From Phycisphaerae bacterium (GTDB lineage Bacteria; Planctomycetota; Phycisphaerae; Sedimentisphaerales; Anaerobacaceae), in contig JAGOLX010000062.1 of NCBI GenBank assembly GCA_017993835.1, positions 1-33,097 on the forward strand: 33,097 nucleotides of DNA, written 5' to 3'. Position numbers and translations under genes: made by a program. Below are positions 1 through 33,097 of the stretch, piece by piece (positions within the stretch are counted from its first letter, which is position 1; every line of letters begins with the position of its first letter). The notes under the pieces are model-generated. The model ran no database searches. It saw only the letters and a list, made by a program, of their open reading frames with translations, and had not been told where the DNA came from.

Positions 1-80
1 GATTGGCTGGGCGGGAGATGTGGCTGGATCAGTTTCCATTGTTCGTCCGTGATATCCGTTGTGTATGTAATTGTGTCCAT
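1..80 (-). CDS. IS5-type transposase, N-terminal fragment cut by the window edge
   Basis: An ATG on the minus strand at 80 opens a frame that runs off the left edge after 26 codons. The peptide contains ITDEQWKLIQPHLPP, which matches the 'LTDEQWxLIxPLLPP' start of the DUF4096 domain at the N-terminus of IS5/IS4-type transposases. The DDE catalytic domain would lie outside the window, so intactness cannot be judged. No strong ribosome binding site is seen. The peptide is short, but the match is characteristic. Confidence 0.72.
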   Translation of the reverse strand, partial: MDTITYTTDITDEQWKLIQPHLPPSQ

Positions 81-147
81 ACAGCCTGTTATCGGCAAGA
101 TGGACGGTTTTCATACAGATTCTGAGGACCAACTGTGCTCTTGGGAA
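1..147 (-). mobile_element. Terminal part of an insertion sequence (IS5-like), outer boundary not resolved
   Basis: The transposase start at 80 implies that the left terminal inverted repeat of the element lies within the next several tens of bases, between 81 and about 147, before the hairpin that follows the MNT gene. The other end is outside the window, so neither the inverted repeat nor a target duplication can be confirmed. The 147 boundary is only the furthest position compatible with the neighbouring hairpin. Confidence 0.35.
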
Positions 148-163
148 GGCGACAGAAGTCGCC
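148..163 (-). terminator. Short hairpin after the HEPN/MNT pair, possible terminator
   Basis: GGCGAC and GTCGCC form a perfect 6-bp stem around a 4-nt loop, 12 nt past the stop codon of the nucleotidyltransferase gene. On the minus strand it is followed only by TTCCC, so the U-tract is weak. Confidence 0.4.
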
Positions 164-175
164 AATGAGAAGCGA

Positions 176-505
176 CTACTGACCGAGAATGCGGGTGCCA
201 TGCTGGAGTATGTACTCGGCAAAGCCGCCGCGGGGCGGATTGTCCAATGCCGAGGCCGGAAACAGATGCGCCTCCACATCCGAACCCGTTTCCTCCATGA
301 CCAGAGCCATGGCTGTCGCGCGTTGACGAATATCCCAGGACTCCACACCTTCCATGAATGCGGCGACGTCAATGTCACTCCACACATCCGGCGTGCCTTC
401 CACGTGAGAGCCAAAGACGTAAGCCGCACGGACCACGCCCAGCCGGGCCAGGGTCTTGGCGGCCGCCAGAGCCCGACCCACTATGTCAGGATCGAGAGTA
501 CCCAT
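176..505 (-). CDS. MNT-type minimal nucleotidyltransferase (HEPN/MNT pair)
   Basis: This 109-residue protein has the polymerase-beta-like nucleotidyltransferase signature: FGS, then G, then SDID at roughly residues 31-46 (GSHVEG...WSDIDVAAF). That is the GSxxxGxxxxxSDxD motif of the MNT family. The length is usual for stand-alone MNT proteins. It starts inside the 3' end of the HEPN gene (25-nt overlap, different frame), so the two are surely co-transcribed and probably translationally coupled. In characterised HEPN/MNT pairs the MNT partner neutralises the HEPN RNase, in some systems by adding AMP. That role here is inference from family and gene order. A GGAG lies about 11 nt before the ATG, a loose spacing consistent with coupling. 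Confidence 0.85.
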   Translation of the reverse strand: MGTLDPDIVGRALAAAKTLARLGVVRAAYVFGSHVEGTPDVWSDIDVAAFMEGVESWDIRQRATAMALVMEETGSDVEAHLFPASALDNPPRGGFAEYILQHGTRILGQ

Positions 506-864
506 CGAACTGTTTTCTCCGTGTTCCTCACGACATCGTCTGCAAGTTCGCGCGTGACCATCGCGCCTGCGGCCTTGATCTCTTCGGGGTAACGAGACTG
601 GATGTAGTAGGCCGACAATTCACCCAGAAATCGGTTCTGTTGCTGATCCGGATGGGTGTCTGCTACCTCCGCCAGGCGCAGAAGATTGTGTACTCGCGGG
701 GGCATTTCGCCGGTCTTCCTGACAATGACGGCTTTCAACGCCTTCTCCGTGGCCTGTTGACAGCAGAACAACACGTACAGATACCGGCCCGAGGCCAGCA
801 TGGCTCGCGCTGTCTCAAGATCGTATTGGGCCTGCTCAACCCAGCCTTGTTCGGTTTCACTCAT
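481..864 (-). CDS. HEPN domain protein, partner of the MNT protein
   Basis: This 127-residue, mostly helical protein matches the PF05168 HEPN pattern. It has a CQQATEKALKA helix, a PPRVHNL loop, and SRYPEE near residue 90, which is a hallmark of this subgroup. HEPN proteins next to MNT genes are usually RNase toxins or nucleic-acid-binding partners. The canonical RX4-6H RNase motif is not obvious: the only Arg near the His is RVH, so RNase activity is uncertain. The ATG at 864 follows a weak GGGA and lies about 35 nt downstream of the expected start site of a good promoter. Products of this type are common on mobile or accessory DNA, in keeping with the adjoining insertion sequence. Confidence 0.82.
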   Translation of the reverse strand: MSETEQGWVEQAQYDLETARAMLASGRYLYVLFCCQQATEKALKAVIVRKTGEMPPRVHNLLRLAEVADTHPDQQQNRFLGELSAYYIQSRYPEEIKAAGAMVTRELADDVVRNTEKTVRWVLSILT

Positions 865-904
865 ACGGCGTTCCCGCGCGTCAGTCAGACGCCTTCACTC
901 GACA

Positions 905-933
905 ACTATAGCACGGTCACAGGTGCAAATCAA
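905..933 (-). promoter_or_regulatory. Sigma70-like promoter of the HEPN/MNT pair
   Basis: On the minus strand TTGATT (928-933) and TATAGT (905-910) are separated by exactly 17 nt. They match the -35 and -10 consensus at 4/6 and 5/6 positions. The expected start site leaves a leader of about 35 nt before the HEPN ATG at 864. Confidence 0.55.
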
Positions 934-1096
934 TGGGCACGGTCAATGGGTCACGATTGTGGGAGCAGTCTTGAGTGGGTCAACCCCATTCCCGGGACTT
1001 GCATTCGCCTCTGTGTCGGACCGGGGCTCCCTGGCCGAGACACACCACATGGGCGTGGTCACGATCTGCGGCACGGGCTTATTCGCGGAATGGAGC

Positions 1097-1125
1097 TTCA
1101 ATCGCATCGTCACCTCTGCTAGAAT
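1097..1125 (+). promoter_or_regulatory. Weak candidate promoter for the plus-strand glycosidase genes
   Basis: TAGAAT at 1120-1125 is a 5/6 match to the -10 consensus, but the hexamer 17 nt upstream (TTCAAT) matches the -35 at only 3/6. The element lies 57 nt before the first ATG. In the whole divergent spacer 865-1182 I see only this element and the minus-strand HEPN promoter. There is no RNA gene and no convincing small ORF. Confidence 0.25.
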
Positions 1126-1182
1126 GCGGCTGTTTAACGCGGCGAAGCCTGAACAACGGTACGGTTTGATTGAGATACGCAC

Positions 1183-2907
1183 ATGAGAAAGCCTTTCTCG
1201 CAGTCCTTGTCTGTTGTCTTGGTGTCCCTTCTGTCCGTCCACGTGTGTTCCCCAGCTTCCAAGACTCTCGATCCACAACGCGGGACCGCGAAACCACTTT
1301 CGTTCTCCCAAGTGCAGTTCCAGGGCGAATTGGGTGCTCGGTACTGGGCAGCCACGTGCAACCTGCTCACGCGGACGGATCGCTACTCGCTGGACAGCTT
1401 CGCGGCCAGTGCCGCGGGACGACCTGGCGCGCTGTGGTGGGACTGGCCGGGCGACCAGATCGGCCGGTGGCTTTCCGTGCTCCATGTCGCAGAAGGCTAC
1501 GGCTGGACGCCGGCTGCCTGGCACCGCAGAGCCATCGCCGACGTCGTGCTGCCCCTCCAGACGGAGGACGGCCGTTTCGGACCGCCCGGCGCGGTCGCGG
1601 CCGAGGATGTTCGACTCCTCTCGGGCAACGCGTTTGCCCTGCGCGGTCTGATGGACGCCTATGCGGACACGCGTGACACCCGCTTTCTCGATGCCGCCCG
1701 CCGACTGGGACGGTATTTCGAGGCGACCGCTTCAACGTGGGAGACCCGCCGAGACGGAAAGCTCCATGAGTTCTACGGGCATTGCATTGACGGTCTGGCG
1801 GCTCTCTACGAGCAGGGAGGCGACCGCTGGACGCTGGCCCTTGCGGAACGGCTCGCCGAGCACGCCGGACGCACTCCCCACACGCACCACAGCCTGTCCC
1901 TCTGTCGGGGCTTGATCGATCTGGCGCGCGTCACAGGCAAGACAAAGCCCCTCGAGACTGTCGAGGACTATCTCGCTTGGTGTCGGGAACATCAGCACGT
2001 GACCGGCGCGCTGCCCGAGTCGCTGCCCGAGTCACCGCAGGACGAAGGGTGCGGACTGGCAGACTGGATCGTGGTCAACCTCATGATGTATCAGGCGACC
2101 GGAGAGTATCGTTATGTGGACGACGCCGAGCACACGCTGGTCAACCATTTCTTCCTGAACCAGTTCCATACCGGCGGGTTCGGCCATCTCTCGCTCGGCC
2201 CGGAGATCGTGGGCGGCAAGGGCTGGCAGGGTTGGGACGGGCAATTCGGCAGCGAGAATCCCGGATGCTGCTCGCTCTGGGGCCAATGGGCGTTGGGCCA
2301 GTTGGGTCGATTCGTCGTGACGCAGTCGGACGACACGATCTTCGTCAACCTCTATCCCACCGCTACGATCACGCTGCCGGAACATGACGTGCGGCTGGAG
2401 ATCGCCAGCGACTTTCCTCACATGAGCAAGGTCCAAATCCGCGTTCTCAGCGAGAGACCGCAGGCATTCACGCTGGCGCTCCGGGCGCCGGCCTGGGCGA
2501 AAGACATGCGGGTTCGCTGTGACGACGCCGTCGTGCAAGAACACGCCGCAGATGGCTCGTTGCGTCTGGCTCGCACTTGGCAGAACTCCGCGACCGTTGA
2601 CATCGAGTTCATTGCAGGATTGCGGATAGTCCCCTGGCCGGCAGACAAACCGCAGGGCGTCGCCCTGTTCGACGGTCCTCTGTGCCTCGGGCTTTCGGCC
2701 AAGACTGCCGACGTGAATCTGCCCTGGACACTCTTGGTTGACGCTTCCGGCAGGCCGCACCTCGACGTCGCAGGCAGGCTGGAAGTGACGGAGCCTAGCG
2801 GCCAAACAGTCACCGCACTGGAGCCGATCTGCGACAACTGGCTCGAGCCCGACGTCAAGGATCCCATCCGGCGACGCGTCCTGTTTCAAACCAAGTTAGT
2901 CAAGTGA
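1183..2907 (+). CDS. Exported DUF1680/GH127-like glycosidase (putative beta-L-arabinofuranosidase fold)
   Basis: This 574-residue protein has an N-terminal Sec-type signal (MRKPF followed by a hydrophobic stretch to about residue 24). The middle is an alpha-toroid with short helical repeats and the C-terminal third is beta-rich, as in DUF1680 proteins. GH127/GH146 enzymes hold zinc with Glu-x-Cys and a Cys-Cys pair, one Cys being the nucleophile. Here the equivalents appear as E288-G-C290 and C362-C363 (PGCCSLWG), with a spacing close to the family's. The protein is shorter than GH127/GH146 and the surrounding motifs are not the usual CCxxN or CCTGTG, so the substrate is open. It is the first gene of a four-gene plus-strand run; the next gene starts 48 nt later. 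The ribosome binding site is weak (GAGAT). Confidence 0.72.
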   Translation: MRKPFSQSLSVVLVSLLSVHVCSPASKTLDPQRGTAKPLSFSQVQFQGELGARYWAATCNLLTRTDRYSLDSFAASAAGRPGALWWDWPGDQIGRWLSVLHVAEGYGWTPAAWHRRAIADVVLPLQTEDGRFGPPGAVAAEDVRLLSGNAFALRGLMDAYADTRDTRFLDAARRLGRYFEATASTWETRRDGKLHEFYGHCIDGLAALYEQGGDRWTLALAERLAEHAGRTPHTHHSLSLCRGLIDLARVTGKTKPLETVEDYLAWCREHQHVTGALPESLPESPQDEGCGLADWIVVNLMMYQATGEYRYVDDAEHTLVNHFFLNQFHTGGFGHLSLGPEIVGGKGWQGWDGQFGSENPGCCSLWGQWALGQLGRFVVTQSDDTIFVNLYPTATITLPEHDVRLEIASDFPHMSKVQIRVLSERPQAFTLALRAPAWAKDMRVRCDDAVVQEHAADGSLRLARTWQNSATVDIEFIAGLRIVPWPADKPQGVALFDGPLCLGLSAKTADVNLPWTLLVDASGRPHLDVAGRLEVTEPSGQTVTALEPICDNWLEPDVKDPIRRRVLFQTKLVK

Positions 2908-2955
2908 CTTCGCTGCAGTTTGTTGAGCACAACTCTTCTGTGGAGGTTAGGCAGC

Positions 2956-5271
2956 ATGTATCGAAGAACCCTCGTGCGGAACCACATCCGTCTGACCCTG
3001 CCCGCGTTCCTGTTATTGTGCGTTGTCGCGGGCCGGACTGGCCGGGCGGCGAACTCGAATCCGTCCGAGCCGAGGGACACGCTGACCCTCTCTCGGACGG
3101 GGTCCGCCTTCCGTGCAGCTCTCGATGGCCAGGACGTTGTGCGGTTTTCCCTGCCGGAGTTGAGTGGGTGCGGGCTCCCTCGAACTGATGTTGCCGACAT
3201 CGAAGATGGCTGGCAACGGGTCCGCTTGACGTGGGACGTGAGCCGAGAGGTTGCGCAGGACGAGCTTTGGATCCGATTCGATCTGGCCTTCGAGCCCGAT
3301 TTCTGGTGGGCGCCGCATCTGGCGCCCGAGGAAGGCTACGTCGTGGGCCAGCATGTCTTTCGCGCGCCTGCGATGATCGCGCAGCGTGGACCTTTGACGC
3401 TCGTCCTCGTGCCCGATCTCGACGTCGTGGGCCAACGACCGGAGAATCCCTGGTTCATGGACTACGACGCCACAAAGAAGCAGATGTGGTTGGGTATGGT
3501 CCAGACGGAGATCCCGCAGCACGTCCTGTTCAAGAAGGCGCCGACAATGAGGTTCCCGCCGGGACAGGTGGTATTGAGCTTCTTCGTGACTGCCTATGAC
3601 GATCGCGGCGAGGTGAGGAACCCCTGGTCGAAGGTGACGGGCTTCCAGTGGAATCGCTGGGCCAGGCCGCTCTACGCGAAGGGCGAGCCGATCCCCGCGC
3701 CGCTGGAGAACTACGTGCGTCACACCTACGACTGGGCGTTCGACGGGTGGGGCAAGTTCGTCTGGCAGGAATTCGATCTCAACGGCGTACACGTCGGCGC
3801 GCCGCAGTTCATCGTCAACATCTCCCAGTCACCCAACTACCCGGACCCGTGGTACCAGCGGGAATTCCTGTCCATCTGGAACCAGGCGTGGTTCTCGTCG
3901 TTGCGAAGCGCCTCGGGCCTCTACCGCTTCGCGCGTGACACGCAGGACAAGGAACTGCTCCGCAAGGCGAACCTGACCAAGGAGCTGGCTCTCGCGGCGC
4001 CGATGAAGAACGGTATCTTCCCCGCCGTGATCGGCTGCGAGAATACGACTGTCCAGATCGAGGGCAAGGACTACAAGCGGCCGCAAGGGTGGGATCAGGC
4101 CACCTGGAGCAACTCGAACCGCAGTCCCCGCGACCACGGCATCACCTCCCAGTGGTACCACGTCCTGGACGCCAGTTGGACCGCGTTGCTGATGCTCCGC
4201 TGGCACGAAGAGCTGGAGAAGGACGAGCGTCTGCTCGACTATGCCCGCACATACGGAGACCGCCTGCTGGCGCTGCAGGACTCGCAGGGCTTTTTCCCCG
4301 GTTGGCTGCACCCTGAGACGCAGCAGCCTGGCAGCGTAATGAACCAGACGCCGGAGACCAGCATGAGCGTGACATTCCTGCTGAAGCTGGCGGATCGGAC
4401 CGGCGACGAGAAGTACCGACAGGCTGCGGTACGAGCGATGGACGCGGTCCTGGCGCAGGTCGTCCCGGCGGGTCGCTGGGAGGACTTCGAGACCTACTGG
4501 TCCTGTTGCGGCTGGGGACGCGACAGGTACCTCGGCGCGAAGGTCGAACGCAACGCCATGCACAAGCAGAACAGTCTCTCGTCGTTCTGGACCGCGGAGG
4601 CGCTGCTGGCGACCTGCCGCGCGACCGGCCAAGCGCGTTATCTCCAATGGGGCCGGCGCACGCTGGACGAGCTGTCCATGGGCCAGCAGGTGTGGCAGCC
4701 GCCGTTCATCTACGTCCCGGCCCTCGGTGGCTTCGGCGTCATGAACTGCGACGGGGAATGGAACGATTCTCGCGAGACCCTGTTCGCGGAACTGTTCCTC
4801 GATTACTACCGGGCAACCGGCAACCCCGACTACTTCGAGCGAGGCGTCGTAGCGTTGAAGTCGGGCTTCATCATGATGTACTGTCCCGAGAATCCGGCGG
4901 TCCGCGCGATGTGGGAGAAGGTCTATCCCTGGTTCGGACCCGAGGACTATGGGTTCACGATGGAGAACTACGGCCACGGCGGACGGACCAGCGCCGAAGG
5001 CGAAGGCATGGGGGTCTTCACCATCTACGATTGGGGCAACGGCGCCGCGGCGGAGGCCGCGATGCGGATCCTCGACCACTATGGACACGTCTACATCGAC
5101 CGCACGCGGAACCAGGCGTTCGGGATCGATCAGGTGAAAGTCCAGCATACCGACACGGGCTGGAGATTGACCAACCAGACCGGGCGGCCGCGCACGCTTC
5201 GCGTCGTTTTCGACGACGGCACAAGCCGGCAAGTGAAGATCGAGGATGATGCCGTCCTCTCCGGGCGGTAG
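2956..5271 (+). CDS. Exported six-hairpin glycosidase-like protein, family not recognised
   Basis: This is a 771-residue protein. The start at 2956 is chosen over an upstream ATG at 2920 because GGAGGT (2942-2947) lies 8 nt before it and a signal peptide follows (basic MYRRTLVRNH, then a hydrophobic core, cleavage near AANS). Residues about 35-270 look like a beta-sandwich rich in aromatic residues. Residues about 270-720 look like an (alpha/alpha)6 toroid with repeated WxxxALL/DxLLALQD helices and conserved-looking acidic/aromatic loops (WSNSNRSPRDHG, NCDGEWNDSRET). That two-part build is typical of glycosidases and lyases of the six-hairpin superfamily, but I cannot place it in a numbered family. 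It sits between the GH127-like and GH106 genes, so a role on the same polysaccharide is likely. Confidence 0.7.
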   Translation: MYRRTLVRNHIRLTLPAFLLLCVVAGRTGRAANSNPSEPRDTLTLSRTGSAFRAALDGQDVVRFSLPELSGCGLPRTDVADIEDGWQRVRLTWDVSREVAQDELWIRFDLAFEPDFWWAPHLAPEEGYVVGQHVFRAPAMIAQRGPLTLVLVPDLDVVGQRPENPWFMDYDATKKQMWLGMVQTEIPQHVLFKKAPTMRFPPGQVVLSFFVTAYDDRGEVRNPWSKVTGFQWNRWARPLYAKGEPIPAPLENYVRHTYDWAFDGWGKFVWQEFDLNGVHVGAPQFIVNISQSPNYPDPWYQREFLSIWNQAWFSSLRSASGLYRFARDTQDKELLRKANLTKELALAAPMKNGIFPAVIGCENTTVQIEGKDYKRPQGWDQATWSNSNRSPRDHGITSQWYHVLDASWTALLMLRWHEELEKDERLLDYARTYGDRLLALQDSQGFFPGWLHPETQQPGSVMNQTPETSMSVTFLLKLADRTGDEKYRQAAVRAMDAVLAQVVPAGRWEDFETYWSCCGWGRDRYLGAKVERNAMHKQNSLSSFWTAEALLATCRATGQARYLQWGRRTLDELSMGQQVWQPPFIYVPALGGFGVMNCDGEWNDSRETLFAELFLDYYRATGNPDYFERGVVALKSGFIMMYCPENPAVRAMWEKVYPWFGPEDYGFTMENYGHGGRTSAEGEGMGVFTIYDWGNGAAAEAAMRILDHYGHVYIDRTRNQAFGIDQVKVQHTDTGWRLTNQTGRPRTLRVVFDDGTSRQVKIEDDAVLSGR

Positions 5272-5338
5272 CGTCGTCGCCTTCCCGTGTTCGGAAAGGA
5301 GCCGCGACCAAGGTTGAGTGAATCGAGGACAGTGCAAG

Positions 5339-8300
5339 ATGATCACGAGACGAACACGCGTTTCCGGTCTGGTCCTGATGATGTGTGTCTTCCTCGGAAC
5401 GGTCGAGCATCGAGCGGCTGGGGACGATCTGGCCGCGGGGTTCGCAGCACCACCCCGCTCGGCCTGGCCCTGGACCTACTGGTTCGTCATGGACGGCAAC
5501 CTCAACTGCGAGGGAATCACCGCTGATTTCGAGGCCATGAAGCGTGTTGGACTCGGAGGTGTACTGTTCATGGAGGTGGACGTCGGCGTTCCCAAAGGAC
5601 CGGTGAAGTTCATGAGCCCTCAGTGGCGGGAGCTGTTCAAGCACGCCAACCAGGAGGCCGCGCGGCTCGGCCTGGCGATGACGATGCCTGCCAGTCCCGG
5701 CTGGACCGGCAGCGGCGGGCCTTGGGTCAAGCCGGAGCAGTCGATGCAGAAACTCGTGTGGAGCGAGACGGACATCACGGGACCGCAGCGGTTTGAGGGG
5801 ACGCTGCCGCAGCCGGAGACGGTGGCGGGGTACTACCGCGACGTGGCGGTACTGGCCTTCCCGGCGCCGGCAAAGCCCTATCAGATCGAGGATATTCAGG
5901 AGAAGACGATCCAGAAGCGTGGCTGGTATTCGTCGCAGCCCGGAGTGAAGGCGATGCTTCCGCCGGCCGAGGAGTATCCCGAACTCTCGCCGGAACAGGT
6001 GGTTCCGATGGATCGCATCGTCGATCTGACCGGCCGGATGGATGGGAACGGCCGGCTGGTTTGGGAGGCGCCGGCAGGCCAATGGACGGTGCTGCGCTTC
6101 AGTCACACCAGCACGGGGGCCACCACGCGTCCGGCTCCGGAGCCGGGTTTGGGACTGGAGTGCGACAAATTCGACAAGGCGGCCCTGGAGGCACACTTCG
6201 ACGATTTCCTCGGCACGCTGATGAGCGATATCGGACCGCTGACCGGCAAGTCGCTCGTCTCCCTGCACATCGACAGTTGGGAGATGGGACCGCAGAACTG
6301 GACGGCCCGCTTCCCGGACGAGTTCCGCCAACGACGCGGCTACGATCTGTTGTCCTATCTGCCGGTGATGACCGGACGAGTTGTCACAAGCCTCGAAATA
6401 TCGGAACGGTTCCTGTGGGACGTGCGGCAGACGATCCTGGAGCTGATTGCCCAGAACCACGCAGGCCACCTGGCCGAGCTGGCCCATCGGCATGGGCTGG
6501 GATTGTCCATCGAGCCGTACGATCAGACGCCTTGTGACGACATGACGTACGGCGCTCGCGCGGATGTCCCGATGGGAGAATTCTGGCGGGACACGTTCAG
6601 TACGTGGTTCAGTTGCACGGAGGCAAGCTCGATTGCCCACACCTACGGCAAGCAAATCGTGCAGGCGGAAGCTTTCACCTCCGGCGACGGCGAGCGGTGG
6701 CTGGCATACCCTGCCTCGCTGAAGGCGCTTGGCGACTGGGCCTTCTGCGAAGGGATCAACCGATTCGTGTTCCACCGGTACGCGCATCAGCCGTGGCTCG
6801 ACCGCTACCCCGGCATGACGATGGGCCCCTACGGGATTCACTACGAGCGCACGCAGACATGGTGGGACATGTCGCGAGCGTGGATCGAGTATCTCTCGCG
6901 GTGCCAGTTCATGCTTCAACAGGGATTGTTCGTGGCGGACGTGTGCTTCCTCAAGCCCGAGGAGTCGCCGCAGGTCTTCCGCCCGCCGGCTTCCGCGACG
7001 CAGGGCAATCCTCCGAGTCGACTCGGCTACGGTTTCGACGGCTGCACAGCGGAGGCGCTGCTCACGCGCATGTCAGTGAAGGACGGCCGACTCTCGCTGC
7101 CCGACGGCATGACCTATCGCGTCCTGGTCCTGCCGGAGATGCCGACCATGACGCCGGCGCTGCTCGGCAAGATCAGAGAACTCGTATCGGGCGGCGCGAC
7201 GATCATCGGGCCGCGACCATTGCGCTCTCCGAGCCTCAGCGATTTCCCGAGATGCGACGGTGAGGTGCGCGATCTTGCGGAAGAGCTTTGGGCCAACTGC
7301 GACGGAGACACCGTCCGAGAGCACGCGTGTGGCAAGGGTCGCATTCTCTGGCGACGCGCGCATACCGAGGTCCCTGTCGAGCCGACAGAGGAGCCTCTGA
7401 AGCAGGCCCAATGGATCTGGCACGATGAGGGCAGCCCGGCACAGAGCGCGCCTGTGGGCAAGCGGTTCTTTCGTCGCACGTGGACCCTCGAACACGATGC
7501 GACCGTGGAATCCGCGCGCGTGTTCCTGACGGCCGACAATGCGTTCGAACTGTGGATCAACGGTCGTCACGTTGGCGCAGGCAACAACTTCCACCAGCTC
7601 TACGATTTCGACGTCAGAGAATGGCTCCAACCGGGTGTGAATGTCGTGGCTGTTGCGGCGGAAAACGGCAGCGACGCACCGAACCCGGCGGGCCTGATCG
7701 CGGAACTGGTCGTCAAGTCCGCCAATCGGCCGACACTGAAGATGTCCACAGACCGTACGTGGCAGACAGCGCCCACCGTCCAGGATTCGTGGCCCGATGA
7801 GGCAATGGCATCGGGCTCCTGGCAACCGGCGGTGGAATTGGGTCCGCTGGGCATGGCCCCCTGGGGGGCGGTCAACAAGCCGGCGACGCAGCCGGAATTC
7901 TATTGTGACTTCAGCGAGATTATCGAGGTCCTGGGCAAGATGGGTGTGCCGCCGGACTTCGAATCGGAGGGATCAGTTCGCTACATCCATCGGCGAATAG
8001 ACGAGACCGATGTCTATTTCGTCGCCAACTGCGAGGAACGCGTGGTCGAGGCGGACTGTGTCTTCCGTGTCTCCGGCAAGACGCCGCAGCTCTGGGATCC
8101 CCTGACCGGTGAACGAAAGGCCTTGCCGGAGTTCGTCACGAAGAACGGACGCACCAGCGTGCCGATGCGCTTCGAGCCAGCACAGTCGTTCTTCGTCGTC
8201 TTCCGCAAGTCCGCGGGTGAGATGCGCGGTCGGGGTCGCAATTTCCCGCCAAGGGAGAGATTGATGGAGTTGACCGGTCCGTGGGAGGTTTCGTTCGATC

Positions 8301-8743
8301 CCAAGTGGAGCAGTCCGGAGAAGGTCGTCTTCCAGAGCCTCGAAGACTGGAGCAAACGACCCGAAGACGGCATCCGGCACTACTCCGGCTCCGCGACCTA
8401 CAGCAGGACATTCGACATGCCTGAGGCTCCGAGCGACCAGCGTCTTCATTTGGACCTGGGCGATGTGAGGAATCTCGCGCAGGTCCGATTGAATGGCCGG
8501 GACCTCGGCGTGGTGTGGTGTGCCCCGTGGAGCGTGGATGTCACCGGCGCGGTCAGAGCCAAGGACAACCGACTGGAAATCACCGTGGCGAACCTCTGGC
8601 CCAACCGCCTGATTGGCGATCAGTCTGTGCCCCAAGAGAAACGACGGACCTGGACCACGTGGAATCCGTTCAAGGCGGACACGCCGTTGCTGGAATCCGG
8701 TCTCCTGGGACCGGTTGTACTGGAGAGCATACTCCGACCGTGA
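5339..8743 (+). CDS. GH106 alpha-L-rhamnosidase-like exported enzyme
   Basis: This is a 1134-residue protein. The start at 5339 is preferred to a GTG at 5318 because GAGGA (5325-5329) is 9 nt upstream and a signal peptide begins at MITRRTR. The N-terminal half carries GH106 hallmarks: RSAWPWTYWFVMDGN, GITADFEAMKRVGLGG, a PASPGWTGSGGPW loop, then HIDSWEMGPQNWT and a long TIM-barrel region to about residue 680. A jelly-roll like the rhamnosidase N-domain follows at about 700-810 (LWINGRHVG), and a GH2-type sugar-binding sandwich ends the protein (VRLNGRDLGVVWCAPW). GH106 enzymes release terminal alpha-L-rhamnose from pectic or arabinogalactan chains, often working outside the cytoplasm. Catalytic glutamates were not mapped individually. 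It is 67 nt after the previous gene and 53 nt before the next. Confidence 0.88.
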   Translation: MITRRTRVSGLVLMMCVFLGTVEHRAAGDDLAAGFAAPPRSAWPWTYWFVMDGNLNCEGITADFEAMKRVGLGGVLFMEVDVGVPKGPVKFMSPQWRELFKHANQEAARLGLAMTMPASPGWTGSGGPWVKPEQSMQKLVWSETDITGPQRFEGTLPQPETVAGYYRDVAVLAFPAPAKPYQIEDIQEKTIQKRGWYSSQPGVKAMLPPAEEYPELSPEQVVPMDRIVDLTGRMDGNGRLVWEAPAGQWTVLRFSHTSTGATTRPAPEPGLGLECDKFDKAALEAHFDDFLGTLMSDIGPLTGKSLVSLHIDSWEMGPQNWTARFPDEFRQRRGYDLLSYLPVMTGRVVTSLEISERFLWDVRQTILELIAQNHAGHLAELAHRHGLGLSIEPYDQTPCDDMTYGARADVPMGEFWRDTFSTWFSCTEASSIAHTYGKQIVQAEAFTSGDGERWLAYPASLKALGDWAFCEGINRFVFHRYAHQPWLDRYPGMTMGPYGIHYERTQTWWDMSRAWIEYLSRCQFMLQQGLFVADVCFLKPEESPQVFRPPASATQGNPPSRLGYGFDGCTAEALLTRMSVKDGRLSLPDGMTYRVLVLPEMPTMTPALLGKIRELVSGGATIIGPRPLRSPSLSDFPRCDGEVRDLAEELWANCDGDTVREHACGKGRILWRRAHTEVPVEPTEEPLKQAQWIWHDEGSPAQSAPVGKRFFRRTWTLEHDATVESARVFLTADNAFELWINGRHVGAGNNFHQLYDFDVREWLQPGVNVVAVAAENGSDAPNPAGLIAELVVKSANRPTLKMSTDRTWQTAPTVQDSWPDEAMASGSWQPAVELGPLGMAPWGAVNKPATQPEFYCDFSEIIEVLGKMGVPPDFESEGSVRYIHRRIDETDVYFVANCEERVVEADCVFRVSGKTPQLWDPLTGERKALPEFVTKNGRTSVPMRFEPAQSFFVVFRKSAGEMRGRGRNFPPRERLMELTGPWEVSFDPKWSSPEKVVFQSLEDWSKRPEDGIRHYSGSATYSRTFDMPEAPSDQRLHLDLGDVRNLAQVRLNGRDLGVVWCAPWSVDVTGAVRAKDNRLEITVANLWPNRLIGDQSVPQEKRRTWTTWNPFKADTPLLESGLLGPVVLESILRP

Positions 8744-8796
8744 ACCATCGGCTGGCGAGGAAAAAGTAGTTTCACACAACGAGAAGAGAGGTGTCC

Positions 8797-9918
8797 ATGA
8801 AGACGCACATCACATGCATGACCGTCGTGATACCAATGATGGTGGTTTCGATCTGGCCGGTCGGCTCGGCGCCGGGCGAAGAGCGGATGGACCTGCCCGT
8901 CATCAAACAGGACATCAAGACGGGCTTCAGCAACGGCGGGTGGGAGGCCGACCGCTACAGAGACATGGAGACACTCGGCGCGCACAAGAGCATCGTCATA
9001 GCGGATTTGAAAGGCCCGGGCGTGATCCGGCACATTCACACCACGCGGCACTACAAGCGCCCCATTTCTACTCGCGGCGTCGTGCTGCGGATCTACTTTG
9101 ATGACGCCGAGCAGCCGGCGGTGCAATGCCCGCTGGGGGACTTCTTCGGCGACGGCTGCAACGGCAGGAGCATGAACTTCAGCACACCTCTGATCGAATG
9201 CGCCCCAGGCAGCTACAACGTCTACATCCCCATGCCCTTCAAGACCGCCGCGAAGGTGGTGCTGTGCAACGAGACGGACATCAAGCTGGACAACTACAGC
9301 TACGTGGAATGGGAGCCTCTGTCGCAGTGGAATCCCGATCTGGGCTACTTCCACGCGACGTACGAGCGACGGGCCTTTCAACTGGCGAACGATACGGATG
9401 TGACGTTCTTCCATGTCGAGGGGGCTGGTCACCTCCTCGGTCGCCAGTTCACCGTGGCCACCGATGAACCCCTTTTCAAGAACTTCCATTTCGTGATGGA
9501 GGGCAACAACGAGGTGGACATCGACGGACAGGAGCGAAGGCTCGACTACCTGGGCTCGGAGGACTCGTTCACATTCAGTTGGGGGTTCCAGAACACGTTC
9601 GCCGGCCTCCGGGCGGGCATGCCGCTGGTCACAACGGGCGATGTGAACCTGCTGTCCATCTACCGTTTCCACGACCACATGCCCATTCGATTCGCCAGGG
9701 AACTGACGTGGTCGATCAACTGGACGCATGAGTTCTGGAAGAACCCCGAATGGCTGGAACCCATTCGACAGCGCAAGCAGGAAGGCGGCTGTTGGGTGGA
9801 CTACGCGACGGTCTTCTACTGGTACCAGGACAGCCCTGCCGGGTTCGAACATCAGTCGATCGAACCGCTCGACCAGCGCACCAGGGATCTGCTCAAGTCC
9901 TCCAGGAAGACCGACTAG
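8797..9918 (+). CDS. GH172 (DUF2961) exported glycosidase
   Basis: This 373-residue protein begins at ATG 8797, preceded by GAGAGG. An in-frame GTG two codons earlier is less likely. A signal peptide runs to about residue 27. The body has the DUF2961 layout: FSNGGWEADRYRD, KGPGVIRHIHTT, LGDFFGDG, and LGSEDSFTFSWGF, the equivalent of the family's GTGTEDYF segment. GH172 enzymes act on furanosides such as alpha-fructofuranosides and D-arabinofuranosides. Which furanoside is used here cannot be read from sequence, and I could not assign both catalytic glutamates with confidence. It is the last gene of the plus-strand group, and its TAG stop overlaps the stop of the convergent M81 gene. Confidence 0.85.
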   Translation: MKTHITCMTVVIPMMVVSIWPVGSAPGEERMDLPVIKQDIKTGFSNGGWEADRYRDMETLGAHKSIVIADLKGPGVIRHIHTTRHYKRPISTRGVVLRIYFDDAEQPAVQCPLGDFFGDGCNGRSMNFSTPLIECAPGSYNVYIPMPFKTAAKVVLCNETDIKLDNYSYVEWEPLSQWNPDLGYFHATYERRAFQLANDTDVTFFHVEGAGHLLGRQFTVATDEPLFKNFHFVMEGNNEVDIDGQERRLDYLGSEDSFTFSWGFQNTFAGLRAGMPLVTTGDVNLLSIYRFHDHMPIRFARELTWSINWTHEFWKNPEWLEPIRQRKQEGGCWVDYATVFYWYQDSPAGFEHQSIEPLDQRTRDLLKSSRKTD

Positions 9919-11423
9919 AGGTCAGACGATGGGGCACGCTCGGGGTCGAACGTGACATCGGGGTCCAGGGGAAACAGCGGCCTGCGACGACGGGTGTACG
10001 TCAGCCTCTCGATTCGCATGTCCCCCGCGCCGGGCGTCAGGAGCATAATGTATCGAGGGGCGATCTTGGTCAGTGCCGCGTAGAGATAGCCTTCCTTCAC
10101 GACGACGATCTTGCGGGCGAGCGGATCGATGCCGCAGGGCGGGAATTGATCTGGGTGGGTGAACGCCGTGGGGCCGCTCGCCAGAACCGCCTCGACGCTG
10201 CCGATCCGCACAACCGCCATACGCGAGTCCTCGATGAGGCGCACGACCTGGGCCTCGGCCTTCAGCGGAGGTCCGAACCGCGTCTCGACCGTGCAGCCGA
10301 TGGAGAGAGACACAAGTTTCCCCACGCCGGCTTCGAAGCAGCGAGTCACTGCCGCTGCGTCGTTGATGCCCGCAACAACGACGCTCTTAACGTTTCTCCC
10401 GACCAGATGGCGGAGCACGAGGGGCAGATCGCCCGGCGCACTGGCAGTCACATTGTCGCCGCTGTCGGTCAGGAAGACCGTCGATTCCCTGGCGGCCAGC
10501 GCCTTCGTGACACCCTCCTCCAATTCCGCGGTCTCACAGCCATAACCGAACTGCCGGCGGGCGTCCCAAATCTTGCGGGCCAGACAGACCGCGGCGGCCC
10601 GAGCGGCTTGCCGCGAGCCGTCGGCGGTGATCATCACGGACATTCCCGTATCGGGGGAATCCGTCCAGGCGCAGCCGACGAAGAGCGTGGCCGCCAGGAT
10701 CTTCTCCCGGTAGCCGGGGACGCCCTCTCGCTCAATCCGCCGGGCTTCTTCGACGAGGGACTTGAAGGGTTCGGAGGTCGTCATCGCCTTCTCGCCCTGC
10801 AGGATCATCGGGATCGGCAAGACGTGGCTGACCGGGTCCACCTTTCCCGCGAGTGTATCCAGCAGAATGCGCCCCGCCTGCTCGGCGGTCTGGGCGCTAT
10901 CCGTATGGGGAGCCGTCTTGAGCCCGACGAGGATATCGCCGGACTGGGCCAGGCGGGCGGGGATATTGCCGTGCAGATCGAACGTGCAGGCGATGGGGAC
11001 CTTGGGACCGACGAGGGAGCGAACCTCGCCGACGAGGACCGTCTCGGCCGGACCAATCCCTTCGGCGAACATCGCGCCGTGCAATCGCAGAAGGACCGCA
11101 TCGACCGGCATCGCGGCCCGCAACGAGTCGAGGACGCGGTCCATCGCCTCGCGACAACAGGTCTGCTCGATGATCCCGCCGCCGTTGGGGCGTGCGTGGG
11201 CGCCGGGAATGACAGTCAGGCCGGGGTCCTCCCAGATCACAGGAGGCGTGCGGCTGACCCCGGCAAACCAGAACGACGTGGTCTTCACGGGGTGGAACGT
11301 ATTGGTCTCGTGCGAGAAACCGCCGACGAACACGCGCTGTTTGTCACTCGCGAGCAGCGCCCCGGAACCTGCGACCAGACCGACCGCCAATGTACGCTGG
11401 AGGAACTCTCTGCGATTGCTCAC
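9915..11423 (-). CDS. Tat-exported M81 family (MlrC-like) metallopeptidase
   Basis: This 502-residue protein starts at GTG 11423, preceded by GGGAG (11430-11434). Longer upstream readings lack both this site and the signal peptide. The first residues, VSNRREFLQRTLAVG, form a twin-arginine signal, so the protein is probably exported folded. Family motifs are FSHETNTF, LRLHGAM, FDLHGN, PHTDS and LTDSGDN. Asp149, His151 and His173 have the same spacing as the zinc ligands of Sphingomonas MlrC (D167, H169, H191). MlrC hydrolyses linearised microcystin to small products, but most M81 homologues have unknown substrates, so a peptidase or amidohydrolase role is all that can be said. The gene ends head-on with the GH172 gene, sharing CTAG at 9915-9918. 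Confidence 0.9.
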   Translation of the reverse strand: MSNRREFLQRTLAVGLVAGSGALLASDKQRVFVGGFSHETNTFHPVKTTSFWFAGVSRTPPVIWEDPGLTVIPGAHARPNGGGIIEQTCCREAMDRVLDSLRAAMPVDAVLLRLHGAMFAEGIGPAETVLVGEVRSLVGPKVPIACTFDLHGNIPARLAQSGDILVGLKTAPHTDSAQTAEQAGRILLDTLAGKVDPVSHVLPIPMILQGEKAMTTSEPFKSLVEEARRIEREGVPGYREKILAATLFVGCAWTDSPDTGMSVMITADGSRQAARAAAVCLARKIWDARRQFGYGCETAELEEGVTKALAARESTVFLTDSGDNVTASAPGDLPLVLRHLVGRNVKSVVVAGINDAAAVTRCFEAGVGKLVSLSIGCTVETRFGPPLKAEAQVVRLIEDSRMAVVRIGSVEAVLASGPTAFTHPDQFPPCGIDPLARKIVVVKEGYLYAALTKIAPRYIMLLTPGAGDMRIERLTYTRRRRPLFPLDPDVTFDPERAPSSDL

Positions 11424-11526
11424 GGTTGGCTCCCGCAGACAGACACAGCCAGGGACTCCGAGGAGTCGATACGGAGAGGCAACCACCCATCGTCGGCTCC
11501 GACAACGGACGGCTGCCTTCGCCCGA

Positions 11527-11646
11527 TCATGCCATCCCACCGATCGAGCCGCCCTGCTTCTTCATCTTCTTCTCCATCCGCTTTTCTTTCAGCGTCTTCT
11601 GTGCCTTCTTCTTCGTCTCTTTCTTCATGTCACGACTGTGGGCCAT
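11527..11646 (-). CDS. 39-residue lysine-rich small protein
   Basis: The ATG at 11646 is preceded by AAAGGATG, a good ribosome binding site, and by a strong promoter (11695-11723). The product starts MAHSRDMKKETKKKAQKTLK and ends GGSIGGMA. About 15 of 39 residues are lysine and another three are arginine. It looks like the short basic 'SRDxKKExKKKxxKTxKEKR' proteins annotated as hypothetical in Planctomycetota and other phyla; that family recall is from memory. A nucleic-acid- or ribosome-associated role would suit the charge, but nothing shows it. The stop is 103 nt before the M81 gene, so both may share a transcript. It is below usual ORF length cut-offs and is easily missed. Confidence 0.75.
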   Translation of the reverse strand: MAHSRDMKKETKKKAQKTLKEKRMEKKMKKQGGSIGGMA

Positions 11647-11694
11647 GCTTCATCCTTTCCGGTATACCCCATATGCAAAACACGTACTTACTCT

Positions 11695-11723
11695 ATTCTA
11701 TCGCCTGTTTCCGCACATGTCAT
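11695..11723 (-). promoter_or_regulatory. Sigma70-like promoter of the small lysine-rich gene (and possibly the M81 gene)
   Basis: On the minus strand ATGACA (11718-11723) and TAGAAT (11695-11700) are 17 nt apart, each a 5/6 match to consensus. The expected leader to the ATG at 11646 is about 40 nt. Confidence 0.58.
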
Positions 11724-11757
11724 CTGTATCTTGTCGAGCGTGGCCGGCCCGAAACAG

Positions 11758-11790
11758 TCGGGGCCTGCATCGTATCGATACAGGCCCCGA
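11758..11790 (-). terminator. Strong hairpin after the LamG/F5-8C surface protein gene
   Basis: TCGGGGCCTG (11758-11767) pairs perfectly with CAGGCCCCGA (11781-11790) over 10 bp, with a 13-nt loop that is itself partly self-complementary (TATCGATA). It lies about 70 nt after the stop at 11862. On the minus strand the stem is followed by CTGTTTCG, so the T-run is short. It would separate the surface-protein transcript from the small-protein promoter just downstream. Confidence 0.5.
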
Positions 11791-11861
11791 GTCAGGTACT
11801 CCGATAGAAGCCGCCGCGTGAGCCTCCACAATCTGCGGCCCACTCCGGCGACACCGCTGGA

Positions 11862-14800
11862 TCAGCGGTCGCCCGCAAGATAGCGGATCTGCGCCTCCGA
11901 CAAAGCCCGGCTGTAAATGCGGAAATCGGCGAGCGAGCCGGTGAAGAGGGCGTCGGCCTCGAACTGGGAATCGCCCAGGTAGTTCTGCGTCGTGACGCCG
12001 AGGTCCTTCGGCAGCACCATCGTGGCGCCGCTGGCCACCATCTCGCCGTCCAGGTACAACTGCATGGTCATGGCCACGCTGTCCATCACGACTGCGACAT
12101 GATGCCACCCCACCGACATTCTCGAGGGGGCCGTCAGCGTCTGCTCGCCGACGGCGTCGGTCCGGATGGCGAACCGCATCGTGCTGGAGGTCGTCATGCT
12201 GGGCGTCAGGAACATGTAATTAGTCGTGCTGGAGCCGAAGTCGAAGACCCTCTGCCAGTCGCCGCTGGCGTCGGGGAAGCTCATGTACACCGCGATCGTC
12301 ATGTCGCTCAGCGAGCTGATGACCGAGCCGATGGGCAGCGTCACGTAGCCATTGATGCCGTTGAAGATCAGGGCCTGGCCGTAACCGGATGGCGCGGCCT
12401 CGTAGCCCGCATCGCCTTCGATCGTGCCGTGATTGCCTTTGCCGGAACTGTCCTGGGCATTGCCGTCGAAGTTGTAGTTGGCGACGATGCCCGCGGCGCC
12501 CGGATCGGCCGGCGTGACCACCTCCGGCGCGGCGGCGTACAGACGGATGTCATCAACGTAGATCGTCCCGGTCCCGGCGGTCTTGCCGTCGCCGATGCCG
12601 ATCGTGAGGCTCTTGACGCTCTTGAGATTGGCGCCCGTCGCGGCCAGATCGATGTTCCACTGCTTCCACAGCGGCATCGTGGTCGCCCCGGCGCCGGCGT
12701 TGTAGACCACCTTCGTGTCGTTGATCTTCACATACAGCGTGGCCGACGTGTTCGCGGCCAGACCCTGCCAGTAGAGGACCAGCGTCTTGACGCCGTGCGC
12801 GGACCAGTTCTGGGCGGTGTCAAACGTCCGCTTGGTCTCGGAGTAGGGCGCTGTGCTGGTGTTCTCATAGGCCAGCGGCATGGACTGGTAACCGCCGTGG
12901 ACGATCGTCCGCTCGGCAAACGGCGCCTCGCCGTATCCGACAATGGAGCCATTGGAGTCGTCTTCATAACCGTCGCCCCATGTCTGGAAGATCGCCTCGC
13001 CGGCGTTCATGTCGTCACCGTAGCTCTCGAAATCATCCACGACGACGTACTCGGCCGTGGTGAACGTCCAGACCTCCCCTTCCCAACTCGCCGGGTCCTC
13101 GGCATTGTTGACTTCCACGACCTTCCAGAAGTAGCTCTGGCCCATGTCGAGCGAGATCTCGTGCTGGGTTTCCGAGGTCGTGACAACGTCCGCGGTGCCG
13201 CCGAACACCGCCTGCTCGTCCGTGCTCAGGTACACCTGGTGCGAAGCAGCTTCACGTCCAGCCCGCCAGCTCAGGGTCACCTGCGGGTCCACACCTGTAT
13301 CGCCGTCGTCGGGACTGGGCTCCCGGGCGGCAACCGGGACAGAGTAGAAGCGAACCTCGCTCAGGCTGTACTGCTTGAAGACGCCGCCCCAGTTGCTGAG
13401 GATCGTGAGCTTGACATACTTGGCCACGATGCCGCCGAGATCGACGCTCTGGGGCGACAGAGGCGCCCCGGTGCCCTGGGTCAGCTCCACGTCGCCCAGC
13501 GTCGTCCACGTGCTGCCGTCGGTGGAGTACTCGACGGTGGCGTCCTTGACGCCGAGCCCGAAGTCGATCTCCATGGCCTGATTCGAGTTCCAGACCAGCA
13601 CGTGATCCACCTTGTAGACGCCGGGGAATTCATACTGGATCCACGTGGGCGGCACCACGTTCTTCTTGCTGAGCCACATGGTCTTCGAGTCGTCCCCATG
13701 CTCATCGTAGTCGTCCAGGCCGGAGCGGTCGACCGTCTTCTCCGGACCCGAATTGGCGCTGTAGGAGCTGGAGGCGGTGGCGGTGACGCCCGTGATCGCA
13801 TAGGCGTACGGCTCCACCGTGAACATCCAGACATCGCCGGGGTACAGGGTCCCGTCGGCGCCCACCTCATCGACTCGCCAGTAATACGTCTGCCCGAACT
13901 CCAGGACGCCGATGTCATAGGAGTTGGCGTCCTGACCCGTCGCGAGGGCGACCCCCAGCGGGTCGGTCCTCGACGCGGCGGCGACCGTCTCCCTGTCGGT
14001 TGCGAAGTAGACATCGTGGGCGGCTGCACTCTCGTATGGCGTCCAGCTCAGCACGACGTCGCGGACCACATCCTCGCTCTCGTTGGCCGGCACGGCGTTG
14101 TAGGCCTTCATCATTGGCACTACCTGCGGCCCCTCAAGACGGAATTCGTCGAACGCCGCATATCCCTCGCTGGAGGTAAACGTGGCTTGGTGTACCCCGA
14201 CTTGCACAGGCAGTCCGTCAAGGTCAGACCGCTCCAGCCCGGTGAAGGCAGCGTCAGGGTAGTCGGTCCAAGTCACGCCATCGCTGCTGGTCCGAAGGTA
14301 GAATGTATTGTCGACTCTCTCGATTTGCAGGTATGTGTACCCATTCCAGCCTGTGCCATTTCCACCGACATCCTCCGATCGCGCGTCGTTATCGGCGTAT
14401 CGGACGATATTGCCGACGCTGTAGAGAGGGAAATAGTCAATGGAAATCCAGTCCTCGCCAGTGCCGGCGTCTGCATCGGAAGCGACTCTGGCCATCAATC
14501 CACAATTGTTGTAAAGGACCGCAGACGCAGACGTGCCGGCATAGTCAGTGACTTTCACCGTCGCGACAAAATCCCCTTTGACCACCTTGTAAAGGAAGGG
14601 GCCCAGGGGGCTCCACGGCTCAGACCAGTATGCGCCGGATGACTGGAGAAACAACTGACCGGACCGGTCCATTGAGGCATTGATGGCGGAGGCGGTTTCA
14701 CCAGCGGCACCGCCGATCAGGCCGTCCCAGCCCGTGCTTCCGACGCCGTCAGCAAGGTAATCGCGGGCCGTGTCAAAACTGTCGGTGAACACCCCCGCAC

Positions 14801-14864
14801 GGACCCCGCCGGCGGCGCACAGAAGCAGCGCGATGCAAACCAGGTACCCCAGTTCTCTACTCAT
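11862..14864 (-). CDS. Large secreted multidomain carbohydrate-binding protein (DUF1349-like, F5/8C, LamG)
   Basis: This is a 1000-residue protein. The start at 14864 is set by GGAGG (14871-14875) and a signal peptide (MSRELGYLVCIALLLCAAGGVRA); the longer open frame upstream is spacer. In order it has: a concanavalin-like region at about 25-240 (FTDSFDTARDY); a fibronectin-like repeat at about 250-345 (AYNAVPANESEDVVRDVVLSW); an F5/8 type C (CBM32-like) domain at about 355-505; a second fibronectin-like repeat at about 510-600 (PSPDDGDTGVDPQVTLSW); a module running from VVDDFESYGDD to DDIRLY at about 607-775 that recurs in Phycisphaerae-type secreted proteins; and a C-terminal Laminin_G_3 domain at about 792-995. 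I see no catalytic domain, dockerin or obvious cell-wall anchor. A role in binding polysaccharide or surfaces is likely. It has its own promoter and a downstream hairpin. Confidence 0.82.
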   Translation of the reverse strand: MSRELGYLVCIALLLCAAGGVRAGVFTDSFDTARDYLADGVGSTGWDGLIGGAAGETASAINASMDRSGQLFLQSSGAYWSEPWSPLGPFLYKVVKGDFVATVKVTDYAGTSASAVLYNNCGLMARVASDADAGTGEDWISIDYFPLYSVGNIVRYADNDARSEDVGGNGTGWNGYTYLQIERVDNTFYLRTSSDGVTWTDYPDAAFTGLERSDLDGLPVQVGVHQATFTSSEGYAAFDEFRLEGPQVVPMMKAYNAVPANESEDVVRDVVLSWTPYESAAAHDVYFATDRETVAAASRTDPLGVALATGQDANSYDIGVLEFGQTYYWRVDEVGADGTLYPGDVWMFTVEPYAYAITGVTATASSSYSANSGPEKTVDRSGLDDYDEHGDDSKTMWLSKKNVVPPTWIQYEFPGVYKVDHVLVWNSNQAMEIDFGLGVKDATVEYSTDGSTWTTLGDVELTQGTGAPLSPQSVDLGGIVAKYVKLTILSNWGGVFKQYSLSEVRFYSVPVAAREPSPDDGDTGVDPQVTLSWRAGREAASHQVYLSTDEQAVFGGTADVVTTSETQHEISLDMGQSYFWKVVEVNNAEDPASWEGEVWTFTTAEYVVVDDFESYGDDMNAGEAIFQTWGDGYEDDSNGSIVGYGEAPFAERTIVHGGYQSMPLAYENTSTAPYSETKRTFDTAQNWSAHGVKTLVLYWQGLAANTSATLYVKINDTKVVYNAGAGATTMPLWKQWNIDLAATGANLKSVKSLTIGIGDGKTAGTGTIYVDDIRLYAAAPEVVTPADPGAAGIVANYNFDGNAQDSSGKGNHGTIEGDAGYEAAPSGYGQALIFNGINGYVTLPIGSVISSLSDMTIAVYMSFPDASGDWQRVFDFGSSTTNYMFLTPSMTTSSTMRFAIRTDAVGEQTLTAPSRMSVGWHHVAVVMDSVAMTMQLYLDGEMVASGATMVLPKDLGVTTQNYLGDSQFEADALFTGSLADFRIYSRALSEAQIRYLAGDR

Positions 14865-14939
14865 GCTTGTCCTCCTTCCAGGAAATCGTTCACGTATGAC
14901 GCTTGGACCTTTGCGAAGAGCGTTTTGCGTAGCAAGGTT

Positions 14940-14968
14940 ATTATAGCCGTTCGGGCCTGCCAGAGCAA
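14940..14968 (-). promoter_or_regulatory. Promoter of the 1000-residue surface protein gene
   Basis: A perfect TATAAT (14940-14945, minus strand) lies 17 nt from TTGCTC (14963-14968, 3/6 match to -35). The leader to the ATG at 14864 is about 70 nt. The spacer 14865-15231 holds this promoter and the inverted REP pair at 15113-15188, and nothing else I can support. Confidence 0.55.
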
Positions 14969-15112
14969 GCGCCGCAGCTACGGAAAACGGACCCTGCGCA
15001 AGAAGAGGAGACGATTCACCGATTTGCGATGAGCATTCCCTTCCCGGTCCTGTGGACGGCGTTCGTGCAGACATCGTTGGTATCGACAGACAGGACCGTG
15101 AAGAACCTCCGC

Positions 15113-15188
15113 GTTCACAGTGACGCCGTAAGGCGTTATCATCCCTTTGAAAGCCGTGAAGACAGGCCCCTACGGGCCCACTACGAAC
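15113..15188. repeat. REP-like inverted pair (REPIN), copy 1
   Basis: Two modules face each other. Module a (plus, 15113-15143) reads GTTCACAGT, stem GACGCC, loop GTAA, stem GGCGTT, tail ATCATC. Module b (minus, 15158-15188) reads GTTCGTAGT, stem GGGCCC, loop GTAG, stem GGGCCT, tail GTCTTC. Each stem pairs over 6 bp, counting one G-T in each. The head GTAG next to a hairpin foot is the known signature of REP elements, which travel as inverted pairs with a RAYT transposase. A second copy with different stem sequence lies at 23365-23434. Confidence 0.8.
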
Positions 15189-15231
15189 CCGGCTCGACGC
15201 TTCACAAATGACCGCCTTCTGCCGCTCCGGA

Positions 15232-18135
15232 TCATTCCACCACCTCGACTTTGATTGTCACGGGTTCGCTACAACGCAGGCCGTCGAGGACCCAGAACCT
15301 GTACTCGACTGTGCCCGGCTTGTCCGGCGCCTTGAGTCGAATAACCGAACCTTGATGGAGATCGAGCGGAGGCCTCGGCGTCTTCTCGCTCCAACGGTAA
15401 TAGAGCCGCTGGCCTTCCGGGTCGTAGCTCCGCGAGCCGTCGATCTCGAACTCCTGGTTGCAGCGGACGGTCATCTCGGCCTGCGCGACGGCCACCGGCC
15501 GCTGGTTCGTCTCACGAATCGCGTCAGGGACGGGCTTTCGAACGACAGGCGTCGGCTCAGATGGCGACGTCAGGCTCGTGCGAATCGGGTACGTGCCGCA
15601 GACTTGCCGGCCGGCCAGAAATGCCTCGTTGAACGCCATGAGGTCCATGAAGTGAATCTCCTGCTGCGTGTTCGGTGTCCTGTGGCGTAGCCTGGAAGAA
15701 GGCGAATCCGCTTGGAGTTCCGCGTTTACGCGGTCCTGGGCCGCCTGAAGGCGGGATTCCGAGCCCCTGGCGTCGATCCGAATCATCAGCGACCCCTCGA
15801 CCGTCCAGACGTTCGGCGTGAATGCGGTGTCCGTTTTGGCACCTCCAAACGGGTTCCACACGGAGATCGCACCATCGACCTTGTCGGTCTCGGGGTCGTC
15901 CCACTCGGCGTCCGTCTCGTTGGGAAACACGAAGCGTCCCTCGTCGTCGGTCTGCCCGATGAATTTCCGACGGTCGGCGAAGTACTTGGCGCCGCTGTCC
16001 TGCACCGGCGCCTGGGCGACGTGGTAGACGTAAACCGCGGCGTTCCGCAATGGTTGATCGTCACGATCGTAGATCAGCAGCCAGTTCGCCCGCGTGGGGA
16101 TGAGACGACCTTGCGTGCCCCAGAACCGGTCCTGGCGATAGCCTTTGTAGTGCAGGATATGTCCCGCCTGCGAGGGGTGGAGCCAGAGCTGGCAGCCGTC
16201 CATGAGCGATACGTACCCGCCGCCACAAGGGATGTTCACGCCCGGCGAGAACGGCATCAGCTCGTCGCCCTCGACCACAGGCAGCAAGGGCGAACCCGCG
16301 TAGGGTTTGCCCTCGTCGTCGGTGAGCAGGATGTTGCAGGCGCGGACGCCGTAGCCGTAGAGGTCGGGCTGGCTGAGGATCGTGTGCCCGAACTCGTGAA
16401 TGATCGCGGCGTCCACCGCCATCAGGTCCACCGGCTCGTTCACAGGGAATCCGCCGTCATAGTAAACCATCTGCTCCTCGTAGGCCTGGGCGCAGTTCTC
16501 CGCGGTGGTGTCGAGCGCCGTCATCGCGTCGATGCGGTAGGCCTCTTCGACGCCGTGTGGCCCGGTCGTCGGCCAGACCGCCTCACGGAGCATGACGTCC
16601 ATCCGCAGCTTCTGCGCACGGAGCCAGTCGTAGTAGCTCAGGGAGCCGACGTGGTTGATCCGCTTCTCGACCAGACAGGACTTCAGCACGTTGGGATCGT
16701 AGCCGAACTGGACCGGGCGGGCGTCCGTCCGCTCGAACGACTCGTTGTTGGCCTCGCAGAACTCGTCGACCTGCTCGTCGGGGTCCAGGAGGACCCGCAT
16801 CCACAGGGGCCGGTCCGGATAGGGGAACTGGAACTCGACCGCGGTCTCGTCGCCCGGTTCGAGACTGCGATCCACCGCCGCGGAGAACGTCTGTTTCGGC
16901 GCGATGGCGGGATCGAATCGATATCCGTCCGTCGCAGAGACCGGCACAAGGTCCAGGCGGACCCGGGCGCCCGCGGGCAGCGCCGCCAGGCCGAAGTTGC
17001 CCATGCGAATGCGTGCGGTCATGTTCTCACCTGACGAAGGGCGGTCCTTGACCGCGTCGTTGCGGTAACGAGGGTGCAGCTCGACACAGATCAAGCCGAG
17101 GTCCGGCTTGTCGGGCGAAACCACCTCCAGCGAATAGCTGACCCGGTATTGCCGGAACTTGGCGAAAACGCTGCACCGGCCCGGCTGCAGGGCCTTCACT
17201 CGGCCGTCCTCGTCGACGGTCGCGACCGATTCGTCCGTGCTCGCCCACGTGATGAACGGCTTGGCGTCGAAGTACCCCCACTGGGCATAGCGAGCCGCGA
17301 AGTCCGTGATCGGCTCCCATCGCCCGTCGCATCGGGCGAGAAGGCCAAGCTGCTTCTCGAAACCCGCGACGGCGCGCATATCCGACGGCACGCGCAGCGG
17401 ACTGAGATCCGTCCGAATGCCGTCGTACGGCGCGGTGCGGAAGTAATCGCGGTAGACCGAAGCGACCAGACCCCAGCCGCCTTCCGCGTCGAGATGGTCC
17501 CGGCAGATCAGCTCGTCGAGATCCGCCTGAGCGGACGGATCGCCGATCCAGACCCGCGAGTCGCCCATGGTCTTCGGGTCCAGGAACCGACAGCCTGCCG
17601 CGATCGGGCCGTCGACCGCCACCCGGTCGATCCAGAGCGGAAGTCCGACCGGCTGATCCCCGTTCGAGAACCAGGCCAGGACGATGTGATGCCACTTCCC
17701 CGCCCGCCAGGCGGAGACGTCGGCGCGGGCGACCGTGATCCTCTCGGGACTGGCCATCGTGCAGCGGAGCATCCCGCGCGCGGATTTCTCGAGGAGCAGA
17801 CCGTTGCCCGTCGGGTCGCCAATGCGGAGCAGGCGATGAGCTTGGCCGTCGTCGCCATTCCATTTCGGCCGGACCCAGAAGCTGATGTAGCCCTGACGCT
17901 GCGACAGCGAGGGCCACTCCACCGGCGCCGCGTCGACGAGCGAGACACCCTGGCCGTACGTGCCCACAGCCGCAGGCAGCGAGTCGATCAGCTCCAGGCT
18001 CCGAGCAGCCCCTGGGACGTTCGCATCTGTGAACCAGGCGACTTGCGTATCTGCCTGGGCAACCAAGCAAGGCAGGATCAGGCCAAGGAGCGCACTGCCC
18101 GCCAGTTTCATCGACAACCTGTAATCAAACGACAT
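15232..18135 (-). CDS. Secreted multidomain protein with an M6-like HEFGH metallopeptidase core
   Basis: This 967-residue protein starts at 18135, 7 nt after AAGGAG, and has a signal peptide ending near AQADT. In order it has: a LamG-like N-terminal domain at about 30-225; a Big_2-type Ig domain at about 289-336 (ITWASTDESVATVDEDG); a CARDB-like domain at about 344-467 (VDEFCEANNES); a catalytic-looking region with HEFGH at residues 580-584 followed by PDLYGYG; and a PKD-like domain at about 877-960 (IDGSRSYDPEG). HExGHxxxxPDLY followed by a 'YVSLMDG' segment recalls M6 (immune inhibitor A-like) peptidases, but the wider sequence is not a clear M6 member and the third zinc ligand is not proven. 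The substrate could be glycoprotein or matrix protein. It lies 44 nt after the GH65-like gene, likely in the same transcript. Confidence 0.72.
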   Translation of the reverse strand: MSFDYRLSMKLAGSALLGLILPCLVAQADTQVAWFTDANVPGAARSLELIDSLPAAVGTYGQGVSLVDAAPVEWPSLSQRQGYISFWVRPKWNGDDGQAHRLLRIGDPTGNGLLLEKSARGMLRCTMASPERITVARADVSAWRAGKWHHIVLAWFSNGDQPVGLPLWIDRVAVDGPIAAGCRFLDPKTMGDSRVWIGDPSAQADLDELICRDHLDAEGGWGLVASVYRDYFRTAPYDGIRTDLSPLRVPSDMRAVAGFEKQLGLLARCDGRWEPITDFAARYAQWGYFDAKPFITWASTDESVATVDEDGRVKALQPGRCSVFAKFRQYRVSYSLEVVSPDKPDLGLICVELHPRYRNDAVKDRPSSGENMTARIRMGNFGLAALPAGARVRLDLVPVSATDGYRFDPAIAPKQTFSAAVDRSLEPGDETAVEFQFPYPDRPLWMRVLLDPDEQVDEFCEANNESFERTDARPVQFGYDPNVLKSCLVEKRINHVGSLSYYDWLRAQKLRMDVMLREAVWPTTGPHGVEEAYRIDAMTALDTTAENCAQAYEEQMVYYDGGFPVNEPVDLMAVDAAIIHEFGHTILSQPDLYGYGVRACNILLTDDEGKPYAGSPLLPVVEGDELMPFSPGVNIPCGGGYVSLMDGCQLWLHPSQAGHILHYKGYRQDRFWGTQGRLIPTRANWLLIYDRDDQPLRNAAVYVYHVAQAPVQDSGAKYFADRRKFIGQTDDEGRFVFPNETDAEWDDPETDKVDGAISVWNPFGGAKTDTAFTPNVWTVEGSLMIRIDARGSESRLQAAQDRVNAELQADSPSSRLRHRTPNTQQEIHFMDLMAFNEAFLAGRQVCGTYPIRTSLTSPSEPTPVVRKPVPDAIRETNQRPVAVAQAEMTVRCNQEFEIDGSRSYDPEGQRLYYRWSEKTPRPPLDLHQGSVIRLKAPDKPGTVEYRFWVLDGLRCSEPVTIKVEVVE

Positions 18136-18179
18136 TCATGCACTCCTTCTGGTGATTGAATGAATCCGGTTCCCCGTTT

Positions 18180-20369
18180 TCACGGCATCCGCTGGAGGCC
18201 TTCCCATCGCACGTCCCATTTCCCGTTCTTCGGGAATCCGGGCGCGGGGCCGTCGGGACAGCCGTCCCAACCTGCGGCCATCATCGCCACCGCGGTCAGC
18301 AGGCCGCCGTTGCCCGGAAGGTACAGAGGCAGCCGGGCCGATTGGTAGTTGTGCCCGTTGGCGAGGTAGCGGTTCTTGGGCGAATCCAGGAACAGCGCAT
18401 CGACCGCCTCTTCCGGCTCGCCCAGCCGGGCGGCGGTCATCGCCAGCATGGGATAGTCCCACCCCCACGTGCTCGCCCAGTCCCAGTCTGCAACTACGCT
18501 GTCGTATGTTCGCTTCATTACATCGGGATCAATGAACGGCTTGGAAGTAGGCCCGATCTGCCTTTTTCCAAGCCTCAGCGGCGTGGCAGGCACGACCCCG
18601 AGTGCCGCGACCATTGTCGGATGGTCGCGACGGATCGTGTACGGCGGGGTCTCGATCCCCGTGTAGACACCCTCGCGAACGGTGGGTCGCGAGAGCCCGC
18701 GGATCACCTCATCCCACTTCGCATCCCGCTCCAGGCCAAGACGCAATCGCCACTGTTGGGCGGTCTCCAGGGCCCAACGCCAATACGCCAGTTCGAAGGT
18801 CGGATTGAGGTTGCGGGCCTTGTCGGGTCCGTAGCTCTCCTGGGCGGGGATCATCGCCGGTCCCAGGACGTAGCGACGATTCGTCTCGTCCCACACAGGA
18901 TACGACGCCATGAACTCAGCGGTCTCGAAGACAATCCGCCGATAGCGATCCAACGTCTCTGCGTTCGGGCGAGCACGATAGCACAGTTCCGCGTAGTAGA
19001 TCGGATGTGGCTGTTGCCAGATCAGGAACACGCCCACGCTGCTGGGGCTCTCGCGCCCGTCCGGGCCGACCATCTTGGGCCAGCGGGCACCGGCATAGCC
19101 CTGGAGTTTCGCGGTGCCCTCGGCCATTGGGAGGATGGAATCGTACCATGCCAGGCTTCGCTCCAGGAGCTCGATCCGGTCCCACAGCGCGAAATGCACC
19201 CCGTGCCACCAGTGCATCTCCAGATGCGATTTGCCGTGCCAGCTATTGGCGGTGAGACCCGTCTCCTGGGGCAGGCGGGAGCCCGCGCACTGGATCGCCA
19301 TGAGGTATTGCGACAGCACGACCCTCCGCTCCAGTTCCGACGCACGCGGATCGGTGCACCGTGAGAAGTCGATGGCCCCGCCGGACTGCCAGAATCGCTG
19401 CCAGTGGTTCGCCGCCGCGGCGCGGACTTCGTCGAAGCTCGGCAGGGATTCGGTGATCTCCGTCGGCGAAAATGCGATGACCACTTCCAAGGCCGCGCCG
19501 TCCTGTTGGAGGATCTCGTACTCGTGCTGTGACTGCATCTGCATCCGACCGCCCTGTGACCAGGCCATCCGAACGTAGTAGCGGTCCGCGTCAAGGCTCC
19601 GCGCCAGGTCCGCCTGTCCATCGGTCATGCGGCACGTCGTCGTGTGCCGATCCGCCAGGCTCCAATCCGCGGCCTTGCCCCAGTCGGTGCTGCCATAGGG
19701 AAACGCCAGGCGAACCGCGAGTCGCTGCTGTCCCAGCAGAGGCGACTCGATCCGCACCGCCAAGAGGTCGCGCGACGGATGGCACATCGTCAAGACTGTC
19801 ACCGGCGTCCCTTCCACTTTTAAGCGGCTGGACAATAACCCGGTCCACAAATCGAGGCTCTGAACAGTCTCGGTCAGGTCGTCGATGGTCGCCCGGGAGC
19901 CGTCGGACTTGGTGATGCGCAGGCCGATCTGCCCGAGGTGCAGACGATGGGGATTGGCTCTCAGCCAGTTCGCAGCGGGCGAGTATCCGCCCGAGGGCGC
20001 GCCGCCTGCGGCGTAGGGGACTTCGCGCCCCGCGACGGTGTAGCAGTTCATCGCATCTGCGAGCGTGTAACCCTCCGTGTTCGGCAGGCTGTGCCAGCCC
20101 CACTGGGAAAGCGTGCCCAGCGACATGGCCTTGAGATGGTAGTCGGGGAACGTCTGAAGGCCTGTGATGTCCGCGGTGAAGGCGAACTCCCCGTTGCCGA
20201 CGCTCAGCGGGGTCAACGGATCGGGCTTGTCGAGCGTGACATTGTGCCGTGTTACCAAGGCGTGCCGGTCGATCCGGGCGGACTCGCCCGCCTGGGCGAG
20301 GACGCACCCCGCCAGCACGCCCATCACCACCAGGATTCTGCAACGAACTGTCACGGTTTCTGGGGACAT
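18180..20369 (-). CDS. Exported GH65-like six-hairpin glycosidase, unassigned family
   Basis: This 729-residue protein starts at 20369 with GGAGA 7 nt upstream and a signal peptide (to about residue 27, AQAGES). An N-terminal beta-sandwich begins DPLTPLSVGNGEFAFTADITG. The (alpha/alpha)6 part carries WHGKSHLEMHWWHGVHFALW, QGYAGARWPKMVG, LIWQQPHPIYYAELCYR and PAQESYGP. These recall GH65 and its relative, protein-glucosylgalactosylhydroxylysine glucosidase, where the acidic residue near the WxxExHW helix helps catalysis. It is probably an inverting glycosidase acting on an unknown glycan, or a phosphorylase-fold relative. Its start lies inside the 3' end of the phosphoesterase gene (19-nt overlap), which suggests translational coupling. 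Confidence 0.75.
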   Translation of the reverse strand: MSPETVTVRCRILVVMGVLAGCVLAQAGESARIDRHALVTRHNVTLDKPDPLTPLSVGNGEFAFTADITGLQTFPDYHLKAMSLGTLSQWGWHSLPNTEGYTLADAMNCYTVAGREVPYAAGGAPSGGYSPAANWLRANPHRLHLGQIGLRITKSDGSRATIDDLTETVQSLDLWTGLLSSRLKVEGTPVTVLTMCHPSRDLLAVRIESPLLGQQRLAVRLAFPYGSTDWGKAADWSLADRHTTTCRMTDGQADLARSLDADRYYVRMAWSQGGRMQMQSQHEYEILQQDGAALEVVIAFSPTEITESLPSFDEVRAAAANHWQRFWQSGGAIDFSRCTDPRASELERRVVLSQYLMAIQCAGSRLPQETGLTANSWHGKSHLEMHWWHGVHFALWDRIELLERSLAWYDSILPMAEGTAKLQGYAGARWPKMVGPDGRESPSSVGVFLIWQQPHPIYYAELCYRARPNAETLDRYRRIVFETAEFMASYPVWDETNRRYVLGPAMIPAQESYGPDKARNLNPTFELAYWRWALETAQQWRLRLGLERDAKWDEVIRGLSRPTVREGVYTGIETPPYTIRRDHPTMVAALGVVPATPLRLGKRQIGPTSKPFIDPDVMKRTYDSVVADWDWASTWGWDYPMLAMTAARLGEPEEAVDALFLDSPKNRYLANGHNYQSARLPLYLPGNGGLLTAVAMMAAGWDGCPDGPAPGFPKNGKWDVRWEGLQRMP

Positions 20370-21313
20370 TGCAGTTCTCCGCTTACGGCCTTGCGGTAAC
20401 CGGTGACGACCAGGCTCCGATCCGGCCGCACTTCAACAACAGCGTAGGAATTGTTCTCTTGGCCTTGGCCTTCCACGACGCCCTTGAGCGTGTAGTAGGG
20501 AATCCCCTCGATGCAGCTATGAGCCCCTGCGTGATGATGTCCCTGGAAGACCGCGAGGACCTTGCGGGACTCCTGCAGGACTGCTCGGACCTCCGCTGCG
20601 TTGTTCACGTAGAGATCGCCGGTCCCATCGAGCAACTGGTGAACGAAAACGACAACGGGACCTCGGGCAGTCGCCAAATCCTGTCTGAGCCAGTCGAGCT
20701 CGTGACGTGGGATGTTCGCATCGGTCCAGTCGAAGTTGCCGCGATCGTAATCGGCGCCGTCGGCCTTATAGTTGGCGTCGAGCACGACACAGTGCAGACC
20801 TCGCACGTCGAACGAATAGTAGGTTCGACTCGGATCGATGCCTGTGCTCTCGACATTCTGGAAGAACTGCCCTTTCGAGATGCAGTCTACATCGTGATTG
20901 CCGAGCACGTGGTATCGCGGGCCGGCGAAGCCCTGGAACACATCCTCGATTGTCCGGAGGTATTGCAGCGTCCTGCTCTCGACGGGCGGCCCGTCCTCGT
21001 CCTTCAGATCGCCCAGCTCGACGAGAAAGTCCACTCGTTCCGCGTTCATCCGCGCGACGCACTCGGACAGCTTGTCCAGCGACTCGCGATAGAACCGCGT
21101 GCCCGCTGGCTCGGTGTCGGCATAGTGACAGTCCGTGACGATCCCGAATCGGACCGGCCGGCGTCCAGTTCTTGACGGCCCGCCCGGCGCACACGAGGAC
21201 GAGACAAGAGCCGTTCCCGCAGCCACGGCCGCCGCTGATTGCAGAAGGACCCGGCGGCCGATTTCCCACGATTCCGCAGAGTGCCGATTTCCGTCCCGGG
21301 CATTCTCATTCAT
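20351..21313 (-). CDS. Calcineurin-like metallophosphoesterase with Tat-like leader
   Basis: This 320-residue protein shows the metallophosphoesterase motif set in order: IVTDCHYA (DxH), ELGDLKDE (GDxxD type), LGNHD, VFVHQ, and FQGHHHAGAH (GHxH). The N-terminus contains GRRVLLQSAAAVAAGTALVSSSC, a twin-arginine-like export signal ending in a Cys that might be lipidated, though the lipobox is imperfect. ATG 21313 is chosen over a GTG at 21322; neither has a clear Shine-Dalgarno, so the start is uncertain. The protein would act outside the cytoplasm on a phosphate ester or nucleotide. Such proteins are frequent beside polysaccharide-degradation genes in Planctomycetota and Bacteroidota. Its 3' end overlaps the GH65-like gene. 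Confidence 0.85.
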   Translation of the reverse strand: MNENARDGNRHSAESWEIGRRVLLQSAAAVAAGTALVSSSCAPGGPSRTGRRPVRFGIVTDCHYADTEPAGTRFYRESLDKLSECVARMNAERVDFLVELGDLKDEDGPPVESRTLQYLRTIEDVFQGFAGPRYHVLGNHDVDCISKGQFFQNVESTGIDPSRTYYSFDVRGLHCVVLDANYKADGADYDRGNFDWTDANIPRHELDWLRQDLATARGPVVVFVHQLLDGTGDLYVNNAAEVRAVLQESRKVLAVFQGHHHAGAHSCIEGIPYYTLKGVVEGQGQENNSYAVVEVRPDRSLVVTGYRKAVSGELQCPQKP

Positions 21314-21388
21314 GCCGCACACACATCAGATGATCCAGAATACCTCGCCGCGTGCAGACGTCGAACGAACCCGACCTATCTATGCGGT

Positions 21389-21480
21389 TGTCATCCTGAG
21401 GCGCAGCCGAAGGATCTGGGCCGAGGACAGAAGGTCCCTCCCGATCGCAGGCCAGATCCTTCACTTCGTTCAGGATGACA
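21389..21480. repeat. Inverted pair of TGTCATCCTGA modules
   Basis: The left module (21389-21417) starts TGTCATCCTGAGG and ends AAGGATCT. The right module (21454-21480), read on the minus strand, starts TGTCATCCTGAACG and also ends AAGGATCT. Each module has its own small dyad (ATCCT/AGGAT), and the pair forms a larger palindrome. This motif is widespread in genomes of several uncultured or environmental phyla. It fills the spacer between the amidotransferase stop and the phosphoesterase start (21314-21570), where no gene is seen, and could also act as a transcription barrier. Confidence 0.75.
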
Positions 21481-21570
21481 GAATCGCAACCGGGCACGAC
21501 TCTTTCCAAATCCTTGCCCTATCGAAGGCACGCGGCTTTCACTCGCGCATTGTAGCAGACGATCGTGACC

Positions 21571-22275
21571 TCAGACAACCTGTTCTCGACGCAATATGGA
21601 ATCGAGGAGTGTGAAAAGCAGTTCGCGGGTGCGCTCTACTTGATCGAATCGTGCCAGGATTTGTTCCCGGCTCTGGATGAATGGGGCATCGGTCAGTTCG
21701 CAGGCACAGTGGGCGAGCATGCTGTGGATGCTGTCGGCCGTGTATTCGAGATGACATTGCAGGCCGACAGCGCGTCCGGAGTATTCAAACGCCTGGTTGG
21801 GACATGCTTCGCTCTGCGCCAGGCGTCTGGCGCCGGGCGGGATGTCAAAGGTGTCGCCGTGCCAGTGGAAGGCATGGAACTCGGTCGGCAGGCCGTGGAA
21901 CAGGTCCGAGTCGCGGGCTTCCGCCGTCAGGCGGACCGGGAACCAGCCAATCTCGACGTGAGGGTTCTGCGTCACCTTCGCGCCCAGAACGTCGGCCAGG
22001 AGCTGGGCGCCGAGGCAAACGCCAAGGATCGAAACGCCCCTGGCGACGGCCCGCTCGATGAACGCCTTTTCTCTCTTGAGCCAGGGGTGGTTGCGGTATT
22101 GGTAGACGTTCATCGGTCCGCCCATAATCGCGAGCAGGCCTATGTCGTCGATCTCGGGCAGCGGCTCATTCTCATAGAGCCGTGTTCGGGTCACGATGTG
22201 GTTGCGGCTCTCGGCCCAAACCGCGATATTGGCGGCATCCTCAAACGGCACGTGTTGCAGGTAGTGGACTCTCAT
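21571..22275 (-). CDS. Class I glutamine amidotransferase (GMP synthase-like GATase1 domain)
   Basis: This 234-residue single-domain protein has the GATase1 triad: Cys87 in GVCLGAQLLA, His175 and Glu177 in QCHLEY. IMGGPMNVYQ matches the glycine-rich oxyanion region. There is no signal peptide, so it is cytoplasmic. Stand-alone GATase1 proteins of this kind are often annotated as GMP synthase-like or as gamma-glutamyl hydrolase relatives. The physiological acceptor is not evident and no synthase partner is nearby. The ATG is 7 nt after the GH43 stop, so it is part of the arabinan operon by position, which is an unexpected neighbour. Confidence 0.87.
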   Translation of the reverse strand: MRVHYLQHVPFEDAANIAVWAESRNHIVTRTRLYENEPLPEIDDIGLLAIMGGPMNVYQYRNHPWLKREKAFIERAVARGVSILGVCLGAQLLADVLGAKVTQNPHVEIGWFPVRLTAEARDSDLFHGLPTEFHAFHWHGDTFDIPPGARRLAQSEACPNQAFEYSGRAVGLQCHLEYTADSIHSMLAHCACELTDAPFIQSREQILARFDQVERTRELLFTLLDSILRREQVV

Positions 22276-22282
22276 GGGCAGC

Positions 22283-23341
22283 TCACTTCGACGATTCGGG
22301 GATTCCCACGACGGGCCAGCCGTCCTCGGTCCAGGTCAGAGGTCGGAGGGCGTACTTCGAGACGCCCCAGGGGGTGCTGCCGTCATAGAAGTGCATCCCG
22401 AGCCAGTACCGGTCGCCCTCCTTCAGGATGCCGGCGTGGCCCGGCCCGATGAACGCGCCGTCCGTGTCGAGCAAAAGGGTGCCGCCGCCTTCGAGCATGT
22501 CCTTGTCCTCCTTGTCCAGGTAGGGCCCGGTGATCGTCGGGCTGCGTCCGACCCGCATGTTGTACGTGCTGTTGACGCCCCGACAGCACATGCCCCAGTT
22601 CAGGAACAGGTAGTAGATCCCGTCGCGATGGTAGATGAACGGCGCCTCGATGGAATCGTAGTGCGCCAACGCGTGGATCGGGGAATCGGGGGCAATCCGC
22701 CTGCCGGTGGTTGGGTCGAGCTGAATCAGCTTGATGCCTCCCCAGAACGAGCCGAAGGCGAGCCAGAGGTTGCCGTCGGCGTCCTGCGCCACCGCGGGGT
22801 CGATGGTGTTGAAATCGTCGCGCGGGCTCGACTGGATCACAATGCCGCCGTCCTTCCATTCGTAGGCGGGATCGCACGGGTCCAGCGTGACATTGGTGGC
22901 CAGTCCGATGGCGGAGGTGTTCTTCCCGAAGGTCGAGACGGAGAAGTAGAGCAGATACCGGTCGCGAAAACGGATGACGTCCGGCGCCCAGAAGTCCAGT
23001 CCGCCGCGATTGCCCGGCACCGCCTGGGCCACCCACTCGGGCGACTTCGTGAACGTCTGCGGCCCGCGCTCCCACGTGACAAGGTCCTTCGAGCGGTAGC
23101 TGGGCGTGCCTCGACCGGTGCAGAAGATCCAGTACTCGTTTTTGCACTGGACGATGGTAGAGGGGTCGTGGACGCGAATCCCGCGACTGCCCAGCTTGAG
23201 CACGTGGGCAACCGCGTTCGGATCGGCGGGAGGTTCCGGCGGGCGGCCCGGCCGGGAAGGGCCGACGGGCTGAGCCCACCCTGTCGTCGTCGCGGAGACG
23301 ATTGCACCCAACACAATCCAAGAATGAACTGCGATCTTCAT
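22283..23341 (-). CDS. GH43 endo-1,5-alpha-L-arabinanase-like enzyme
   Basis: This is a 352-residue protein. ATG 23341 is chosen because a signal peptide follows (MKIAVHSWIVLGAIVSATTTGWAQ); the frame upstream runs into the REP pair. The five-bladed propeller of clan GH-F is indicated by Asp59 (VHDPS, general base), Asp181 (NTIDPAV, pKa modulator) and Glu232 (SIEAPF, general acid). FGSFWGGIKLIQLD, NSTYNMRVGRS and IGPGHAG are typical of the arabinanase subfamilies. It would cut the alpha-1,5-arabinan backbone outside the cytoplasm and supply oligomers to the GH51 and GH146 enzymes encoded upstream. There is no extra binding module. AAGG lies close before the start. Confidence 0.9.
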   Translation of the reverse strand: MKIAVHSWIVLGAIVSATTTGWAQPVGPSRPGRPPEPPADPNAVAHVLKLGSRGIRVHDPSTIVQCKNEYWIFCTGRGTPSYRSKDLVTWERGPQTFTKSPEWVAQAVPGNRGGLDFWAPDVIRFRDRYLLYFSVSTFGKNTSAIGLATNVTLDPCDPAYEWKDGGIVIQSSPRDDFNTIDPAVAQDADGNLWLAFGSFWGGIKLIQLDPTTGRRIAPDSPIHALAHYDSIEAPFIYHRDGIYYLFLNWGMCCRGVNSTYNMRVGRSPTITGPYLDKEDKDMLEGGGTLLLDTDGAFIGPGHAGILKEGDRYWLGMHFYDGSTPWGVSKYALRPLTWTEDGWPVVGIPESSK

Positions 23342-23364
23342 AACGACCTTAGACAAATCGCGGC

Positions 23365-23434
23365 GTTCGTAGTAACGCCGTAAGGCGTTGTCTTCCTTGT
23401 CTCGATGATATGCTCTCGCGAGCACACTACTAGC
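23365..23434. repeat. REP-like inverted pair (REPIN), copy 2
   Basis: Module a (plus, 23365-23395) reads GTTCGTAGT, stem AACGCC, loop GTAA, stem GGCGTT, tail GTCTTC. Module b (minus, 23404-23434) reads GCTAGTAGT, stem GTGCTC, loop GCGA, stem GAGCAT, tail ATCATC. Module a has a perfect 6-bp stem, and in b all six positions pair (one G-T). The pair lies in the 177-nt spacer between GH146 and GH43, just upstream of the GH43 start, so it would be in the mRNA leader. Confidence 0.8.
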
Positions 23435-23518
23435 TTACCGTTCAACCGTCGCGGCCGAACGCAATACGGTCGGCGAACTCGCACAAGACGTCACGCGGAA
23501 TTCCGCGTCGTCGATCGT

Positions 23519-25858
23519 TCATTGGGACGTCTTCAGGATCGCGCAACCGAAGATGCCGCCGGCGGTCATGCCGGGATGGGCCTGGAACTTCACGGTCACG
23601 CCGGTCTTGTTCTCGATGAGGTTCCTGGGCAGCGGATAGGTCTCGTCATAGAACACGCCGGGCTTGTTGTTCTCCAGCTTCTTCGTGACGATCTTGACGT
23701 CGTCCACGAGGATGTCGAACTCGCGCCCGCCGGCATCGCTGCCCCAATAGGCGATGCGAAGCTCCTGCGGAACCTCCGCGAGCACCTTGAGCGTGTAGGA
23801 GAACCAGCCGCCTTCGCTGGCGTGACGCCACGCCCGCCCGAAGTGGAGGCCGGAGGCGGTCCGCTCGCCCTTCATCGCGTGGGCGGGCTCGGATCGCGGA
23901 TCGCCGATGGCGACCTCATCCACCGTCCGAAGCTTCAGATCGCGCTGGACCTTCTGCTCCGCGAGGAATTGCTCGTGCTCGGGACTGCCCTTGCGGAAGA
24001 CCCGCCAATACACTGCGTATCGCTCGCCAAAGAGCTGATGGTACGGCACGAGCGTGATGTTCTTCTCGAGCCCGACCGTGCGGAACGCCGGCGGGTTGTC
24101 GGAGACCATCTCGATGCACGTCGTGAGGTCGTCGCTGTCGGCCAGCAGGACCGGCGCCTCGGCGATCCGATCTCGCGGGAACTGGTACCATTGGTCCTTG
24201 AGGTAAACCACGTCGTCGGTGAGTCCCTGGCTGCCCAGCTTGCCGGCCAGGACGAGTGGGCCGTACATGAAGGCGACCACCGTCTTGTCGTCGGGCATCG
24301 GCGCGACGCCCAGGCTCATGGGCATCGGGATGTCGAGCCGGTCGCCATCGGCCCACGTCCTTCGGATGGCCATGTAGCTCGAAGGCCGGGCCACGGCGGA
24401 AAATGGCTTGCCATTCAATTTCACTATGACGCCCTGCCTGGCCCAAGCCGGGAGGCGGACGCGAAGCACGAAGTCCTTGGGCCGCTTCGTGTGGATCGTC
24501 AGCGACGTGGCCGGCTCGTCGGGCCATCGCGTCTCCTGGCGAATGCGGACGCCCTTGTCGGCCCAGTTCAGCTCCGACGCGATGAACAGGTTCACGAAGA
24601 CCCCGTCCTCGTCGTGATAGTAAATCGTGTCGCCGTACTTGGCGTGGTTCTCCATCCCGGTCCCGGTGCAGCACCAGAAGCACTCGGTCGGCAGGTTGTA
24701 GGTCTTCCATCGCCCGGACGCCAGCGGGACGAAGTACATCATCATGCCGGTCTTTGGGTCCTGCGTGCTCAAGATGCTGTTGAACAGGGCCCGTTCATAA
24801 TAGTCCATGTACTCGGCCTTCGGCTCCCAGGAGAACAGATGCCGCGTGAGTTTGAGCATATTGTAGGTGCAGCAGGTTTCCTGCGTGTGGTCGCCGAGCT
24901 CCGTGGCCAGTTTGTTTGGATCGGTCCGCCAGTGCTCGTCGTTGCTCGTGCCGGCGGTGCAATAGCAGCGATGCCTGACGACCTGATGCCAGAAGTACTC
25001 AGCAATCCAACGGTCCCGGGCGTCGCCCGCCATTTCATATTGCCTTGCGGTCCCGATGACGTTCGGAATGAATGAGTTGACATGCTGACCCTTGAGCTGG
25101 TCCTGTCCGGCCGCAAGGGGCTCGACGTACGTCCGCTGCACGAAACGCCGGGACAGGGCCAGGTGGTCCGGGTTGCCCGTGATCGTGTAGAGATTGGCGA
25201 GCGCCTCGTTCATGCCCCCCTGCTCGGTGCTGTTGAGCATTTGCTGCATCTGCTCTTCGGAGAGCTTGTCGCAGCGGCCCTTGCACCAGCGGGCCATGCC
25301 TTCGAGAATCTCCAGTGCCTGCCGATTGCCGCAGTACTCGTACGAATCGAGCAGCCCGGCCAGAATCTTGTGCAGCGTGTAGTATGGCGCCCACACCTGT
25401 TGACGGGCCTCCACGCGGTCGATGAACGACTCGGGATAGGCACTGAGATAGCCGCTGGCGCCGAGGGCCTTCTGGCACTTCGCAAGTTCCGCGACGATCC
25501 CATCGATCCGTGTCTTGAACTGCTCGTCGCCCGTGCTGGCGTACATCATGGCGCACGCGGAGAGATAGTGTCCCATGGTATGTCCGCGAAGCTCAGAACC
25601 TTCCCACCCGCCATAAGACCGCCCCGGCGCGGGCAGGCCCGCGGTGGCTCGGAATTCGTACAGCAGCCGGTCCGGCTCCAGCGACAGCAGGTACTGTCGG
25701 TCTCGTTCCATTGTCTCCTTGAACGGCCCATCGAGCAGACGAACATCCCGTAACGAGAACGCCCGAGCCTTCAATGGAACAACAGGTTGAGTTCCGCTCG
25801 CCGGCAAGTTCCACGCCACGACAGCAAGACACATAAACAACGGACTCAAGCGTCTCAT
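23519..25858 (-). CDS. GH146/GH127-type beta-L-arabinofuranosidase
   Basis: This is a 779-residue protein. The start at 25858 is fixed by GGGAGGT (25864-25870) and the signal peptide MRRLSPLFMCLAVVAWNLPASG; an ATG nine codons earlier lacks both. DUF1680 spans about 35-560, with YGGWEGSELRGHTMGHYLSA typical of GH146 enzymes such as BT0349. The zinc and nucleophile residues are present as E327-T-C329-C330 and C396-C397 (FWCCTGTGMENHAKYG). A C-terminal beta domain (about 600-775) follows. Family members release beta-L-arabinofuranose from plant glycans by a Cys nucleophile. It complements the alpha-specific GH51 70 nt upstream in the transcript. The substrate is inferred from family. Confidence 0.88.
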   Translation of the reverse strand: MRRLSPLFMCLAVVAWNLPASGTQPVVPLKARAFSLRDVRLLDGPFKETMERDRQYLLSLEPDRLLYEFRATAGLPAPGRSYGGWEGSELRGHTMGHYLSACAMMYASTGDEQFKTRIDGIVAELAKCQKALGASGYLSAYPESFIDRVEARQQVWAPYYTLHKILAGLLDSYEYCGNRQALEILEGMARWCKGRCDKLSEEQMQQMLNSTEQGGMNEALANLYTITGNPDHLALSRRFVQRTYVEPLAAGQDQLKGQHVNSFIPNVIGTARQYEMAGDARDRWIAEYFWHQVVRHRCYCTAGTSNDEHWRTDPNKLATELGDHTQETCCTYNMLKLTRHLFSWEPKAEYMDYYERALFNSILSTQDPKTGMMMYFVPLASGRWKTYNLPTECFWCCTGTGMENHAKYGDTIYYHDEDGVFVNLFIASELNWADKGVRIRQETRWPDEPATSLTIHTKRPKDFVLRVRLPAWARQGVIVKLNGKPFSAVARPSSYMAIRRTWADGDRLDIPMPMSLGVAPMPDDKTVVAFMYGPLVLAGKLGSQGLTDDVVYLKDQWYQFPRDRIAEAPVLLADSDDLTTCIEMVSDNPPAFRTVGLEKNITLVPYHQLFGERYAVYWRVFRKGSPEHEQFLAEQKVQRDLKLRTVDEVAIGDPRSEPAHAMKGERTASGLHFGRAWRHASEGGWFSYTLKVLAEVPQELRIAYWGSDAGGREFDILVDDVKIVTKKLENNKPGVFYDETYPLPRNLIENKTGVTVKFQAHPGMTAGGIFGCAILKTSQ

Positions 25859-25863
25859 AGCCG

Positions 25864-25870
25864 ACCTCCC
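25864..25870 (-). promoter_or_regulatory. Ribosome binding site that sets the GH146 start
   Basis: GGGAGGT on the minus strand lies 5 nt before ATG 25858 and excludes the upstream ATG at 25885 as the main start. Confidence 0.75.
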
Positions 25871-25908
25871 GCCTACAGAAGGCACTCACTACCATGCGAC
25901 AGCGGTAG

Positions 25909-25925
25909 GGTGTGCTATGCACACC
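25909..25925. promoter_or_regulatory. Perfect palindrome between GH51 and GH146, operator or hairpin
   Basis: GGTGTGC and GCACACC form a perfect 7-bp inverted repeat around TAT, flanked by AGCGG and CGCT that could lengthen the dyad. It starts 3 nt after the GH51 stop and lies about 50 nt before the GH146 start. There is no T-run, so an operator or processing hairpin is as likely as a terminator. Confidence 0.45.
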
Positions 25926-25928
25926 GCT

Positions 25929-28313
25929 TCACTTCGCAGTTGTCACGACAATCACTCCCGCAGACAGAGCCGACATCTCCGCCAGGACCTTGCCGCCGTC
26001 GACTCGCACCGCGAGCTTCTCCGCCTTCACGCGGCTCGGCTCCGCCAGCGTGTTCCTCGCGTCCAGACCGCCCGGTGCCACGACCTGCGCCGTCGCGGAC
26101 ACACTCGTCGGCACGGCAAGCTCCAGGTCAACCTTCTCACCTTTCGGATTGACCACCTTCACGATGATCGCACCGTCCGCAGGCCGGCGGGTGGCCGAGA
26201 CGTTCAGCGGGCCGGACTCGCCCAAGATCCCGATCCGCTCGGGAGCGTAGTGGTCCCGCCAGAGTTTCATCACGACATAGTTCGGCGCGGGGAACCACGA
26301 CGACTGATCGAAATTGATGAAGGCGTTGTCCCAGGCAGTGGCGGAGACGTGTCTCAGAAACAGGGCCGGACCGCCGATCTCCAGGATGTCGCCGCACCGC
26401 TCGAAGGCGTTGAGCAGGCCGCCGCAATACAGGCCCGTCCGCCAGTCGGTGCTCTGCGCATTCCACTCGGAGACGTAGATCTTCAGATTGGGATTGGCCG
26501 ACTTGGCGATGAGATCGCCGATCTCGCGGAAGAAGGTCTCATACCGGCGCGGGCCCTCGGCGAATTGGCCCGGGTCCTCATAGTGGTGGATGCTGAGGTA
26601 GTCCAACACGCCCGCACATCGCTCGATGATCGTGCGGTTGTACGGCATTCCCTCGCGGCTGTCGCGTCCCATGCCGCCGCTGCCGCAGGCCGCCAGTTTG
26701 ATCGAGGGATCGACCTTCTTCATCAGCGGCGCGATCCTGAGCACCAGCTCCGCGTACCGTGTCGCAGGCGTGTGCCAGGTCTCGTTGTCGATCTCCCAGT
26801 ACTTCACGTGATACGGCTCGAGGTGGCCGTTGGCGGCGCGGACCTTGCCCCACTTGGAGTCCGCGGGCCCGTTACAGTACTCGATCCAGTCGAGCACATC
26901 CTGCGTGTAGTCGTGCGTCTCGGAATCGTTGTTCCAGGACGCGAAACCGACGTTGACGACAATCAAAGGTTCGGCCCCCACGCGCCGGCACATCTCGATG
27001 AACTCGTCCGTGCCGAAGTTGTACACATCCAGATCGTCCCAGATCTCGCGCGGATGGGGCAATCGCTTGTACTGCGGCCCGATCCCCTGCTTCCACTGAT
27101 ACGACGACGCGAAGCACCCGCCGGGCCAGCGAATCACCGGAGGCCGAAGGTCCGCGACCGCCTGCAGCAGGTCGGGACGGAAGCCGCCTTCCTGTGCCCA
27201 GCTCTTGGGCATCATGCTCACCTGGTCGATCCAGATCTCGCCCTTGCCCAGCGGGCCGACATTCAGCTTCGCATTGGCGCTGGACCAGTCCGGCTTGAGC
27301 GAGAACTTGAACTCCTGCCATTGCGACGAGGGGGCCGCGAGCGTCTGCGAGGTTCTCTTGCCTTCGTTGTCCTTGAGCTGAACCAGCAAACCCCTCGGCG
27401 CGGCGCCGCGGACCCACATCGAGCCCTCGTATGCCTCGCCGGCCCGGACACACAGATCCGCCTGCTGCAATCCACCGCCGCCCTCGGAGTCGACAACAAT
27501 TCTCTGAGAGGCGGCGCCATTCAGGGCATTCACGCGGTCGATGTACACCTTGGCCTCGCCAACCGCCGTCCAGAACATCGCCGCGTTCTGCGACGTCAGA
27601 CGCTGCGGGAGTCCCTCATGGAGGACCTTCCCGTCGAGACTCGTCACCTTCAAATTGCGAAACGCGGCCTGGGTCGCCCAGGTGCCGATGCCGACGCTGC
27701 CCCACAGGTGCGCTCGCTGGTCGTCCGTGAAGTCAATGATCCGCTCATCGCCCAGCCAGATTTGGAAACGCGGCCCCTCGCAGCGAACCTTGATCGTATA
27801 CCATTTGTCTGTCACGATCCGCCCTTGGGCTTGCGGCCCCACGATGCCCCAGCGGCTCTGATTCGCCGACCCGCGCTCGATGGCGTGGTGATCGTTGCTC
27901 CAGCCACCCAGGTTGGCCCAGTAGAAGTCCTTCTCGTTCTGGACGCGGAACAGGATCAGAAAGCCCTCCTGGCCCGCGTTCTTCTTCGCTTCCAGCGTGT
28001 ACTCGTAGTCTTTCCAGCCCGGGTCGCCGAACGTCAATCGGACGTTCGTGCCCATCCCCTCCTGGACGACCGCGCCGTCCTGGACCGTCCACTGCCCAGA
28101 TGCGCTCTGCTCGAAGCTGCGATTCCAGATCAGATCGCCCCACAGACCGCCGTTGCAGGAGTGGTAGATGTGCTCGAGGAAATGCCCGTACACTTTCTCA
28201 TCGACCTTGTTGACCACGGTCCCGGGATCGACCGTCAGACGAACCGTCTGCTGGGCCGAAGCCGAGATCGACAACATCACAATCGCCATCACTGATACTG
28301 TCACGTTCTTCAT
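25929..28313 (-). CDS. GH51 alpha-L-arabinofuranosidase
   Basis: This is a 794-residue protein. The true start is ATG 28313: GGAGGT (28322-28327) lies 8 nt upstream and a signal peptide follows (MKNVTVSVMAIVMLSISASAQQ). The reading frame stays open a further 60 codons upstream only because it crosses a palindromic repeat. An N-terminal region holds YGHFLEHIYHSCNGGLWGDLIWNRSFE and an inserted concanavalin-like part (about 70-250). The barrel has WPGGCFASSYQWKQGIGP, acid/base Glu511 in EIDNETW and nucleophile Glu616 in SEWNAQ. A C-terminal beta domain closes it. GH51 enzymes release terminal alpha-L-arabinofuranose from arabinan and arabinoxylan. It directly follows the xylR-like gene in the operon. 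Confidence 0.92.
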   Translation of the reverse strand: MKNVTVSVMAIVMLSISASAQQTVRLTVDPGTVVNKVDEKVYGHFLEHIYHSCNGGLWGDLIWNRSFEQSASGQWTVQDGAVVQEGMGTNVRLTFGDPGWKDYEYTLEAKKNAGQEGFLILFRVQNEKDFYWANLGGWSNDHHAIERGSANQSRWGIVGPQAQGRIVTDKWYTIKVRCEGPRFQIWLGDERIIDFTDDQRAHLWGSVGIGTWATQAAFRNLKVTSLDGKVLHEGLPQRLTSQNAAMFWTAVGEAKVYIDRVNALNGAASQRIVVDSEGGGGLQQADLCVRAGEAYEGSMWVRGAAPRGLLVQLKDNEGKRTSQTLAAPSSQWQEFKFSLKPDWSSANAKLNVGPLGKGEIWIDQVSMMPKSWAQEGGFRPDLLQAVADLRPPVIRWPGGCFASSYQWKQGIGPQYKRLPHPREIWDDLDVYNFGTDEFIEMCRRVGAEPLIVVNVGFASWNNDSETHDYTQDVLDWIEYCNGPADSKWGKVRAANGHLEPYHVKYWEIDNETWHTPATRYAELVLRIAPLMKKVDPSIKLAACGSGGMGRDSREGMPYNRTIIERCAGVLDYLSIHHYEDPGQFAEGPRRYETFFREIGDLIAKSANPNLKIYVSEWNAQSTDWRTGLYCGGLLNAFERCGDILEIGGPALFLRHVSATAWDNAFINFDQSSWFPAPNYVVMKLWRDHYAPERIGILGESGPLNVSATRRPADGAIIVKVVNPKGEKVDLELAVPTSVSATAQVVAPGGLDARNTLAEPSRVKAEKLAVRVDGGKVLAEMSALSAGVIVVTTAK

Positions 28314-28321
28314 GCGCCAAA

Positions 28322-28327
28322 ACCTCC
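28322..28327 (-). promoter_or_regulatory. Ribosome binding site that sets the GH51 start
   Basis: GGAGGT on the minus strand lies 8 nt before ATG 28313. It proves that the open frame further upstream, through the repeat, is not coding. Confidence 0.8.
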
Positions 28328-28334
28328 ATTGGGC

Positions 28335-28471
28335 AAAAATCCGAAATCCGAAACAAGCACGAATGACCGAAATCCCAAATTCAAAACGGATCGCCCGACG
28401 TGGCGCCATTGTTTTGGTCATTCGAATTTCGGTCCTTCGGATTTGTTTCGGATTTCGATATTCGTATTTCG
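28335..28471. repeat. Long imperfect palindrome, CCGAAATCCGAAACAA family, copy 1
   Basis: The left arm (28335-28387) holds ATCCGAAATCCGAAACAA and GAATGACCGAAAT. The right arm (28411-28471), read on the minus strand, holds ATCGAAATCCGAAACAAATC, then GGACCGAAATTC and GAATGACC. The arms match over some 50 nt with gaps, around a GC-rich centre. It starts 9 nt after the xylR stop and ends before the GH51 ribosome binding site. It is more AT-rich than its surroundings. A related copy is at 30605-30763. Confidence 0.8.
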
Positions 28472-28479
28472 TGCTTTCT

Positions 28480-29697
28480 TTATCGCGGTGCATGCTTCTT
28501 GCGGTAATCCCGCAGGCTCATCCCCGTCTCTTTGCGGAAATAGCGGGCAATGTGCTCGACGCCGTCGAAGCCCGCGTGCAGTGCGATCTCCGTGATGTTC
28601 ATGTCCGTCCCGATGAGCAGTTGCACGATGTTGTTCACGCGGACCCGACGAATCTCCTGGTGCACCGAACGGCGCACGATCGACTTGAACCGCTTCTCCA
28701 GCACGCGCCGGGACACGTTCGTCGCCTCCACCACGTCGTCCACCTGGATCAACCGGTTCGGATTGCGGCGAATGAACTGCAACGCCGCGGACACGTCCGG
28801 ATCGCTCATCGCCAGCACGTCCGTCGACATCCGCGTCACGATGTGCGTCGGACTGACCGGGATCGCCTGGCCCGCCATAGGTTCGCCCTTCATCATACGG
28901 TCCAACAGACGGGCCGCCTCGTAACCGGCCCCTTCCGTGTTCAGCGAAATGCTCGAAATGGGCGGGTCCGCCAGGTCGCAGACCAGCACGTCATTGTCCA
29001 CGCCCAGCACCGCCACCTGGTCGGGCACTTCGCAACCCGTCAGCTTGCAGGCCTCAACCACCTGGAGGGCCCGGTCGTCGTTGCAGCACATCACCGCGAC
29101 GGGTTTGGGCAGCGACCGCAGCCAGTCGGCGATCAGGTTCTGCTCGTTCCGGTCGTTCCTCGGCGGCCCGCCCTCGGGCGTCACAGGACGGTGGTACACG
29201 CTGACCTCGAAGCCCGCCTGGGCCAGTCGCTGAGCGAAATGATCGCCGCGCCCGCGAGACCAGGCGAAATCGTTCAATCCGCAATAGGCGAAGTGCTGGA
29301 ACCCGCGGTCCAGGAAGTGCTCGGCCGCCATGGCGCCGATGGCGTGGCTGTCCGTGATGATCGCGGGAAAGGGCGCATAGCTCTCTTTGTTGTGCTGCGC
29401 AAAGACCACGGGGATGCCCGAATGGGCCAGACCCTCGACCACGCCCACATCGCGAACGATGGCGCCGTTGATCTTGAGGTGCTTCCACTCCGGCAGCGAC
29501 GAATCCAGCGCCCCGGGCCAGCGATACACCCGCCAGGGCCCATGCAGTCTGGAGTACTTGGCGATCCCGTGCAGCAGACCGCGCCCGAACTCCCGTGCGG
29601 TCTCCACGAACAACAGCACGGAGGGCGTCTCCGCGGGATGGGACGATTTCGACCGTTTTTCCACAATCTCATCGACCATACTGTACGCCTTATCCAC
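28480..29697 (-). CDS. xylR: XylR-type transcriptional regulator (periplasmic-binding-like sensor plus AraC HTH)
   Basis: This 405-residue protein begins at GTG 29697 behind a strong AGAGGAG (ctcctc at 29704-29709). Residues about 25-290 form a LacI-type sugar-sensing domain (PSVLLFVETAREFGRGLLHGI, AIITDSHAIGAMAAEHFLDRG, VAVLGVDNDVLVCDLADPPISSI). Residues about 300-403 are an AraC-family double helix-turn-helix ending AGFDGVEHIARYFRKETGMSLRDYRK. This fusion is that of E. coli XylR (392 residues). Its place between araD and the GH51 gene suggests it senses arabinose or another pentose and controls this locus. The ligand is inferred. Operators of such proteins are direct repeats, and I could not identify one. 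Confidence 0.9.
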   Translation of the reverse strand: MDKAYSMVDEIVEKRSKSSHPAETPSVLLFVETAREFGRGLLHGIAKYSRLHGPWRVYRWPGALDSSLPEWKHLKINGAIVRDVGVVEGLAHSGIPVVFAQHNKESYAPFPAIITDSHAIGAMAAEHFLDRGFQHFAYCGLNDFAWSRGRGDHFAQRLAQAGFEVSVYHRPVTPEGGPPRNDRNEQNLIADWLRSLPKPVAVMCCNDDRALQVVEACKLTGCEVPDQVAVLGVDNDVLVCDLADPPISSISLNTEGAGYEAARLLDRMMKGEPMAGQAIPVSPTHIVTRMSTDVLAMSDPDVSAALQFIRRNPNRLIQVDDVVEATNVSRRVLEKRFKSIVRRSVHQEIRRVRVNNIVQLLIGTDMNITEIALHAGFDGVEHIARYFRKETGMSLRDYRKKHAPR

Positions 29698-29716
29698 GCA
29701 GTTCTCCTCTACTATT

Positions 29717-29739
29717 GGCCGGGCCGGCTGCGCCCGGCC
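29717..29739 (-). promoter_or_regulatory. GC-rich hairpin in the xylR leader
   Basis: GGCCGGGC (29717-29724) and GCCCGGCC (29732-29739) form an 8-bp perfect stem with a 7-nt loop, ending 7 nt upstream of the xylR ribosome binding site. On the transcript it could limit read-through or affect ribosome loading. No T-run follows. Confidence 0.4.
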
Positions 29740-29754
29740 CTCACAGACTTCTTG

Positions 29755-29876
29755 CCACAGAGAGTAGATGATGTTTGATTTGGGATGGTTGATTGTTGAT
29801 TTCAGAAACGCGGCACTGTCCGCTCTTCAATCAAAAATCACACATCAACAATCACACTTCTCTGTGCCCTCTGTGG
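29755..29876. repeat. Long imperfect palindrome with CCACAGAG ends, between araD and xylR
   Basis: The arms begin CCACAGAG (29755) and end CTCTGTGG (29876). Inside them lie repeated TTGATT/GATTGTTGAT words on the left and their complements (ATCAACAATC, AATCAAAAATCA) on the right. The two arms align over about 50 nt with mismatches. The element starts 22 nt past the araD stop at 29898 and is clearly AT-richer than the genes. It belongs to a different sequence family from the repeats at 28335 and 30605. Confidence 0.72.
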
Positions 29877-29897
29877 CCATGTCTTCTTAGTCTTGCC

Positions 29898-30587
29898 TCA
29901 TCCTTGGCCGTAGTAGGCTCCCTTGCCGTGTTTTCTCAAGTAGTGGCGGTCCAGCAATGCCTGGCCGATCGGCGGCTGCTGCGGGTTCACCAGGATCGTG
30001 CCGAACGCCATCTTCGCCACCTGTTCCAGGACCACCGCATTCTCGACTGCCTTGTCCGGCGTGGCGCCCCACGTGAACGGACCGTGGTTGGCGACGAGCA
30101 CCGCAGGGATCTGCATCGGATCGGCGCCCGCGAATCGCCGGATGATGACCTTGCCCGTGTTCTCCTCGTAGGGACCCGCCACCTCTTCATCGGTCATCGG
30201 ATTGGTCACGGGGACCGGGCCGTAGAAGCCGTCCGCGTGGGTCGTGCCGAAGCACGGAATGGCACGCCGGGCCTGCGCCCACATCGTCGCGTACATCGAG
30301 TGCGTGTGGCAGATTCCGCCCACCTTCTCGAAGCTCTTGTACAGTTCGACATGCGTCGGCGTGTCGGACGAGGGCTTCAGCTTGCCTTCGACGACCCGCC
30401 CGTCGAGGTCCACGAGCACGATGTCCTCCGGACGCATGTCCTCGTAGCGCACGCCGCTGGGCTTGATTGCCACGATGCCCGCCGCACGGTCGATGGCACT
30501 GACGTTGCCCCAGGTCAGGACGACCAGGCCATGTCGCTGCAGATCCAGGTTCGACTCGTACACCCGTTCTTTGATGCCGTCATGCAT
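29898..30587 (-). CDS. araD: L-ribulose-5-phosphate 4-epimerase
   Basis: This 229-residue class II aldolase-fold protein is close in length to E. coli AraD (231). Zinc ligands His94 and His96 (GICHTHSMYAT) and His168 (VANHGPF) are present, as is Asp75 (SSDTPTH), matching E. coli H95, H97, H171 and D76. GNVSAID and KPSGVRYEDM bind the phosphate. It converts L-ribulose 5-phosphate to D-xylulose 5-phosphate, the last step of arabinose entry into the pentose phosphate pathway. AGGGG lies 6-7 nt before the ATG. It is cytoplasmic. It follows araB in the operon after a 178-nt spacer that holds a palindromic repeat. Confidence 0.95.
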   Translation of the reverse strand: MHDGIKERVYESNLDLQRHGLVVLTWGNVSAIDRAAGIVAIKPSGVRYEDMRPEDIVLVDLDGRVVEGKLKPSSDTPTHVELYKSFEKVGGICHTHSMYATMWAQARRAIPCFGTTHADGFYGPVPVTNPMTDEEVAGPYEENTGKVIIRRFAGADPMQIPAVLVANHGPFTWGATPDKAVENAVVLEQVAKMAFGTILVNPQQPPIGQALLDRHYLRKHGKGAYYGQG

Positions 30588-30604
30588 TGCTGCCCCTTAT
30601 GGCC

Positions 30605-30763
30605 TCGAATCCGAAATCCGAATGCCGAAATCCGAAACAAATCCAAAGGGCCGAAATTCAAATGACAGAAACGCTGACGCCGCATCGGATGACCCGTTTT
30701 GGATTTCGAGCTTCGGTCATTCGTGCTTGTTTCAGAACTTCGAGTTTCGAATTTCGGATTTTC
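30605..30763. repeat. Long imperfect palindrome, CCGAAATCCGAAACAA family, copy 2
   Basis: The left arm (30605-30672) holds CCGAAATCCGAATG, then CCGAAATCCGAAACAAATCC and CCGAAATTCAAATGAC. The right arm, read on the minus strand, holds ATCCGAAATTCGAAACTCG, GAAACAAGCACGAATGACCG and CGAAATCC. It begins 2 nt after the araB stop and ends 17 nt before the araD start. Words shared with the 28335-28471 element include GAAACAAGCACGAATGACCG, so the two are copies of one repeat family. Confidence 0.8.
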
Positions 30764-30765
30764 TT

Positions 30766-32439
30766 CTATGTGTTTGCCTTCTCCTTGATCGCCAGCAGCT
30801 CTTTCATCACGTCGCCCATGGCCAGGACCTTGCCCTTGATCCCGAAGCCGTCGTGCAGGCGTCGATAGATCTTGTACAGCTTCTGGTAGACCTTGTGATT
30901 GGCGGCAATCGGCTTGAAAGTCTGCGTCTTGATCCCGCACATGGCCGCCTGGGCCTTGCCGAAGGTCGGGTACGCCCCGCCGACGACCGCCGCCGCGACC
31001 GCCGAGCCCAGGGCACAGGTCTGGGCCGACCGGCTGATCTTCATCTCCCGACCCGTCACGTCCGCGTAGATCTGCATGAGCATGGCGTTCTTCTCCGCGA
31101 TGCCGCCGCAGTTGACGATCTCGGAGATCTTCACGCCGAACTCCTCGAACCGATTGATGATCGTCAAGGCGCCGAACGCGGTCGCCTCGATCAGAGCCCG
31201 GTAGATCTCCTCGGGCTTCGTGTGCAGGGTCTGGCCGACGAGAAGGCCGGTGAGCCGTTGATCGACGAGGATCGTGCGGTTGCCGTTGTTCCAGTCCAGT
31301 GCGAGCAGGCCGGATTGTCCGGGTTTCAGCTTCGCTGCCTTCTCCGTGAGGGCCGCGTGGGAACCGGCCTCCTTGCCGCCCGGCTGAAGGTAGTTCACGA
31401 ACCAGTTGAAGATGTCCCCCACCGCCGACTGGCCCGCCTCCAAGCCGTAATAGCCCGGCAGGATCGAGCCATCGACGATCCCGCAGATGCCCGGAATGTC
31501 CGGCAGGCTCGCATCGCTGGGCGAGACCACCATGTCGCACGTGCTCGTCCCGATGATCTTGACCAGCACGCCGCTCTTGATGCCCGAGCCCACCGCGCCC
31601 AGGTGCGCATCGAATGCGCCCATCGCGACGGGAATCCCCGCAGGCAGGCCCAGCTTGCTCGCCCAGGCGCTCGTGAGCTTTCCCGCGGCCTGGTCCACCG
31701 CGTAGGTCTGATTGCCCAGGGTCTTTCGCAACTGGCCGAGTTTCAGATCGAGTTGGGAGAGGAACTCCGCGTCGGGGTAGCCGCCCCAGGAGTCGTTGAA
31801 CATGGCCTTGTGCCCGGCCGCACAGCGGCACCGCTTGATCTGGTCCGGATGGTCGGTGCCCGTCAGGACCGCAGGCAGCCAGTCTGCGTGCTCGACCCAC
31901 GTGTAGGCGGCGTCGTAGACCTTCGGGTCCACGCGCAGGCAGTGCAGGATCTTGCTGAAGAACCACTCGGAGGAGTAAGTCCCGCCGCACTTCGCCAGAT
32001 ATTGCGGCCGCTCCCGTTTCGCCAGCTCGGTGATCTCCGCGGCCTCCGCATACCCTGTGTGGTCCTTCCAGAGCCACGCGTGAGCGTTCGGATTGGCCTT
32101 GAACGCGTCGAGCATCGCCAGGGGCGTGCCGTTGCGGTCCACCGGCAGAGGCGTCGAGCCGGTGGTATCGACCCCGATGCCCACGATATCCTTCGGATCG
32201 AAGGCGGCCTCGGCCTTCTTGGCCTGCGCGATCGCGCCGACAATGGTGACTTCCGCGCCCTTGAGGTAGTCCGCCGGGTTCTGACGAGCGAGGTTGTGAT
32301 CCGCGGGGTCCAGGAGGATGCCCGCCTGGCCCGTTTCATACTCGTAGACGCATGTCCCCAGCTCGCGCCCGTCGGCCGTGTCAACAATCACACAACGCAC
32401 GGAGTTCGTGCCGTAATCCAACCCTATCGCACATTTCAT
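30766..32439 (-). CDS. araB: Ribulokinase
   Basis: This 557-residue FGGY-family kinase is close to E. coli AraB (566). The N-terminal phosphate-binding segment is IGLDYGTNSVRCVIVD. QNPADYLKGAE, GIGVDTTGSTPLPVDRNG, GTYSSEWFFSKILH, VEHADWLPAVLTG, GAFDAHLGAVGSG and the C-terminal FGGY-type VNCGGIAEKNAMLMQIYADVTG are typical of ribulokinases rather than xylulokinases. It phosphorylates L-ribulose to L-ribulose 5-phosphate for AraD. GGGGAAG lies shortly before ATG 32439. It sits 77 nt downstream of the transporter gene. No araA lies in this window, so isomerase must be encoded elsewhere. Confidence 0.95.
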   Translation of the reverse strand: MKCAIGLDYGTNSVRCVIVDTADGRELGTCVYEYETGQAGILLDPADHNLARQNPADYLKGAEVTIVGAIAQAKKAEAAFDPKDIVGIGVDTTGSTPLPVDRNGTPLAMLDAFKANPNAHAWLWKDHTGYAEAAEITELAKRERPQYLAKCGGTYSSEWFFSKILHCLRVDPKVYDAAYTWVEHADWLPAVLTGTDHPDQIKRCRCAAGHKAMFNDSWGGYPDAEFLSQLDLKLGQLRKTLGNQTYAVDQAAGKLTSAWASKLGLPAGIPVAMGAFDAHLGAVGSGIKSGVLVKIIGTSTCDMVVSPSDASLPDIPGICGIVDGSILPGYYGLEAGQSAVGDIFNWFVNYLQPGGKEAGSHAALTEKAAKLKPGQSGLLALDWNNGNRTILVDQRLTGLLVGQTLHTKPEEIYRALIEATAFGALTIINRFEEFGVKISEIVNCGGIAEKNAMLMQIYADVTGREMKISRSAQTCALGSAVAAAVVGGAYPTFGKAQAAMCGIKTQTFKPIAANHKVYQKLYKIYRRLHDGFGIKGKVLAMGDVMKELLAIKEKANT

Positions 32440-32516
32440 ATCACTTCCCCTTTATCGCACCACTCGCAAGCTCTTGCTTGTCGCTTCGCGTTTCACAATC
32501 TATGCTTCATGTTCCG

Positions 32517-33097
32517 TCAGCCGCTGAAGTAGATGTAGGCCGTCAGAATCAACGCCAGCACCACACCGGTGAAGATCAGGTCGCCCTTCGTCCAACTCGC
32601 ACGACTCTGGCGACGATCCTCCGCCGTCTGCGTCGCGAACGTCAGGCCCTTGATCTTCTCGTAGTCCGGCGCCGCCGTCAGGTAGCTCACCACGATCATC
32701 ACGATCGAGCACGTCAGGAAGATCAGCACGCTGTAGTACTGGAAGTAGATGTTGTTCACGATCCATAGGAACGAGCCTTCCGAGTATGCGAAGTCCCGGA
32801 AAAGGCTGACGTTCTTGAGCTTCACCGGCGTGTCCACCGCCAAGCGGAACAGGCCCATGAGGAAGCCCACGATCAACGCCGCAAGGCAGCCCTTGCCGTT
32901 CAGCCGCTTGAGGAACACGCCCAGGAAGAACACCACGAAGATCGGCGGAGCCAGGTACGCCTGCACGCCCTGCAGGTAGTCGTACAGGCCCTTGCCGCCC
33001 TTGATCACCGGAATCCACAGCAGGCCGATCAGCACCATCACCGACGTCGCGATCCGACCGATCCACACCAGCTTCGCCTGCGTCGCACCGGGACGAA
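32517..33097 (-). CDS. Sodium:solute symporter (SSS family), C-terminal part, cut by the window edge
   Basis: The frame is open to the right edge (in-frame codons continue past the internal GTG at 33068 with RPGATQAKLVWIGR), so only the last 193 or so residues are seen. They hold about four membrane segments: TSVMVLIGLLWIPVI, APPIFVVFFLGVFL, SVLIFLTCSIVMIVVSYL and LIFTGVVLALILTAYIYF. 'AYLAPPIFVVFFLGVFLKRLNGKG' is characteristic of the SGLT-like branch of the SSS family, which imports sugars with sodium. Next to araB it most likely brings in L-arabinose or an arabino-oligosaccharide product. The stop is 77 nt before the araB start. Confidence 0.88.
   Translation of the reverse strand, partial: RPGATQAKLVWIGRIATSVMVLIGLLWIPVIKGGKGLYDYLQGVQAYLAPPIFVVFFLGVFLKRLNGKGCLAALIVGFLMGLFRLAVDTPVKLKNVSLFRDFAYSEGSFLWIVNNIYFQYYSVLIFLTCSIVMIVVSYLTAAPDYEKIKGLTFATQTAEDRRQSRASWTKGDLIFTGVVLALILTAYIYFSG

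Follow-up and report, generated by a model that had tools for sequence, protein, structure and literature searches.

A REP family of head-to-head dimers with two unlike arm types in a Phycisphaerae genome, and a RAYT gene between its modules in a relative

The window analyzed here is a stretch of 33,097 nucleotides, contig C64 of a 6.37-Mb Phycisphaerae draft genome (115 contigs; G000 denotes this genome). It contains four short hairpin modules which very probably constitute two REPINs of one RAYT-copied REP family, each consisting of a type A and a type B module placed head to head around a spacer that is not conserved. A REP/REPIN reading had been put forward in a first-pass annotation of the window; the number of copies in the genome, the controls, the paired stems and the inverted pairs all support it. 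What is new is a REPIN family spread through a genus of the Phycisphaerae that follows an unusually clean rule of combining unlike arms only.

The two REPINs of the window

All four 31-mers are present where the first-pass annotation placed them, with the heads, loops, tails and orientation that it gave (Table 1). Direct reading confirmed that all six stem positions pair in each module, counting G-T, and that the gaps between modules, given as 8-14 nt, are indeed 14 nt in REPIN 1 and 8 nt in REPIN 2. Allowing up to three mismatches, the head-and-tail pattern has six matches in the window against 1.67 expected, a number reached in 0 of 100 shuffles, and four of these six are the modules themselves. 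No Rfam family was found in the window.

Both B-type modules face the end of a minus-strand gene: the outer end of the B-like module of REPIN 1 is 43 nt from the stop codon of the gene at 15232-18135, and that of the B module of REPIN 2 is 84 nt from the stop codon of the gene at 23519-25885, which encodes a GH127 beta-L-arabinofuranosidase. The minus-strand genes near both REPINs (11862-25885) resemble those of a polysaccharide-degradation region, and one of them (11862-15074) encodes a large protein that has discoidin and laminin-G-like domains.

Table 1. Modules and spacers of the two window REPINs, and the RAYT genes discussed in the text. Stems are given as 5' side/3' side; scores are those of the covariance model.
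Feature	Coordinates	Strand	Head	Stem	Loop	Tail	Score (bits)	Remarks
REPIN 1, type A module	15113..15143	+	GTTCACAGT	GACGCC/GGCGTT	GTAA	ATCATC	41.3	read directly
REPIN 1, spacer	15144..15157	.						14 nt, differs among copies
REPIN 1, type B-like module	15158..15188	-	GTTCGTAGT	GGGCCC/GGGCCT	GTAG	GTCTTC	39.3	read directly
REPIN 2, type A module	23365..23395	+	GTTCGTAGT	AACGCC/GGCGTT	GTAA	GTCTTC	42.5	
REPIN 2, spacer	23396..23403	.						8 nt; spacer of the orthologous REPIN in G004 is 27 nt and unrelated
REPIN 2, type B module	23404..23434	-	GCTAGTAGT	GTGCTC/GAGCAT	GCGA	ATCATC	33.8	
G245 RAYT	G245:C7 75748-76140; L296 1396-1995							between inverted modules of the family
C62 RAYT	L174 5516-6136; region G000:C62:89359-90248 (L174 5360-6248)							between pairs of the sister REP

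A genome-wide family with paired stems

Further copies whose stems keep pairing, as the first-pass annotation expected, are plentiful. Among the matches listed, a strict head-and-tail pattern occurs 18 times in the genome and its reversed control not at all, and a covariance model built from 39 distinct copies gave at least 148 matches at E<=0.001 in the 6.37 Mb, a lower bound as 150 of 2165 candidates were scored. In these 39 copies, whose selection dropped a few obvious non-hairpin pattern matches and is to that extent biased toward pairing, 98.3% of the stem cells are paired, compared with 72.4% after shuffling. The covariation score of the same copies is 0.617 (0.190 shuffled, with 0 of 500 shuffles as high), and four of the six stem positions show two-sided change.

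The copies fall into two main stem types, A (GACGCC/GGCGTT) and B (GTGCCC/GGGCAT or GTGCTC/GAGCAT), and much of the covariation therefore represents one old A/B split, that is, few ancestral events. Compensatory variants are also found within the types (GTGCTC/GAGCAT, GTGTCC/GGACAT, GTGGCC/GGCCAT and GACTCC/GGAGTT), and another genus carries the compensatory stem GGCGTC/GACGCT. The earlier claim of compensatory change holds in that paired stems are kept, with some compensation inside each type, but the variation among the four window modules is mostly that of a two-type system with A+B pairing.

Across the 39 copies, head columns A7, G8 and T9 are invariant and G5 and T6 nearly so; with their paired stems, the modules fit the description of a GTAG-tagged REP, a short palindrome of 20-40 nt beside GTAG. 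In 35 of the 39 the stem base is a G-T pair on the head-first strand. Because this pair turns into a mismatch on the opposite strand, the head-first strand of each arm is marked as the one that folds, and since the arms are inverted, the folding strand differs between A and B. A strand-specific stem base fits an enzyme that reads each arm separately; TnpA_REP is reported to bind REP and not its reverse strand (PMC8266576).

Three of the four window loops are GNRA, as the first-pass annotation had written, but the loops of the family as a whole form the wider class GNNA (193 of 207 tallied, with GTCA occurring 23 times). Among all fetched loci, GTAA loops are present in 56 of 79 B arms and 53 of 123 A arms, the A arms being more variable (GTGA, GTCA, GCAA).

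Carriers of the family are assemblies of Phycisphaerae and other Planctomycetota, and a class-wide search located it in a few other genera and families, a patchy taxonomic spread. In the isolate CSMAG_2510, from another family of the class, four direct tandem A modules with a 36-nt period precede one inverted B (L136 3545-3755). The idea that the tail ATCTTC provides a conserved CT cut site was rejected, as the tail is not retained in genome G032 of another genus (g25).

Unlike arms are joined head to head

An inverted two-module pattern has 37 matches in the genome among those listed, with none for the reversed-pattern control. All of these except L026, which has no hairpin pair, are real head-to-head pairs, and all 36 are A+B. 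The head-to-head orientation likewise prevails over all fetched loci, where it accounts for 63 of 73 close neighbors; of these 63, 59 are A+B and four come from a sister family whose head is GTTYGGAGT-like. Typed head-to-head pairs of the family itself are thus A+B in 59 of 59 cases, compared with 48% mixed pairs if arms combined at random at the observed type frequencies, and the rule extends to all nine typed dimers in G032. Single modules are common.

The REPIN arrangement proposed for the window, inverted REP pairs around a short and diverse spacer, is borne out by these copies. Spacers, with a commonest length of 9 nt, are unrelated among most copies; L021 and L071 have a common spacer and about a dozen common flanking bases per side. 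Four orthologous loci have kept their arms, in the same order, and differ in the spacers (for example, 8 versus 27 nt and 27 versus 103 nt). The long spacers of L105, L121 and L141 (assembly VGYL, G003) contain another repeat, with the palindrome GCGGGCATCCTGCCCGC, reminiscent of one repeat landing in another.

The presence of REPIN 2 varies among sister species, in line with the RAYT-copied reading. G001 and G006 lack it in the interval flanked by the same gene pair; G004 has it next to the same neighbor, with about 2 kb of extra DNA ahead of the GH127 gene. An exact empty site was sought for REPIN 2 and abandoned, the inserted unit being undefinable in intergenic DNA that is too diverged. 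The elements end sharply at GTTCG. The borders of 59 dimers showed no surplus of 1-7 nt direct repeats such as a target-site duplication would leave; sharp borders without such a duplication are as expected of IS200/IS605-type chemistry.

Predicted single-strand folds

Both window dimers are predicted to fold as a single-stranded DNA junction that retains the two REP hairpins, and the DNA folding z of the dimers is about -2 to -5, consistent with the single-strand folding of a REPIN. In nearly all of 57 dimers, six stem positions interrupt the long hairpin that would join both arms. Calculated DNA energies favor a clover over the long hairpin in 34 of 46 natural A+B dimers, the mean margin being small (-11.1 versus -9.7 kcal/mol); when the same arms are recombined as A+A or B+B, the long hairpin is favored in 46 of 46, by about 20 kcal/mol.

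These energies suggest that unlike arms favor a clover-shaped single strand over one long hairpin, and the two-type rule may exist for that reason. Bertels and Rainey (PMC3116915) had put forward a clover form that a RAYT could use. Di Nocera et al. described the preference for heterodimers as having no obvious explanation and suggested that heterodimers may be protected from hairpin-removing nucleases (PMC3733652), an explanation with which our data are also compatible. The unlike-arms rule makes it testable whether heterodimeric REPINs exist to hold a single strand in a RAYT-usable clover. We do not claim that the two outer heads are selected to pair with each other: of the nine positions, one fails to pair in 22 of 57 dimers, and two-sided change is confined to a single position.

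RAYT genes and the modules beside them

The genome encodes five RAYT-like genes. No module of the family was found beside any of the five within the stretches examined of this draft (115 contigs), nor beside the RAYTs of eight sister genomes in the stretches examined there. The expected RAYT flanked by the same hairpin was accordingly not found in the stretches examined of the genome itself, but G245, a relative that belongs to another family, has one (Table 1). Two B modules and an inverted A-like module are upstream of this gene and an inverted A module is downstream; the bracketing modules represent two of only seven matches to the family in the G245 genome. The encoded protein has the motifs NHYH (HUH) and YIHSNP (Y---NP) and scores 86.3 bits, above the cut-off, with NCBIfam REP_Tyr_transpos; TnpArep 4ER8 is the one relative of solved structure that sequence comparison found.

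Among the RAYT loci collected, the closest relative of the G245 protein is the RAYT on contig C62 of our genome (39.5% full-length, E 1e-44; the next best is 5e-18). On either side of the C62 gene is a pair of the sister REP (head GTTYGGAGT, stem TCCGCC, loop TTCA), and the pairs of that REP include same-type ones. In view of the bracketing in G245 and the kinship with C62, we conclude that the REP family described here, the sister REP family and the G245/C62 RAYT subfamily go together. The C62 RAYT was rejected as the driver for the whole genus, as it is present at E<=1e-10 in only one of 37 genomes, our own. That no matching RAYT was found in the stretches examined of the genus could be due to loss, to assembly gaps, or to C62-like enzymes acting in trans.

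Neither RAYT of this subfamily has a Pfam Y1_Tnp match even at E 0.01, and both are detected by NCBIfam and TnpArep 4ER8; RAYT surveys based on Pfam would therefore overlook the subfamily. Two other RAYT genes of the genome, on C65 (G000:C65:44410-44862) and C37 (G000:C37:114809-115216), have different repeats nearby, GGTAGGGTGKGCnnnnGCMCACC in the first case and GTAGCCCAGCCGCCCnCGGCTGGGG in the second. Several REP families, each close to a RAYT of its own, seem to be present in the genome. Two further associations were judged coincidental: a decayed TnpA on C72 (G000:C72, L061 1598-2400), about 0.5 kb from a dimer of the family, is an IS200 remnant and no RAYT, and in G002 a weak RAYT match has a weak module pair at a distance of about 0.8 kb.

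In the mechanism that we propose, a RAYT, that is, a TnpA_REP-like HUH transposase, would recognize each arm as a folded single strand beside GTAG, cut it, and then copy the dimer to new sites. The enzyme is likely to be of the subfamily that is found between the same modules in G245 and has one relative in our genome. Unlike arms would keep the dimer from collapsing into one long hairpin and would expose both REP hairpins in a clover-like fold. With its gene between modules of the family, the G245 RAYT offers an enzyme and substrate pair for the clover question.

Position behind genes and alternative explanations

Positions were counted on our own codon-usage gene calls, some of the loci being orthologues. 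Most dimers with called flanks are intergenic (five are called inside an ORF), as is usual for high-copy REPs. Between genes of the same direction, the dimers are placed a median of 14 nt after the upstream stop codon and 127 nt ahead of the next start; closeness to gene 3' ends is known for REPs (PMC3733652). In 24 of 29 same-direction gaps (p=0.0005), and in 14 of 15 within our genome (p=0.001), it is the B arm that leads, and both window REPINs obey this order. We found no direction rule for a heterodimer in the REP literature covered.

Such positions, and the bias toward B first, could indicate that the dimers are kept mainly as transcribed 3' RNA hairpins that stabilize, end or tune the upstream message, RAYT copying accounting for their origin only. 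The persistence of arms and arm order at orthologous loci with differing spacers would suit this explanation, and a transcript role has been proposed for REPs near gene ends (PMC3733652). RNA folding energy, however, is the same in both directions, which led us to reject the view that RNA stability produces the direction bias, and single modules show no direction bias when one is looked for. Moreover, any transcript contains only one arm with the G-T base pair and the GNNA loop, the other being a complement, so that no single RNA presents both conserved arms, and four sister species differ in having REPIN 2. We consider an RNA element unlikely to be the main explanation. A broader proposal, which we advance tentatively and regard as doubtful, is that the A+B make-up and the B-first direction reflect a maintained function, the two arm types differing in their role in single-strand transposition or in the message and being kept by selection after the genus lost its own RAYT. 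The B-first bias behind genes could be used to distinguish the mechanics of transposition from a role at the level of the message.

Short inverted ends (GTTCGTAGTG...CACTACGAAC), many copies and a variable middle are also properties of a MITE-like element with terminal inverted repeats that is moved by an ordinary DDE transposase. That origin is very improbable, given that a target-site duplication is missing at every length tested, that the arms are hairpins with a strand-specific G-T stem base, and that the G245 modules enclose a RAYT and no DDE transposase. Ordinary intrinsic terminators, or look-alike hairpins arising by chance, would likewise be expected behind genes, but the 9-nt head is fixed although it is outside the stem, the controls have zero matches, the stems are not followed by a T-run, and the elements are patchy in taxonomic spread and missing at orthologous places. 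As heads are common to the copies, chance convergence is excluded, and we give this last explanation almost no weight.

Relation to known systems

As probable RAYT-copied REPINs, the dimers share many features with the GTAG-tagged REP superfamily (Di Nocera et al. 2013, PMC3733652), for which planctomycetes are among the listed hosts: GTAG beside a short stem-loop, head-to-head dimers, families that are exclusively heterodimeric, variable spacers and positions at 3' gene ends. The tags, the head-to-head joining of unlike arms, the diversity of the spacers and the location at 3' ends have all been described before. The present family differs in that a T lying between GTAG and the six counted pairs becomes part of the stem, in a head that extends 5 nt outside GTAG (GTTC-GTAG-T), and in its GNNA loops. 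It may still be identical with one of the consensus families listed there.

The REPINs of Pseudomonas fluorescens SBW25 (Bertels and Rainey 2011, PMC3116915) are similar in their inverted doublet unit, diverse spacer, common singlets and association with a RAYT. They are predicted to form one long hairpin, whereas the present family has unlike arms, with six positions of such a hairpin unable to pair. Two unlike REP types are likewise inverted in the dimers of Escherichia coli BIMEs, which combine y with z1 or z2 REPs (PMC8266576); the E. coli REPs are longer and have a conserved bulge, while the perfect 6-bp stems of the present family are closer to group 3 REPs (PMC8266576). The G245 REPtron and its C62 sister have in common a RAYT gene between inverted REPs, and the two differ in that the G245 modules belong to the family described here, whereas C62 carries the sister REP, some of whose pairs are of the same type.
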